This document shows positions 1 through 64,000 of a DNA stretch of 64,000 nucleotides, piece by piece. The notes beneath the pieces were generated by a model. It searched no databases, was not told the DNA's origin, and worked only from the letters and a program-made list of their open reading frames with translations. Position 1 is the stretch's first letter. Each line of letters starts with the position of its first letter. This DNA comes from Pantoea agglomerans (lineage in GTDB: Bacteria; Pseudomonadota; Gammaproteobacteria; Enterobacterales; Enterobacteriaceae), in NCBI RefSeq assembly GCF_021397715.1, contig NZ_CP090207.1, positions 4,030,001 through 4,094,000 of the forward strand, given 5' to 3'. Position numbers and translations under genes: made by a program.

Positions 1-141
1 ACCGCGGAGATCATCGTCTATCCCGAAGCCGGACATGCCTTTAATGCTGACTACCGTCCGAGCTACCATGCTGAATCTGCCAGTGATGGCTGGGCGCGGA
101 TGCTGGCCTGGTTCAGGCAGTATGGCGTCGCATCGCAATAA
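1..141 (+). CDS. ysgA: Dienelactone hydrolase family protein, C-terminal 46 residues (partial)
   Basis: Only the end of this gene lies in the window; frame 1 is open from base 1 to a TAA at 139-141. The residues EAGHAF near its start match the C-terminal catalytic-histidine segment of dienelactone hydrolase alpha/beta hydrolases. In E. coli ysgA is the neighbour of metE, and the same adjacency holds here with the two genes tail to tail. The substrate is unknown in the family. The call rests on the short motif and the conserved position. Confidence 0.75.
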
Positions 142-143
142 GC

Positions 144-166
144 AAAAAAGGGGCGCTGTGCGCCCC
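144..166 (-). terminator. Rho-independent terminator of metE
   Basis: GGGGCGC and GCGCCCC pair across a TGT loop (150-166). On the minus strand the stem is followed by six T (149-144). It lies 34 bases beyond the metE stop codon and also separates metE from the converging ysgA. Confidence 0.8.
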
Positions 167-199
167 GATATCGTAACAGCCTCGCCGTTCTGACCCGTT

Positions 200-2470
200 T
201 TATGCTGTTTCATCACGCAGCTTCTTCGCCGCCGTCACCATGTTTGCCAGCGCCTGCCGCGTCTCGGTCCAGCCGCGCGTTTTCAATCCGCAGTCCGGGT
301 TCACCCACAAACGCGCTTCCGGAATCCGCTTCGCCGCTTTCCGTAACAGCGCTTCCATCCACTCGACGCTCGGTACGTTAGGCGAATGAATATCGTAGAC
401 GCCCGGACCGATTTCATTCGGATAGTCAAAGTGTTCAAACGACGCCAGCAGATCCATGTCGGAGCGTGAGGTTTCAATGGTAATCACATCCGCATCCAGC
501 GCCGCGATAGAATCCATGATGTCGTTAAACTCGCAGTAACACATATGGGTGTGAATCTGGGTTTCATCCCGCGCCACCGCGGCATTCAGGCGGAAAGCCT
601 CGACCGCCCAGCTCAGATAGGCAGCCCAGTCAGACTGATGCAGCGGCAACCCTTCGCGCAGCGCTGGTTCATCAATCTGGATAATGCCAATACCGGCTTT
701 TTCCAGATCGGCGACTTCATCACGCAGCGCCAGCGCAATCTGTTTCGCGATGGTTTCACGCGACACATCTTCGCGCGGGAAAGACCAGCACAGAATCGTC
801 ACCGGGCCGGTCAGCATCCCTTTCACCGGCTTGTCGGTCAGCGACTGGGCATATTTCGCCCATTCAACGGTAATCGCTTCCGGCCGGCTGACGTCACCGA
901 TGATCACCGGCGGTTTCACGCAGCGTGAGCCATAGCTCTGTACCCAGCCATTCTGGGTAAAAACAAACCCATCCAGATGTTCGCCGAAGTATTCAACCAT
1001 GTCGTTGCGTTCCGCTTCGCCATGTACCAGCACATCCAGCCCCAGCCGCTCCTGCTCAGCGATCGCCTGTCTGATGTGCTCAGCGATGCCGGTGCGGTAA
1101 TGATGGCTGTCGAGGCGGCCCTGTTTAAAATCGAGACGCAGGCCGCGAATTTCCGGCGTCTGCGGGAAAGAGCCGATAGTGGTGGTTGGCCAGGCAGGCA
1201 GATTAAAGCGCTGGCGCTGTGCTTTTGCCCGCTCGCTGTAACGGCTGTGACGTTCGCTGTCCTGCGGCGTGATGGCCTGCAAACGCTGACTGACCGCGGC
1301 GTTATGCACGCGACTGGAGTGCGCACGGGCCCGAATCGGCGCGCTCCAGGCCTCCAGTGACGCGGCATCGTTGCGGTTGAGCGCCTGCGTCAGCAGTGAA
1401 AGCTCGGTGCATTTTTGCAGCGCGAAGGCGAACCAGCTTTTCACTTCCTCATCCAGTCGCGTCTCGACGCTCAGGTCGATCGGACTGTGCAGCAACGAGC
1501 AGGAGGAGCCAATCCACAGCTGCGCGCGCTGGGCGATCAGCGGCTGCAGACGCGTAAACCAGCGGCTCAGATCGGCACGCCAGACGTTACGTCCGTTGAT
1601 CACCCCCAGCGACAGCAGCCAGCTGGCCGGTAATTGCTGATTCAGTTGCTGAATATCATCCCGGCCGTGTACCAGATCGACATGCAGCCCCTGCACCGGC
1701 AGCTCACGGATCACCTCAATGTTCTGTCCGATGCTGTCGAAATAGGTGGTCAGCAGCAGTTTACTCTGCCCCTGTAGCGCATCAAAGGCGGGCCTGAACG
1801 CCTCACGCCATGACTGCGGCAGCTCCAGCGCCAGCGCCGGTTCATCAATCTGCACCCATTCGATGTCACGTTTCGCCAGTTCCGCCAGGACCTGCTGGTA
1901 GACCGGCAGAATCGCCTGCAGCAGCGAGAGGCGGTCAAACGGCTCGCCTTTCACCTTACCCAGCCACAGATAGGTGATCGGTCCCAGCAGCACTGGCTTG
2001 ATGTTGTGGCCCAGCGCCAGCGCCTCATCGACTTCATCCAGCAACTGGGTCCAGGCCAGTCTGAAAGTCTGGCCCTGGGTGAACTCAGGCACGATGTAGT
2101 GGTAGTTAGTGTTAAACCATTTGGTCATCTCAGCCGCCGCCGCCGGCTCACCGGTCGGTGCCCGGCCACGGCCCAGACGAAACAGCGTATCCAGATCAAC
2201 CGAACCGTCTTTATTCTGATGGCGCGCCGGCACGTTGCCCAGCATCAGGCTGGTGGTCAGCACATGGTCGTACCAGGCGAAGTCGCCCACCGGCAGCAGA
2301 TCGATGCCCGCCTCTTTCTGTTGCTGCCAGTGACGCGCCCGCAGCTCACGGCCCACCGCCAGCAAATCCTGCTGGCTGCTGTTACCGGCCCAGTAGCTCT
2401 CCTGCGCTTTTTTCAGTTCGCGACGCAGGCCAACACGGGGAAAACCGAGGGTATGGTTGAGGATTGTCAT
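200..2470 (-). CDS. metE: Cobalamin-independent methionine synthase MetE
   Basis: 5-Methyltetrahydropteroyltri-glutamate:homocysteine methyltransferase, the last step of methionine synthesis without B12. The protein is 756 residues, close to the 753 of E. coli. The C-terminal barrel carries the zinc ligands: HTHMCYCEF near residue 640 and [10 protein letters not shown] near 725. The reading frame stays open 14 codons further upstream. The ATG at 2470 is chosen because the protein then begins [14 protein letters not shown] like E. coli MetE, and a GGAGAA ribosome site precedes it. It is divergent from metR, with MetJ-type boxes between them. Expected control is repression by MetJ and activation by MetR with homocysteine. 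Confidence 0.97.
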
Positions 2471-2495
2471 TCGCTGTTCTCCAGATAATCTTTCA

Positions 2496-2514
2496 CTTTG
2501 GCTGACAGCCAAAG
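2496..2514. promoter_or_regulatory. Perfect 19-bp palindrome in the metE leader
   Basis: CTTTGGCTG and CAGCCAAAG are exact reverse complements around one central base. The palindrome lies 26-44 bases before the metE ATG and touches the first MetJ-type box. It could be a hairpin in the metE 5' leader or a protein site. Its role is not known to me. Confidence 0.5.
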
Positions 2515-2536
2515 ATGTTTAGCCGTCCAGATGTTT
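2513..2536. promoter_or_regulatory. Three tandem met boxes (MetJ operator) between metE and metR
   Basis: Three contiguous octamers, AGATGTTT, AGCCGTCC and AGATGTTT, each match the met box AGACGTCT at 6 of 8 positions. MetJ binds such tandem arrays cooperatively with S-adenosylmethionine. The same intergenic region is MetJ-controlled in E. coli. Confidence 0.7.
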
Positions 2537-2543
2537 ACACCGC

Positions 2544-2549
2544 TATAAT
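2544..2549 (+). promoter_or_regulatory. Candidate -10 box of the metR promoter
   Basis: A perfect TATAAT lies 60 bases before the metR ATG. No good -35 element sits 16-18 bases upstream, where the MetJ-type boxes lie, so activity may be weak or regulated. This is a sequence match only. Confidence 0.45.
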
Positions 2550-2608
2550 CTGCGGGTACTGTATGTTCCTCAAGCGCAATATGTTCATTTTCGATGTGAA
2601 GGACTCTC

Positions 2609-3535
2609 ATGATCGAACTCAAGCACCTGCGGACGCTTCAGGCTCTGCGTAATACAGGTTCGCTGGCGGCGGCGGCATCCCAGCTTCATCAGACGCAATC
2701 GGCGTTGTCCCACCAGTTCAGCGATCTGGAACAGCGGCTGGGATTCCGCCTGTTCGTGCGTAAAAGTCAGCCGCTGCGCTTCACGCCACAGGGCGACATC
2801 CTGCTGCAGCTGGCCGAACAGGTGCTGCCGCAGATCCAGCAGGCGTTGCAGGCCTGCCATGAACCACAGCAGACCACCTTACGAGTGGCGATTGAGTGCC
2901 ATAGCTGCATCCAGTGGCTGACGCCAGCGCTGGATAATTTCCGTCAGAGCTGGCCGCAGGTGGTGATGGATTTCAAATCAGGCGTCACCTTTGATCCGCA
3001 GCCTGCGCTGCAGCAGGGCGAGCTGGATGTGGTGCTGACCTCCGATATCCTGGCGCGCTCCGGGCTGTTCTATTCGCCGATGTTTGATTTTGAGGTGCGA
3101 CTGGTGCTGGCACCGGATCATCCGCTGGCGCAGGTTGAACATATCGCACCCGAGGATCTGGCCGACGAGGTGCTGATGATCTATCCGGTGCAGCGTCAGC
3201 GCCTCGATATCTGGCGTCACTTCCTGCAGCCAGCTGGCGTCAGCCCGGCGCTGAAAAACGTCGATAACACCCTGCTGATGATCCAGATGGTCTCGGCGCG
3301 GATGGGCATTGCGGCGCTGCCGCACTGGGTGGTGGAGAGTTTTGAGAAGCAGGGGCTGGTGGTGACCAAAACGCTGGGCGACGGGCTGTGGAGCCGTCTT
3401 TATGCCGCAGTGCGCGATGGCGAGCAGCGTCAGCCGGTGCTGGAAGCCTTTATCCGCTTTGCCCGTCAGCACGCCTGCGAACATCTGCCCTTTGTGCGGG
3501 ATGCGCTGCAGCCTGCCGCGTTAATGCAGCGGTAA
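2609..3535 (+). CDS. metR: LysR-type regulator MetR
   Basis: Transcription activator of metE and other methionine genes, with homocysteine as co-regulator. The protein has 308 residues (E. coli 317, with a shorter tail here). The N-terminal helix-turn-helix covers about residues 5-60 and contains [16 protein letters not shown], nearly identical to E. coli. The rest is the LysR effector-binding domain, including [17 protein letters not shown]. The ATG follows AAGGACTC. It is divergent from metE and faces yigM, as in E. coli, except that yehS has been placed between metR and yigM. Confidence 0.97.
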
Positions 3536-3576
3536 GTCGCGAGGTACAAACCTGCGCGAGCAACAGTAAAATCCCC

Positions 3577-3582
3577 TATAAT
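3577..3582 (+). promoter_or_regulatory. Candidate -10 box of the yehS promoter
   Basis: A TATAAT lies in the gap between metR and yehS, 36 bases before the yehS ATG. The -35 region is poor. It suggests yehS can be transcribed separately from metR. Confidence 0.4.
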
Positions 3583-3618
3583 GCGCAGCCTGTCGACTGA
3601 CCATGAGAAGATCTCACC

Positions 3619-4098
3619 ATGACTAACAACGATATTCTGCGCAGCGTGCGCTATATGCTCGATCTGAGCGATGCCAAAATGGTGGAAATTTTTGCGCTGG
3701 CGCAGTGTGAAGTCCCGCAGACGGATATCCAGGCGTGGCTGAAAAAAGATGAAGATGCCGCGTTTCGTCCCTGCCCCGATGTGCTGATGGGCTACTTTCT
3801 TAACGGCCTGATCTTTTACCGTCGTGGCAAAAGTGAAGAGATGCCGGCTCCTTCCATTGAGCGCAAGATGAATAACAACATCTTTATGAAGAAGTTGCGC
3901 ATCGCCTTTGATCTGAAAACCACGGATATCCCTGAAGTGCTGAAACGCGCCAGTTTCACCGTGTCGCAGGCAGAAATCGGTGCGATTTTCCGCAAACCTG
4001 ACCACAAAAATTACCGTGAGTGCGGCGACCAGATTCTGCGTAACTTCCTGAAAGGCCTGGCGATGATTCAGCGCCCTAAGAGTGGGAAGCCTGCCTGA
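3619..4098 (+). CDS. yehS: DUF1456 family protein YehS
   Basis: A 159-residue soluble protein of unknown function, collinear with E. coli YehS (156 residues). Two similar halves are visible. NDILRSVRYML and then CPDVLMGYFLNGLIF in the first half correspond to NNNIFMKKLRIAF and CGDQILRNFLKGLAM in the second, the repeated DUF1456 unit. In E. coli yehS is elsewhere on the chromosome, so its place between metR and yigM is a local rearrangement. Nothing in the sequence gives a biochemical role. Confidence 0.9.
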   Translation: MTNNDILRSVRYMLDLSDAKMVEIFALAQCEVPQTDIQAWLKKDEDAAFRPCPDVLMGYFLNGLIFYRRGKSEEMPAPSIERKMNNNIFMKKLRIAFDLKTTDIPEVLKRASFTVSQAEIGAIFRKPDHKNYRECGDQILRNFLKGLAMIQRPKSGKPA

Positions 4099-4428
4099 TA
4101 TCGTGTCATCCCGTCGGCAATAGAGCGCTGCTGCGTAAAGCCGGCGTCAATGCATCCCTGGAGCGCCAGCCGCCGTTTTTGTCCCGGCGGCGGACGCTTT
4201 ACTTCTCAGCCCGCCCTCTCCTCTTTCATGTTCGCTCTGATCCCCGGTTTAACCGCGATGATGCTGTCACGTCTCCAGGGCTGGCGCGTCAGAAGAGCGA
4301 AGCGTCCAGGCCGGATGGCCCGGCCGATCCACAGGGAGGTGAGATTCCTTGCGATCAGGCGCGCCAGCCCGGAAGGCCGCACCTATGCAACAGCCGCTAT
4401 TTACCGGTGTCAGCGCACCCATTTCACC
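4099..4428. other. Intergenic region with inverted repeats, no gene seen
   Basis: A 330-base gap between the converging yehS and yigM. Open frames here have no recognisable product. Visible structure: a stem of GCCGCCG (4169-4175) with CGGCGGC (4185-4191), and a 10-base inverted repeat GGCTGGCGCG (4279-4288) with CGCGCCAGCC (4360-4369). Neither has a T-run, so they do not look like standard terminators. Confidence 0.5.
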
Positions 4429-5292
4429 TTATAACCGGTCACTGCGCCCCACCACCCAGCGCTTATGCACCCACAGCGAGGCGAGGATCACCAGCGCGCC
4501 GGCGATAAAGCTCGGCCAGTGCGGCTTCTCCTGCCAGATCGCCAGGTTAACCAGCAGTCCGGCGGGGACGTGCATGTTATTCATGATGCCCAGCGTGCCG
4601 GCATCAACCTGGGTCGCACCATAGTTCCACATAAAGTAGCCGAGACCCGAAGCGGCCACGCCCAGCCAGACCAGAATGCCCCATTGCAGCGAGGTGGTCG
4701 GGAGTTTCTGCGGATTGCCCCAGATGAACCAGGCGATGACCGCAATCACCACTGCGCCAAGGTAGAACCAGGAAAAGGCGGTGTGCTGCGGCATCGGACG
4801 GGTCTCCTGCAAACGCTTGTACCCCACCATACCGGCAGCAAAGCAGATGTTCGCCAGCTGCACCAGCAGCAGGCCAACCCAGAAATTATCGCTGACCTTG
4901 TCATAGCGGATAATGGCCGCCCCGGCGACCGCCAGCAGCGCGCTGAAGATATAGCCGATCCGCAGCGGACGGCGGCTAATCAGGTCATAGATCAGGGTCA
5001 CATAGAGCGGCGTCATCACCGTAAACAGCAAAAATTCCGACACGCTGAGATAGAGGTAGGCTTCAAAGCTCAGCAGATACATCACTCCTAACTGCAACAT
5101 CCCGACCAGCATATAGAGCAGCAGAGTTGAGGGACGGTAACCGCGCCAGCGCAGAAAAGGCAAAAAGACTATTGCGGCCAGCGCCAGGCGCATCAGTACA
5201 GAAAACCAGCTGTCCACCTGGCCGGCAAGATACTCGCCAATCAGGCTGAACGAAAAAGCCCACAGAATAGTGGTGATGATCAATAAGAACAC
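4429..5292 (-). CDS. yigM: EamA-family transporter YigM (biotin importer BioP)
   Basis: A 287-residue inner-membrane protein with about ten hydrophobic segments in two EamA halves. It matches E. coli YigM almost throughout, for example NYGATQVDAGTLGIMNN. YigM was shown in E. coli to be a high-affinity biotin transporter. The start is a GTG at 5290-5292, so the protein reads MFLLIITTILW; E. coli has MALLIITTILW. Upstream lie two half-sites resembling the BirA operator. It converges on metR/yehS as in E. coli, but its 5' side now faces glpT instead of yigL. Confidence 0.92.
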   Translation of the reverse strand: MFLLIITTILWAFSFSLIGEYLAGQVDSWFSVLMRLALAAIVFLPFLRWRGYRPSTLLLYMLVGMLQLGVMYLLSFEAYLYLSVSEFLLFTVMTPLYVTLIYDLISRRPLRIGYIFSALLAVAGAAIIRYDKVSDNFWVGLLLVQLANICFAAGMVGYKRLQETRPMPQHTAFSWFYLGAVVIAVIAWFIWGNPQKLPTTSLQWGILVWLGVAASGLGYFMWNYGATQVDAGTLGIMNNMHVPAGLLVNLAIWQEKPHWPSFIAGALVILASLWVHKRWVVGRSDRL

Positions 5293-5322
5293 GGTAACGA
5301 CCCCGAAGTTAACAGAGCGTCA

Positions 5323-5367
5323 GTGTAAACAATGTGCTGTCGATCGGCTGCACTATCTGGTTTACAT
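5323..5367. promoter_or_regulatory. Inverted half-sites resembling a BirA operator upstream of yigM
   Basis: GTGTAAACA (5323-5331) and GGTTTACAT (5359-5367) match the two arms of the BirA site, TTGTAAACC and GGTTTACAA, at 7/9 and 8/9. The gap between arms is 27 bases, against about 16 in the E. coli bio operator. The site lies 31-75 bases before the yigM start. It is a candidate only, because of the spacing. Confidence 0.4.
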
Positions 5368-5459
5368 CCGATTACTTTTAAAGCAAACAATGCGCAACTG
5401 CTGCAACAGCTCAACCCCGCTGTAACATCCCCGTCTCCTGCTGGCGACGTTTTTCCCCG

Positions 5460-5479
5460 AATGCGCGAAATAAACCATA
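5460..5479. promoter_or_regulatory. Possible GlpR operator upstream of glpT
   Basis: AATGCGCGAAATAAACCATA matches the degenerate GlpR operator consensus at about 16 of 20 positions, the first half well and the second poorly. GlpR represses glpT in E. coli. It lies upstream of the CRP site. Confidence 0.3.
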
Positions 5480-5522
5480 TGGTGATCACTTTCGCTCGTC
5501 GCTGTAATAAAACTGTAACAAA

Positions 5523-5565
5523 TGTGTCACGCATCACAGTAACGTCAGGTCACTAATTTTATTCT
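5523..5565 (+). promoter_or_regulatory. CRP site and -10 box of the glpT promoter
   Basis: TGTGTCACGCATCACA (5523-5538) matches the CRP site TGTGA-N6-TCACA at 9 of 10 positions. A TATTCT at 5560-5565 would put the start near 5572, so the CRP site would be centred about 41 bases upstream, the class II position. E. coli glpT is CRP-dependent, which agrees. Confidence 0.65.
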
Positions 5566-5665
5566 TTGCGCGAAATGGAACATCACGTCGCCATTTCTTT
5601 TTGTCTTTTTTGACCCCACCGCTGGGAATGTAAAAAACCATAATGTGCCCTGGAGGGCCTCACTG

Positions 5666-7006
5666 ATGCTGAGTATTTTTAAACCTGCACCACGTCAGCC
5701 GCAGGTAGCAGCGGATCGCGTCGATCCGCTCTACCGTCGTCTGCGCTGGCAAATTTTTATTGGGATCTTTTTTGGCTATGCCGCCTACTATCTGGTCAGA
5801 AAAAACTTTGCGCTCGCGATGCCCTATCTGGTCGAGCAAGGCTTTTCACGTGGCGATCTCGGTTTCGCCCTGTCAGGCATTTCGATCGCCTATGGCTTCT
5901 CGAAATTCATCATGGGCTCAGTGTCCGATCGCTCGAATCCGCGCGTCTTCCTGCCAGCCGGACTGATCCTGGCCGCGGCGGTGATGTTGTTTATGGGATT
6001 CGTGCCCTGGGCCACCTCCAGCATTATGGTGATGTTCGTGCTGCTGTTTGTCTGCGGCTGGTTCCAGGGCATGGGCTGGCCACCGTGCGGTCGTACCATG
6101 GTGCACTGGTGGTCGCAGAAGGAGCGCGGCAGCATTGTCTCGGTGTGGAACTGCGCCCATAACGTCGGCGGCGGCCTGCCACCGCTGCTGTTCCTGCTTG
6201 GCATGGCGTGGTTCAACGACTGGAAAGCGGCGCTCTATATGCCCGCCTTTGGTGCCATCCTGATTGCGCTCTTCGCGTTTGCCCTGATGCGCGACACGCC
6301 CCAATCCTGTGGCCTGCCGCCGATCGAAGAGTATAAAAACGACTATCCGCCAGATTACGATGCCAGTCATGAAGAGGAGTTAACTGCTAAGCAAATCTTC
6401 ATGAAATATGTGCTGCCTAACAAACTGCTGTGGTACATCGCGCTGGCGAACGTTTTTGTCTATCTGCTGCGCTACGGCATTCTCGACTGGTCGCCGACCT
6501 ACCTGAAAGAGGTGAAGCACTTCACGCTGGATAAGTCCTCCTGGGCCTACTTCCTGTATGAGTATGCCGGTATTCCGGGCACGCTATTATGTGGCTGGAT
6601 GTCAGACAAAGTGTTTCGCGGTAACCGCGGGGCCACCGGCGTGTTGTTTATGACGCTGGTGACGATCGCCACGGTGATTTACTGGCTGAACCCGGCGGGC
6701 AATCCTGGCGTTGATATGGCCTGTATGATCGTGATTGGCTTCCTGATTTATGGTCCGGTGATGCTGATTGGCCTGCACGCGCTGGAGCTGGCACCCAAGA
6801 AAGCCGCCGGCACCGCCGCAGGTTTTACCGGCCTGTTTGGTTATCTGGGCGGTTCGGTGGCGGCCAGCGCCATTGTCGGTTACACCGTTGACTACTTTGG
6901 CTGGGATGGCGGTTTTCTGGTGATGATTGCCGGCTGCGTACTGGCGGTGATCCTGCTGTTGCTGACCATGGTCAGCGAGCATAAACACAAGCAGAAACTG
7001 GCCTGA
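5666..7006 (+). CDS. glpT: Glycerol-3-phosphate:phosphate antiporter GlpT
   Basis: Inner-membrane transporter of the organophosphate:phosphate antiporter group (major facilitator superfamily) that takes up sn-glycerol-3-phosphate; it is also a route for fosfomycin. 446 residues, 12 predicted membrane helices. Arg45 in YYLVRKNF keeps the E. coli numbering, and the family segment [12 protein letters not shown] is present. The ATG at 5666 is chosen over an upstream codon because GGAGG sits nine bases before it and the protein then begins MLSIFKPAP as in E. coli. glpQ, its E. coli operon partner, does not follow; yigL converges on it. Confidence 0.97.
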
Positions 7007-7013
7007 CGGCAAT

Positions 7014-7044
7014 AAAAAAGGGCCGGTTAACCGGCCCTTTGTTT
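7014..7044. terminator. Bidirectional terminator between glpT and yigL
   Basis: GGGCCGG and CCGGCCC (7020-7037) pair across TTAA. A-rich sequence precedes and TTTGTTT follows, so it can work for glpT on the plus strand and for yigL on the minus strand. Confidence 0.85.
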
Positions 7045-7055
7045 GCGCGATATCC

Positions 7056-7856
7056 TCAGGAAAGGTAGAGCGTGCGCAGCGTCTGTGGCACCGCATCATC
7101 AGCATTCGAACCGATCACATCCAGCTCCGGCAAGGTATCTTTCAGCCGCTGATGGGCGTTCTGCATGATATAGCCCTTACCCGCCATGCTCAGCATCTCC
7201 ACATCATTCATGCCGTCGCCAAAGGCGATACAGCTATGCAGCGTATGGCCCAGCTGCTTCGCTACGGCCTCCAGCGCATGCCCTTTCGATACGCCACCCG
7301 CCATCACTTCGAGGCAGGTCGGCAGTGAAAAACTGACGTTAACCCGATCGCCCCAGCGCGCTTCAATCGCCTGCTCCATCGGGATCAGATGCTCAGGATC
7401 TTCACAGGTAAAAAAGACTTTACTGATGTTATCGGTTGGCAACAGACCCGGTTCATAGACCTGATAGTTAAATACCGATTCACGGAAGTAATCCTGCTCA
7501 GCCGGGCGGGAACGGCTGACAAACCACTCATCATCACGGTAAACGTGGGTCAGAATATCGCTGTGATGATACTGCAGACCAAACAGATCATTCGCGATGT
7601 CTTCGTCCAGGTTATGGCTGAACACCAGCTCGCCCTGAGCATTATGCACCCGTGCGCCGTTGGAAGTGATCATGTACGCCGGGATAGCCAGGCTATCGCG
7701 CATCTGTCCGACATCAATATGATGGCGGCCGGTGGCAAACACGAAATGAATATCCTTTGCGACCAGCTGTTGCAGCGTTTCGCGCGCAAAAGGCGTCAGG
7801 CGATGTTCGGGAGAAAGCAGCGTGCCATCCAGATCGGATGCAACGATGTGGTACAT
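7056..7856 (-). CDS. yigL: HAD-family phosphatase YigL
   Basis: A 266-residue haloacid dehalogenase phosphatase of the Cof type. The nucleophile motif SDLDGTLL is at residues 7-14 and the metal motif FGDGMNDVEM is near 210. E. coli YigL dephosphorylates pyridoxal phosphate and sugar phosphates and is involved in relief of glucose-phosphate stress. The ATG at 7856 follows GAGG at a good distance. It lies 52 bases downstream of pldB on the same strand, so the two probably form an operon, as in E. coli. Confidence 0.95.
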   Translation of the reverse strand: MYHIVASDLDGTLLSPEHRLTPFARETLQQLVAKDIHFVFATGRHHIDVGQMRDSLAIPAYMITSNGARVHNAQGELVFSHNLDEDIANDLFGLQYHHSDILTHVYRDDEWFVSRSRPAEQDYFRESVFNYQVYEPGLLPTDNISKVFFTCEDPEHLIPMEQAIEARWGDRVNVSFSLPTCLEVMAGGVSKGHALEAVAKQLGHTLHSCIAFGDGMNDVEMLSMAGKGYIMQNAHQRLKDTLPELDVIGSNADDAVPQTLRTLYLS

Positions 7857-7908
7857 GAAAACCTCGGGTATCTGATTCTGCTGGCCGAAGCCAGTCGGAT
7901 AATGAACG

Positions 7909-8901
7909 TCAGCGATGCGATGAAAAAAAGTCGATCACTGCATTAAGCGCTTCGGCGCGCATGTTGTCTTTTTCAAACAGGATCTCATGACGCGCACCGT
8001 TAATCACGCGCGGTTTATTCCCTTCGCACGGATGACCTGCCGCCGCCATGGCAGCACAAAAGAGATCCTGCGAGCGGTTATCCACCACCTGATCATCACT
8101 GGCCTGCAGCAACAGCAGCGGCGTAGTGATTTTATCGGCCTGGCTGATGATGTTGCGACCCGCATGAATGCCTTCGCGCACCCAGTGATACGTCGGGCCA
8201 CCCACGCGAATCGCCGGATCGTCCGCATAAAAACGCAGGCTGCGGCGATAACGCTCGGCGCTGTGCGTCAGCCGGTTGATGCCAAACGGATGCGCACGCC
8301 AGCGTCCGGTACCCAGCGCGTAGCCATCACGCAGTGCCGGCCGTTTCTCAGCCCAGTCGAGGATCCGGTGCGCCAGGAAAGAGGGCAACGGCAGCGCAAT
8401 GCCAAACATCGGTGCCACCAGCGCAACCGCATGGAAAGCCTGCGGCTGGCGCGCCAGAAACAGCGTTAAAATCGCCCCGCCCATAGAGTGGGCCAGTGCA
8501 TAACGCTGCTGGTAGTGACCGCTGACAATCTCTTTCAGGTAGAGCGTTTCCAGATCGTCGACGTAGTGGGTAAATTCAGCCACATGACCACGGTGTGAAT
8601 CTTCCAGCAAACGATCGGATCGGCCCTGACCGCGATGATCGAGGATCACCACGTCGAAACCACAATGAAACAGATCGTACGCCAGCTCAGGATATTTTAT
8701 GTAACTCTCAATGCGGCCAGGCACGATCAGAATGACACGCCGATGTTGCGGAGAGGTGAAACGCACATAGCGCAGGGTGAGATTCCCGACGCCGATAAAC
8801 TCACGTTCCTCACGGCGGTGCCAGAAGTCGAGCAGCGGCCCGGTAGCAAAGGCAGCAAAGGCTTTTTCTCGTTGCAACCAACTGGCTTTATGTTGATTCA
8901 T
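7909..8901 (-). CDS. pldB: Lysophospholipase L2 PldB
   Basis: Inner-membrane-associated hydrolase that deacylates lysophospholipids, chiefly 2-acyl-lysophosphatidylethanolamine. 330 residues. The alpha/beta hydrolase motifs are visible: GQGRSDR after strand 4, the nucleophile in AHSMGG near residue 150, an aspartate in ASDDQVVD, and a histidine in GARHEILFE. It precedes yigL on the minus strand and is divergent from rhtB, the E. coli arrangement. Confidence 0.96.
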   Translation of the reverse strand: MNQHKASWLQREKAFAAFATGPLLDFWHRREEREFIGVGNLTLRYVRFTSPQHRRVILIVPGRIESYIKYPELAYDLFHCGFDVVILDHRGQGRSDRLLEDSHRGHVAEFTHYVDDLETLYLKEIVSGHYQQRYALAHSMGGAILTLFLARQPQAFHAVALVAPMFGIALPLPSFLAHRILDWAEKRPALRDGYALGTGRWRAHPFGINRLTHSAERYRRSLRFYADDPAIRVGGPTYHWVREGIHAGRNIISQADKITTPLLLLQASDDQVVDNRSQDLFCAAMAAAGHPCEGNKPRVINGARHEILFEKDNMRAEALNAVIDFFSSHR

Positions 8902-9014
8902 TCGCCCCCCTGATGACCGGAAAAAAGAGTCTTTAATGCGGTACGTCGGCCATAGCGCCGCGCTTATTTCTGGCGTATTGTGTCACAATTCTGCCGCCAA
9001 AGAGAGCGCAACCC

Positions 9015-9638
9015 ATGACCATCGAATGGTGGCTGACCTATCTGCTGACCACCACAATTTTAAGCCTGTCGCCCGGTTCCGGCGCAATCAACACCATGAG
9101 TACCGGCATCAGCCACGGCTATCGCGGCACGGTGGCCTCTATTTCCGGTTTGCAGGTCGGCCTGGCGTTGCACATCGTGCTGGTGGGTATCGGTCTGGGG
9201 GCGCTGTTTTCCCAGTCGCTGCTGGCGTTTGAAATCCTGAAATGGGCCGGTGCCGCCTATCTGGTGTGGCTCGGCATTCAGCAGTGGCGGTCAGCGGGCG
9301 GCATCGATCTTGATGCGGTGGCTAAAGCGATGCCACGCCGTCGCCTGTTCAAACGCGCGGTGCTGGTCAACCTGACCAACCCGAAAAGCATCGTTTTTCT
9401 TGCCGCGCTGTTTCCGCAGTTTATCCAGCCACACCAGCCGCTGCTGATGCAGTATCTGGTGCTGGGCGTCACCACCGTGGTGGTCGATATTATCGTGATG
9501 ATTGGCTACGCCACGTTAGCGACGCGCATTGCAGGCTGGATCAAAGGGCCGAAGCAGATGAAGCTGATGAACCGTATTTTTGGCGGGCTGTTTATGGCGG
9601 TGGGTGCGCTGCTGGCAAGCGCCAGAAAAATCGCTTAA
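9015..9638 (+). CDS. rhtB: Homoserine/homoserine lactone exporter RhtB
   Basis: A 207-residue LysE-family inner-membrane exporter with about six hydrophobic helices. The N-terminal segment [11 protein letters not shown] and the loop [10 protein letters not shown] are characteristic. E. coli RhtB exports homoserine and its lactone and can also export threonine. In E. coli it is directly next to rhtC; here a DUF1460 lipoprotein gene has been placed between them. Confidence 0.94.
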
Positions 9639-9645
9639 TCCCTGA

Positions 9646-9671
9646 CGCGCCGACGCACTCAGGTCGGCGCG
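9646..9671. terminator. Hairpin downstream of rhtB
   Basis: CGCGCCGAC (9646-9654) and GTCGGCGCG (9663-9671) form a perfect 9-bp stem eight bases beyond the rhtB stop. There is no T-run, so termination is likely but unproven. Confidence 0.45.
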
Positions 9672-9699
9672 AAAGATTATCCCTTCTTCCCCTTCTTCG

Positions 9700-10509
9700 C
9701 TACGGCGCTGTCAGTGGCACCGCACGCAGTACCATCATGCCCGGTTTTGAACGCATATATTCCCTGAATGGCGTATCGACAACTTTGCGATTGGCGGCCA
9801 GGGAGGAGGCGTTCCTGAACCACAACTGACCATCATGCCGGACAGCAATCCCCACATGGGAGACATCCAGCCCCTGCTGTGTGGCGTAAACGCCCACATA
9901 ATCGCCGGTTTGGATCTGCTCCAGCACCTGAGGTGTGATTGCCTGGGCCGGGATGTAGGTAATGTGGCGTGATATCACACCCAGGCCCGGCACCCGTTCT
10001 GTTCCGTTGGCCTGATGATTGAGTTGCTTCACTACCGTCACCGCCTGTGGGCTGAGGGTGCGGGTGATGTCATTGGCATTGCGCGGACGGTCAGCGAACC
10101 AGTCGGAGAAAAAGTGGCGTCGCTTCAGATAGCTGACCTCACCGTCAACGTAGCGGGTTCGAATCAGGTTAGCCTCAAAGCTGGCCCGGTCGTGGCTGCG
10201 GCTCAGCGCCTGCACGTAATCCAGCAGCGTGAAACAATCGACACCGTTGAAATTGATCACCAGCACTTCAGGGGTATCAGGCGAACCTGTCAGCGTATTC
10301 GCTTGATAGGGTGTCCCGAGAAAAGCAGCAGAAATCTGGCTAATCCTTTCACCCTGCTGCTGATCTGACGTCGGAAGCCCCTGCGCCAGGATCACCGACA
10401 CTTTATCCGCTTTCGCCGATTCAGGGGCTCGGTAATCGGCAGCATCGTGCGAGGCGCAGGCGCTGAGACAAGCCGTCACTAATAGCAATAACGCGGTGTT
10501 GACTCTCAT
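9700..10509 (-). CDS. DUF1460 lipoprotein, NlpC/P60-like fold
   Basis: A 269-residue secreted lipoprotein. The ATG at 10509 follows GGAGAGG and gives a short signal peptide with the lipobox LSAC (Cys18); there is no Asp at +2, so outer-membrane sorting is expected. The body is the DUF1460 domain, whose characterised members are N-acetylmuramyl-L-alanine amidase-like cysteine hydrolases. Cys92 in NGVDCFTLLDY and His218 in VSHVGIAV are the likely catalytic pair. A peptidoglycan-processing role is inferred from the family. It is not at this place in E. coli and splits the rhtB-rhtC pair, so it looks like an accessory insertion. Codons upstream also allow an ATG at 10521. Confidence 0.8.
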   Translation of the reverse strand: MRVNTALLLLVTACLSACASHDAADYRAPESAKADKVSVILAQGLPTSDQQQGERISQISAAFLGTPYQANTLTGSPDTPEVLVINFNGVDCFTLLDYVQALSRSHDRASFEANLIRTRYVDGEVSYLKRRHFFSDWFADRPRNANDITRTLSPQAVTVVKQLNHQANGTERVPGLGVISRHITYIPAQAITPQVLEQIQTGDYVGVYATQQGLDVSHVGIAVRHDGQLWFRNASSLAANRKVVDTPFREYMRSKPGMMVLRAVPLTAP

Positions 10510-10680
10510 CATCCTCTCCATGAAAAAACAGTCCGTAGACCTGACCTTACCGGAGGTGATGGTTTCATTGATTAACCAATAGTGACTATTTATCTGAGGT
10601 TACAACAGCGCGCCATCGGCAGACGCCGAGCGTAACAGCCGTCACTCAGATGAAATATCGGGGAGAGGAGAAGTGAAGTG

Positions 10681-10712
10681 TATGCCGGATGCGCCACGCG
10701 CGCTCCGGCATA
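10681..10712. repeat. REP-like palindromic element
   Basis: TATGCCGGA (10681-10689) and TCCGGCATA (10704-10712) are perfect inverted arms around a GC-rich centre, resembling the GCCGGATG core of enterobacterial REP sequences. It sits 11 bases from the rhtC stop codon. Confidence 0.6.
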
Positions 10713-10723
10713 ACCTGGCGGGA

Positions 10724-11347
10724 TTAGCGAGAGATGATCAGATGAAGACCAAAGCCAGCAAACAGCACGCCTGCCATGCCATCCACCCACTTGGCTAACC
10801 GCTGATACTTATTGCGCATCCACGGCATCGCGAAAATGGCAGCCACCAGCGCGAACCAGGCAAAGGTTTCGCCGACAATCAGTAAAAACAGCCCCCAGCG
10901 CTCCGCTGCACCGACGTCGTCACCGACAAACAGGGAAAATACGCTGCCGAAGTAGATGATCGCTTTCGGATTCGACAGATTGGTCAGCAGCCCTTTGATA
11001 AAGCTCATGCCGCGTTTCGGCAGCTCAACCACCGGCTCATCCTGCTGCGGCTGTTTGTGACGCTGACGCGCTGAACACATCAGCTGCCAGCCCATCCACA
11101 GCAGATAAAGGCCACCGCCGACCATAATGATCTGATGCAGCCAGGCCATTTTCTCCAGAATCAGATGCAGGCCCATCAGCGCCACACCGGCCCAGACCAC
11201 AATCCCGAGCGTAATGCCCAGCACGCCCATCATTGCCTCTTTGCGCGAACGGCTGGCGGCAGTCTGAGACACGAAAAAGAAATCGGGGCCGGGGCTCATC
11301 AGAGCCACCAGATGAACCAGCGCCACGGTAGCGAATAACATCAGCAT
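10724..11347 (-). CDS. rhtC: Threonine exporter RhtC
   Basis: A 207-residue LysE-family exporter with about six membrane helices. It aligns along its length with E. coli RhtC, including ALMSPGPDFFFVSQTA at the N terminus and NPKAIIYFGSVFSLFV in the middle. RhtC exports L-threonine. The gene follows recQ by 12 bases on the same strand, as in E. coli. Confidence 0.95.
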   Translation of the reverse strand: MLMLFATVALVHLVALMSPGPDFFFVSQTAASRSRKEAMMGVLGITLGIVVWAGVALMGLHLILEKMAWLHQIIMVGGGLYLLWMGWQLMCSARQRHKQPQQDEPVVELPKRGMSFIKGLLTNLSNPKAIIYFGSVFSLFVGDDVGAAERWGLFLLIVGETFAWFALVAAIFAMPWMRNKYQRLAKWVDGMAGVLFAGFGLHLIISR

Positions 11348-11359
11348 ATGCAGTGTCCT

Positions 11360-13189
11360 TTACTCTTCATCATCAAGGTGCTCTTTGATCATCACCAGGA
11401 AAGGTTTGCCAAAGCGCTCCAGTTTACGGTGGCCGACGCCATTGACGCTGAGCATCTCTGAGGCGCTGACCGGCATCTGCTCGGCCATTTCGATCAGCGT
11501 GGCGTCATTGAACACCACGTATGGCGGAATATTCTCTTCATCAGCAATCGCTTTGCGCAGCTTACGCAGCTTGGCAAACAGTTTGCGATCGTAGTTACCG
11601 CCGTGAAACTTCGCCGGACTGTTGCTTTTCGGCCTGGCGGTAATCAACCGCGGAACCGCCAGCATCAGCGGCACTTCACCACGCAGCACCGGCCGTGCCG
11701 CTTCGGTCAGCTGCAGCGCCGAGTGCATGGCGATGTTTTGCGTGACCAGCCCCAGATGAATCAGCTGGCGTAACACGCTGACCCAGTGCTCATGGCTCTG
11801 ATCTTTGCCCAGCCCGTAAATCGGCAGTTTGTCGTGCCCGAGCTCGCGGATTCGCTGGTTATTGGCTCCACGCAGCACTTCGACAATATATCCCATGCCG
11901 AAACGCTGGCCGACGCGATAGATACCGGAGAGCGCTTTTTGCGCCTCAACCAGACCGTCGTAGCGCTTGGGCGGATCGAGACAGATATCGCAGTTGCCGC
12001 ACGGCTGCTGCCGGCCTTCACCGAAGTAGTTGAGTAGCACCAGACGGCGACAGGTCTGCGCTTCCGCGAAGGCCCCCATCGCGTTGAGCTTATGACGCTC
12101 AATATCCTGCAGCGGACCCGGCGCTTTCTCTTCGAGACATTTGCGCAGCCACGCCATATCTGCCGGATCGTAGAGCATCATCGCCTCAGCCGGCAGGCCA
12201 TCACGCCCTGCTCGTCCGGTTTCCTGATAGTAGGATTCGATGTTGCGCGGAATATCGAAATGTACCACAAAGCGAACGTTAGGCTTGTTGATGCCCATCC
12301 CGAATGCCACCGTGGCGACCACGATTTGCAGATCGTCGCGCTGAAACGCTTCCTGCACCCGGGCGCGCTGCTCGCTGTCGATTCCGGCATGGTAGGCACC
12401 CACGCTCAATCCACGGCTTTGCAGGCGTGCAGCGGTGTCTTCGACCTTCGCCCGGCTGTTGCAGTAAATGATGCCGCACTTACCGCGCTGATCCTGCACG
12501 TAACGCAGCAACTGCTCGGTAGGTTTGAATTTCTCGACCAGCGTATAGCGAATATTGGGGCGGTCAAAACTGCTGATCTGAATCAGCGGGTCCTGCATAT
12601 GCAACAGGTTAACGATATCGTTGCGGGTGGTTTCATCGGCGGTAGCGGTCAGCGCCATCACCGGCAGCTCCGGGAAGCGCTGACGCATCCGTCCCAGCGC
12701 ACCATACTCCGGACGGAAATCGTGGCCCCACTGAGAAATACAGTGCGCTTCGTCCACCGCCAGCATGGCGGGCTGCCAGTGCGCCAGATTTTCGAGGAAG
12801 TTATCCATCATCAGGCGTTCTGGCGCGATATAGAGCAGCTTAACCCGACCGGTGCGGCAATCCGCCATCACCGTCTGCTGCTGCTCACGCGTCATGGTCG
12901 AATTGAGGTAGGCCGCCGCCACGCCGTTGGCCAGCAGTTGATCCACCTGATCTTTCATCAGCGAGATCAGCGGCGAAACCACCAGCGTCAGCCCGTCGCG
13001 TACCAGCGCCGGGATCTGATAGCACAGTGATTTACCGCCGCCGGTCGGCATCACCACCAGACAGTCGCGCCCGCTCAGCGCCTGGTTAATGATTGTCTGT
13101 TGACCGGGACGAAACTGCTGGTAGCCGAAGGTATCCTGCAATACCTGCTGCGCCAGCGCTTCCTGATTAAGGACTGCCGAGGTTGCCAC
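11360..13189 (-). CDS. recQ: ATP-dependent DNA helicase RecQ
   Basis: 3'-5' helicase of the RecF recombination pathway that also suppresses illegitimate recombination. 609 residues, the E. coli length. Domains in order: helicase with Walker A GGGKS (Lys53) and DEAH at 146-149; RecQ C-terminal zinc domain with the cysteine cluster CGNCDIC; and a C-terminal HRDC domain around [13 protein letters not shown]. The start is a GTG at 13187-13189, preceded by AGGA; E. coli recQ also starts with GTG. It lies 24 bases after pldA on the same strand. Confidence 0.97.
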
Positions 13190-13213
13190 GCTATTCCTGT
13201 CTTTCGTTAGGGA

Positions 13214-14092
13214 TTAGAACAAGTCGTTAAGTGTTACGCCGACACCCAGACGGGTCTGACGATGGTCGTAATCGATCAGCGATTCGCCATAGCCGCTAAA
13301 TACCTGCGTATAGAAGCGAACGTGCTCCGAGATCGGATAGCTCCAGCCAAACGTCGCGCCGCCATAACCGCTGTTCCAGTTATAGTTGCCTTCTACACTG
13401 AAGATACTATCGCCGAGCATGTAACCCAATTTGGCGCGGTAGTAACCCATATATTTGGTGATATCGGGATTATCATCGCTGCTATCCCCTTCCGGAATGC
13501 GGTACCAGGGTTTGATCTCCGCCATGAAGTTGCCGTTCTGCGCCATCAGACGTGTATAGACGCGGTTCCAGCTACGTGAAGTGGGGTCGCTACGGCCATT
13601 GGATTCATGGTTGAGACCCACCTCAACATCACGCAGGGTCCAGCCCGCGAACGAGTAATCGGTCGCCCAGCCCAGAAAAATCTGCGGCTCATAGTTGGTT
13701 TCACGAAACGGGGATGACTCACCGCGATTCGACAACTGCCACCAGGAACGCTGCGTATAAGAGGCCGCCAGCACCGAATTATCACCCAGGATACCGCGCC
13801 ACAGCGGGAACGCCAGGCTGAGCTGGAATTTTACCTCATCCTTACGGGCATTTTCAGCCCAGTTATAGGAGGAGATCGCCTCTTTATTGAGATCGCTGGT
13901 ATAGGTATAGAGAAGATAGTTGTTCTCATAAGGATAGAGAACAAACGGGTTGTCATGCTTCTCCAGCAGGTTAGCGATAATGCTGCCACGCACCTGCGGC
14001 GCGTCATGAACATCTTTAACCTGAGCTTCGTCCGCCTGCGCCAGTGCAGGAAGTAATACCATAGCCGCCAGCAAGGCGCGATGCTTACGCAT
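13214..14092 (-). CDS. pldA: Outer membrane phospholipase A PldA
   Basis: Outer-membrane beta-barrel phospholipase (OMPLA) that removes phospholipids from the outer leaflet. 292 residues with a signal peptide ending ALAQA at residue 20. The catalytic triad is intact: His162, Ser164 and Asn176 in NHESNGR and SWNRVY, which are His142, Ser144 and Asn156 in the mature numbering used for E. coli. The C terminus ends in Phe, as usual for barrel proteins. The gene heads the pldA-recQ-rhtC set and is divergent from yigI. Confidence 0.97.
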   Translation of the reverse strand: MRKHRALLAAMVLLPALAQADEAQVKDVHDAPQVRGSIIANLLEKHDNPFVLYPYENNYLLYTYTSDLNKEAISSYNWAENARKDEVKFQLSLAFPLWRGILGDNSVLAASYTQRSWWQLSNRGESSPFRETNYEPQIFLGWATDYSFAGWTLRDVEVGLNHESNGRSDPTSRSWNRVYTRLMAQNGNFMAEIKPWYRIPEGDSSDDNPDITKYMGYYRAKLGYMLGDSIFSVEGNYNWNSGYGGATFGWSYPISEHVRFYTQVFSGYGESLIDYDHRQTRLGVGVTLNDLF

Positions 14093-14286
14093 AAAATTCT
14101 CCGGTGAGCGCTGCGTAGTAAAAAGTACCGAAAGGGTGTGTTAAAAAGCAGGCCATTCTACACACAAATGGCAATGATGATGAGAGCTGATTTCTTAAAC
14201 TGGAAACCCCCTCGCGAGCGGCATAGAATACACAGCTCATTAACATTACGCGCCCCTCTGGCCCGAATTTTTCAGGACACCGCATC

Positions 14287-14757
14287 ATGTCATCACTCGT
14301 GCTGACGCAGCAGGAAGCTCGCCAACTGGTTGGCGAAATTTTCGTGTATCACATGCCGTTTAATCAGGCGTTAGGCCTGGAACTGACGCGGCTGGAGGCT
14401 GACTATGCCGAAATCAGTTTTGCCAACAAAACCATGCTGGTCGGCAACACCGCACAGCAGATTTTGCACGGCGGGGTGATCGCCTCGGTGCTGGACGTCG
14501 CGGCGGGCATGGTATGCGTCAGCAATGCGCTCACCCGCCAGCAGAGCATCAGCGAAGAGGAGTTACGTCAGCGTCTCTCCCGCATGGGCACCATCGACAT
14601 GCGCGTTGATTATTTACGGCCGGGACGCGGTGAACGCTTTACCGCCACCAGCAGCCTGCTGCGCGCCGGCAACAAAGTCGCGGTGGCCCGCGTCGAATTA
14701 CACAACCAGCAGGGCGATTATATCGCCACAGCAACCGCCACTTATCTGATCGGCTAA
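14287..14757 (+). CDS. yigI: Acyl-CoA thioesterase YigI
   Basis: A 156-residue hot-dog-fold thioesterase matching E. coli YigI throughout. [14 protein letters not shown] forms the active-site helix, and the stretch from [20 protein letters not shown] to [15 protein letters not shown] is nearly identical to E. coli. The E. coli protein hydrolyses medium- and long-chain acyl-CoA. It is divergent from pldA and is followed 23 bases later by rarD. Confidence 0.92.
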
Positions 14758-14780
14758 TTTTGCCTGACAACGGAACTGAC

Positions 14781-15680
14781 ATGGATACGCAACAAACTCG
14801 CCAGGGCGTCGGCTTTGCACTGGGTGCTTACTTTATCTGGGGTATCGCCCCGGCTTATTTCAAACTGGTGAAAGCCGTTCCGGCAACCGAGATCATGACG
14901 CACCGGGTTATCTGGTCAGCCCTGTTTATGCTGATCCTGATCTCCCTGACCCGCAGCTGGCCTGGCGTACGCAGCGTGCTGCGCCAGCCGAAAAAAGTGC
15001 TGTTGCTGGCGATCACCGCGCTCACTATCGGCGGTAACTGGCTGCTGTTTATCTGGGCAGTCAATAACCAGCATATGCTGGAAGCCAGCCTCGGCTACTT
15101 TATTAACCCGCTGATTAACGTGGTGTTCGGCATGCTGTTTTTGCGCGAGCGTTTTCGCCGCTTACAGTGGCTGGCGGTGTTGCTGGCTACCGTCGGCGTG
15201 CTGGTGCAGCTCTGGCAGTTCGGTTCGCTGCCGATTATCGCGCTGGGTCTGGCGCTAAGCTTTGCCTTTTATGGCCTGCTGCGTAAAAAGATTCAGGTGG
15301 ATGCGCAGAGCGGGATGCTGATTGAGACCCTGTGGCTGTTTCCGCTGGCGGCCATCTACCTGTTTGGCTTTGCCGACAGCGCCACCAGCCACTTATCCGC
15401 CAATCCGCTGAGCCTGAACCTGAAGCTGGTGGCGGCCGGTATCGTTACCACCATTCCGCTGATGCTGTTCGCCGCTGCCTGTAGCCGCCTGCGTCTCTCC
15501 ACCGTCGGTTTCTTTCAGTACCTGGGCCCGACGCTGATGTTCGTGCTGGCGGTGGTGTTCTACGGCGAGACTATCACGCCAGACAAAATGGTGACCTTTG
15601 GCTTTATCTGGCTGGCGCTGCTGGTGTTCGTCTGTGATGCGGTGGCATTTTCATTCCGTGGCCGGCCGCGCATAGCGTGA
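14781..15680 (+). CDS. rarD: EamA-family transporter RarD
   Basis: A 299-residue inner-membrane protein with ten predicted helices in two EamA repeats, aligned with E. coli RarD, for example NWLLFIWAVNNQHMLEASLG. Its substrate is unsettled; it is often annotated as a chloramphenicol-resistance permease from distant homology, which is weak evidence. The ATG at 14781 gives MDTQQTRQGV, as in E. coli. The last 30 bases overlap the end of the converging AbrB-family gene. Confidence 0.92.
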   Translation: MDTQQTRQGVGFALGAYFIWGIAPAYFKLVKAVPATEIMTHRVIWSALFMLILISLTRSWPGVRSVLRQPKKVLLLAITALTIGGNWLLFIWAVNNQHMLEASLGYFINPLINVVFGMLFLRERFRRLQWLAVLLATVGVLVQLWQFGSLPIIALGLALSFAFYGLLRKKIQVDAQSGMLIETLWLFPLAAIYLFGFADSATSHLSANPLSLNLKLVAAGIVTTIPLMLFAAACSRLRLSTVGFFQYLGPTLMFVLAVVFYGETITPDKMVTFGFIWLALLVFVCDAVAFSFRGRPRIA

Positions 15681-16703
15681 GATAAAGCGCGCCATCGCCG
15701 GGCCGGTCAACAGGATGGTGAACAGCCGCAGCGTCTGTAATGCCATCACAAATGCCATGTTGACCTGGGTGCCGGCAGCAATAATCGCCACCGTGTCCAG
15801 CCCGCCGGGACTGGTGGCGAGATAGGCCGTCATCAGATCGATATGCAGTACCCGCGTCAGCATCCACGCCAGCCCACCACAGAGCAGCATCAATCCAAAG
15901 ATTGACGCCAGCATCTGCGGCAGCGTACGTAATGCCAGCAAAAAGACCGGTCGGGTGAAGCGCAGCCCGACGCTCCAGCCGATCAGCGCGTACGCCAGCG
16001 CCAGCAGCCATTCCGGCACCTGCAAAACCGCTATTTCACTGCTGTGCAATGCCGCACCGGCCAGCGCCGGCAGCAATAAGGCACCGGAAGGAATACGCAG
16101 CCGGGTGCCGAGCCATGCCCCTATCAGCATGACCGCCAGCGTCACCGCAAAACCGCGATTCAGCGGCGGGAACCAAATCGTCGAAATGCTGTGGGCTGCA
16201 TCGCCCAGCCCGATTCGCGCCACCATTGCGGCCGCCGTCGCGACAAACAGCACCCGCAGATACTGCATAAACGCCACCAGCCGCACGTCAGCACCAAAAT
16301 CACCGGCCATCGCCACCATCGCTGAGGCACCGCCCGGTGACGATCCCCATGCGCCGGTCGGGCCGGGCAGATGACTGAAGCGAACCAGCAGAAAACCCGA
16401 CAGCCCGCTGGCGGCCAGCGTCAGCAGCAACACCGCCAGCACCACCGGCCAGTCCTGAATCAGCGGCGTCAGAATCGAAGGTGAAAGGCTCTGCGCAATC
16501 ATGCAGCCCAGGATCGCCTGAGCCAGCAGAAACAGCCGTTTATCAATTCGCAGCGTGGCGCCGGACAGCCCCATCACCACTCCGACAATCATCGGCCCCA
16601 GCAACAGCGCGGCGGGCAGGTGAAAAAATTGCAGCACGCCGCCCAACAGCACCGAGCTTAATAACAGCAGTGTCCATTGTGCGCGCAACGAGAGAGCGTC
16701 CAT
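15651..16703 (-). CDS. AbrB-family membrane protein
   Basis: A 350-residue very hydrophobic protein with about ten membrane segments and two related halves. SSPGGASAMVAMAGDFGADVR and SPGGLDTVAIIAAGTQVN repeat the SPGG motif typical of the AbrB family (PF05145). The family was once labelled ammonia monooxygenase, without support; E. coli AbrB was named as a putative regulator of aidB. Transport is a guess from topology. It is not at this place in E. coli, and its 3' end overlaps rarD by 30 bases. Confidence 0.8.
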   Translation of the reverse strand: MDALSLRAQWTLLLLSSVLLGGVLQFFHLPAALLLGPMIVGVVMGLSGATLRIDKRLFLLAQAILGCMIAQSLSPSILTPLIQDWPVVLAVLLLTLAASGLSGFLLVRFSHLPGPTGAWGSSPGGASAMVAMAGDFGADVRLVAFMQYLRVLFVATAAAMVARIGLGDAAHSISTIWFPPLNRGFAVTLAVMLIGAWLGTRLRIPSGALLLPALAGAALHSSEIAVLQVPEWLLALAYALIGWSVGLRFTRPVFLLALRTLPQMLASIFGLMLLCGGLAWMLTRVLHIDLMTAYLATSPGGLDTVAIIAAGTQVNMAFVMALQTLRLFTILLTGPAMARFISRYARPATE

Positions 16704-16766
16704 AAGAAGTTAATAATTTGTAAAAAGAGGGGAGTAGATTACGCAGAAATGCAGACCGGGACCAGC

Positions 16767-16792
16767 AAAACGGGCCGTATCAGACGACCCGT
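16767..16792 (-). terminator. Terminator of corA
   Basis: ACGGGCCGT (16770-16778) and ACGACCCGT (16784-16792) form a 9-bp stem with one mismatch and a five-base loop. On the minus strand it is followed by TTTT, nine bases beyond the corA stop. Confidence 0.7.
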
Positions 16793-16800
16793 TGCACGCT

Positions 16801-17754
16801 TTATAACCAGTTTTTACGTTTGAAGTAGAGGTAGGGTGCCAGACCCGCCAGAATCATCAGGCCGATGGCGGCCGGATAACCAAAGCTCCACTTCAGTTCG
16901 GGCATAAACTCAAAGTTCATGCCGTAGCTGGAGGCAACCAGCGTTGGAGGCAGGAACACCACCGACACCACCGAGAAGATCTTGATGATGCGGTTCTGTT
17001 CGATGTTGATAAAGCCCATCGCCGCCTGCATCAGGAAGTTTACCTTCTGGAACAGCGACTCGTTGTGCGGCAACAGCGATTCGATATCGCGCAGGATTTC
17101 ACGCGCCTGTTCCAGCTGATTGCCCGGCAAACGCGCTTTACGCACCAGGAAGTTGAGCGCGCGCTGGGTATCCATCAGGCACAGGCGCACCTTCCAGCCG
17201 ATATCTTCCAGTTCGGCTAAGCGGGACAGCGCCAGATCGTACTCTTCGCCCTGCTGACCTTCCATGATCACCCGGCTGAGTTTTTCCAGCGCGCTATAGA
17301 TGTTTTCAATCTCATCCGCCAGCTGTTCGATTTTGGTTTCAAACAGGTCGAGCAGCAGTTCGAACGCATTGCCGTCAATCAGGGTCTGGTTGCGGGCACG
17401 CATACGATAGAGCCGAAACGCCGGCAGTTCGCGTTCACGCAGCGTGTAAAGGCGGCCTTCACGAATGGTGAACGCCACGGTGGAGTTACCGGCGTGATCT
17501 TCCGCATCTTCATAAAAGAAGAAGGAGTGGATATGCAGGCCATCTTCATCTTCGAAGAAACGTGCTGAGGCCTCGATATCTTCCAGCTCAGGTCGGGTTG
17601 CCAGGCTCTGACCCAGCTCCGATTGCACCCGTTCACGCTCACCCTCTTCCGGTTCGATCAGATCAACCCAGACGGAGGTGGTCAGTTTGTCGTTTTCGTC
17701 TTCCAGCTCCAGACGCGTCAGGCGGCTGTGATCCAGTTTAAATGCGCTCAGCAT
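16801..17754 (-). CDS. corA: Magnesium/cobalt transporter CorA
   Basis: Homopentameric inner-membrane channel for Mg2+ that also passes Co2+ and Ni2+. 316 residues, exactly the E. coli length. A large acidic cytoplasmic N-terminal domain precedes two C-terminal helices; the signature YGMN lies after the first, and the protein ends YFKRKNWL. The ATG at 17754 is preferred over a codon five triplets upstream because GGGGAG precedes it and the protein begins MLSAFKLD. A promoter and about 260 bases of structured leader lie upstream. Confidence 0.97.
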
Positions 17755-17797
17755 AGCAATACTCCCCATTGCAGACTAAATGGGACAAGGCCGTTCG

Positions 17798-17818
17798 CCG
17801 TTCCGCAAAGCGGAACGG
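17798..17818 (-). promoter_or_regulatory. Hairpin in the corA leader, proximal
   Basis: CCGTTCCGC and GCGGAACGG pair perfectly across a three-base loop, 44-64 bases before the corA start codon. It could take part in leader-based control, or attenuate, although no T-run follows. Confidence 0.45.
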
Positions 17819-17905
17819 GCAACCTGAACACGGAAACAGAGTTTCAAGGGTAAATCAGTGCTGACTCGTGCGACGGGATTAGTAAAGGGAGGTCGCTGAT
17901 AACCG

Positions 17906-17937
17906 CTAAGGCTACCCGCGTAGAGAGGTAGCCTTAG
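17906..17937 (-). promoter_or_regulatory. Strong hairpin in the corA leader, distal
   Basis: CTAAGGCTACC and GGTAGCCTTAG form a perfect 11-bp stem with a ten-base loop, about 75 bases into the predicted corA transcript. In Salmonella the corA leader folds into alternative structures that decide Rho-dependent termination; this stem is a natural candidate for one of them. Confidence 0.5.
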
Positions 17938-17958
17938 ATGTTATTCCTGTTATCCAGG

Positions 17959-18006
17959 TTAGTGAGCCAGCATCGACTGGGCGTGTCCAAGGCATTGTCC
18001 TCTCAT
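17959..18006 (-). CDS. Candidate corA leader peptide (CorL-like), 15 codons
   Basis: A short frame, MRGQCLGHAQSMLAH, starts a few bases after the predicted corA transcript start and ends before the strong hairpin. A second overlapping frame (17912-17995, 27 codons, beginning MPWTRPVD) runs into that hairpin and stops in its 3' arm. Salmonella corA has a translated leader ORF, corL, coupled to Rho termination. Neither frame has a well-spaced ribosome site, and which one is translated cannot be told from sequence. Confidence 0.35.
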   Translation of the reverse strand: MRGQCLGHAQSMLAH

Positions 18007-18021
18007 GATAATAGTGGGCGC

Positions 18022-18050
18022 ATGTTACGCTGAGACGAAAAAGTCGTCAA
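18022..18050 (-). promoter_or_regulatory. corA promoter
   Basis: TTGACG (18045-18050) and TAACAT (18022-18027) are separated by 17 bases on the minus strand, just past the uvrD stop codon. The predicted start near 18015 gives a leader of about 260 bases before corA. Confidence 0.7.
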
Positions 18051-18056
18051 CCGCAG

Positions 18057-20219
18057 CTAAAGGGTTTCCAGTTTGGCGTAAGCCGCCACTAACCACTTGA
18101 TTCCCTGCCCCTGAAAGGCCACCTGCAGGCGGCTGTGCTCACCGCTGCCTTCCAGATTAATGATGGTGCCTTCACCAAATTTTGCGTGGTGAACCCGCTG
18201 GCCGAGCGCGAATCCGCTGTCGTTTTTGCTCACCGGCGCGCCCATCCGCTGGTGGTTCACCGGCCGGCTGACGCTGGCGCGTAAGCGCACCTCTTCGATG
18301 CACTCTTCCGGCAGTTCGCCGATAAAACGGGAAGGCCGGTGATACACTTCCTTACCATAGAGTCGGCGGGTTTCGGCATAGGTCAGGGTCAGCTTGATCA
18401 TCGCACGGGTGACGCCAACGTAAGCCAGACGACGCTCCTCTTCCAGCCGGCCGCCTTCATCCAGCGACATCTGGCTTGGGAACATCCCCTCTTCCATCCC
18501 GACGATAAACACCTGGCTGAACTCCAGCCCTTTTGCCGAGTGCAGCGTCATCAGCTGCACCGCATCCTGCCATTTGTCCGCCTGGCCTTCGCCCGCTTCC
18601 AGCGCCGCGTGCGATAAAAAGGCCTGCAGCGGCATTAAATCTTCATCTTCATCCTGATAGCTGAACTGGCGCGTGGCGGTCACCAGTTCCTCAAGGTTTT
18701 CGATACGAGCCTGGCCTTTTTCGCCTTTCTCCTGCTCGTACATCAGCCACAGGCCGGAATCTTTGATCACCCGATCGGTCTGGACGTGCAGCGGCAACTC
18801 TGCGGTTTCGGTAGCCAGCGAATCAACCAGTTCACAGAAGCGTTGCAGCGCCGAGGCAGCCCGACCGGCCAGCGCCCGGGTCTGCAGCAGTTCACGCGTC
18901 GCCTGCCACAACGTCATCTGCCGTTCACGCGCGGTCTGACGCACCACGTCGAGCGTGCGATCGCCGACGCCACGCGTCGGGGTATTCACCACGCGCTCAA
19001 ATGCCGCGTCATCATTGCGGTTGGCCATCAGACGCAGATAAGAGAGCGCATCTTTGATCTCCTGACGTTCGAAGAAGCGCATACCGCCATAAATCCGGTA
19101 CGGCATACTGCTTTGCAGCAGCGCCTCTTCCAGCACGCGCGACTGGGCGTTGCTGCGATAGAGAATGGCGCAATCGTTCAGCGCATTGCCGTTTTCCATC
19201 CACGTCTTGATGCGGTTTACCACAAAGCGCGCTTCGTCCAGTTCGTTAAAGGCGCAATAGATGGAGATAGGCTCGCCGTCGCTGCCGTCGGTCCACAGCT
19301 CTTTGCCCAGACGTCCGTTGTTGTTGGCGATCAGGGCGTTGGCAGACTTCAGAATGTTATTGGTGGAGCGATAGTTTTGCTCCAGGCGGATGGTTTCCGC
19401 GCCGGGAAAGTCCTGCAGGAAGCGCTGAATATTCTCAACCTGCGCGCCGCGCCAGCCATAGATAGACTGATCGTCATCACCGACGATGATCACCCGGCTG
19501 CTGTCACCCGCCAGCATACGGATCCACGCATACTGAATGTTGTTGGTATCCTGGAACTCGTCCACCAGCACATTGGTGAACCGTTCGCGATAGTGATTAA
19601 GAATGTGCGGCTTGTTGAGCCACAGCTCATGCGCGCGCAGCAGCAGTTCAGCAAAATCGACTAAACCGGCGCGGTCACAGGCTTCCTGATAAGCCTGATA
19701 GATGCGCAGCCAGGTCTGTTCGACCGGGTTACCGTAGCTTTCGATATGCTTTGGCCGCAGGCCTTCATCTTTTTTGCCGTTGATGTACCACATGCCCTGA
19801 CGTGCCGGCCACTGCTTCTCATCCAGGTTCATCGATTTGATCAGGCGCTTGAGCAGGCGCAGCTGATCTTCGCTGTCGAGGATCTGAAAATCCTGCGGCA
19901 GGTTAGCGTCCAGATGGTGCGCACGCAGCAAGCGGTGCGCCAGGCCGTGGAAGGTGCCGATCCACATCCCGCCCTGACTGGTACCGATCAGTTGCTCAAT
20001 ACGGTGACGCATCTCGGCCGCCGCTTTGTTGGTAAAGGTCACCGCCATGATCGAGTAAGGTGAGCAGTTCTCGACCGACAGCAGCCAGGCGATGCGATGC
20101 ACCAGTACCCGCGTTTTGCCGCTGCCCGCGCCTGCCAGCACCAGCAGGTTACTGCGCGGAGCCGCAACGGCCTCGCGCTGTTTGTCATTCAAACCGTCGA
20201 GCAGTTCAGAAACGTCCAT
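18057..20219 (-). CDS. uvrD: DNA helicase II UvrD
   Basis: Superfamily 1A 3'-5' helicase for nucleotide excision repair and mismatch repair, and an anti-recombinase. 720 residues, the E. coli length. Walker A GAGSGKTR is near residue 35, motif II is VDEFQDTN, and motif VI is VGVTRA. The C-terminal Tudor-like tail beginning at GQRVHHAKFGEG, which contacts RNA polymerase in E. coli, is present. It begins MDVSELLDGLND. A promoter with a LexA-like box lies upstream, inside and after the end of yigB. Confidence 0.98.
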   Translation of the reverse strand: MDVSELLDGLNDKQREAVAAPRSNLLVLAGAGSGKTRVLVHRIAWLLSVENCSPYSIMAVTFTNKAAAEMRHRIEQLIGTSQGGMWIGTFHGLAHRLLRAHHLDANLPQDFQILDSEDQLRLLKRLIKSMNLDEKQWPARQGMWYINGKKDEGLRPKHIESYGNPVEQTWLRIYQAYQEACDRAGLVDFAELLLRAHELWLNKPHILNHYRERFTNVLVDEFQDTNNIQYAWIRMLAGDSSRVIIVGDDDQSIYGWRGAQVENIQRFLQDFPGAETIRLEQNYRSTNNILKSANALIANNNGRLGKELWTDGSDGEPISIYCAFNELDEARFVVNRIKTWMENGNALNDCAILYRSNAQSRVLEEALLQSSMPYRIYGGMRFFERQEIKDALSYLRLMANRNDDAAFERVVNTPTRGVGDRTLDVVRQTARERQMTLWQATRELLQTRALAGRAASALQRFCELVDSLATETAELPLHVQTDRVIKDSGLWLMYEQEKGEKGQARIENLEELVTATRQFSYQDEDEDLMPLQAFLSHAALEAGEGQADKWQDAVQLMTLHSAKGLEFSQVFIVGMEEGMFPSQMSLDEGGRLEEERRLAYVGVTRAMIKLTLTYAETRRLYGKEVYHRPSRFIGELPEECIEEVRLRASVSRPVNHQRMGAPVSKNDSGFALGQRVHHAKFGEGTIINLEGSGEHSRLQVAFQGQGIKWLVAAYAKLETL

Positions 20220-20365
20220 AAGCCCCGTTTACCAAAGAAGAGAAGCGTCGTCGTCCGGTCTGGTCCGCCTGATGGCAGGCCACGCGTTGCGGCAGCCGGT
20301 TGATGCAGCCGGCGGGTTTAAACCCGGCGACCGTCACAAGCGCAGCGCGAAAACTGGGAAGACGA

Positions 20366-20411
20366 CTGGATAAATTTACAGCCATTATAGCAGTGAGGTG
20401 AGGGATGCCAA
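20366..20411 (-). promoter_or_regulatory. uvrD promoter with LexA-like box
   Basis: On the minus strand TTGGCA (20406-20411) and TATAAT (20384-20389) are 16 bases apart, giving a start near 20377. CTGGATAAATTTACAG (20366-20381) matches the LexA box CTGT-N8-ACAG with one mismatch and covers that start, so LexA repression is expected. E. coli uvrD is an SOS gene, which agrees. Confidence 0.65.
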
Positions 20412-21101
20412 CTGCGAAATTTCGACGTGCGGCAGCAGGCGCGCATCCGCGATCTGCATCAGGTTGCCCTGGCGCAGGTTAATCCAGCAGGCCTGCATCC
20501 CACAACGCAGCGAGCCCGCCACATCGGTAGTGAGATCGTCGCCGACGTGCAGAATGTGTTGTGGCGCAATGTTCAGCCGCTGCGCCGCCCGCTGATACAT
20601 ATCCTGCCACGGCTTGGCGCGCCCATCCGGTCCGGCCCGCAGCGTGAACTGAAAGTAATCAGCCAGCCCCATTTTTTCCGGGCAGGCATTACCGTTGGTG
20701 ACCGCCACCAGCGGCACTTTTTCCGCCAGTTTTTTCAGCGTCTGATGGGTCTCATCCGGCATCTCAACCTGGCTACGCCATTGATGAAACACCGCCATCA
20801 CCTGCTCTGCACCCGCCGTCGCTTCAGCAGCCGACAAGCCAATATTCAGCATCGCCAGCTCAACAGAACGCCGACGCCATTCCGACACGTCGTGATAGAT
20901 CTCCGGCTCACGCTGTAACAGCTCATCACGCAGCGCCTGATAGGCCTGCGGCGTAAAATCGCGCAGCGCCGGATGAAAGGCCTGCAACGCCGCATGTGAC
21001 TCAGCGGTGGTCCGGCGGATCACCGGATAGTTATCATACAGCGTGTCATCAAGGTCGAAGGTGATCGCTTTGATGGCAGCCAGCGGACGATAAAACTTCA
21101 T
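20385..21101 (-). CDS. yigB: HAD phosphatase YigB
   Basis: A 238-residue haloacid dehalogenase phosphatase with [10 protein letters not shown] at about residues 15-24 and the metal-binding VGDDLTTDV near 195. E. coli YigB dephosphorylates the riboflavin intermediate 5-amino-6-(5-phospho-D-ribitylamino)uracil and FMN, and affects persister formation. Its start overlaps the xerC stop by four bases (ATGA), so it is translationally coupled to xerC. The uvrD promoter lies in its last bases. Confidence 0.95.
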
Positions 21102-22003
21102 TCGTTCTTTCCTCGTTTGGCCCGGGGATGCGCAGCATCATAGACCGAAGCCAGATGCTGGAAGTCGAGATGGGTATAAATCTGGGTGGTCGAGAGGTTA
21201 GCGTGGCCCAGCAGCTCCTGCACGGCGCGCAGATCGCCGCTCGACTCCAGCAAATGAGTCGCAAAGGAGTGACGCAGTTTATGCGGATGAATATGGCTGG
21301 TGACGCCCTGCTTAATACCCCATTCGGCGAAGCGCTTTTGCACGTTGCGCGTCGATATCCGGTTGCCGCGCGTAGAGAGGAACAACGCGTCATCTTCAGC
21401 GTTAAAGGCCGCTCGCAGCGGTAACCAGTGCTGGACCCAGCTGACAGCGGTGCGGCCAATCGGCACACGACGCTCTTTGCTGCCCTTACCCACCACCCAC
21501 ACTTCGCCGGAGTCGAGATCGACGTGGCGACAATCCAGATTCACCAGTTCAGAGAGACGCAGCCCGCCGCCGTACATCACTTCCAGCATGGTGCGGTCGC
21601 GCACCGCCAGCGGGTCGCTGGGATCGATCTCCAGCAGTTGGTTGACGTCATCCACATCAATATTTTTTGGCAGATGGCGCGCCTTACGCGGCGTCATCAC
21701 CCCTTTAGCCGGGTTGGCGCTGAGTAAACCCTGGCTGACCTGCCAGTCGAGAAAACTGCGCAGCGCGGAAAGGCGTAACGCGAGGCTGCTGGCGGCCAGG
21801 CCGGCGCGACGACTGCGCGCGGCCATGCTGCGCACCTGCGCCGGCTCCAGCTGCGCCCAGCTACTGAGCTTCATCTCATCGGCAATCGCCACCAGCGCCG
21901 CCAGCTGGCGGGCATAGCTGCTCTGGGTCAGCGGACTGAGCTGGCGCTCCACTTTCAGGTAGCGCAGAAATCCGTCGACGGCCTCCTGCAGCGCGCTGTT
22001 CAT
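21098..22003 (-). CDS. xerC: Tyrosine recombinase XerC
   Basis: With XerD it resolves chromosome dimers at dif. 301 residues. The N-terminal core-binding domain runs to about residue 95. The catalytic domain holds the conserved residues in [16 protein letters not shown], the lysine in [12 protein letters not shown], and the C-terminal [28 protein letters not shown] series ending in the nucleophilic tyrosine. It overlaps yigA upstream and yigB downstream by four bases each. It is the housekeeping enzyme, not a phage integrase: position and sequence match E. coli. Confidence 0.97.
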
Positions 22004-22704
22004 GCGCGTTCAACCCAGCGGGCCAGCAAATCAGGCATCATCTGCGACAGGTGCTGCAACAGCAGCGTTCCCATGCCGGATTGATAATGCTGGCTGTCGC
22101 GGCTGCTGAAGATCAGCACGCCCAGATCGCCCGCTTCGCCCATCAGGGACATTGCAACCGAACCGATTGCTTTGGCCTGCGGCAACAGCAGCAGTAATTC
22201 CGGGCCATTGATATTACCCAGATAGTGATGCTGATTACCGAAGCGCTGAATCCGCAGCGGCTCAAACGCCTGACGTGACAGGCTAAGCTGGAAGAAATCA
22301 GAGGGCGCGCCGAGCTGCCATTTATCACTGAACAGGCGCACGTTAGCACCGGCCAGGCCGAGTTCACGCGCCCAGCGATGCAGACGATTAAGCATCTCCT
22401 GCAGCGAATCGGCCGCCGCCAGATGGCTTTGCAGCGCCAGCAAGCGATCAAACAGCTCGTGATTGGCGGTCGCCTGCTCCATCAGCAGGGTGATCTCTTC
22501 TTCCAGCTGCTGAATGTGGTTACGCTGCCGCGCCATGTGCCACTCAACCAGTGACACGCTGCCGCGCACCGGATGCGGCACCGCCATCTGTTCAATCTGG
22601 CGGGCGTTGCGGATGAAGAAATCGGGATTTTGCCGCAGATAATCGCTGACGGCCTGATCGTCCAGCAGAACGGTAGTGTCGGTCTGCTCTTCGATATTTT
22701 TCAT
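22000..22704 (-). CDS. yigA: DUF484 family protein YigA
   Basis: A 234-residue protein of the DUF484 family, related to GAF-type sensory domains. The N-terminal segment [22 protein letters not shown] is characteristic, followed by a likely coiled coil (residues about 60-95) and a GAF-like region. Function is unknown; it is nearly always between dapF and xerC in gammaproteobacteria. Four-base overlaps with both neighbours mark it as part of one translation-coupled operon. Confidence 0.93.
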
Positions 22705-23525
22705 AGATGAATAAACCCATCGTAGACGTGTGTGGCAGGCCCGGTCATATAGAGCGGCTGACCCGCCCCTTTCCAGGCGATATGCAGCGTTCCACCGGGC
22801 AGATCGACGCGCACTTTAGGCGCCAGAATACCCTGCTGAATGCCGCACGCAACGGCAGCACAGGCACCGCTGCCGCACGCCTGCGTTTCCCCTGCGCCGC
22901 GTTCATACACGCGCAGACGAATATGTTCCGGACTGATGATTTCCATAAAGCCGACGTTAACGCGATCCGGGAAGCGTTCATGGCTTTCCAGAATCGGGCC
23001 CAGCAGTTCAACCTGCGCGGTTTTCACGCTTTCGACCTGAATCACGCAGTGGGGATTGCCCATTGAAACCGCGCCCAGCATCACCGTCTGTTCGGCAACG
23101 CGCAGCAGATAGAGATTTTCAGCTTTATTGGCGCGAAACGGCACCTGCTGCGGCTCGAAATTGGGCTCGCCCATGTTGACGCGAACCTGATCGTCCGGCG
23201 TAACGCTCAGCACCATCCGGCCGTTTTGGGTACTGACGCGGATGTCGCTTTTGTTAGTCAGCCCTTTTAGCTGAACGAAGCGGGCAAAACAGCGCGCGCC
23301 GTTGCCACACTGGGCGACTTCACTGCCATCGGCGTTGAAAATGCGATAGTGGAAATCGAGATCGGGATCGTAAGGCGGCTCAACAATCAGCAGTTGATCA
23401 AAACCGATCCCCAGATGGCGATCGGCCAGCCGGCGGATCAGTTCCGGCGAGAAAAAGACGTTTTGCGTCACCGCATCGACCACCATAAAGTCGTTGCCGA
23501 GACCGTGCATTTTGGAGAACTGCAT
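22701..23525 (-). CDS. dapF: Diaminopimelate epimerase DapF
   Basis: Converts LL- to meso-diaminopimelate for lysine and peptidoglycan. 274 residues, the E. coli length. The two catalytic cysteines lie in QCGNGARC (about residue 73) and ACGSGACA (about 217). The ATG at 23525, with GGAG six bases before it, gives [13 protein letters not shown]; codons eight triplets upstream are open but unlikely to be used. It follows lptM by 28 bases and overlaps yigA by four. Confidence 0.98.
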
Positions 23526-23553
23526 TTTTTGCTCCGCCGGATAAGCCATGATA

Positions 23554-23754
23554 TTAGTTCGCTTGCGCGCTCGAATCGCCGGTCACCAGACCGTTCACAT
23601 CCGCTTTAGATGCATCGGCTTTCTGGCGTTCAGTCGGCGCTTGCTGTTTCTTCGGCTGGTCCTTTGGCGGGAAGTAGAGCGGCCCTTTCAGACCACAACC
23701 GGCAAGGCTGGTCACGGCCAGCGCCATCGCCAACAGGCTTATCACTTTCTTCAT
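23554..23754 (-). CDS. lptM: Small lipoprotein LptM (YifL)
   Basis: A 66-residue lipoprotein with signal peptide and lipobox LAGC (Cys20), followed by the conserved [11 protein letters not shown]. In E. coli LptM binds the LptDE translocon and helps LptD mature by oxidation. It is the first gene of lptM-dapF-yigA-xerC-yigB, as in E. coli. Confidence 0.95.
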
Positions 23755-23868
23755 TCTTTATGCTCTTCATGTCCTTTACCTGGATGCTTATCATCGCAGT
23801 TGAAGTTGGAAAAGCAACAGGAAATGCCCGCAAATAGCGTGAGCAGAGTGTCAGGCCAGGAAGATGAT

Positions 23869-23892
23869 GGCCGCCTGCACAGGCAGGCGGCC
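23869..23892. terminator. Hairpin at the 3' end of cyaA
   Basis: GGCCGCCTGC and GCAGGCGGCC pair perfectly across four bases, nine bases beyond the cyaA stop. No T-run follows on the minus strand. It may stabilise the mRNA end or assist termination. Confidence 0.5.
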
Positions 23893-23900
23893 GATCGCTA

Positions 23901-26459
23901 TTAATGCACCTGATAGCGCGGCTGATAGTCGCCGTTGTCGTTGTCAGGCTGCGAGGCGCACAGCTGGGTCAGCGTCTGGCTGCGGAACGGAATCACCTGG
24001 AAACGTTCGCCAGTGTTCACGATCTGATAAAACTGCGGCAGGTTGAAGTTGATAAAACTGGAGCCGTAGGTGAAACGATCGTGCGATGAGGAGTAGAAGC
24101 GGCTGACGTCACGCACCAGCTCCTCTTTGCTGCCTTCACAGTGGTGATACACCTCGACCCGATTGGTCTCATCCAGAATGTAGATATTGAAACCACGCTC
24201 ATCGGTGGTGTTTTCAAAAAAGAACTGGATGATGCCTTCGCTGGCATAGCCGTTCACCACCGGCGGCAGCGGCGTCTGGTTAGTTTCAACCTTGATCGAC
24301 AGGCCGTGCAGCTTGTTGTTGGAGATGGCACCGTAAAATTCAACCGCGTTTTCCAGCTTCTGTACCGACACACTCATGCGTTCAAAGAACAGTCCCCAGG
24401 TCTGGCCCGCCATGCGCAGCGCCTTAAAGCGGCCCGGCTCCTGACGCGTACTGGAGAGACGCAGCTCAATGCATTCCGAGACCAGCTGCTGCACACGGGT
24501 GCGGATCAGGCCGCGCAGATGCTGACTGTAGCAGAACACTTCGACCGTATCGGGTGGCGCAGCATCCTGATGCATTTTGCCAAGGATGGTTTTCAGCCCT
24601 TCAATCATCGCCTGTTCGCCGCTGAAGTGCAGCGTACGCACCTCATTCCACGAATTACGGTAGAGCAGGTCGATACTGCCGATCAGGCACTGTTGCTGCT
24701 GGCCAAAGCTGAACACATCCAGCTTGCGGAAGTCGAAATGCACCACCTGATTGCGAAACGCCGAGGTCGGATCGTGCTCAAGATTGACGATAATCGCGAG
24801 GTGGCGAATTTCACACGGACTGTAGAGCGCTTTCGGCGTCGGTGCCGGCAGACGCAGCGGGAAATGACTGGAGACGTCATTGACCAGCTCCTGCAGGCGC
24901 GCCAGATCGCAGATCTCATTGCCTTTAATGTGCAGCCGGGTTTTGCGGGTCAGCAGACCGTTAAACCACGCCCACGCCACCAGCTTATTCAGGTAACGGT
25001 TATATTCCAGCGGCTGATGGCTGATGATCGAATCCATGTCCGGTGCCTGATTATACAGATACCAGCCAGAGCGATTGGCCCGGCCAGGCGGCACGTGGAT
25101 AAAGGTCAGATTCGGTTCAGAGAGATCGGGCGAAATCTGCGGATTCACCAGCGTCACTTTGCCCGGCAGTGCTTCAAACGCGGCGTACAGTTTACGGGTC
25201 AACACACCGATATCCTGCGGACTTGCGCTGACGCTTAAATTGTTGCGGCGGGCGAAGCGGATCAGATTGCGATAACTCTGCATCATCGCATCCAGCAGTT
25301 CGTTGTGCGCTTCACGCACCCGCTCGATTTTCCACTCGGCGCGGTTATCCAGGATGGCAATTTTCTCTTCATCCCAGCCCCACTCTTTCACCAGCTGCAG
25401 CAGAATTTCACGCCGCCAGCCGGTGCGATGCTGATGTTCTTCGGTGCTGAGTTTTTCGCACACTTTAAGATAGAAGCAGCGGCGCACCAGATCGAGACGT
25501 GGCTGATCGTCCACGCTGGTCAGATAATGGGTGACGCGCTCCAGCATCATGAAGTAGGGATCAAGCCCGAAGCAGATGATTTCGCCGTCGTGCAGACGCT
25601 GTTTGATGTCCATCGCCAGCAACTGCGTATTCGGGTATTCCCAGCTGTAGGCTTCCAGCAGCAGCGTTTTCAGCACCGCTTTGTAGGGTGAGTCGATGCT
25701 TTTATAGAGCTGCCACAGGCTGGCGCCGAAATATTCTTCCGCCGACAGCGTACCGAGGCCGCCCAGATCGAGCCACTCATTCGGCGTCAACACGCCTTTG
25801 GCATACAGCGACATCACGTAGTCGTCGTAATGGTGCTCTTCTTCGCCCGGCACCATATTCCACAGGATACGTTTACCCGCCATGCGCACCGCAGTACGGT
25901 AAAACTCATCCAGCAGCAGAATGTGTTGTGTCGAGCCGCAATCTTCCCCGCCCAGATTACCGCTTTCGTTATGCCGGAAACGGTTCTCATCGATCAGGAA
26001 AAAGCTCACTTCCACGCCCATGGAGACGCACCACTTCTGCAGCATGGTACATTTACGCTGCAGATTAAGGCGCTCTTCATTGTCCAGCCAGGATTGATGG
26101 CAGACCCAGATGTCGAGATCCGACACGCTGTTCTGACCCACAGACGAGGTGCTGCCCATCGAATAGATCGCCGTGATCGGCATTTCGCCTTTTGGCGTAT
26201 CCGCCAGACGCAGGTCGCTGTCGCCGGTCAAATCGGCCAGCAGCTGACGCTGATTTTCATCAGGCGTGAAGAAGCTGATGCCATGTGGAACGCTACCTTC
26301 AAGGTAACCCGGCATCTGCGGATGTTGATAATGTAATAAGGTTGGCAGCAGACTGTAGACGCGCTGAAAAGCGGGTCCCATGGCAGCCAGTGCACGATCG
26401 ACGCGCAGCTGGTTGATTGCATCCAGTCTCTGTTTCAGTGTCTCAATGTAGAGGTACAA
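23901..26459 (-). CDS. cyaA: Class I adenylate cyclase CyaA
   Basis: Makes cAMP, the CRP coactivator. 852 residues (E. coli 848). The N-terminal nucleotidyl-transferase core contains [17 protein letters not shown]; the C-terminal half is the regulatory region linked to the glucose PTS. The start is taken as TTG at 26457-26459, giving [16 protein letters not shown] as in E. coli, where the rare TTG start is known to limit expression; the frame is open 16 codons further up. The tail differs from E. coli after residue 830. A CRP site lies upstream. cyaY, convergent in E. coli, is missing here. Confidence 0.96.
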
Positions 26460-26772
26460 GACGTTTCGCCTGATTGTCCCAGTGTTTAAGCACCCTGTTT
26501 CCACCATCTGCCGCTTATGAAGTGTAAAAGTGGGCAGATTATTGCTGGAAACGTGATCAATCTAACACCCGGCAGATTGACCGTAAAGAAAGTTGCGCTA
26601 CTTAACAGTTTAGCACGTTCTTACTGGCTTCCCGCCTTTTCAGCACCGGTATCAAATGAGGCTTGATAAATCGGGCCTAATCCGCGAGCAGGCCGTTTTC
26701 AATCCGTTGAAACTGACAGCATTCCCCCATAGATGATAGGATATTCAGTGAACGATCAAAATGGTTAACAGC
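26460..26772. other. Divergent cyaA/hemC intergenic region
   Basis: A 313-base control region with no gene. It holds the CRP site noted separately. I see no convincing terminator and could not pick the several promoters known for E. coli cyaA and hemC with confidence. Confidence 0.5.
26552..26567. promoter_or_regulatory. CRP site between cyaA and hemC
   Basis: CGTGATCAATCTAACA matches the CRP site (TGTGA-N6-TCACA on either strand) at 8 of 10 positions. Its core ACGTGATCAAT is what I recall from the E. coli cyaA promoter, where CRP represses. It lies about 95 bases before the cyaA start and 205 before hemC. Confidence 0.6.
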
Positions 26773-27714
26773 ATGTTAGACAAAATTTTCAGAATTGCTA
26801 CAAGACAAAGTCCGCTGGCCTTATGGCAGGCACATTATGTACAGCAACGTTTGATGAGCGCCCATCCTGGCCTGCGCGTTGAGCTGGTGCCGATGGTCAC
26901 CAAAGGTGACATTATCCTTGATACCCCGCTGGCCAAAGTGGGCGGTAAAGGGCTGTTTGTCAAAGAGCTTGAACAGGCGATGCTGGACGGCCGTGCCGAT
27001 ATGGCGGTGCACTCGATGAAAGATGTGCCGGTCGATTTCCCGCTGGGGCTGGGTCTGGTCACCATTTGCGAGCGCGATGATCCGCGCGATGCGTTCGTTT
27101 CTCATCATTATGATTCGATTGATGCCCTGCCGCACGGTGCGGTGGTCGGAACCTCCAGCCTGCGCCGCCAGTGCCAGATCAGTGCGCGTCGCCCCGATCT
27201 GGTGATTCGATCGCTGCGCGGTAATGTCGGCACCCGCCTCGGCAAACTCGATGCCGGTGAATATGACGCCATTATCCTGGCCGTCGCCGGTCTCAAGCGT
27301 CTGGGCCTGGAAGATCGTATCCGTCAGGCACTGCCCGCTGAGATTTCACTGCCCGCCGTCGGCCAGGGCGCGGTCGGCATTGAATGCCGCATGGATGACA
27401 GCACCTTAATCAGCCTGTTACAGGCATTAAACCACGATGATACTGCCGTCTGCGTCAAAGCGGAACGGGCCATGAACACCCGCTTAGAGGGCGGCTGTCA
27501 GGTTCCTATCGGCAGTTTTGCCGTGCTGGAAGGCGATGAGCTCTGGCTGCGTGGCATGGTCGGCGCACCGGATGGCAGCGTGATGGTTAGCGGCGAGCGG
27601 CGTGGACCGCGCGCGCAGGCCGAACAGATGGGCGTTTCACTTGCGGATGAACTGCTGAACGGCGGCGCGCGTGAAATTCTGCGTGAGGTCTATCAGGGGC
27701 AGCCGCCGGCATGA
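26773..27714 (+). CDS. hemC: Porphobilinogen deaminase HemC
   Basis: Polymerises four porphobilinogens into hydroxymethylbilane. 313 residues from the ATG at 26773, the E. coli length; an ATG four codons upstream is possible. Cys242 in [10 protein letters not shown] carries the dipyrromethane cofactor. Substrate-binding arginines lie in TSSLRRQCQ and [10 protein letters not shown]. First gene of hemCDXY, and its stop overlaps the hemD start by four bases. Confidence 0.97.
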
Positions 27715-28439
27715 CGATCCTGGTGACGCGTCCGGAACCCGCCGCAGCAGAGCTGGTGTCACGCCTGCATGCGCTGGGTAAGCAGGCCTGGAGCCTGCCG
27801 CTGATTGAGTTCGCGCCGGGCGTCGATCTGCCTCAGCTGCCGCAAAAGTTAGCGGCGCTGCAGCCTGGCGATCTGGTTTTTATCCTGTCACAGCAGGTTA
27901 TCCACTACGCTCAACACGCGATCACAGCGTGGCCCGCCGGGCTGGACTATTATGCAATTGGTCGTTCTACTGCACTGGCGTTTCATACCGCCAGTGGCCA
28001 TCAGGTGACCTGGCCGCATGCGCAGGAAACCAGTGAAGAATTAATCCGGTTAAACACGCTGCAACAGGTTGCCCACAAACGTGCCCTTATTTTACGGGGC
28101 GACCCTGGCCGCGAGCTGCTGGCGGACACGTTAACTCAGCGGGGCGCAGAGGTAAGCTTTGCGGCCTGCTATCAGCGCTGTCAGAAGCAGTACAATGGCG
28201 CGACAGAAGGCCGGAGATGGCGCGATCGTGGCGTCTCAGTGCTGGTGGTCACCAGCGGTGAAATGTTACAACAGCTTTTTTCGCTGTTCCCCGCAGTTGA
28301 TCGCGAGGAATGGCTGCTCAACTGCCGACTGATTGTCGTCAGTGAACGTTTGGCTACCCTGGCCGCAGGATTGGGTTGGCAGGATATTCAGGTAGCCGAT
28401 GGTGCCGATAACGATGCGCTGTTGCGCGCGTTACGCTGA
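27711..28439 (+). CDS. hemD: Uroporphyrinogen-III synthase HemD
   Basis: Closes hydroxymethylbilane to uroporphyrinogen III with inversion of ring D. 242 residues (E. coli 246). The family is poorly conserved; the start [19 protein letters not shown], the middle [17 protein letters not shown] and the segment [11 protein letters not shown] fit. The ATGA overlap couples it to hemC. hemX follows after 25 bases. Confidence 0.95.
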
Positions 28440-28464
28440 ACTTTAACAATGGGATGTGCCACAT

Positions 28465-29598
28465 ATGACGGAACAAAAAGACTCCTCCGCCATGGTTGAA
28501 GAAACCACCCCAGCGGTTGACCGCTCTGCTGCCAGCAACACCACACCACCCCGTAAAGCAAAAAACGGTGGCATGGTGCTGGGTGCGGTTGCGATCGTCA
28601 TTGCGCTGGCGATTGGTGCGGGTTTATACCTTAATGGGAAACATCAGGCTGATTTACAGGCACAGACCAACCAGCGCCTGAGCGAGCAGCTTAGCGCGCT
28701 CCAGCAGCAGGCCAGTAGCGATAAGCAGCAGCTCACCCAACAGCTGAGCAGCACCGAAACGGCCCTGCAGAAAGCCGAAGCACAACAGGGCGCATCCACA
28801 AAAGAGCTGGAAACGCTGCGTGAGAAAGTCGCCGTAATTTCAGGCAACGATGTCCGTAGCTGGTTGCTGGCACAGGCTGATTATCTGGTGAAACTGGCCG
28901 GTCGCAAACTGTGGAGCGACCAGGATGTCACTACCGCTGCCGCGTTGCTGAAAAGCGCCGATGCCAGTCTGGCCGATATGAATGACCCGAGCGTAATGAA
29001 TGTTCGTCGCGCCCTGACTCAGGATATCAGCACGCTCTCTTCGGTCACTCAGGTCGATTATGACGGTGTGATCCTGAAACTGAACCAGCTGTCGAACAAC
29101 GTCGATAACCTGCGTCTGGCCGATAATGACAGCGATGATGCGCCGATGGATAGCGACGGCGGTGAACTGTCAGGTTCGGTGCGCGAATGGCGGCAGAATC
29201 TGGTGAAGAGCTGGCACAATTTTATGGATGACTTCATTACCATCCGTCGCCGTGACAACACCGCACAACCGCTGCTGGCCCCTAATCAGGACGTTTATTT
29301 GCGTGAGAACATTCGTTCTCGTCTGCTGATCGCCGCCCAGGCGGTGCCACGCCATCAGGATGAAATCTACAAACAGTCAATCGACACCGTTTCTGCCTGG
29401 GTTCGCGCCTGGTACGACACCAATGATGCCGCCACCAAAGCGTTTCTCGCCCAGCTGGATGAGCTGAGCCAGCAGAGCATCAATATGGACCTGCCAGATA
29501 ATCTGGAAAGCCAGCCGTTACTTGAGCAACTGATGCAAACCCGCGTGCGGAACCTGTTAGCGCAACCCTCTGCCGCTGCTAATCAGCAGGGAGGCTAA
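28465..29598 (+). CDS. hemX: HemX, membrane protein of the hemCDXY operon
   Basis: A 377-residue bitopic inner-membrane protein. A polar N terminus (MTEQKDSS) precedes one membrane helix around residues 37-57, then a long coiled coil rich in Gln/Ala, then a conserved periplasmic domain with [19 protein letters not shown]. It was once called uroporphyrinogen III methylase, but there is no methyltransferase motif, so the role remains unknown. hemY follows two bases after its stop. Confidence 0.93.
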
Positions 29599-29600
29599 GC

Positions 29601-30797
29601 ATGCTTAAGGTATTTATCCTCTTTATCCTGCTGATTGCGGGCGTGGTGCTGGGACCGATGATCGCCGGTCATCAGGGCTATGTGCTGATTCAGACCGATA
29701 ACTGGAATATCGAAACCAGCGTTACCGGCCTGGTGATTATCCTGATCATCAGCCTGCTGGTGATTCTGGCGGTGGAGTGGCTGCTGCGTCGCGTGCTGCG
29801 TACCGGTGCCCGTACCCGCGGCTGGTTTACCGGCCGTAAGCGTCGTCGCGCCCAGCGTCATACCCAGTCGGCGCTGATGAAGCTGGCAGAAGGCGACCAT
29901 CGTCAGGTTGAAAAGCTGCTCTCTAAGGATGCCGATCATGCAGATGTGCCGGTCGCTAACTACCTGCTGGCGGCGGAAGCGGCGCAACAGCGCGGTGATG
30001 AAGCCCGCGCCAATCAGCATCTGGAGCGGGCGGCTGAGCTGTCAGACAGCAACACCATTCCGGTAGAAATTGCCCGCGCGCGAATTCAGCTGGCGCGTAA
30101 CGAAGATCACGCCGCCCGTCACAGCATCGATCGATTACTGGAAGTCGCGCCGCGCCATCCTGAAGTGCTGCGTCTGGCCGAACAGGCGTATATCCGTACC
30201 GGTGCCTGGAGCGCCCTGCTCGATATACTGCCTGCGATGCAGAAAACCCAGGTCGGCGATGACGATCATCGCACTGCCCTGCAGCAGCAAGCCTGGCTGG
30301 GCCTGATGAGTCAGGCGATGGCCGATCAGGGTAGCGATGGACTGAAGCGCTGGTGGGGCAATCTGAGCCGTAAAACCCGCCAGGAAACGACGCTGCAGGT
30401 GGCGATGGCTGACCACCTGATTGAGTGTGACGATCACGATACCGCGCAGTCAATCGTGCTGGAAGGGCTGAAACGTCACTATGACGATCGGCTGGTGCTG
30501 CTGATGCCGCGCATTAAGAGCGGCAATCCGGAGGCGCTGGAGAAAGCGTTACGCCAGCAGATCAAACAACACGGTGCGACGCCGCTGCTACACAGCACGC
30601 TGGGTCAGTTGTTGATGCGTCATGGTGAATGGCAACAGGCGGCCGAGGCGCTGCAGCAGGCGCTGGCGCAACGTCCTGATGCGTTCGACTATGCGTGGCT
30701 GGCGGATGTGTATGATCGTCTGCATCGTCCGGAAGAAGCGGCGAAAATGCGTCGTGAGGGGTTACTGCTGACGCTGAAGAATAATCCCGGCGGCTGA
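29601..30797 (+). CDS. hemY: HemY, TPR-containing inner-membrane protein
   Basis: A 398-residue protein with two N-terminal membrane helices (about residues 3-22 and 42-62) followed by a basic loop and tetratricopeptide-like helices, for example EVLRLAEQAYIRTGAW and HSTLGQLLMRHGEWQQAAEALQ split between repeats. It is assigned to the haem pathway by operon position; it is unrelated to the protoporphyrinogen oxidase HemY of Gram-positives. Preceded by GGGAGG and followed by a terminator. Confidence 0.95.
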   Translation: MLKVFILFILLIAGVVLGPMIAGHQGYVLIQTDNWNIETSVTGLVIILIISLLVILAVEWLLRRVLRTGARTRGWFTGRKRRRAQRHTQSALMKLAEGDHRQVEKLLSKDADHADVPVANYLLAAEAAQQRGDEARANQHLERAAELSDSNTIPVEIARARIQLARNEDHAARHSIDRLLEVAPRHPEVLRLAEQAYIRTGAWSALLDILPAMQKTQVGDDDHRTALQQQAWLGLMSQAMADQGSDGLKRWWGNLSRKTRQETTLQVAMADHLIECDDHDTAQSIVLEGLKRHYDDRLVLLMPRIKSGNPEALEKALRQQIKQHGATPLLHSTLGQLLMRHGEWQQAAEALQQALAQRPDAFDYAWLADVYDRLHRPEEAAKMRREGLLLTLKNNPGG

Positions 30798-30816
30798 TCG
30801 GGCTTAACAGAGTATG

Positions 30817-30842
30817 AAAGCCGGGCATGCCCGGCTTTTTTG
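30817..30842 (+). terminator. Terminator of hemCDXY
   Basis: A perfect 22-base palindrome (30817-30838) with AAAGCCGGGC on one side and GCCCGGCTTT on the other, followed by further T residues, 20 bases beyond the hemY stop. Confidence 0.9.
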
Positions 30843-30879
30843 TGCCCGTCATTTACCGTCCGTTCAGTAACACGCAGAT

Positions 30880-31078
30880 AAAAAAACACCTGCCATTGGC
30901 AGGTGTAAGATCAGGTCGGTAAGACAACCGGGAGGTACCTGACTCAACGTGGTGTCCGTTAACCCTGTAAGACTTATGCGATACAGGCAGGCAGACAACA
31001 GGTACCTAAAAATTGGCTCTGCATCATTCCCAGGTTTATGTTGCATCAGCAAACATAAGAGGTGGAATGAGCATCTAC
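30880..31078 (-). ncRNA. glmZ: Small regulatory RNA GlmZ
   Basis: On the minus strand the first bases GTAGATGCTCATTCCA match E. coli GlmZ, and inner blocks such as CACGTTGAGT and GACCTG recur in order. Length is about 199 bases (E. coli 207). The 3' end is a rho-independent terminator, ACACCTGCCA paired with TGGCAGGTGT (30886-30906), then seven T. GlmZ base-pairs with glmS mRNA with Hfq to raise glucosamine-6-phosphate synthase; RapZ directs its cleavage by RNase E. In E. coli glmZ also follows hemY, so position supports the call. Confidence 0.93.
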
Positions 31079-31089
31079 AAAATCATTAT

Positions 31090-31105
31090 TGCATAATTCA
31101 TGCCA
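31090..31105 (-). promoter_or_regulatory. Sigma54 promoter of glmZ
   Basis: TGGCATGAATTATGCA on the minus strand has the GG and GC dinucleotides spaced as in -24/-12 promoters, and lies 12 bases before the GlmZ 5' end. Sigma54 control of glmZ through GlrR is known in Enterobacteria. Confidence 0.75.
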
Positions 31106-31189
31106 GGTTTATGATTTTTTTTAAAACCTCAATAAATCAGCAAGTTAAAGAATTAACTGAAAGCATCTTGCGGGAGACCTGCCGGGAAG

Positions 31190-31302
31190 TGTAGGTATTT
31201 AGCGACAGCGGTGACTTTCTCTGTCTCTGAATAGAGACAGTTAAAATAAACTGACTGTGAACGCAATAATAACAATGACTTATCTGTCGGCAATTCACGA
31301 CG
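31190..31302. promoter_or_regulatory. Three GlrR (QseF) binding sites upstream of glmZ
   Basis: The GlrR site is TGTC-N10-GACA. One perfect copy is at 31222-31239. Two one-mismatch copies flank it: TGTA-N10-GACA at 31190-31207 and TGTC-N10-GACG at 31285-31302. They lie about 110-225 bases upstream of the GlmZ start, as expected for an enhancer-binding activator of a sigma54 promoter. Confidence 0.75.
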
Positions 31303-31391
31303 CTGCCGATCCAGTTCATACTGCTGGCGAAATCAAAGTGGGATGAATCTGGCTACACGCGCAGACACGCTTCTACCATTGGGCAGGCTTC

Positions 31392-31573
31392 AGGAAGCAT
31401 ACGCCTTTCGCAAAGACGCAAAAAACGCCTTCACTGGCGGGCTCAGTGCGGGCGATTACGCACCTCATCCCTGAGGTGCGCCCGTAGCCAGGCTAACGCT
31501 TTGCGTTGTTTAAAAACGTTCCCCGCGGTTTTGTCTCTGGCCCGCGATGCTTTGCTACAGGCGTATGCTTCCT
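31392..31573. repeat. Long-range inverted repeat with inner hairpin
   Basis: AGGAAGCATACGCCT (31392-31406) is exactly inverted at 31559-31573, and GCAAAG inside each arm is also conserved. Within, GCACCTCA (31460-31467) pairs with TGAGGTGC (31472-31479) across four bases. No coding sequence is convincing. It may be an extragenic repeat or an uncharacterised structured RNA. Confidence 0.5.
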
Positions 31574-31677
31574 TCGCTTCACGTCTGGCAGACACATCAG
31601 GTACTTAGATTAGCACTCCAGACGGTTGCCAGCCCAAACCAGAGTCAGTCTGCCCGCAATGCAAATGCTCAACGCGC

Positions 31678-31778
31678 AGGGAATAGGGTCAGAGGAGGAA
31701 AGCGTCCCGCGCCAGGGACGGCGCGGGCCGAGCGGCCATGGATGGCATTAGCGCCTTTCCGATCTGACCGTATTCCCT
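31678..31778. repeat. 101-bp imperfect palindrome (MITE-like)
   Basis: Outer arms AGGGAATAGGGTCAGA (31678-31693) and its inverse (31763-31778) differ at one base, with a further GGAAAG match inside. The interior holds two smaller hairpins: CCCGCGCC/GGCGCGGG (31706-31727) and GCCAT/ATGGC (31734-31745). The form suits a non-autonomous repeat, but copy number cannot be seen from one window. Confidence 0.5.
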
Positions 31779-31865
31779 GTGCAGGCTCGAACTTACAGCT
31801 ACGCTGTTCCTCTGCCCCCTACCCCAATCTCCCGCAGAAATTCTCATCCTCTTTTTATTCAGCCG

Positions 31866-31894
31866 AAAAAAAACCTGTCTTTTCAGACAGGTTT
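31866..31894 (-). terminator. Second copy of the tRNA operon terminator
   Basis: AAACCTGTC and GACAGGTTT with loop TTTTCA, followed on the minus strand by eight T. It belongs to the duplicated block downstream of tRNA-Pro. Confidence 0.8.
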
Positions 31895-31900
31895 CTAAAA

Positions 31901-31994
31901 TGGTCGGCGAGAGAGGATTACCCGGCTCTGCGAGCCGCGCCCTGCGGGCCGTTGCTGAAGCAACGTTGTCTCGCTACGCTCGGCTCAAACCTCC
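31901..31994 (-). pseudogene. Interrupted tRNA-Pro 3' fragment
   Basis: On the minus strand the T-arm 5' strand GGAGGTTTGA (31985-31994) and the T-arm/acceptor 3' strand with CCA (31901-31919) match proM, but 65 bases lie between them in the T-loop. That insert is made of small hairpins: GGCTC/GAGCC (31924-31936), GCCC/GGGC (31939-31949) and CGTTGCT/AGCAACG (31950-31965). Everything 5' of the T-arm is absent, so it cannot be a working tRNA. Confidence 0.65.
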
Positions 31995-32029
31995 TTCGGA
32001 GATTCTCATCCTCTTTTTTTACTCAGACG

Positions 32030-32058
32030 AAAAAAAACCTGTCTTTTCAGACAGGTTT
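32030..32058 (-). terminator. Terminator of the argX-hisR-leuT-proM operon
   Basis: AAACCTGTC (32035-32043) pairs with GACAGGTTT (32050-32058), followed on the minus strand by eight T, seven bases beyond the tRNA-Pro CCA end. Confidence 0.9.
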
Positions 32059-32064
32059 CTAAAA

Positions 32065-32141
32065 TGGTCGGCGAGAGAGGATTCGAACCTCCGACCCACT
32101 GGTCCCAAACCAGTTGCGCTACCAAGCTGCGCTACTCGCCG
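32065..32141 (-). tRNA. proM: tRNA-Pro (anticodon TGG)
   Basis: A 77-base tRNA with encoded CCA. Acceptor CGGCGAG pairs with CTCGCCG, the anticodon stem CTGGT/ACCAG encloses TGG, and the T-arm is GGAGG TTCGAAT CCTCT. Last gene of the tRNA operon, as in E. coli. Confidence 0.97.
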
Positions 32142-32161
32142 ATTTTTTTAACTGTTTTGCC

Positions 32162-32248
32162 TGGTGCGAAGAGAGGGACTTGAACCCTCACGTCCGTTAA
32201 GACACTAACACCTGAAGCTAGCGCGTCTACCAATTCCGCCACCTTCGC
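32162..32248 (-). tRNA. leuT: tRNA-Leu (anticodon CAG)
   Basis: An 87-base class II tRNA with long variable arm, acceptor GCGAAGG and encoded CCA. The anticodon loop contains CAG within CTTCAGG. Third gene of the operon. Confidence 0.97.
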
Positions 32249-32264
32249 GTATCCCAGCAAAATC

Positions 32265-32341
32265 TGGGGTGGCTAATGGGACTCGAACCCACGACAACTG
32301 GAATCACAATCCAGGGCTCTACCAACTGAGCTATAGCCACC
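32265..32341 (-). tRNA. hisR: tRNA-His (anticodon GTG)
   Basis: A 77-base tRNA including the extra 5' G that marks tRNA-His; acceptor GTGGCTA pairs with TAGCCAC, anticodon GTG in GATTGTGAT, encoded CCA. Confidence 0.97.
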
Positions 32342-32442
32342 ACAATACTTAATGTTACAAGTTCAAAACCTGCAGCATCTGAATCTTTACTGCCAACTAA
32401 CGCGGTAAATCAAACCACCGAAGCTCATGCGCACAAACGATA

Positions 32443-32519
<77 letters not shown>

Positions 32520-32540
32520 GTAGCGCCGTTGCGGATGTGC

Positions 32541-32569
32541 ATACTAGAGATAAGCGCCAATCGTGTCTA
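32541..32569 (-). promoter_or_regulatory. Promoter of the tRNA operon
   Basis: TAGACA (32564-32569) and TAGTAT (32541-32546) are 17 bases apart on the minus strand, giving a start near 32534, about 15 bases before tRNA-Arg. A GC-containing discriminator follows. Confidence 0.6.
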
Positions 32570-32677
32570 GTGCTTTTTCAATAAAAAAACGCGTTTGATT
32601 ACGCTTTGTGCATTTCGTCGACAAATAGTGCACTTCTCCCGCCGTAACGGGTAAAAACGCGGCATTAATCAGCAATA

Positions 32678-33418
32678 TCAGAGATCGCCCCGCCAGTGAT
32701 AGCGCAAATATTTCAGCAGTTTTAATTGCCGCCGCAGGCGACTCGGTTGCCTGATCAGCCGGTAGAGCCACTCCAGTCCGAGCCGCTGCCAGATTTTAGG
32801 CGCACGCTTCACATGACCGGTGAAAACATCGTAGGTGCCACCAACACCCATATAGAGCGCATCAGGCCATTGAGCACGGCACGCCAGCATCAGCAGCTCC
32901 TGACGAGGAGAACCCAGCGCCACCGTCACCAGCTTCGCGCCACTGGCAGCCACGCGGGCAAACAGTGCGTCCTGTTCGGCTGGGGCAAAGTAACCATCCT
33001 GCGCCCCGACAATGTTCACATTCCACTGACGACGCAGCTTGTCGCAGGTTTCATCCAGCACCGCCTGACGTCCGCCGATCAGAAATACCGGCGTGCCTTC
33101 GCGTCCGGCCCGCTCCATCAGCGCTTCCCATAAATCTGCGCCCGCAATGCGCTGCACCGACGCCTGCGGGTATTTTTTACGAATTGAACGGACGATGCTG
33201 ATGCCGTCCGGGTAAGCGAACTCCGCCTGCGCTAACAGGTTACGCAATCCCTCATCCTGTTCAGCAGTCAGAATCTTTTCTGCATTAATAGCCACTAAGA
33301 TGCCGCTGCGCACGCCCTGCGGCGGCATTAAAAAATCCACCGCCGACGGCATACTGTCGAAGCCATACAAGGTGACGCCGCGAATCAGGTACTGCGGCGA
33401 GTCAGGTAACTTTGTCAT
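32678..33418 (-). CDS. wecG: UDP-ManNAcA transferase WecG (RffM)
   Basis: Adds N-acetyl-mannosaminuronic acid to the lipid-linked GlcNAc to give ECA lipid II. 246 residues from the ATG at 33418, the E. coli length. Family blocks are clear: [34 protein letters not shown] and [18 protein letters not shown]. It is the last gene of the ECA operon, 25 bases after wzyE. yifK, which follows in E. coli, is absent. A short weak hairpin before seven T near 32590-32605 may end the transcript. Confidence 0.96.
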
Positions 33419-33443
33419 ATCTTCCGTCAATCCCAGAGGTTAT

Positions 33444-34787
33444 TCAGGAGGGGCTATGTAACACCCGCCTGCTGCGGTCGCGAATTAAACCAGCGCGATC
33501 CAATAACCAGAATAGTAATTTAGCCAGGCCCAGGCAGGCGGCAAAAATAATCGCGAAAAACACCACGCGTGAGCCAAACGCATCCAGCCCTTCACGGGCC
33601 AGCACGATCATGTTGAACACCGCACCAAAACAGAAACTTTGCAGGATCGCCCCGCTGTAGCGATTGGTTTCCTGGCAGCCGCGCGCATAGAGCGCATCGA
33701 AGGCTTTAATAATCATCCCCACCGCCACCGCGCCAACAGGAATCGCCCAGACGCCACCCATTACCACCAGCGAGCCGATCAGCGTCGGTGAAATGGCCAG
33801 TCCCGAGTGGTTGTTCAGCACTTCCCAGGTGAAGTAGTTTGCGCTGTTCAGCACCGCCAGCGGACGATCCGGCCACAGCCAGCTGGGGATAAAGACATAA
33901 AAGTCACGCCACAGCGGCGCCAGCCCCTGGAACTCAATACGGGCATAGTTATCCAGCAGTAACGCCAGATTCTCCCACGGCGAGAAGGTATCACGCGTCA
34001 GGTAAAGGAAGGTGTAAAACGCTTCATCGCCCATGACGTCGAGGTTGTAACGGCGCAGCGCCAGCCAGAACATTCCGGCAATCGCCATGACGCCTGCGGT
34101 CGCCAGCATCCACAGCGTAATCCAGCCGCGGGTGATGCCGATAAACAGAAACAGGGCGAAGGCGATAATAATATTGGCCCGGGTCCCGCCGACCAGCGCA
34201 TAGGTCAGCAAACCAAACGCGACTGTCACCACCAGAAACAGCAGCCAGTTGCGCTGCGTCGGACGCAAAAAATAGGGGATCAGCATCGCCGGAATAAAGA
34301 AATAGAAGAAGCGTTTCAGCGCCACGCCAGAGACTTCACTGGAAAAAATCTGGTTATAGGCGGTCAGGCGGAACAGCAGAAACCCATTGTGGATGAAAAA
34401 CACCGTCACGGTACCCAGCGCCACCAGCGCCAGAATGACACAGGTCAGATGGGTTTCGACCCGATTCATCTGCAGCCAGGGTTTAGCGGGCGGAGCATTA
34501 GCGGGCCTCAGCCGTACCTTATAGCTAACGTAGTAGATGGCATAAAAACCTGTGGCCGACAGCAGCGCCTCCAGCAGTGAGGGCACCGGCACGACCCCGA
34601 CATTGAAGCGGAACACCAGTATGCTGGTCAGCGGAAAACCAAAGTAGAAGGTCAGTAAAAACAGCAGAGTGAAGAACAGGTGAAAGTTAAAACGCACCCG
34701 CTTAAACTCCCGCCAGGTCAGGGTCAGAATAAACCCCAGCGACAGCAGATAAACCATCAGCAGACCGCTAAACTGCATAAGGCTCAT
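33444..34787 (-). CDS. wzyE: ECA polymerase WzyE
   Basis: Integral membrane polymerase that links ECA trisaccharide repeats at the periplasmic face. 447 residues (E. coli 450) with about eleven membrane helices. Blocks such as [19 protein letters not shown] and [20 protein letters not shown] are nearly identical to E. coli. The ATG at 34787 overlaps the wecF stop by four bases and gives [10 protein letters not shown]. Confidence 0.95.
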
Positions 34788-35851
34788 GACAACTCCCCTT
34801 CGCTGAGGCGTAATGCGTTGCGCCATCCCGCCAGATAGCCGGGGGCAAAAAAGGCGATCGCCTGCTTATCGCAGCCAGCCAGCTGACGGCGTGCTTCGGC
34901 AACGACCGCTGGCGTCAGCGCATCCTCACTGAACAGCACCGGCAGCTGCTGCTCCGCTACATCCCGCCAGAACGGATTTTTACGACTCAGAACAAACGGC
35001 ACGTTGGCCTGAATCAACAGGCATAAAGTCCCGATGCCTTGCTGGCGTTCAAACATAAAATAACCGACATGGCAGCGCGCCAGCAGCGCTAAATAGTTAT
35101 CAAACGCCATTTTTTCAGTGATCAGGTTCACCTGACCCTGCGGAAACAACGCCTCAGCCGCTGCCTGCACCTGACTGATATAAGCCTGATTGTTCGGCGG
35201 ATAACCCAACGGCACCTCGATGCGCACCTGGTCGCCAAACTGCGCGCGAATCGCCTTCAATCCATCAATGTGCCGGTTGCTGGGATCGCCTGAATTTCCC
35301 AGCAGCAGAGTAAACGTCGGATCGGGCGCAGAGTGAATCGCGACTTCCGGCATGCGGGTCGGGAAATAGAGCAACGCGCCCGGCACCCGACGATGGCGCT
35401 GCTGGTAATGATGCAGATCGCCGCGGGTGGCAAAAACCTGCGCCACCCGTCCCTGCGCCATCCGGCGCAGAAAATAGAACAGGCGAAACTTCAGGCTGCG
35501 TGAATCTTCATACAGATCGGCGCCCCAGACGTGCCAGAACAGCTGGGAACGCTGCAGCTTACCGCTGAGTAGCGCCAGCCAGATCCAGGGATTGAACTGG
35601 CCGTGGCAGAAAAAGCGTTGCTGACGATTGCTGGCCCGCTGCAATACCGCCTGCGCCAGCGCCTTTTTACTGGTAAAGCACTCAATCTGTAAGGCACCGA
35701 ACGGCGCTACGCTCTCAGGCTGCTGCGTCACCACCATAAAGTGGCGAGGTTTGGCCGCAGGCTGTTCAACGCTCAGTACGTCGTTGAAAAAGCGCAGCAC
35801 CGTAAGGTTGTGGTGGGGAATATCCGATCCCAGAACGTGAATTAAAGTCAT
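34784..35851 (-). CDS. wecF: Fuc4NAc transferase WecF (RffT)
   Basis: Adds 4-acetamido-4,6-dideoxy-galactose to ECA lipid II to form lipid III. 355 residues from the ATG at 35851 (E. coli 359). The N terminus [20 protein letters not shown] and the segments [15 protein letters not shown] and [14 protein letters not shown] fix the family. Four-base overlaps with wzxE upstream and wzyE downstream indicate coupled translation. Confidence 0.95.
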
Positions 35852-37098
35852 TTTTTCCGGCAATAAATCATAAAGGCGCCACAACACAGGGCGAAATAAG
35901 CCATATAGGTAAACATGTAGGCCTGCGCCGCACCCGTTGCGCCATGTAACGGGATCAGCCAGCGTGAGAACAGCGTCAGCAACACAAACTGGCTGATCTC
36001 AGTCAGAACATAAAAGCGCAGCGAGGCTTTGGCGATCACCAGATATCCGAAAACGTAGGCGCCCACTTTAAAAACATCGCCACACAGTTGCCAGATAAAC
36101 AGATCGCGCATGCCGCGAAACGCATCGGAAAACAGCAGGCTGATGGCAATATCACGCAGAACCCAGACGCCAAAACTGGCCACCGCCACCGCCGGCAGCA
36201 CAAAGCGCAGAGCACGCCCTATTTCCAGCGCGATATCGCGTTTGTTATCCAGTCGCGCCAACGTCGGCAGCAGCCAGACGCTGAAGGTAGCGGTGATAAA
36301 TTGCAGGTAGGCATCAGAGATGCTGGTCACGCCCTGCCAGAGACCGACCTGCGCCCAGCCCTGCTGCGCCGCCAGCAGGTTACGCATCATCACCCAGGCC
36401 ACCGGCAGCGTTACGGTGGTAATCAGCGCCATCAGGGTATATTTGGTCAGGTTACGGGCCAGTTCAGGCTGCCATTGCGGACGCAGCCAGCTGAGCGGCA
36501 AAGGGATGCGGCGTTTCAGCAGCGCCATCGCCGGTAGAAGCAGTAACGCCGGTACCAGCGCCAGCCCGATCAGTGCGCCCTGATAACCGCCAAACCACCA
36601 GCACAGCAGATAGCCGGCGACCCCAATCAGGCTGCCGAGAATCAGCGCCAGCGCATTGCCGCGCGCATCACGATAGCCTTTCAGCAATGCCAGACTAAAG
36701 TTCGCCCAGGCAATGCCGAGCTGAAGAAACGCCACCACGCGGATCACGTTCTGATAGCGATCGTGACCAAACAGCGCATGGCTGATCGGCCCAGCCGCCA
36801 GCAGGAACAGCAGCGCCAGTACGCCGGAAAAGCCCAGCACCATGGTCGACGCGGTACCGACCAGCGCCCGCAACTGCTCCGGCTGCTGCTGATATTGCGC
36901 CACATAGCTGGTCACGCCGTTGAAAATGCCGGCACCGGCCAGCACGCCCAGTACGGTGATCAGCTGACGAAAGTTTCCAGCCTGACCGACGCCTTCCGGC
37001 CCGAAGCTGACCGCCAGCAGTTTGACCACCAGTAACCCGGCAACAATTTTTACCAGCGTGGACGAGGCGGTCCACACCGAGGCTCTGGCGAGTGACAT
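35848..37098 (-). CDS. wzxE: ECA lipid III flippase WzxE
   Basis: Moves lipid III across the inner membrane. 416 residues, the E. coli length, with 12 predicted helices of the polysaccharide-exporter fold. It starts [18 protein letters not shown], and the core [15 protein letters not shown] and [20 protein letters not shown] agree with E. coli. Its ATG shares one base with the wecE stop (TGATG). Confidence 0.96.
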
Positions 37099-38228
37099 CA
37101 GGAAAAGAAGCTCAGCAGCGAGCTGATAACCGTGCTCTGGTTATTATCCGACAGGTTGTAAAACAGCGGCAGGCGCAGCAGACGCTCACTTTCCACCGTG
37201 GTGAAACGATCGACGCCAGCAAACTGCGAAAAGCGCTGACCGGCGGGTGAACTGTGCAGCGGAATGTAGTGGAACACCGTCAGTATCTCGGCTTCTTTCA
37301 TCCAGTTGATCAGCGCCTGACGATCGTCCTGATCGCGCAGTTTGATGTAGAACATATGCGCATTGTGCTCGCAGCTGGCAGGGATCACCGGCAGATCGAT
37401 GCGCCCCTGCTCCGCCAGCGGCTGAAGCGCATCGTAGTAACGCTGCCAGAGACGCAGCCGTTGCTGATTAATACGTTCGGCCGCTTCCAGCTGCGCCCAG
37501 AGATAGGCCGCCTGCAGATCGGCCATCAGGTAGCTCGACCCCATATCGCGCCAGGTATATTTATCCACCTGACCGCGAAAGAACTGGCTACGGTTAGTGC
37601 CTTTTTCCCGGATGATCTCGGCGCGTTCGACCAGGCTGGCATCATTGATCAGTGTCGCGCCACCTTCGCCGCCGGCGGTGTAGTTTTTGGTTTCATGGAA
37701 GCTGAAGCAGCCAATATGGCCGATGGTGCCCAGCGCACGGCCTTTGTAGCGTGACATCACGCCCTGCGCCGCATCTTCTATCACAAACAGATTATGCTTC
37801 GCCGCCAGCGCCATAATGGTGTCCATTTCACAGGCCACGCCTGCGTAGTGCACCGGCACGATGGCGCGGGTTTTTTCAGTGATGGCCGCTTCGATCAGCG
37901 TTTCATCAATGTTCATGGTGTCTGGACGCACATCGACAAACACAATGCGCGCACCGCGCAGCACAAAGGCGTTGGCAGTAGAGACAAAGGTGTAGCTCGG
38001 CATGATCACTTCATCGCCAGGCTGCAGATCGATCAACAGCGCCGCCATCTCCAGCGACGCGGTACAGGAAGGCGTCAGCAGCACTTTTTTGCTGCCAAAG
38101 CGCTGCTCCATCCACTGCTGGCAGCGACGGGTAAAACCGCCGTCTCCGCACAGCTTGCCGCTGTTCATTGCCGACTGCATGTACTCAATTTCGGTGCCCA
38201 CAACCGGGGGTGCGTTAAATGGAATCAT
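37098..38228 (-). CDS. wecE: TDP-4-keto-6-deoxy-glucose transaminase WecE (RffA)
   Basis: PLP enzyme making TDP-4-amino-4,6-dideoxy-galactose for ECA. 376 residues, the E. coli length. PLP-lysine motif HETKNYTAGGEGG near residue 180 and IEDAAQGV before it. The ATG at 38228 gives [13 protein letters not shown]; the frame is open 33 codons further up, but that stretch overlaps wecD and has no similarity. It overlaps wecD by 14 bases. Confidence 0.97.
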   Translation of the reverse strand: MIPFNAPPVVGTEIEYMQSAMNSGKLCGDGGFTRRCQQWMEQRFGSKKVLLTPSCTASLEMAALLIDLQPGDEVIMPSYTFVSTANAFVLRGARIVFVDVRPDTMNIDETLIEAAITEKTRAIVPVHYAGVACEMDTIMALAAKHNLFVIEDAAQGVMSRYKGRALGTIGHIGCFSFHETKNYTAGGEGGATLINDASLVERAEIIREKGTNRSQFFRGQVDKYTWRDMGSSYLMADLQAAYLWAQLEAAERINQQRLRLWQRYYDALQPLAEQGRIDLPVIPASCEHNAHMFYIKLRDQDDRQALINWMKEAEILTVFHYIPLHSSPAGQRFSQFAGVDRFTTVESERLLRLPLFYNLSDNNQSTVISSLLSFFS

Positions 38229-38899
38229 GACCTTTCCTGTAGAACCAGTAGGCGGTGCTGTCGATGCGGGCACCGCTGCGTAAATAGAGGCGCATCGCCG
38301 TAAGATTGCTGAGCTGAGTGGCGACATGGAGCTGCGCCAGCTGCCGCGCCCGCGCCCAGTCTGCTGCCGCCAGCATCAGCCGCTGACCCAGCCCCTGGCC
38401 CTGCGCGTCAGGCAGCACCGCCAGCAAGCCGATGCGGGCATCACCGTCCACTTCACGCAACGAGACGAAACCCTGCAGTTGGCCTGTGGCATCCGCAGCT
38501 ACCAGGCATTGGTGATCAAAGGTGCCACGCACCGCATTTTCAATCCACTGGGCGTAGAAACGCCCGCTGGCGTCGGGCGCATACCAGGGCGCGCGGAAAC
38601 GGCTCTGACTGAACAGCTGCGAGGCCGCCTCGCGCAGTGACGGAATCTGCGCCTCGCGCGCAATGCGAATGCCGCTCTGTCGTTCGGTCTGTTTAATCGC
38701 CAGCGTCAGGTCCGCTTCGCCTTCCACCAGCTGGAACCGGTGCTGCTGCAGCGTATCAATCAGTGCGGTCTGGCTGGCAGGTACTTTAATCTGCAGCAGC
38801 GCGCAGGGATGCTGCAACGCTGCGTCCAGCGCAGTATCACCGTTAGGATCCAGCCGCACGGTGTCGATACCGAAGAACTGGCTCTCCCAGCTAAGGGGA

Positions 38900-38922
<23 letters not shown>
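38215..38922 (-). CDS. wecD: TDP-Fuc4N acetyltransferase WecD (RffC)
   Basis: GNAT acetyltransferase that makes TDP-Fuc4NAc, the third ECA sugar donor. 235 residues (E. coli 224). The acetyl-CoA loop is visible in [17 protein letters not shown] near residue 170, followed by [13 protein letters not shown]. It overlaps rffH by 23 bases and wecE by 14, so all three are coupled. The N-terminal half varies in the family. Confidence 0.93.
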
Positions 38923-39781
<859 letters not shown>

Positions 39782-39799
39782 CGCTGCTCCTTTCGCTGT

Positions 39800-40870
39800 T
39801 TATTGCGATAAGCCGAGGCGCTCGCCACGGTAGCGGCCATCGAGAATGGCTTGCCACCAGTCGGGATTCGCCAGATACCAGGCGACTGTTTTACGCATGC
39901 CGCTTTCAAACGTTTCCTGCGGCGTCCAGCCTAATTCGCGCGCGATCTTACTGGCGTCAATTGCGTAACGCTGGTCATGGCCGGGCCGATCGGTAACGTA
40001 GGTAATCAGGTCGCGATAATGGGCCAGCCGCTGCGGTTTTAGATCTGCCGCCAGCTCTTCCAGCAGGCTGCATACGGTTTCCACCACTTCAATATTACGC
40101 CGCTCATTATGGCCACCAATATTATAAGTCTCACCGGGCTTGCCCTGGCTGACCACCTGATACAGTGCGCGGGCATGGTCTTCTACATAGAGCCAGTCAC
40201 GTATCTGTTGTCCGTTGCCGTACACCGGCAACGCTTTACCCGCCAGCGCGTTAATGATGGTGAGCGGGATCAGTTTTTCCGGGAAATGACATGGACCATA
40301 ATTGTTTGAACAGTTGGTCACCAGCGTCGGCAAACCGTAGGTTCGGCGCCAGGCACGGACTAAATGATCACTGCTGGCTTTACTGGCAGAGTAGGGGCTG
40401 CTGGGAGCGTAAGGCGTGGTTTCGGTGAAGTAATCCTCGCTGCCATGCAGATCGCCAAACACTTCGTCAGTTGAGATATGGTGGAAAATAAACGCCGCTT
40501 TGCGTGTAGCATCCAGCGCTTGCCAGTAAAAGCGTGCAGCTTCCAGCAGCTGGTAAGTTCCAACGATGTTGGTTTCGATAAAGGCAATCGGCCCATCAAT
40601 AGAGCGATCAACGTGACTTTCCGCAGCCAGGTGCATCACACAATCGGGCTGATAGCGGTCAAAGATCTGATCGAGCGCCGGGCGATCGCAAATGTCAGCC
40701 TGCTCAAAGTTAAAACGTGGCGAATCGGCGACGCTGCTTAGCGAAGCCAGGTTGCCAGCATAGCTGAGTTTATCGACCACCACGACCTGATGATCAGTTT
40801 CGGCAATCAGAAAGCGCACCAGTGCCGAGCCGATAAAACCGGCACCGCCAGTAACCAGAAAACGTTTCAT
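39800..40870 (-). CDS. rffG: TDP-glucose 4,6-dehydratase RffG
   Basis: Makes TDP-4-keto-6-deoxyglucose. 356 residues, short-chain dehydrogenase fold with [12 protein letters not shown] at residues 8-19, the catalytic region STDEVFGDL, and [13 protein letters not shown] holding the Tyr-x-x-x-Lys pair. It resembles RmlB; location in the ECA operon supports RffG. Start overlaps the wecC stop by four bases. Confidence 0.96.
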
Positions 40871-42126
40871 CGCCAGACGCCTTTGGTATCAACCACCCAC
40901 TGCTGACGGACTGCGGCGGCATCCACTGCGCGGAAAGCGCGGTGATCAACCAGCATCACCAGAATGTCCGCCTGTGCCAGCGCCTGCTCGCTGGAGACCA
41001 GCGTGGCTTTGTCATTCAGCACCTCCGGAATCTGATCGATGTGCGGTTCAACCACCCAGCTGGTGCCGCTATGCCAGTCAGCAATCAGTCGCGCAACGCC
41101 CATTGCCGGACTTTCGCGCAGGTCATCAATGTCAGGCTTAAAGGCCAGACCGAAACAGGCAATGGTCAGATCGCTGGCACGCTTGCCGGTTTGCGTCAGG
41201 CTGTCCGCCACCGCCGTTTTGACCTGATCCAGTACCCATTGCGGCTTGGCGTCATTCACTTCGCGCGCGGTCCGAATCAGACGGGCCAGTTCAGGATTCT
41301 GCGCCACGATAAACCAGGGATCGACGGCGATGCAGTGCCCGCCCACGCCCGGGCCAGGCTGCAGAATGTTAACGCGCGGATGACGATTGGCCAGCGCAAT
41401 CAGTTCCCAGACGTTAATCCCCTGAGCGGCGCAAATCAGCGACAGCTCATTTGCAAAGGCGATATTAACGTCACGGAAGCTGTTTTCGGTCAGCTTACAC
41501 ATCTCAGCGGTGCGGGCGTTGGTTTCCACGCATTCGCCTTTCAAAAATAGCCGATAGAGTTCACTGGCGCGTGCCGAACAGGCTGGTGTCATGCCGCCAA
41601 TCACCCGATCGTTATTGATCAGCTCTACCATCACCTTGCCCGGCAGCACCCGCTCAGGACAGTAAGCGATAAAAATATCGGGCGTCTCACTCTGCTGCGG
41701 GAAACGCAGATCGGGACGCGCAGCCGCCAGCCACGCGGCCATCTGCTCGGTGGTGCCGACCGGCGAGGTAGATTCAAGAATCACTAAATCGCCCGGTTTC
41801 AGGACCGGCGCGATCGACTCTGCTGCGGCTTTCACAAAGCGCAGATCGGGCTGATAGCCCGCCTGGAACGGCGTTGGCACCGCAATCAGAAACGCGTCAG
41901 CGGCTTCCGGCTGGGTGGTCGCCCGCAAATCGCCGCGCGTCACGGCAGCGTGCACCACCTGGTCTAAATCGGGTTCCACGATATGAATCGCGCCACGATT
42001 AATGGTGTCAACCGCACGGGCATTGATATCAACGCCCACCACTTTTTTTCCCTTTGAGGCAAAAACGGCTGCCGTTGGCAGCCCAATGTATCCCAGTCCA
42101 ATCACGGAAATGGTTTCAAAACTCAT
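40867..42126 (-). CDS. wecC: UDP-ManNAc dehydrogenase WecC
   Basis: NAD-dependent oxidation of UDP-N-acetylmannosamine to UDP-ManNAcA. 419 residues (E. coli 420). Rossmann motif [16 protein letters not shown] is at the N terminus; the catalytic cysteine is in [14 protein letters not shown] near residue 265. Start overlaps wecB by four bases. With WecB it supplies the donor used by WecG. Confidence 0.97.
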
Positions 42127-43253
42127 AAGTCGGCTCGGTTATCTTTTAAGGCTTGTAAAATACGGCCACAGGCTTTGCCATCGCCATACGGATTATGGGC
42201 ATGGCTCATCGCCTGCCAGGCGTTATCGTCAGTCAGCAGGGTGCTGACCTCAGCCACGATTCTGGCAATATCCGTCCCCACCAGTTTTACCGTACCGGCA
42301 TCGACCGCTTCGGGCCGCTCGGTGGTATCACGCATCACCAGTACCGGCTTGCCCAGCGATGGGGCTTCCTCCTGAATCCCTCCCGAATCGGTGAGAATCA
42401 GCCAGGCGCGGTTCATCAGCCAGACAAAAGGCAAATACTCCTGGGGCTCGATCAGAATGATATTTTCAATGCCGCTAAGTATACGGTTAACCGGCTCGCT
42501 AACGTTGGGGTTCAGGTGCACCGGATAGACGATTTGCGCTTCCGGATGCTGACGCGCAATCTGCGCCAGCGCGCTACAGATGCGCTCAAATCCGTCGCCA
42601 AAACTTTCACGCCGATGGCCGGTGACCAGCACCAGCTTCTTGCTGTCGTCGAGGAACGGATAGCGGGCCGCCAGCTGAGCATTCAGATTGGTGTCATCCA
42701 GCACCCGATCGCGCACCCATAACAGCGCATCAATCACCGTGTTGCCGGTCACCACGATGCGCGCATCCGGCAGATTTTCCTGCAGCAGATTCTGGCGCGA
42801 TCGCAACGTCGGTGTGAAATGGAGACGGGCAAGATGGCCGGTGAGTTTGCGGTTTCCCTCTTCCGGCCACGGCGAGGCGAGATCGCCGGTGCGCAGTCCG
42901 GCTTCAACATGACCCACAGGGATTTGCTGATAAAACGCCGCCAGGCTGGCCGCTAAGGTGGTGGTTGTGTCGCCGTGAACCAGCACAATGTCCGGTTTGA
43001 AGTCGAGCAACACGTTCTTCATGCCCTCTAAAATGCGGCAGGTGATCTCGGTCAGCCCCTGCTCTGGTCGCATAATATTGAGGTCGTAGTCCGGCTGCAG
43101 CTGAAACAGGCGCAGCACCTGATCGAGCATCTCGCGATGCTGTGCCGTGACGCACAGCCGCGATTCAAAAGCCGGATCCTGCGCCAGCGCCTGAACCAGC
43201 GGTGCCATTTTAATTGCTTCAGGACGGGTACCAAATACTGTCAGAACTTTCAC
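42123..43253 (-). CDS. wecB: UDP-GlcNAc 2-epimerase WecB
   Basis: Interconverts UDP-GlcNAc and UDP-ManNAc. 376 residues, the E. coli length. Begins [39 protein letters not shown], and [21 protein letters not shown] are family blocks. The start is a GTG at 43251-43253, with GAGAG before it. wzzE ends ten bases upstream. Confidence 0.97.
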
Positions 43254-43263
43254 ACTGTTTCTC

Positions 43264-44313
43264 TCAATGACGCTGGTCTGAGATCAGACGCGGACGACGT
43301 GTCAGCGCCACACCAGCACCCACCAATGCCCCTACGGCACCCCACATAATCATCATGAACAGGCGGCGCGGACTATCACGCGACACCGGCTCTTCCGGGG
43401 TACGCAGGTAACGGTAAGTCTGGAACTTGCTGTTCAGTGTCGGGCCGGCTACCAGCGTGGTCAGCATGGCTCTGTTCTGATCATAGCTTATATCGAAGTT
43501 GGGTCCGGTGGCGCGCAGGGTATCAAGCTGCCCCTGTAACACCGGCTTGCCCAGCAGAAACAGATCGCTGTCCGCCAGGTTTTCCCCGGCTTCGCGCGCC
43601 TGCTTTTCATTAATCCCCTGCTGGCTGGCGATCTTCAGCGCCTGCTCCAGGCGATGTTGCTGACGCTGAAACACCGCGTTAGCCACATCTTCCTGCCGTT
43701 TGACCTGCGCCTGAAGCTGCGCCGTCCGTGCCTGCCAGGCACCTTTAAACTCTTCATTCAGATGGCGTGCCGCCCGCTCGCTGGCGTAAGCAATGTACTG
43801 GCGCAGCAGGTTATTGGCATCGCTGGCGGTTTCCGCTTTAAGGCGGACATTGTCCGGCAGGTTATGTGCTGCATCGGCTGGCGTGAACACAATATTGCTG
43901 ATCATATCGTCGAGCAGCGCGGCATCGTTGTGCGCGTTACCGGTTTTACGGCTTTTATAATAATCGGTTTGCTGCCAGAACTCGCGGCGCGTATCCCACG
44001 AGGCGAGTTGCATGGTGAACTCCTGATAGACCTCATCCATCACCGTGGGCGAGGGAGCAGAGAGCGTCAGCGCGTTATTGCGCACATCCAGGTTGGCAAG
44101 AAACTGCTGCTGCGCATAGTAAGAGCCCAGCATGTTGACGGTCGGGCGATCGGTAACCGCGGTGGTGCTCCAGACCTGCCTCATCAGCAGGGTCGCCAGC
44201 CAGGCGACCAGAGCAAACAGCAGCGCCAGCCCGACAATCCAGCGCTTGCCTTGCCATAAACGGCAACACAGGCCGCGAATATCCAGTTCGTTGTCCACAA
44301 TCTCAGCAGGCAT
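43264..44313 (-). CDS. wzzE: ECA chain-length regulator WzzE
   Basis: Polysaccharide co-polymerase that sets ECA chain length. 349 residues with an N-terminal helix (about residues 27-46), a large periplasmic coiled-coil domain, and a C-terminal helix near residues 318-338 preceded by the proline-rich [11 protein letters not shown] motif. [11 protein letters not shown]-type sequence (here [11 protein letters not shown]) and [12 protein letters not shown] match E. coli. wecA ends 24 bases upstream. Confidence 0.95.
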
Positions 44314-44337
44314 GGCAGCGTTATCCTTTATCAGCGC

Positions 44338-45441
44338 TTAGCGGGGTAAATTGTTTTTGGCGTTACGGTAATGGCTCAGACGGCGTTTAAGACGCCGGAC
44401 ACGTCGCGCCACGCGCCAGGCATGCTTCAGGCAGTAGCCGTAAACCATGAAGGCCACCAGGAACAGCAGCAGCATGACCCATTCCGGGATGAACGCCAGG
44501 TATTCACCCAATACACCGATACCGGCAAGAATCGCGGCAGCAACGGTGATCAGCACAAAGGCCTGACGTGAGCTAAAACCAGCGCGCATGATCAGATGGT
44601 GGATATGCTGGCGGTCAGCAGAAAACGGGCTCATGCCTTTACGCAGACGGCGGTACATAATCGCTACCATGTCCATTAAAGGAATGGCGATCAGCCAGAG
44701 TGCGGTGACGGGAGTGATGGGATGGCTCAGACCCTGCGTCGTTTCCAGCAGAATCCAGATGATAGTGAAGCCGATCATTGTGCTGCCGGCATCGCCCATA
44801 AACACTTTAAAGCGGCGGCCGAGGAAGCCGAGGTTAAGCAGGATGTAAGGTAACGTGGCGGCGATCATCGCAAAACACCACATGGCGAGGCTGGTCTGGC
44901 CATCAAAGTAGAGGATGATGCCCATCGCCGCGAAGGTGACCGAAGAGAGTCCGCCGAGCAGGCCGTCAATGCCATCAACCATATTAAAGGCGTTAATCGC
45001 CGCCCAGACGGCAAACAGCGTCAGCACATAGCCAAACGGGCCGACAATCAGTTCAAAGGGGCCGACGATAAACCCAAGGCTCAGCAGATAAAGTTTGGCG
45101 CCGGTCATCATCACCACCGCGACGATCGCCTGCACCACGGCACGGATTTTCACGCTGATATCGAAACGATCGTCCAGTGCGCCAACCAGCACCAGCACCC
45201 CGGCGCACCCCAGATAGAGCAGCGCATGGGGCAGATAATAATTGGTTATCGCGAAGGTGAAGCAGATACCTGCAAACACAGAAATGCCGCCCACCAACGG
45301 AATCGCGCCATGATGGCGTTTACGTGAGTTAGGCTTATCAACCAGACCAATTTTTTTAGCTGCTTTTCGGGCAAAAAAGAGGAAAGCCAGGGAAAAGAGA
45401 AAAATTAAACCAAGCTCAGTACTCATAGTGAGTAAATTCAC
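44338..45441 (-). CDS. wecA: Undecaprenyl-phosphate GlcNAc-1-phosphate transferase WecA
   Basis: Starts ECA (and O-antigen in many strains) by placing GlcNAc-1-phosphate on the lipid carrier. 367 residues, the E. coli length, about eleven helices. Key motifs: GALDDRFDIS, NAFNMVDGIDGLLGG, the metal-binding VFMGDAGSTMIGF, and DRQHIHHLIMRAGF. The start is a GTG at 45439-45441 preceded by GAGAG. First gene of the ECA operon; its promoter should lie between 45442 and the rho terminators. Confidence 0.97.
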   Translation of the reverse strand: MNLLTMSTELGLIFLFSLAFLFFARKAAKKIGLVDKPNSRKRHHGAIPLVGGISVFAGICFTFAITNYYLPHALLYLGCAGVLVLVGALDDRFDISVKIRAVVQAIVAVVMMTGAKLYLLSLGFIVGPFELIVGPFGYVLTLFAVWAAINAFNMVDGIDGLLGGLSSVTFAAMGIILYFDGQTSLAMWCFAMIAATLPYILLNLGFLGRRFKVFMGDAGSTMIGFTIIWILLETTQGLSHPITPVTALWLIAIPLMDMVAIMYRRLRKGMSPFSADRQHIHHLIMRAGFSSRQAFVLITVAAAILAGIGVLGEYLAFIPEWVMLLLFLVAFMVYGYCLKHAWRVARRVRRLKRRLSHYRNAKNNLPR

Positions 45442-45614
45442 GTTAAACGCTCTCAGCTAACATCACGGGCAACAATACGCGAAACAATGCGCTTATCGCT
45501 GCGTCGGATTCCGAATTCTGCATAAAGAGATGCACGAACGGTCATTTATTCGCCACCACTACCACAGTCATTATTAATGCTCCTGCCAGTGTTCAATCCT
45601 ATAGCTCAGAAATG

Positions 45615-45640
45615 AAAAACGCCACGTTGAGACGTGGCGT
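45615..45640 (-). terminator. Second terminator after rho
   Basis: ACGCCACGT and ACGTGGCGT pair perfectly across TGAG (45619-45640); on the minus strand five T follow. Together with the first terminator it insulates the wec operon from rho. Confidence 0.85.
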
Positions 45641-45667
45641 AAGGTCGATTTTCTGCGCATTTAGGCT

Positions 45668-45695
45668 AAAAAAGCCGAATCTGTGGTTCGGCTTT
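45668..45695 (-). terminator. First terminator after rho
   Basis: AAAGCCGAA (45671-45679) and TTCGGCTTT (45687-45695) form a 9-bp stem with a seven-base loop, followed on the minus strand by a T-run, 12 bases beyond the rho stop. Confidence 0.85.
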
Positions 45696-45706
45696 GCAGT
45701 ATCGGA

Positions 45707-46966
45707 TTAGGAACGCTTCATCATGTCGAAGAATTCGTCGTTGGTTTTGGTCATCGCCAGCTTGTTGATGAGGAACTCCATCGCGTCGATCTCGCCCATT
45801 GGGTGAATGATTTTGCGCAGGATCCACATCTTCTGCAGCTCTTCCTGAGAAGTGAGCAGCTCTTCTTTACGCGTACCGGAACGGTTGTAATCGATCGCCG
45901 GGAAGACGCGTTTTTCAGCAATTTTACGTGAGAGATGCAGTTCCATGTTACCGGTACCTTTAAACTCTTCGTAAATCACCTCATCCATCTTCGAACCGGT
46001 ATCAACCAGCGCGGTCGCGATGATGGTCAGGCTGCCGCCCTCTTCCACGTTACGTGCTGCGCCGAAGAAACGCTTAGGACGGTGCAGGGCGTTGGCATCG
46101 ACACCACCGGTCAGGACTTTACCTGAAGCCGGGACCACGGTGTTATAAGCACGCGCCAGACGGGTGATGGAGTCGAGCAGGATGATCACATCTTTCTTGT
46201 GCTCAACCAGACGCTTGGCCTTTTCGATCACCATTTCAGCAACCTGAACGTGGCGCGAAGCAGGCTCATCGAAGGTCGAGGCGATAACTTCGCCTTTCAC
46301 CAGACGCTGCATCTCGGTCACTTCTTCCGGACGTTCGTCGATCAGCAACACCATCAGGGTGCAATCCGGGTAGTTATACGCCAGGCTCTGCGCGATATTC
46401 TGCAGCAGCATGGTTTTACCGGCTTTTGGCGGTGCCACGATCAGACCACGCTGACCACGACCAATCGGTGACGCCAGATCCAGCACACGTGCCGTCAGAT
46501 CTTCCGTTGAGCCATTACCCCGCTCCATACGCAGACGTTTATTTGCGTGCAGCGGCGTGAGGTTTTCGAACAGAATCTTATTACGCGCATTTTCCGGCTT
46601 GTCGTAGTTAACTTCGTTAACTTTCAACAGCGCAAAATAACGTTCACCCTCTTTAGGCGGACGAATTTTGCCAGAGATGGTATCACCTGTGCGGAGGTTA
46701 AAACGGCGAATCTGGCTGGGGGAAACGTAGATATCATCAGGACCGGCGAGGTAGGAGCTGTCTCCGGAACGGAGGAATCCAAATCCGTCCTGTAATATCT
46801 CCAGCACGCCATCACCAAAGATGTCTTCGCCGCTTTTCGCGTGCTGCTTCAGGATGGAGAAGATAATGTCCTGCTTGCGCATACGAGCCTGGTTTTCCAG
46901 CCCCATATTTTCGCCGAGAGTAATCAGCTCAGCAACCGGCGTATTCTTTAATTCGGTAAGATTCAT
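45707..46966 (-). CDS. rho: Transcription termination factor Rho
   Basis: Hexameric RNA-dependent ATPase that ends transcription. 419 residues, the E. coli length, nearly identical throughout. N-terminal RNA-binding domain with GFGFLRS; Walker [12 protein letters not shown] near residue 180; Walker B region [14 protein letters not shown]-loop [20 protein letters not shown] near 285-305. It has its own promoter and a leader of about 190 bases, consistent with autoregulation by Rho-dependent termination known in E. coli. Confidence 0.99.
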
Positions 46967-47317
46967 AGTGATGGGTTCTTAAACTCGGGGTAATACTCGA
47001 AATGTTTGTCGTGAATGGTATGGCAATTAATCCATGCCGTTAATGGCTCTTTTCGACTCTTCTCGACGATCATCGTCTGGGATGGCGACCTGGAAGCGAG
47101 GAGACGGTCGATTGCGATGCCAGAGTTGGAGCTAACCGTCAGATTGCTAAACCGTTCTATCTTTATAAGGTACAGTGCGACAGGGTTTAACAAGGGAAAA
47201 CTTTAGATGCTAACTACAAGGTAAGTTCGTAATGCAGTGTTGGTAACTTAGCACGCCTGAAAGCGAACGTCCAGCAGCAGGAGATAAATTCACCACTGCC
47301 AGACGTTCAGCCCTGAA
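46967..47317. other. rho leader and trxA 3' region
   Basis: A 351-base gap. From the trxA side it holds a hairpin (47265-47308: GAACGTCCAGCAG with CTGCCAGACGTTC) that could end trxA, the rho promoter, then the rho leader. A frame of 76 codons runs through the leader to the rho start but shows no similarity to E. coli rhoL and I do not call it a gene. Confidence 0.55.
47162..47190 (-). promoter_or_regulatory. rho promoter
   Basis: TTAAAC (47185-47190) and TATAAA (47162-47167) are 17 bases apart on the minus strand, giving a start near 47155. Confidence 0.6.
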
Positions 47318-47650
47318 TTACGCCAGGTTGGCGTTCAGGAACTCTTTCAGCTGGCCTTTAGACAGCGCGCCCACTTTGGTCGCGGCGACTTCGCCATTTT
47401 TAAACAGCAGCAGCGTCGGGATACCACGAATGCCGTATTTCGGTGCCGTGCCTGGGTTATCATCAATATTCAGCTTAGCGATGGTCAGTTTGCCATCATA
47501 CTCTTCTGCAACTTCATCAAGGATTGGTGCGATCATTTTGCAAGGACCACACCATTCAGCCCAGAAATCTACCAGTGTAACGCCGTCGGCTTTCAGCACG
47601 TCGGTGTCGAAACTGTCATCAGTCAGATGAACGATTTTATCGCTGCTCAT
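47318..47650 (-). CDS. trxA: Thioredoxin 1 TrxA
   Basis: General disulfide reductant of the cytoplasm. 110 residues, one more than E. coli because it begins MSSDKIVHL. Active site WCGPCK with Cys34 and Cys37; the cis-proline is in [15 protein letters not shown] lies six bases before the ATG. Divergent from rhlB as in E. coli. Confidence 0.98.
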
Positions 47651-47767
47651 GTTTTACTCCACAAGATTATGCCTGGCGAATTGGCGTAATATAAACCAAT
47701 GTAGGTTGACTTTATTTCATCGGATACGCTTTCGTAAAGCGATAGTAAGCTGATATTCTACCACACT

Positions 47768-49060
47768 ATGAGCAAAACACACTTAACTGAACAGAAGTTT
47801 TCCGACTTCGCCCTGCACCCAAAAGTCGTTGAAGCCCTTGATAGTAAAGGCTTTCAATACTGCACGCCGATTCAGGCGTTAGCCCTGCCCTTTACGCTTT
47901 CCGGGCGTGATGTTGCAGGCCAGGCGCAAACCGGTACCGGCAAAACGATGGCGTTTCTGACGTCAACGTTTCATCATCTTCTCTCTCATCCTGCGCCTGA
48001 AGGTCGTCAGGTTAACCAGCCACGGGCATTAATTCTCGCGCCAACGCGTGAACTTGCCGTGCAGATTCATGCCGATGCAGAACCGTTAACCGCCTCAACC
48101 GGCCTGAAACTGGGCCTCGCCTACGGCGGTGATGGCTACGATAAACAGCTGAAAGTGCTGGAGCAAGGCGTCGATATTCTGGTCGGGACCACTGGCCGTC
48201 TGATTGATTACGCGAAGCAAAACCACGTTAACCTCGGTGCCATTCAGGTGATGGTGCTGGACGAAGCCGACCGCATGTTCGATCTCGGCTTTATTAAAGA
48301 CATTCGCTGGCTGTTCCGCCGGATGCCGGCAGCGACCCAGCGTCTCAGCATGCTCTTCTCCGCCACGCTCTCTTATCGGGTGCGTGAACTGGCGTTTGAG
48401 CACATGAACAGTGCTGAATATGTTGAAGTGGAACCGGAACAGAAAACCGGCCACCGCATTCAGGAAGAGCTTTTCTATCCGTCTAACGAAGAAAAAATGC
48501 GCCTGCTGCAAACCCTGCTGGAAGAAGAGTGGCCGGATCGCGCCATTGTGTTCGCCAACACCAAGCACCGTTGCGAAGATATCTGGGGCCATCTGGCTGC
48601 CGATGGTCATCGTGTCGGCCTGCTGACCGGCGATGTCGCTCAGAAGAAGCGCCTGCGCATTCTTGACGACTTCACCAAAGGGGATGTGGATATTCTGGTT
48701 GCGACTGACGTTGCCGCCCGGGGCCTGCATATTCCTGCCGTGACGCACGTGTTTAACTACGATCTGCCGGATGATTGCGAAGATTACGTACACCGTATCG
48801 GTCGTACCGGTCGTGCGGGCGCCAGCGGACACTCCATCAGCCTGGCCTGTGAAGAGTACGCGCTGAACCTGCCGGCGATTGAAGAGTATATCGGTCACAG
48901 CATCCCGGTCAGCAAGTACAACAGCGATGCATTACTGACTGACCTGCCGCCGCCTAAGCGTCTGGCACGCAGCCGTACCGGCAACGGTCCGCGTCGCGGA
49001 GGCAACAACGCTAATCGTCGCGGTGCGCCACGCAACAACAACCGTAAACGTTCGGGTTAA
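47768..49060 (+). CDS. rhlB: DEAD-box RNA helicase RhlB
   Basis: RNA helicase of the degradosome, recruited by RNase E. 430 residues (E. coli 421). Order: Q motif around [14 protein letters not shown], Walker [13 protein letters not shown] in [13 protein letters not shown], then [10 protein letters not shown]. The tail is rich in Arg, Asn and Gly, as usual. gppA begins seven bases after its stop on the same strand. Confidence 0.97.
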
Positions 49061-49067
49061 GCTCACC

Positions 49068-50552
49068 ATGCTAAGCGCATCGTCACTTTATGCTGCGATT
49101 GATTTAGGTTCTAACAGCTTTCATATGTTGGTGGTGCGCGAGGTGTCTGGCAGTATTCAGACCATCGCGAAAATTAAGCGCAAGGTACGCCTTGCGGCCG
49201 GTCTGGATAAAAGCAACCATTTGTCAGCTGAGGCGATGACGCGCGGCTGGCAATGCCTCAAACTGTTCTCTGAACAACTGCAGGATATCCCTCTCGATCA
49301 GATCCGCGTGGTGGCAACCGCCACGCTGCGTCTGGCAGCGAATGCGCAGGAATTTCTCGATACGGCGCAACAGATTCTCGGCTGTACCATCAACGTCATC
49401 AGCGGTGAAGAAGAGGCTCGCCTGATTTATCAGGGCGTGGCGCACACCACCGGCGGTTCCGATCAGCGTCTTGTGGTCGATATCGGCGGCGGCAGCACCG
49501 AGCTGGCGACCGGTGATGGTTCGCATGCCACCGTGTTATTCAGCCTGTCGATGGGCTGCGTGACCTGGCTGGAGCGCTTCTTTAGCGATCGTCACCTGGC
49601 GAAGGAGAACTTTGACCAGGCGGAACAGGCGGCGCGCGAGATGATCCAGCCGATTGCCGCGCAACTGCGTGAGCAGGGCTGGCAGGCCTGTGTCGGCGCG
49701 TCGGGTACGGTGCAGGCGCTGCAGGAGATCATGGTGGCGCAGGGTATGGACGAGCGCATTACCCTGAATAAACTGCAGCAGCTGAAGCAGCGCGCTATTC
49801 AGTGCGGTAAGCTGGAAGAGCTGGAAATTGAAGGGCTGACGCTGGAACGGGCGCTGGTGTTTCCCAGCGGCCTGTCGATTCTGATCGCCATCTTTCAGGA
49901 ACTCGCTATTGATAGCATGACGCTGGCGGGCGGCGCGCTGCGTGAAGGGCTGGTTTACGGCATGCTGCACCTGCCGATCGACCGCGATATCCGCACCCGC
50001 ACGCTACAGAACGTCCAGCGTCGTTTTAGCATCGACGTAGAGCAAGCCGATCGGGTCCGCCAGCTGGCAGAACGTTTTTTCCGTCAGGTCTCTACCCTGT
50101 GGAAGCTGGATCAGCGCTGCCGTGACCTGCTGCTCAGCGCCTGCGCCATTCATGAGATTGGCCTGAGCGTCGACTTCCGCCATGCGCCGCAGCACGCCGC
50201 TTATCTGGTCCGTCACCTCGATCTGCCCGGCTTTACCCCGGCGCAGAAGAAGTTGCTGGCCTGTCTGCTGCAGAATCAGAGCGGCAGTATCGACCTGGCG
50301 TTACTGGCGCAGCAGAATGCCCTGCCGCCGCGTCTGGCGGAACGGATGTGCCGTCTGCTGCGTCTGGCGATCATCTTCTCCAGCCGCCGTCGCGACGACA
50401 CCCTGCCGGCAGTCCGGCTGCAGGCTGACGATGACGCGCTGCATCTGACTTTACCTGATGGCTGGCTGGAGGCGCATCCGCTGCGCAGCGAGCTGCTGGA
50501 GCAGGAGAGCCATTATCAGTCCTATGTGCACTGGTTACTGACCCTGTCGTAA
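49068..50552 (+). CDS. gppA: Guanosine pentaphosphatase / exopolyphosphatase GppA
   Basis: Converts pppGpp to ppGpp and degrades polyphosphate. 494 residues from the ATG at 49068, the E. coli length; the frame is open further up inside rhlB. Actin-like fold motifs: [28 protein letters not shown]-type (here [13 protein letters not shown]), and [12 protein letters not shown]-terminal HD-like region with [12 protein letters not shown]. Operon with rhlB. Confidence 0.97.
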
Positions 50553-50573
50553 CCGGCACCCGTTAAGGCAGCC

Positions 50574-50596
50574 TGAGGCGCGCTGTCGTCGCCTCA
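50574..50596. terminator. Hairpin between gppA and rep
   Basis: TGAGGCG and CGCCTCA form a perfect 7-bp stem with a nine-base loop between the converging genes. A pyrimidine-rich stretch follows on the plus strand, but not a clean T-run. Confidence 0.45.
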
Positions 50597-50613
50597 TCCC
50601 CTCTTCCACCGGC

Positions 50614-52635
50614 TTAGCCTTTCTTCGCCTTATCCAGCATCGCGCGCAGGCCCGCAACCCGACTCTGTCCGGTTTTCATCCGCTCTTCGGCACTCACCAC
50701 TTTGCGCTCCGTCTCCCACTGCAGATCGTCCTGCGGCAGTTCCAGCAGAAAACGGCTCGGCTCCGGCCGCACCAGTTCGCCATACTGCCGACGTTCACGG
50801 CAGAGGGTAAAGGTCAGCTCTTTCTGCGCCCGCGTGATGCCGACGTAAGCGAGACGCCGCTCCTCTTCGATATTGTTCTCATCGATGCTGCTCTGATGCG
50901 GCAACAGTCCCTCTTCCATCCCCACCAGAAACACATAGGGGAATTCCAGGCCTTTAGACGCATGCAGCGTCATTAACTGCACCTGATCAAGCTCTTCGTC
51001 GCTTTCCCCGCGCTCCATCATGTCGCGCAGGGTAAAGCGCGTGACCACCTGCGCCAGGGTCATCGGTTCATCCAGATCGCTGCCTTCCAGCATCTCCGTC
51101 ATCCACTGAAACAGCGTGTTGACGTTCTTCATCCGCATCTCTGCCGCTTTCGGACTGCCGGAGGTTTCGAACAGCCAGCTTTCATAGTCGATACCGCGAA
51201 TCAGGTCGCGTACCGCATTCACCGGCTCGCGTTCGGTCAGCTGGATAATCTCGTTCAGCCAGTGGGTGAAGCGTTGCAGATGTTCCAGTCCGCGTCCGCC
51301 CAGCGTCTGACCCAGACCGACATCAAAGCTGGCGTTAAACAGGCTCTTGTTGCGCAGGTTGGCCCATTCGCCCAGTTTTTGCAGCGTCGCCGGGCCAATC
51401 TCGCGGCGCGGCGTATTGACGATGCGCAAAAAGGCGCTGTCATCGTCGGGATTGGTCAGCACACGCAGATAGGCCAGCAGATCTTTGATCTCCGGGCGTG
51501 AGAAGAACGAGGTACCGCCCGAGATGCGATAGGGAATACGGTTCTGCATCAGAAACTTTTCAAACACCCGCGACTGATGGTTGCCGCGGTAGAGAATGGC
51601 GTAGTCTTTATACTGCGTCTTGTTGATAAAATGGTGGGCAATCAGTTCGCCGGTCACCCGCTCCGCCTCGTGCTCTTCACTGTTGGCGGTGACCACCTTC
51701 AGTTCACTGCCCAGACCCAGTTCAGAGAACAAGCGTTTTTCAAACACGTGCGGATTATTGGCGATCAGGATATTTGCCGCTTTCAGGATGCGCTGGGAGG
51801 AACGGTAATTCTGCTCCAGTTTCACCACCTCCAGCGCCGGAAAATCTTCTTTCAGCAGCACCAGGTTTTGTGGCCGTGCCCCGCGCCATGAGTAGATCGA
51901 CTGATCGTCGTCGCCCACCACGGTAAAGCGCGCCCGCACCCCAACCAGCAGCTTCACCAGCTCGTACTGACTGGTGTTGGTATCCTGATACTCATCCACC
52001 AGCAGATAGCGAATGCGCTGCTGCCAGCGCTCACGCACCTCCTGATTACGCTGCAACAGCAGCGTCGGCAGCAGGATCAGATCGTCAAAATCGAGCACGT
52101 TACAGGACTTGAGATGCTGGTCGTAAAGGGCGTAGCAGTGGGCAAAAATTTTATCGCGCTCTGAACTCGCCCGTGCCGCTGCGTGCGGCGGATCGACCAG
52201 ATCGTTTTTCCAGTTCGAGAGGGTCGAGATCAGCTGCTGCAACAGGGTTTTATCCTCTTCCAGCCACTCTTTCGTCAGCTCTTTCAGCAATCCGAGCTGG
52301 TCCTGGTCATCAAACAGCGAAAAGTTGGACTTCATGCCCAGCGCCGCCGTTTCACGCTTGATGATCTCCAGCCCCAAAGTATGGAAAGTGGAGATCATCA
52401 GGCCGCGCGCCTCTTTGCGGCCCAGCGTCTGCGCCACACGCTCTTTCATCTCACGAGACGCTTTATTGGTGAAGGTGACCGCGGCGATATGGCGCGCCTG
52501 ATAGCCACACTCCCGAATCAGATGGGCGATTTTATTGGTGATTACGCGGGTTTTGCCCGATCCCGCGCCCGCCAGCACCAGACAGGGACCGGTAACAAAT
52601 TCGACGGCGCGTTGTTGGCTGGGGTTTAAACGCAT
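50614..52635 (-). CDS. rep: ATP-dependent DNA helicase Rep
   Basis: Superfamily 1A 3'-5' helicase that works with the replisome through DnaB to clear obstacles. 673 residues from the ATG at 52635, the E. coli length; upstream codons in frame are ignored. Walker A GAGSGKTR at about 22-29, motif [20 protein letters not shown], and motif [11 protein letters not shown]. It is a paralogue of the uvrD gene in this window, separated by the diagnostic start [14 protein letters not shown]. Confidence 0.97.
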
Positions 52636-52709
52636 AGGAAAATCGCTCAGTTGAATCAAAAGAAAGGGGTTTATACTGGGCGGCAATTATACACAACCGA
52701 GATAGCAAC

Positions 52710-52991
52710 ATGGCGAAAACCGCGGCGGCTTTACACATCCTGGTGAAAGAGGAAGCACTGGCAAAAGAGATTCTGGCGAAACTGGCAAAAGGCGGGAATT
52801 TCCAGCAGCTGGCAAAGAAGCACTCAACCTGTCCCTCCGGCCGTAACGGCGGCGATCTGGGGGAATTTCGTCAGGGACAGATGGTGCCGGCATTTGATAA
52901 GGCGGTCTTTACCTGCCCGCTGTTAACGCCATACGGGCCGGTAAAGACCGGTTTCGGTTATCACATTATCAAAGTGCTCTATCGCAACTAA
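52710..52991 (+). CDS. ppiC: Parvulin peptidyl-prolyl isomerase PpiC
   Basis: A 93-residue cytoplasmic parvulin, the E. coli length. Fold landmarks: [32 protein letters not shown] and [11 protein letters not shown] at the end. Divergent from rep as in E. coli. The next base after its stop begins the reversed yhjG stop codon, so two genes unrelated in E. coli order meet here with no gap. Confidence 0.96.
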
Positions 52992-55052
52992 TTACTTCTT
53001 CTGCTTCATCTGCTGCAGGACGGTGCTGCACTGGTTGTCTTCGTTATCACTTGGAGAGATCAGTGCCAGCAGCGCCGCTGCCGGCCCCACGACCGCGCCC
53101 AGCGCCACGGCAGCGGCACCCCGTGCCAGCAACGGCCCCGTTTTCACGCCCGCATCCGGATTTTTAAAGGTGCCACGCACGTAGAGCGGGGAGCGCAGCG
53201 TCACGATGCGGATGCCTTTACTCTCCGGATTCACCGAAAGATCCAGCCGCTCACTGGCGAAGTTTGCATTGCCTGACACATTGATAATCGCGTTCTCGGT
53301 ATCAAACACAAACAGGTTAGGCGTCGCCACACCATTCTGCAGTTTGAGATCGGTGGCGGCGCAGTTGATGCGCACCTGATCATCACCAAACAGCTTGCCC
53401 ACCACATAGTTACCAACGTTGAGTCCGGCAATTTCCATCAGGCTGCGGCTAATCAGCCCATCATTCATCAGCAGTTTGAGCTGCCCGTTACTGGTCGCCA
53501 GCAGATCGGCCACTGAGTTACCGGTGCCGGTAAAGCTGGCATCGCCATTGAGCTGGCCACGGCTGTTCTTCATCGCCTCGACATTCGGGAAGAGCTGACG
53601 CAGCTGCAGCTTACGTATATGAAGGTCAACCCGACCGCGCATCGGCGAGTGATCCCCCTCCAGCCGGATGGTGCTGTTGAGCGCACCGCCCGCCACACCA
53701 AAGCGCAACGGGTCCAGCAGCAGATCGCCGTTTTTCAGCTGCAAATGGGTATAAAGATCGCTTAACGGCAGCGAATTGCTGTGTTCGATACGTTTACCGC
53801 TGAACTTCACGTCGGCATCCATCACGTCCCAGTTTTTGGTATCAAACTGGTCATGTGGCAATACCCGATCGGCGGGCTGGCTCGATTTCTCTCCGCGCCG
53901 GGCTTTTGCCTGCGCGGTTTTGTCGCTGCCTTTGCCGGAATCGACGCCAATCAGCGGACCCAGATCCGCCATCCGCAGCTGGTCTGAAGTCAGTTCACCG
54001 CTGAGTCTCGGCCGCGGTTTGCCCTGGCTATAGATCAGCGAACCGTGAATATCGCTGTCACCAATGTGGCCGTTGAATTTTTCATAGCGGTAGACCGCGC
54101 CTTTCTCACCACTGAACTTCGCGATCAGGTGACCGTCCGTTTCATACGGAGGAGTGTCAGGCAACAACACGCCGGTCAGCCCGTACAGATTCGCCAGTGT
54201 GTCACCCGAGAAGCGCAGCCGCACATTGAGTCCGCCGAGGTTCATCGGGTCCTGAACTCCGCCGGTGACCTGGACCCGCGTGCTGCCGTTACGCAGGTCA
54301 GCCTGCACCGGGAACGGCGTGTTCTGACTGCGCAGCGACAGCATCCCGCCTATTTTGCCCTGACCACTGAGTTTCTCGTCGTTATAGGTGCCGTTCGCCT
54401 GCCAGCCGAAAACAAAATCGCCCGCGCCCTGCTGCTTATCATCTCCGCCAGCGATCTGCGCGTAAGGCACCGGTTTACCCAGCGGGTTAACCTGGACCGT
54501 TACATCGGCGTGGTTGATGGCATCGCGATAGCGGATCTGGCCCTGATCGAACAGGATGTTATCGAGACGGAATGACCAGGCGGAAGGCGCCGCATTCTGA
54601 TCTTTGCTGTCGCTGTTAGCGAGGTTAAAGGTCCAGTTATTTTTCTTATCCGCGGTCTGAATCAGACGCGCATCGGGTCGCTGCAACTTAATCCACGGAA
54701 TGAACAGCTCTTTATGCAGCAGCGACAGCGGTGACAAGGTGGCATCGACCCGCTGCAGATGTACCATGGTGACGTCAGCAATATCAGGCGGATTACCCAG
54801 CATGATATCTTCCGCATGCAGTTGCGGCCACGGTACCCAGCGTCGCCAGCCCGGTTCCTGCGGATTGCGCGCCCAGTTAACGCCCAGATCGCCGCGTATT
54901 GCAAAGGGCCGATTGAGTTCGGTTGAGACTTTCTGATTGATGGTGGGTTTCAGGCGATTCCAGTCAAAGGTGGCGATCACCACGATGATGACCACGATTA
55001 ACAACAGCAGAATCCCTACTACCCAACTGACTATTTTCCCGGTACGCGACAT
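52992..55052 (-). CDS. yhjG: AsmA-family protein YhjG
   Basis: A 686-residue envelope protein with one N-terminal helix (about residues 7-29) and a large periplasmic AsmA domain of beta-rich repeats. DWNRLKPTINQKVSTELNRPF and LNVGNYVVGKLFGDDQVRINCA match E. coli YhjG. AsmA-like proteins are bridges for phospholipid transport between membranes; the exact job of YhjG is not settled. The ATG at 55052 gives MSRTGKIVSW. Its start is about 60 bases past the pdeH stop. Confidence 0.93.
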   Translation of the reverse strand: MSRTGKIVSWVVGILLLLIVVIIVVIATFDWNRLKPTINQKVSTELNRPFAIRGDLGVNWARNPQEPGWRRWVPWPQLHAEDIMLGNPPDIADVTMVHLQRVDATLSPLSLLHKELFIPWIKLQRPDARLIQTADKKNNWTFNLANSDSKDQNAAPSAWSFRLDNILFDQGQIRYRDAINHADVTVQVNPLGKPVPYAQIAGGDDKQQGAGDFVFGWQANGTYNDEKLSGQGKIGGMLSLRSQNTPFPVQADLRNGSTRVQVTGGVQDPMNLGGLNVRLRFSGDTLANLYGLTGVLLPDTPPYETDGHLIAKFSGEKGAVYRYEKFNGHIGDSDIHGSLIYSQGKPRPRLSGELTSDQLRMADLGPLIGVDSGKGSDKTAQAKARRGEKSSQPADRVLPHDQFDTKNWDVMDADVKFSGKRIEHSNSLPLSDLYTHLQLKNGDLLLDPLRFGVAGGALNSTIRLEGDHSPMRGRVDLHIRKLQLRQLFPNVEAMKNSRGQLNGDASFTGTGNSVADLLATSNGQLKLLMNDGLISRSLMEIAGLNVGNYVVGKLFGDDQVRINCAATDLKLQNGVATPNLFVFDTENAIINVSGNANFASERLDLSVNPESKGIRIVTLRSPLYVRGTFKNPDAGVKTGPLLARGAAAVALGAVVGPAAALLALISPSDNEDNQCSTVLQQMKQKK

Positions 55053-55115
55053 TGCGCTTTCTCCTTGCACGTTCACTGTCTCCGTTAAAGATAGTCGAGA
55101 CCGTGAGCAACGGCG

Positions 55116-55889
55116 TCAGGGAAGCTGGATAGTGAGATGATTCAATTCAGAAAAGGGAAGCGGGCGCGAAAAGAAATAGCCTTGAGCGGCGATGGCGGGT
55201 GAGCGTCTGACCTGCTGCCACTCCTCTTCCGTCTCCACGCCTTCAACGATGACGCCATTACAGTAACGGTTGATCAACGCCAGCAGCATCGAAAACAGGC
55301 TGCGTCCTTCGTCGGAATTGCGCAGCAGGATAAACAGTTCGCGCGACAGTTTAATGTAGTCATATTTCAGTTCGGTCAGCGCCGAGAAATTGGCCATGCC
55401 AGAGCCAAAATCATCCAGCCACAGTGGCCCCAGCTCCGGCATCTGCGCCACCATCTCTTCCTGCGGCAGCACATGGTGCTCTGTGAGTTCAAAGCGTACC
55501 CAGGGCAGACGAGCAATCAGGCTGCGGATCGCCGGATGATGCTGCAGCGCTAACAGAGACGGACCATCAATGTTGACCGAAGCGACCACCCCATGTTGTT
55601 CGAAAAAGGGTGTCCACTGCATTAACAGTTCGAGTTGTTCATGCACCACATGCAGCCGCTGGGGGATATCCAGCCCGGCAAAATAGGCTTCCGGCGACAG
55701 GCTTTTTTCAGGTGCCAACGGATGCGTAATTGCCGTCAGCAGCTCGATTGCCAGCAACCGTCCCGTCACCTGATAAATCGGCTGGAAGCGATAGCATCGT
55801 TGGCACTGGTGCCAGAAATGGGGTGTTTCCGGTTGGGCGTTGAGGTCAGTTGAAGATGGTAGCCATTGACGAATACTCTCCATCACCAT
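55116..55889 (-). CDS. pdeH: c-di-GMP phosphodiesterase PdeH (YhjH)
   Basis: EAL-domain protein of 257 residues with no other domain. The EAL motif is ELL (Glu49-Leu51) in AIELLTAITHP, as in E. coli PdeH, which is active. Later motifs SVNIDGPSLL, FELTEH, LDDFGSGMANFSAL, DYIKLSRELF, and VEGVETEEEW retain the metal and catalytic residues. In E. coli PdeH keeps c-di-GMP low so that flagella run, under flagellar control; a sigma28-like promoter upstream agrees. Confidence 0.94.
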   Translation of the reverse strand: MVMESIRQWLPSSTDLNAQPETPHFWHQCQRCYRFQPIYQVTGRLLAIELLTAITHPLAPEKSLSPEAYFAGLDIPQRLHVVHEQLELLMQWTPFFEQHGVVASVNIDGPSLLALQHHPAIRSLIARLPWVRFELTEHHVLPQEEMVAQMPELGPLWLDDFGSGMANFSALTELKYDYIKLSRELFILLRNSDEGRSLFSMLLALINRYCNGVIVEGVETEEEWQQVRRSPAIAAQGYFFSRPLPFSELNHLTIQLP

Positions 55890-55940
55890 GGTGTTTTCCT
55901 GGTTGGTAACGAGCGCTCAAAATGGGCGACTCAACGGTGA

Positions 55941-55967
55941 TTATCGACCATGCCTGTGATCGCTTGA
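55941..55967 (-). promoter_or_regulatory. Sigma28 (FliA) promoter of pdeH
   Basis: On the minus strand TCAAGCGA (55960-55967), eleven bases, then GTCGATAA (55941-55948). The -10 differs from GCCGATAA at one base; the -35 keeps the AAG core of TAAAGTTT. It lies about 50 bases before the pdeH ATG. Confidence 0.6.
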
Positions 55968-56090
55968 TGAAATGTCCAGCCACATCAAAGCGGGAAGTCT
56001 AACAACCTTTGAGCTGACACAATCGCCAAAACAAGCCGAACATAGCGCGCTTTATCTGCCAGATCGGTGCTATTCGTCACCTTAAGTTAA

Positions 56091-56109
56091 ATTAAAACAC
56101 CGTTTTAAA
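56091..56109. promoter_or_regulatory. KdgR operator upstream of kdgK
   Basis: ATTAAAACACCGTTTTAAA matches the KdgR consensus AATRAAAYRNYRTTTYATT at 16 of 19 positions. A TTGACG at 56114-56119 could be the -35, so bound KdgR would block the promoter. Confidence 0.6.
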
Positions 56110-56172
56110 AGCATTGACGTCTGCCATACCAGACGCGAGACTATGGCGATATTTCACTACAGGTCTAAAACC

Positions 56173-57105
56173 ATGACGCAGAAAAAAATTGCCATTATTG
56201 GTGAATGCATGATTGAGCTGTCCGAAAAAGGTGAGAACATTAAACGCGGCTTTGGCGGTGATACGCTGAATACTGCGGTCTACATCGCCCGTCAGGTGGA
56301 TCAGCAGCAGCTTCGGGTCGATTATGTTACCGCGCTGGGTGTTGACTCGTTCAGCGATCAGATGATCGCCGCCTGGCAGCAGGAAAAGGTCAATACCGAT
56401 CTGATCCAGCGTCTCGACAATAAAATGCCTGGCCTGTATGTGATTGAAACCGACGCTGAGGGTGAGCGCACCTTCTGGTACTGGCGCAGCGATGCCGCCG
56501 CCCGTTACTGGCTTGACAGTCCTCAGTCAGAAGCGATCTGTCAGCAGCTGGCGCACTATGACTATCTCTATCTGAGCGGGATCAGCCTGGCTATTTTAGC
56601 CCCAGCCAGCCGCGATAAACTGATGCTGCTGCTGGATCGCTGTCGCGCCAATGGCGGTAAGGTGATATTTGATAACAACTATCGTCCGCGCTTATGGGCC
56701 GATCAGGCCAGTGCCCAGGCCGCTTACCGCGCCATGCTCAACCGCACCGATATCGCTTTTCTGACGCTGGATGATGAACATCTGCTGTGGGGCGAACAGC
56801 CGCTGGAGGCGGTAATTGCGCGCACGCGTCAGGCCGGTGCCAGCGAAATTGTGATCAAACGCGGCGCAGAATCCTGCCTGGTTGCCATCAGCGACGATCC
56901 CCTGATTGATGTGCCAGCGGTCCGTCTGGCAAAAGAGAAGATCATCGACACCACCGCCGCTGGCGACTCGTTCAGTGCCGGTTATCTGGCACGCCGTCTG
57001 ACAGGTGCTTCAGCAGAAGCGGCGGCACAGCGCGGTCACCTCACCGCCAGCACGGTGATTCAGCATCGCGGCGCGATTATCCCGGCCGGGGCGATGCCCG
57101 ACTAA
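56173..57105 (+). CDS. kdgK: 2-Keto-3-deoxygluconate kinase KdgK
   Basis: Phosphorylates KDG from pectin and hexuronate breakdown, feeding the Entner-Doudoroff aldolase. 310 residues from the ATG at 56173 (E. coli 309). PfkB family: GFGGDTLNTAVYIARQ near the N terminus and DTTAAGDSFSAGYL with the catalytic Asp near residue 255. Ten upstream codons are open but not conserved. A KdgR site precedes it. Divergent from pdeH as in E. coli. Confidence 0.97.
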   Translation: MTQKKIAIIGECMIELSEKGENIKRGFGGDTLNTAVYIARQVDQQQLRVDYVTALGVDSFSDQMIAAWQQEKVNTDLIQRLDNKMPGLYVIETDAEGERTFWYWRSDAAARYWLDSPQSEAICQQLAHYDYLYLSGISLAILAPASRDKLMLLLDRCRANGGKVIFDNNYRPRLWADQASAQAAYRAMLNRTDIAFLTLDDEHLLWGEQPLEAVIARTRQAGASEIVIKRGAESCLVAISDDPLIDVPAVRLAKEKIIDTTAAGDSFSAGYLARRLTGASAEAAAQRGHLTASTVIQHRGAIIPAGAMPD

Positions 57106-57487
57106 ACGACGGCTGCGGGCCGGTTATTACGACCACGGATAACCCGCCCGACGCATTATTCCTTCTTAACAGCCCGCAGCGAAATATCCGGTAAATTTCA
57201 GCTAACAAAGCGGGCTGTATCGGCCATTTACCTTAAACAAATAAATCATCGTTAATCGCCGGCCCCGCACCGCTAGCGCCTCCAGAACATCTTATAAATT
57301 ATGTTTTAAAATTAGTGAGTTACTCTTAAAATCCCGCCACCAGGCATAGTCCGAATCTGGCCATTTTTGTCGTTTTCGGATGGACGTCCGCCGGAAAAAA
57401 GACCATCTTTTAATCAACAACAGCAGGACGCTGTGCTCTCCGGCCGCGAAAAAAACAATTAAAACACTCCTCGCATCAGGACATGTT
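57106..57487. other. Intergenic region between kdgK and the hydrolase gene
   Basis: A 382-base AT-rich gap. An inverted repeat ACAGCCCGC (57169-57177) with GCGGGCTGT (57210-57218) has a long loop and no T-run. The open frame of the next gene extends back to 57380, but that part has no similarity. No clear promoter or KdgR site was found. Confidence 0.45.
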
Positions 57488-58360
57488 ATGCACACAGAAA
57501 TTATTAATATCTGGCCTCAAGGTGATGCGCCAGGCGCCAGCGATTCACGCGCGCAGCCACAAATCATCGATATGGCGAAACAGTATGAGCCTTACGATCG
57601 GGCCGCCACTGGCGTACGCTGCCCGGAAATGGCGATCTGGTATCCGGTAGAGTCGAATGGCATTACCCTGCTGGTCGCGCCGGGCGGCGGTTATCATCGC
57701 GTGATGATCGACCGCGAAGGAAGCGCGCTGGCGACCTTCTTCACCTCAATGGGCTACACCCTGGCGGTGATGACCTACCGGCTGCCTTATGATGGTCATC
57801 ACGAAGGTCCCGATGCGCCGCTGGCCGATGCCCAGCGCGCGGTGCGGGTGCTGCGTGAACGGGCACAGCGCGGGCTCAACGGCAAATATATCGTGATGAT
57901 GGGCTTTTCAGCGGGTGGTCACGTCGCCGCCAGCCTGGGTACCCGTTTCGCCGAGAAGCTCTATCCGGTGCAGGATGGTGCTGAAAACTTCTCGCCGCGT
58001 CCGGATGCGATGGTGCTGGTCTATCCGGTGATCAGCATGCGTGACGGCATGGCGCATGAAGGTTCACGCACCCGCTTGCTCGGCGCGTGGCCGGATCAAA
58101 AAACCATTGAAGCCTATTCACTGGAAACGCGGGTACACCCGCTGGTGCCACCGACGCTGTTGATTCACGCTGCCGACGACGAATCGGTTTCGGTGAACCA
58201 TAGCATGGCGTTTTTCGGCGCGTTACGGCAGCACAATGTCCCGGCAGAAGTGCATTTCTATCAGAAGGGCGGCCACGGATTTGGAATCCGCGGCGTGGCA
58301 GATTTGCCCCTCGCCAGCTGGCCGATGTTAGTGACCGAGTGGCTCAGGGCGAAAACCTGA
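57488..58360 (+). CDS. Alpha/beta hydrolase, acetyl-esterase-like
   Basis: A 290-residue hydrolase without signal peptide. Oxyanion loop APGGGYHRV (64-72), nucleophile Ser141 in GFSAGGH, likely Asp230 or Asp231 in HAADDES, and His263 in GGHGFG. This pattern fits the BD-FAE/acetylxylan-esterase-like group of carbohydrate deacetylases. Its place after kdgK makes a role with pectin- or xylan-derived sugars plausible, but that is inference. AGGA lies six bases before the ATG. E. coli has no gene here. Its stop codon abuts the yhjJ stop. Confidence 0.75.
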   Translation: MHTEIINIWPQGDAPGASDSRAQPQIIDMAKQYEPYDRAATGVRCPEMAIWYPVESNGITLLVAPGGGYHRVMIDREGSALATFFTSMGYTLAVMTYRLPYDGHHEGPDAPLADAQRAVRVLRERAQRGLNGKYIVMMGFSAGGHVAASLGTRFAEKLYPVQDGAENFSPRPDAMVLVYPVISMRDGMAHEGSRTRLLGAWPDQKTIEAYSLETRVHPLVPPTLLIHAADDESVSVNHSMAFFGALRQHNVPAEVHFYQKGGHGFGIRGVADLPLASWPMLVTEWLRAKT

Positions 58361-59857
58361 TTATGCGGCTGGCGGCTGGATGTCGCTGGCGCTGCTGTCC
58401 GGCTGGCTGGCATCGTTGCCGGTCGCCGGCACCACAGGCGGTGCCATCACCTTTTCCCACTCACTTTGCAGGCTTTTGACGTTGGTTTCGGCTTCGCCTT
58501 CCGGCTGAATCAGCACCATCATCAGCTCCTGGCTCAGTTGCTGACGCAGCTCCTGATTCAGCTGTTCACGGGTCAGACCGGCAAGAAAGGTCTGACGCAG
58601 TTTCTGGTACTGCTCCGGCGCGATATCCACCACCGAGTTCCGCTGCGAGCGCAGTCGCTGGCTCATCAACACATCGGTATCGGTGCGGGCATAGGTGGTG
58701 AACAGCTTATTCAGCTCCAGCAGCTTCTGCGCCATCAGCGCATCAAACTCCTCCTGCGGTAAACCTTTGTCGCGGACTGCCGCCAGTTCACGCGCCACCA
58801 GATTCATGTTCTGCGCCAGCGTCTCATTGCGTGCATCGAGATTGATTGAGCATTGCGCACGCTGGTAAAGCACGCGGCAGTCAAAACCGACCTGCACGCC
58901 CTGCGCTTTGCTGTCGCTCAGCGTGCGCTGCACATGCCAGAACAGCGCTTCACGCGCCAGATCGCCCTGCCAGTAACGCTGCAGGTTCTGGGAGTCGCGA
59001 ATCGGTTGCCACGGCGTATCCCACACCAGCGACAGGCGATCCTGCGTCATTTTGCCGCTGACCAGGTTAACCGGCTCGTGCGGCAGCGGCGATAAGGTTG
59101 GCAGCGGCGCAGGGGTTTCACGTTTGCCGGTCAACGGCGAAAACGCTTTGTTGATCTGCTCGGAGAGGCTACGGCTTTCGACATTACCCACCACGTACAG
59201 CGTCATCGCATCAGGGGTATACCACTGACGGTAAAAATCATTCAGCTGGGTTAAATCGACCGGGGCACGCGGTTGCGCTGCGGGATCGTGCGCCAGCAAT
59301 GCCGAACCTTTCAGACGATAGCGCCACCAGACATCCTGGGTATCTTTCGGCCAGGTGGCGACCGGATCGGATGCGGACAGGGCGGTATTCACCACCTGCT
59401 CGGTAATCGCCATGTTGCCTGCGGTGGCCGCCAGCCAGTTCAGGGCTTCTTTCAGCAGTTCGGGGCGATTGTTGGGCAGGCTGAGGTTGTATTGCGTGAA
59501 GTCATAGGAGGCGATAACGGGCGGCAGCGGATGCTGGGGGTCCATCGCCTGTTGCCATAACGCCCGCTGCTGGTTGGTGTCGAGCGCGGTGTTATGCACC
59601 ATCGCCAGACGTGGCAGCAGATGGCTGAAGCCCGCCTGTTGCGCACTTTCGACCAGCGAGCCGGTATTCACCACCATACGCAGTTCGATGCGGTCACTGG
59701 GACGTTGCGGTGTGGCCAGTAACTGCCAGTTAAATCCGTTATCCAGCTTGCCTTCCTGCCAGGCCGGATCCGGTTGCAGCGTTTCTGCCTGGAGACCATA
59801 GCTGGTGGCTGCCAGCACTAATCCACCAACCAAAAGCCGAATTCTGGTGCCCTGCAT
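58361..59857 (-). CDS. yhjJ: M16-family periplasmic protein YhjJ, inactive-type
   Basis: A 498-residue secreted protein, the E. coli YhjJ length, with signal peptide ending near LQAE. It has the pitrilysin/insulinase fold, but the zinc motif HxxEH is absent: the matching place reads FSHLLPRLAM. E. coli YhjJ lacks it too, so it is probably not a protease. Conserved RLSLVWDTPWQPIRDSQ and FDCRVLYQRAQC. Function unknown. Confidence 0.93.
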   Translation of the reverse strand: MQGTRIRLLVGGLVLAATSYGLQAETLQPDPAWQEGKLDNGFNWQLLATPQRPSDRIELRMVVNTGSLVESAQQAGFSHLLPRLAMVHNTALDTNQQRALWQQAMDPQHPLPPVIASYDFTQYNLSLPNNRPELLKEALNWLAATAGNMAITEQVVNTALSASDPVATWPKDTQDVWWRYRLKGSALLAHDPAAQPRAPVDLTQLNDFYRQWYTPDAMTLYVVGNVESRSLSEQINKAFSPLTGKRETPAPLPTLSPLPHEPVNLVSGKMTQDRLSLVWDTPWQPIRDSQNLQRYWQGDLAREALFWHVQRTLSDSKAQGVQVGFDCRVLYQRAQCSINLDARNETLAQNMNLVARELAAVRDKGLPQEEFDALMAQKLLELNKLFTTYARTDTDVLMSQRLRSQRNSVVDIAPEQYQKLRQTFLAGLTREQLNQELRQQLSQELMMVLIQPEGEAETNVKSLQSEWEKVMAPPVVPATGNDASQPDSSASDIQPPAA

Positions 59858-60040
59858 GTGAACCCCTACTCAAATAATTCAAATATCGTTATCGCTGGCA
59901 CGTTTTGCCGCTGTTATTAGCGAACCGGCTGGACGCCGAATCGCGCTGTTATCCAATAACAGAGTGTTTGACCACAGGAAGCTCAGGATGTCGCGCAACG
60001 AAGTGAAAAACGTCAAAAAAAACAAGTAGGGTTTATTATC

Positions 60041-60079
60041 CAAATGCCCGCTGTCAGGGCAAGCGACAGCGGGCATTTG
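60041..60079 (-). terminator. Strong hairpin after dctA
   Basis: CAAATGCCCGCTGTC and GACAGCGGGCATTTG form a perfect 15-bp stem with a nine-base loop, 26 bases beyond the dctA stop. The T-run after it is short. Confidence 0.7.
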
Positions 60080-60104
60080 TCGGGATTTAAGTGAAAATCA
60101 ATGA

Positions 60105-61394
60105 TTAAACGGAAGGTTCAGACGCTTTTTTCGCCTTATTCCGGCCAGCAAGCGTGTCATTCAGCTGTTTTTGATCCAGCTGGTCGACCCATTTTGCCAC
60201 CACCACGGTCGCCACGCCGTTACCCACCAGATTGGTCAGCGCACGGGCTTCAGACATAAAGCGGTCGATACCCAGAATCAGCGCAAGTCCGGCCACCGGC
60301 AGATGTCCCACCGCGGAGAGCGTTGCCGCCAGCACGATGAATCCGCTGCCCGTCACCCCGGCTGCCCCTTTCGAGGAGAGCAACAGCACCACCAGCAGCG
60401 TGATCTGATGGAAGATATCCATGTGCGCATTGGTGGCCTGGGCGATAAACACCGCCGCCATGGTCAGGTAGATCGAGGTCCCGTCCAGGTTGAAGGAGTA
60501 ACCGGTCGGTATCACCAGTCCCACCACCGATTTCTTGCAGCCGAGCCGCTCCATCTTATCCAGCATACGCGGCAGCGCAGACTCGGAAGAGGAGGTGCCC
60601 AGTACGATCAGCAGCTCTTCTTTGATGTACGCGATAAATTTGAAGATGCTGAAACCGGCAAACAGACGCGCAATCAGCCCCAGCACAATCACCACGAACA
60701 GAATACAGGTGATGTAGAAGCAGATAATCAGCTGGCCGAGCTGCACCAGCGAACCCACGCCATACTTACCGATAGTGAACGCCATGGCACCAAAGGCCCC
60801 GATAGGCGCCAGCCGCATGATCATATTGATAATGCCGAAAATGACTTTCGAGAAGTTTTCAATCACGTTGAAAATCAGCGTGCCGGTGTTGCCGAGGCGA
60901 TGCAGTGCGAAACCAAACAGAATGGCGAACAGCAGCACCTGCAGAATGTTACCGCTGGCAAAAGCACCGATCACGCTGTTAGGGATCACATCCAGCAGGA
61001 ACGCCACAACGCCCTGCTGTTCCGCCTGCTGCGCATACATGGCCACCGCTTTGGCATCCAGCGTCGCCGGATCGACGTTCATCCCGGCACCCGGCTGCAC
61101 CACGTTGACCACCACCAGACCGATAATCAGTGCGATAGTACTGACAATTTCAAAATAGAGCAGCGCCACCGCACCGGTGCGGCCGACCGCTTTCATACTT
61201 TCCATCCCGGCAATGCCGGTCACCACGGTACAGAAAATCACCGGGGCGATAATCATCTTGATCAATTTAACAAAGCCATCTCCCAACGGCTTCATCTGGG
61301 TCCCGAGTTCCGGATAAAAATGGCCTAACAAAACGCCGATGCCAATCGCCATCAGCACCTGGAAATAGAGGCTTTTAAAAAGTGAGGTTTTCAT
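60105..61394 (-). CDS. dctA: C4-dicarboxylate:proton symporter DctA
   Basis: Aerobic uptake of succinate, fumarate, malate and aspartate. 429 residues (E. coli 428). Glutamate-transporter family motifs: [14 protein letters not shown] (hairpin 1), [23 protein letters not shown] (TM7) and [19 protein letters not shown] (hairpin 2). Located between yhjJ and hmsP as in E. coli. In E. coli it needs DcuS-DcuR and CRP; I could not place a convincing CRP site here. Confidence 0.97.
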
Positions 61395-61619
61395 AAACAG
61401 GTGTCCACTAACGCCGTGAGGTGATGTTGTCGGATTCGTTATTGTGACTGACGGGCAACACAGGCGGCGCCTGACAGTAACCCGAAAATAACACTCTGTT
61501 TACGTGATTAATACAGGCTGACAAACCAGCGGGAAATGATACCGACGTAATTCTGAACTGAAACGCTTCAGCATGGGGTTTTGTAACTAAAATTCTCGCA
61601 AAATCAATGAATCAGGCAA

Positions 61620-63626
61620 TTATTCCGTCAGTGAGGGTTTTTCAATCCATGCCTGATTGAATCGCGCTACCGGCAGCGCTTCAGCATAAAGGTAACCCTG
61701 ACCGATGTAGATACCGCGCGCCAGCAGCCAGTCGCGCTGCTCAGCGGTTTCGACCCCTTCAGCAATCACGTCCAGGTGAATAATGTCAGCGATCGCCGCC
61801 ACGATGCGCACCATGGTGTCATCAACGGGCAGCGCCGCCACAAAGCTGCGATCCATCTTGAGCTTATTGACCGGCAGAGCTTTTAACTGATGCAGCGAAT
61901 TGAGGTTGGAATAGCCCATGCCAAAATCATCCAGCGCCACCGCGACGCCGGTTTGTTGCAACATCCGCAGCAGCGAGATCGCCTGCTCGGCATCACCGAT
62001 ATGGGCGGTTTCCGTCATCTCCAGCACAAAGGTGCCGGGCGCAATCTGATGGCGCGTCAGCAGCGCCTGCAGATGGGAGACCATCGCGGTATCGCGCAGC
62101 TGAACGGCAGAAATATTGACGCTAAGCGGCAGCATGATGCCCTGTCGCTGCCAGCCTGCCAGAATCCGGCACGCCTCTTCAAATACCCAGCGGCCAATCG
62201 CGGTAATGACGCCAATCTCCTCCGCGCTGGCGATAAACTCTTCCGTCAGGCCAAAACTGCCGTCCGGCTGACGCATACGCAGCAGCGCTTCCGCGCCAGC
62301 CAGCTCGCCGGTTCGCATATCAATCTGCGGCTGCAGGTAGAGCGCGAACTGATCGTCATGCAGCCCCTGCAAAATATCGTGTTCCTGGGTCAGGCGTTTC
62401 TGTGCCCGCTCGGTTAATGCCGCATCGAAGAACAGAATCTGATTTTTCCCCTGATGACGCGCCGACATCATGGCGGAGGTCGCGCGATCGAGCAGCTCAT
62501 TGGCGCTCAGCGGCTGGTCGTCGCGCAGCGCCAGCCCGATGCTGGCGTTAGGTCGCAGCTGCAACTGATGCAGATTCACCGGCTGGTTAAGCCGAATCAT
62601 CAGGTTGCGCGCCAGCCGCAGCGCGCGGAATGGATTACTGGCGCGCTTCATCAGCAGCACGAAATCGCTGGTGCCGGTCTGAGCCAGCAGCGTGTGGTCA
62701 TCCAGCGTGCTGCGGATCTTCTCGACCAGGGTCAGCATCAGCGTGTCACGCTGCTCATCACTCAGCACGCCGTTGGCTTCCTGCAGGGTCTCAATACGGA
62801 TCACCATCAGGCCGAGTGGCTGGTCAGGGTTGCACATATACTGATCGACCAGCGCCAGAAACAGCGCCCGGTTGGGCAGGTCGGTGACGTCAAAATGGGT
62901 GGTCAGCCGGCTCATCTCATCGTGTACCGATTCCAGCACCTGCTGATTACGATTGTAACTGCGGATCAGCATGCCAATCTCATCGTCGCGATGGCTCGGC
63001 GGCAGCGTCAGTTTGTGGGTCAGAATCGACTGTGGCGGCAGCTCCTGCAGTTCACGCGAGATATTACGCAGCGGATGCACCACCAGCCGGTTAATGCACC
63101 AGCTGATCGCTACCGACAGAATCAGCGCCAGCAACAGATAGGTGGTGATCATGGTCGACAGAGTACTGAGGATGAACTGGTAAACGCGGGTCGAGTTAGC
63201 CTGCAGCACCAGATAGGCGAGAGGTTTCGGCAGGCCGGTATTCTCGACCGAGTAGAGCGGCAGCGTTATCTGCACCGGCAGCTCAAACAGGCGCGCCACC
63301 AGCCGCGGCACCGGTTTTTCGTTTTCAAAGTCAGCGTGCAGCGCCTGGAAGGCGTTGGGCAGCACCACATCGGCACGCGATAAAATCCCGGCGGGCTTCA
63401 GTGAGTGAAGAATGCGTTCGGCCTGCGGAATATCGGCTCTCAGTACCGCTTCCGAGAGCGGCTGACGCACGGTATGAGCGATATTCTCCATCTGCTGGGC
63501 GTAGTCAATCCTGCGCTGCTGCACAAAATGAAACAGTTGGATGACGATAAAGATGCTGATGGTGATAACCGCAACCAGCGAAACCGTCGCCATCTGCTTT
63601 ATCGTAAGTGACCGGCTTACCCGCAA
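61620..63626 (-). CDS. hmsP: HAMP-GGDEF-EAL phosphodiesterase HmsP (PdeK, YhjK)
   Basis: A 668-residue inner-membrane protein: helix at about 15-33, periplasmic domain, second helix near 157-178, HAMP, degenerate GGDEF, EAL. The GGDEF site reads TGTSDFVLL, so no cyclase activity is expected. The EAL part is complete: AEALLRM, NISAVQL, EMTETAH, DDFGMGYSN, and IAEGVET. Close to Yersinia HmsP and E. coli YhjK, which lower c-di-GMP and limit matrix production. Start is a TTG at 63624-63626 with GGAG before it. Just downstream of bcsC. Confidence 0.93.
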   Translation of the reverse strand: MRVSRSLTIKQMATVSLVAVITISIFIVIQLFHFVQQRRIDYAQQMENIAHTVRQPLSEAVLRADIPQAERILHSLKPAGILSRADVVLPNAFQALHADFENEKPVPRLVARLFELPVQITLPLYSVENTGLPKPLAYLVLQANSTRVYQFILSTLSTMITTYLLLALILSVAISWCINRLVVHPLRNISRELQELPPQSILTHKLTLPPSHRDDEIGMLIRSYNRNQQVLESVHDEMSRLTTHFDVTDLPNRALFLALVDQYMCNPDQPLGLMVIRIETLQEANGVLSDEQRDTLMLTLVEKIRSTLDDHTLLAQTGTSDFVLLMKRASNPFRALRLARNLMIRLNQPVNLHQLQLRPNASIGLALRDDQPLSANELLDRATSAMMSARHQGKNQILFFDAALTERAQKRLTQEHDILQGLHDDQFALYLQPQIDMRTGELAGAEALLRMRQPDGSFGLTEEFIASAEEIGVITAIGRWVFEEACRILAGWQRQGIMLPLSVNISAVQLRDTAMVSHLQALLTRHQIAPGTFVLEMTETAHIGDAEQAISLLRMLQQTGVAVALDDFGMGYSNLNSLHQLKALPVNKLKMDRSFVAALPVDDTMVRIVAAIADIIHLDVIAEGVETAEQRDWLLARGIYIGQGYLYAEALPVARFNQAWIEKPSLTE

Positions 63627-63742
63627 AAATTCTCTCCTGACGATGAAAAAAGCCCAGATAGCAGACAGTACAATGCCCGCCAGTATATCCCATAAACTGA
63701 CTTTTTTACCGTCTGAAAAGTCCGGCTTTTTCCCGGTCGGGA

Positions 63743-64000
63743 TTATTTGAAATCCGCGTAAGGGGTCAGCGGCTGTGGCGGCATATCCAGATCCCCTTCC
63801 CAGCCAGCGGCAGAGTAACGCACGTAAATAAGCCCGTGACTTGGGGTATAGTCTTTCGCCTGTTGAATATCGACGCCCACCCCGATAAACCAGTCGGGCG
63901 TGATACGACGTTCAACCACGCCCTGCAGCGTATACCCGGTGCCGCTACCGGTGCTGCTGGCGGAAACGGGATTGCTGGCAAGGGTAAAACCGGGATTGAC
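63743..64000 (-). CDS. bcsC: Cellulose synthase outer-membrane subunit BcsC, C-terminal 85 residues (partial)
   Basis: The frame runs off the window end and stops at 63743. The residues ERRITPDWFIGVGVDIQQAK and then DYTPSHGLIYVRYSAAGW match the C-terminal barrel of BcsC, the outer-membrane porin that exports cellulose. The rest of the bcs operon should lie beyond the window. Confidence 0.92.
   Translation of the reverse strand, partial: VNPGFTLASNPVSASSTGSGTGYTLQGVVERRITPDWFIGVGVDIQQAKDYTPSHGLIYVRYSAAGWEGDLDMPPQPLTPYADFK

Follow-up and report, generated by a model that had tools for sequence, protein, structure and literature searches.

Two long palindromes in the spacer between glmZ and a tRNA operon of Pantoea agglomerans are, on firm sequence grounds, two copies of one dispersed repeat family in opposite orientation, here called elements A and B. 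We put the probability at about 0.5 that both are insertions of a non-autonomous mobile structured-RNA element of the YPAL family at terminators, carrying putative CsrA-type hairpins. The window in which they lie is a stretch of 64,000 nucleotides (contig NZ_CP090207.1, positions 4,030,001 to 4,094,000, forward strand), and all coordinates below count from its first letter. Its features are as follows, with R1 being a covariance model of the core of A and R2 a model of YPAL.

31350..31617, minus strand: element A, long YPAL form, approximate full extent, with ends estimated from bounded copies
31389-31457 and 31532-31579 (arms), 31456-31532 (core), minus strand: nhmmer matches of A, which is among the 76 training copies
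31392..31415: left arm of the outer stem of A, an inverted repeat; the outer arms covary between copies
31550..31573: right arm of the outer stem of A, an inverted repeat
31454..31537, minus strand: core of A, RrB-homologous module of four hairpins (R1 81.2 bits, the core being a training sequence)
31460..31479, minus strand: hairpin 4 of the A core, CTCA-GGGA-TGAG, with a CsrA-type loop, from sequence
31619..31826, plus strand: element B, short YPAL form, approximate full extent, with ends estimated against the terminator-bounded copies L119 and L007
31674..31782, plus strand: conserved YPAL body of B with 31-nt arms (RU-2 alignment; long-form profile; R2 115.6 bits, B being in the R2 training set)
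31709..31724, plus strand: apical hairpin of B, GCGCCAGGGACGGCGC, GGA in the loop (sequence, fold, short-form alignment)
31734..31746, plus strand: second hairpin of B, GGCCATGGATGGC, CA-TGGA-TG, from sequence
31901..32030, minus strand: RtT / TLR element behind tRNA-Pro (Rfam RF00391, 97.1 bits)
31871..31894, minus strand: perfect terminator-like hairpin (inverted repeat), one of two near copies flanking the TLR
31901..31919, minus strand: 19-nt copy of the tRNA-Pro 3' end (original at 32065-32083), from sequence

A sequence-only reading of this region had reported two long inverted repeats enclosing smaller hairpins in a gene-free spacer, and all of these are present. Palindrome 1 has perfect 15-bp arms (31392-31406 / 31559-31573) spaced 152 bases apart, which extend to 24-nt arms (31392-31415 / 31550-31573) that are 92% complementary. 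Palindrome 2 has 16-nt arms (31678-31693 / 31763-31778) that are 69 bases apart with one mismatch, nested in 31-nt arms (31674-31704 / 31752-31782) of 77% complementarity, and smaller hairpins are found inside both. The stretch is flanked by glmZ (30880-31078, minus strand) and by four tRNA genes (32065-32519, minus strand), and its open reading frames are short or run through the repeats, none making a convincing gene. The impression of more structure than in ordinary spacer also stands, with z-scores of -5.25 for 31380-31600 folded as DNA and -4.12 for 31640-31800 folded as RNA, each better than 200 of 200 dinucleotide shuffles. Furthermore, both explanations offered at the time are borne out together: accumulated repeat elements agree with the 38 matches that a self-search with the 501-bp region gives in its own genome and with the one to seven elements found at the same locus in six genomes, and a structured RNA agrees with strong covariation across the family alignments. 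The outcome named as fatal, a single unconserved copy without covariation, did not arise. What had been missed is that a single element, in two forms and two orientations, makes up both palindromes, and that it is related to YPAL and RrB.

Element A consists of YPAL arms and a 77-bp core, while short forms such as B are without the core. RU-2, published as a 168-nt sequence from Yersinia, is the same element as YPAL according to PMC2759123 and PMC2229807. Aligned directly with it, B scores 78, against a maximum of 27 in 500 shuffles; direct alignment of A is not significant, with scores of 15 and 19 and shuffle maxima of 24 and 30. A is nevertheless tied to RU-2, because a profile of 76 long forms (A included) from which the core was removed finds B at 79.1 bits, both halves of A, and RU-2 itself at 47.2 bits (E 1.4e-12). 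The Pantoea family thus shares with the YPAL / RU-2 of Yersinia (about 167 bp) its body sequence, its fold, its intergenic position in many foldable copies (28 R2 matches in the own genome, and none of 140 classed elements inside called genes), and, in the sister copies L119, L210, L126 and L007, duplicated terminators, i.e. targets that span or adjoin dyad symmetry. It differs from YPAL in having a long form with a 77-bp core, and some loci have two to four core matches spaced 78 bases; moreover, two of its duplications, at 31 and 39 bp, are longer than the 3-26 bp given for YPAL in PMC2229807. In Candidatus Pantoea gossypiicola, such tandem cores with two to four matches at that spacing were seen at L153, L159, L177 and L182, and at L153 the match coordinates place the array inside one element. 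Of four aligned Pantoea agglomerans plasmids, two have long and short forms in tandem. Two sizes differing by an internal insert are also described for the Correia/NEMIS elements of Neisseria, together with 24-bp TIRs and TA at the termini (PMC2229807), and our comparison with these is by description only. Lastly, the Yersinia sRNA Ysr224 (Rfam RF02770) matches B over all 107 model positions (31699-31801), but antisense, on the minus strand, and at 47.9 bits, below the cut-off of 70.

What would these hairpins be recognised by? The CsrA consensus is given as ruACArGGAugu, with GGA in the loop, in PMC5694010. We searched 168 sequence-deduplicated Pantoea elements for hairpins of the form CA-N-xxx-YG plus three more pairs, where xxx is any of the 64 loop trimers. 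With GGA as the trimer, 241 hairpins were found in 160 of the 168 elements on the sense strand and none on the other strand, and the next loop trimer occurred three times. Exactly one strict GGA hairpin is present in 91 elements, at least two in 69, and none in eight, although these counts are not independent, because the copies share descent. A itself has lost the GGA of its second arm hairpin. Among YPAL-type matches in other families, all 19 (from 11 loci) have A-N-GGA-Y closed by three pairs, amounting to 28 GGA hairpins, and no other trimer exceeds 3. For the core in other families, GGA is found in hairpin 4 of 32 and in hairpin 1 of 33 out of 35 rows, one row being a 23-nt fragment; under the strict A-N-GGA-Y rule, which excludes many NGGA loops that are one base shorter, GGA counts in just 15 of the 35 rows, followed by CGA in 8. 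In these families the stems differ and the loop is mostly kept, but R1 and R2 matches are not blind to the GGA loop, since both models contain it. As such, the CA-N-GGA-YG hairpins resemble the CsrA consensus, the family as a whole has several GGA motifs in hairpin loops as would a CsrB-like RNA, and we infer from this resemblance that the hairpins may bind CsrA. A CsrA gene is present in the own genome and in all of the 33 element-bearing genomes chosen for this check (all 20 others of the order with R2 matches, 4 Pantoea and 9 with R1 matches), which adds little weight, because to our knowledge CsrA is near universal in these bacteria anyway.

The core of the long form leads to a second known RNA. 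R1 was built from 33 cores, 15 from Pantoea (A included) and 18 from other genera, without E. coli; fragment L229, cores that read like copies from rRNA or tRNA operons, and some others were left out of its training. It finds RrB of E. coli with 66.1 bits (E 4e-14) and has no match in a 751-base control stretch inside rrlB (23S rRNA). A sequence-only profile of the core sees RrB weakly (13.4 bits, E 0.064), so that it is the structure model by which the core of A is shown to be homologous to RrB. RrB is an E. coli sRNA lying between the two rrn terminators; it binds CsrA in vitro with an affinity of about 100 nM and gives no shift once three GGA are changed, while its deletion or its overexpression had only modest effects, both in the same direction (PMC8144298). 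Likewise, sister YPAL elements lie between duplicated terminators. R1 also matches the RttR copies of E. coli (19.2, 17.9 and 15.1 bits) and, within the window, the RtT/TLR at 31916-31995 (25.6 bits, E 1.7e-4), a distant relative of the A core. Like RrA, RrB, RrF and the other TLRs of E. coli, the A core has sequence-structure homology to RrB, and in most relatives the loops of both hairpin 1 and hairpin 4 contain GGA. Unlike these, it sits in a YPAL element instead of behind 5S or tRNA. A is not classed as a TLR, because it lacks both a position behind a tRNA or rRNA gene and an 18-19 bp copy of that RNA's 3' end, whereas the RtT at 31901-32030 has both. That RtT/TLR is bracketed by near-identical direct repeats of about 80 bp (31840-31919 / 32002-32083), each made up of the terminator of the tRNA operon and the 19-nt tRNA-Pro 3' end, an arrangement that resembles the terminator duplications of YPAL.

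R1 matches occur in 35 of 119 genomes of the order (the own one included), with at least 34 in the richest genome, 38 candidates having been scored in each. One core-bearing stretch from another genus, L222, scores 42.8 with Rfam RF02902 (AaHKsRNA22, cut-off 39.8), whereas the window's own core gives no match to that model at E up to 1. Two further arrangements were observed: at L260 and L261 (genome G075), core copies lie directly behind what appears by eye to be the 3' end of 23S rRNA, and at L288 1300-1830 (G273, another family) three core copies follow in a row amid extra CA-GGGA-TG hairpins outside the model match.

Direct evidence of insertion comes from sister copies. Terminator hairpins are directly duplicated without mismatch over 26 bp around L119 and over 31 bp around L210 (both from Pantoea agglomerans), and with one mismatch over 39 bp around L126 from P. 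latae and over 23 bp around L007, a copy in the own genome. Around A or B no target duplication was seen by eye. More broadly, flank duplications that score at least 12 accompany 23 of 158 elements, compared with 3.7% for mismatched pairs; several of those 23 are array repeats or similar, unequal terminators instead of target duplications. Among 35 Pantoea genomes, 20 have flank matches at the L210 site that overlap by 27-32 bp and thus one terminator, i.e. an empty site; G025 carries the element (the match runs through it, at a contig end), and in the other 14 the flanks do not meet at the site among the matches listed. As to the L007 site, G000, G016 and G020 have the element, G025 has it in a form longer by about 80 bp, a reverse-strand match represents it in G033, G026, G031 and G015 are empty with flank overlaps of 32, 29 and 23 bp, and in the other 27 of 35 genomes the flank matches end before the site. 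Empty sites therefore have one copy of the terminator, and the element inserted with target duplication.

Placement was classed with a simple codon-usage gene caller for 140 of the 168 elements, after 28 at locus edges had been dropped. Of these, 103 lie between convergent genes, 18 are in tandem sense and 19 in tandem antisense, and none is divergent or inside a gene. Control intergenic regions from the same loci were convergent in 42, tandem in 212 and divergent in 98 cases, and by bases 13% convergent and 32% divergent. In tandem contexts there is no orientation bias. Eight annotated plasmid stretches placed elements between convergent fumA and oxidoreductase genes (two), between convergent hydrolase and pirin genes (one), and at a tandem bgl-EIIB site (five). 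At the latter (L112-L115), Pantoea agglomerans strains differ by single or doubled and short or long elements.

Taken as a mechanism, the reading that we favor runs as follows. Sister copies show that the element inserts into a gene's rho-independent terminator or next to it and duplicates that terminator (23, 26, 31 and 39 bp in the four clearest copies). They also show that it lies at the 3' ends of genes, in most cases convergent ones, and there it would be transcribed by read-through; its functional form would be the folded RNA. Within that fold, the loop of hairpins closed as CA-N-GGA-YG is retained on one strand, and the long form, such as A, has the RrB-homologous module in its inner hairpin. 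These GGA hairpins are predicted to bind CsrA/RsmA, so that each transcribed copy would be a small CsrA-binding 3' tag, and the copies together might act as a dispersed CsrA sink or tune the stability of upstream transcripts. Against a sense RNA selected at each site speaks the unbiased tandem orientation, because such an RNA would predict a bias, as does the antisense match of Ysr224 to B.

The main rival is a purely selfish YPAL-type element whose mobility needs the fold. Here the fold and the GGA loops would be recognised, as RNA or single-stranded DNA, by a mobilising enzyme, and copies would survive where they are harmless, at gene ends. Precise insertion with target duplication, tandem contexts without orientation bias, and the range of 0 to 70 matches among 36 Pantoea genomes all agree with this, and the transfer mechanism of such elements is called not elucidated in PMC2759123. 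However, selfishness alone leaves unexplained why the loop resembles the CsrA consensus, and why the core is homologous to RrB, a CsrA-binding RNA of the rRNA operon. We hold it to be quite possible, if short of even odds.

Placement beside gene ends and terminators would also be expected if the hairpins were useful to the host by stabilising or insulating upstream transcripts, as proposed for YPAL and ERIC, with no special protein involved. A possible influence of YPAL on the stability of upstream transcripts has indeed been put forward (PMC2229807). A plain stabilising hairpin could do with any loop, but here the loop stays constant and the stem varies, and we find this alternative somewhat unlikely.

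Returning to the structured-RNA element that we favor, its fold has been retained across copies. The sequence of the outer stem drifts and its pairing is kept: in 20 aligned copies the inside is conserved, and the outer arms are variable and largely complementary. For 78 non-redundant long forms, the pairing of arms from the same element scored 13.46, compared to a mean of 8.18 and a best of 9.06 in 2000 permutations, with the own arm among the best 5% of partners in just 34 of the 78. Within subfamilies, arm pairing was reached in 0 of 5000 permutations for each of the three larger ones, and in 25 of 5000 for the fourth, which has six copies. In 25 diverse long elements (alignment A2), 32 of 56 pairs have changes on both sides, exceeding 500 of 500 shuffles on five measures, with the structure derived from that same alignment. 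The R1 training alignment of 33 cores has both-side changes in 13 of 25 pairs (equalled by 1 of 500 shuffles; covariation score by 0 of 500), and the short forms (alignment A5) have them in 19 of 31 (0 of 500). Outside the genus, core matches (alignment A4; 35 from other families plus E. coli RrB) change both sides in 18 of 25 pairs, as reached by 10 of 500 shuffles, with the number of pair types reached by 114 of 500 and the covariation score by none of 500; the 19 YPAL matches in other families (alignment A6) do so in 27 of 31 pairs (0 of 500). It should be noted that A4 and A6 lean toward R1 and R2, because these alignments were fitted to the models. Counts of G.U versus A.C favor the sense strand in A2 (46:24) and the outer arms (67:39), and do not in A1 (16:19) or A5 (10:8).

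Such pairing could also arise without selection, if template switching in quasi-palindromes copies one arm onto the other. Strains of one species that differ by several paired bases at once in their stems, as seen at the bgl-EIIB plasmid site, are what this process would leave. It would, however, neither hold loops constant nor affect internal helices alike, and both-side changes are found in 9 of 9 helices of A2, 4 of 4 of A4, and 3 of 4 of both A5 and A6, where the exception consists of two pairs. We therefore consider template switching an improbable source of the covariation.

By direct DNA search, 29 of 60 genomes were matched (36 of the genus including the own one, and 24 of other families), all of them from the genus, with some of these matches falling on the terminator/tRNA end of the query and not on A or B. 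E. coli genomes gave no match in a DNA-level search with a Pantoea long form. Among plasmid records 41 matched, 40 from Pantoea and one from Enterobacter, and in the 40 plasmid rows listed there is no annotated gene under the best match. An exact 25-mer scan of the species collection returned 105 stretches, all with Pantoea titles. R2, which was built from 26 sequences including B and RU-2, matches 29 of 36 Pantoea genomes, with 28 matches in the own genome, 70 in the highest and none in seven when 105 candidates are scored per genome, and across the order it matches 21 of 119 genomes (the own one included) from 12 of 59 genera. The 2.4-Mb Pantoea genome G014, small as it is, has 32 YPAL matches. 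At the glmZ-tRNA locus there are two elements in the own genome, seven in alternating orientation in G015, two in G020, one partial in G031, four in G033 (where glmZ lies beyond the stretch compared), and at least one in G026 (at a contig edge). The intergenic position and alternating orientation in the clusters of G015 and G033 recall REP/BIME-type repeats moved by a RAYT transposase, but neither their length nor the YPAL homology nor the long target duplications suit such repeats, and we reject this very improbable candidate, as the genome has a single PF01797 (Y1 transposase) match, in a 135-aa frame on contig C2.

As far as the open-licence literature shows, YPAL as a kind of element is already known, and what is new is that the family occurs in Pantoea, that its long form has an RrB-like core, and that YPAL is linked to CsrA-type loops; in that literature we found no paper joining CsrA with YPAL and none joining Pantoea with YPAL. 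Compensatory changes or terminator targets may already be described in the paper that introduced YPAL (J Bacteriol 2006, 188:7876).

These findings join three things that the papers considered here treat separately: a MITE-like repeat of Yersinia, a CsrA-binding sRNA of rRNA operons, and unexplained intergenic palindromes of Pantoea. We tentatively suggest, with less than even confidence, that YPAL and the RrB/TLR-type module form one mobile, order-wide system of CsrA/RsmA-binding RNA tags that land on terminators, duplicate them and in this way set GGA-hairpin RNA at the ends of genes, and that RrB with the puzzling dual rrn terminators could be a domesticated insertion. If the hairpins do bind CsrA, the tens of copies scattered through a genome would amount to a heritable and mobile tuning of a global regulator, and it would become testable why rrn terminators are dual. 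Even without CsrA, the terminator-targeted insertion, the long duplications and the empty sites provide a clean case for finding the mobilising enzyme.
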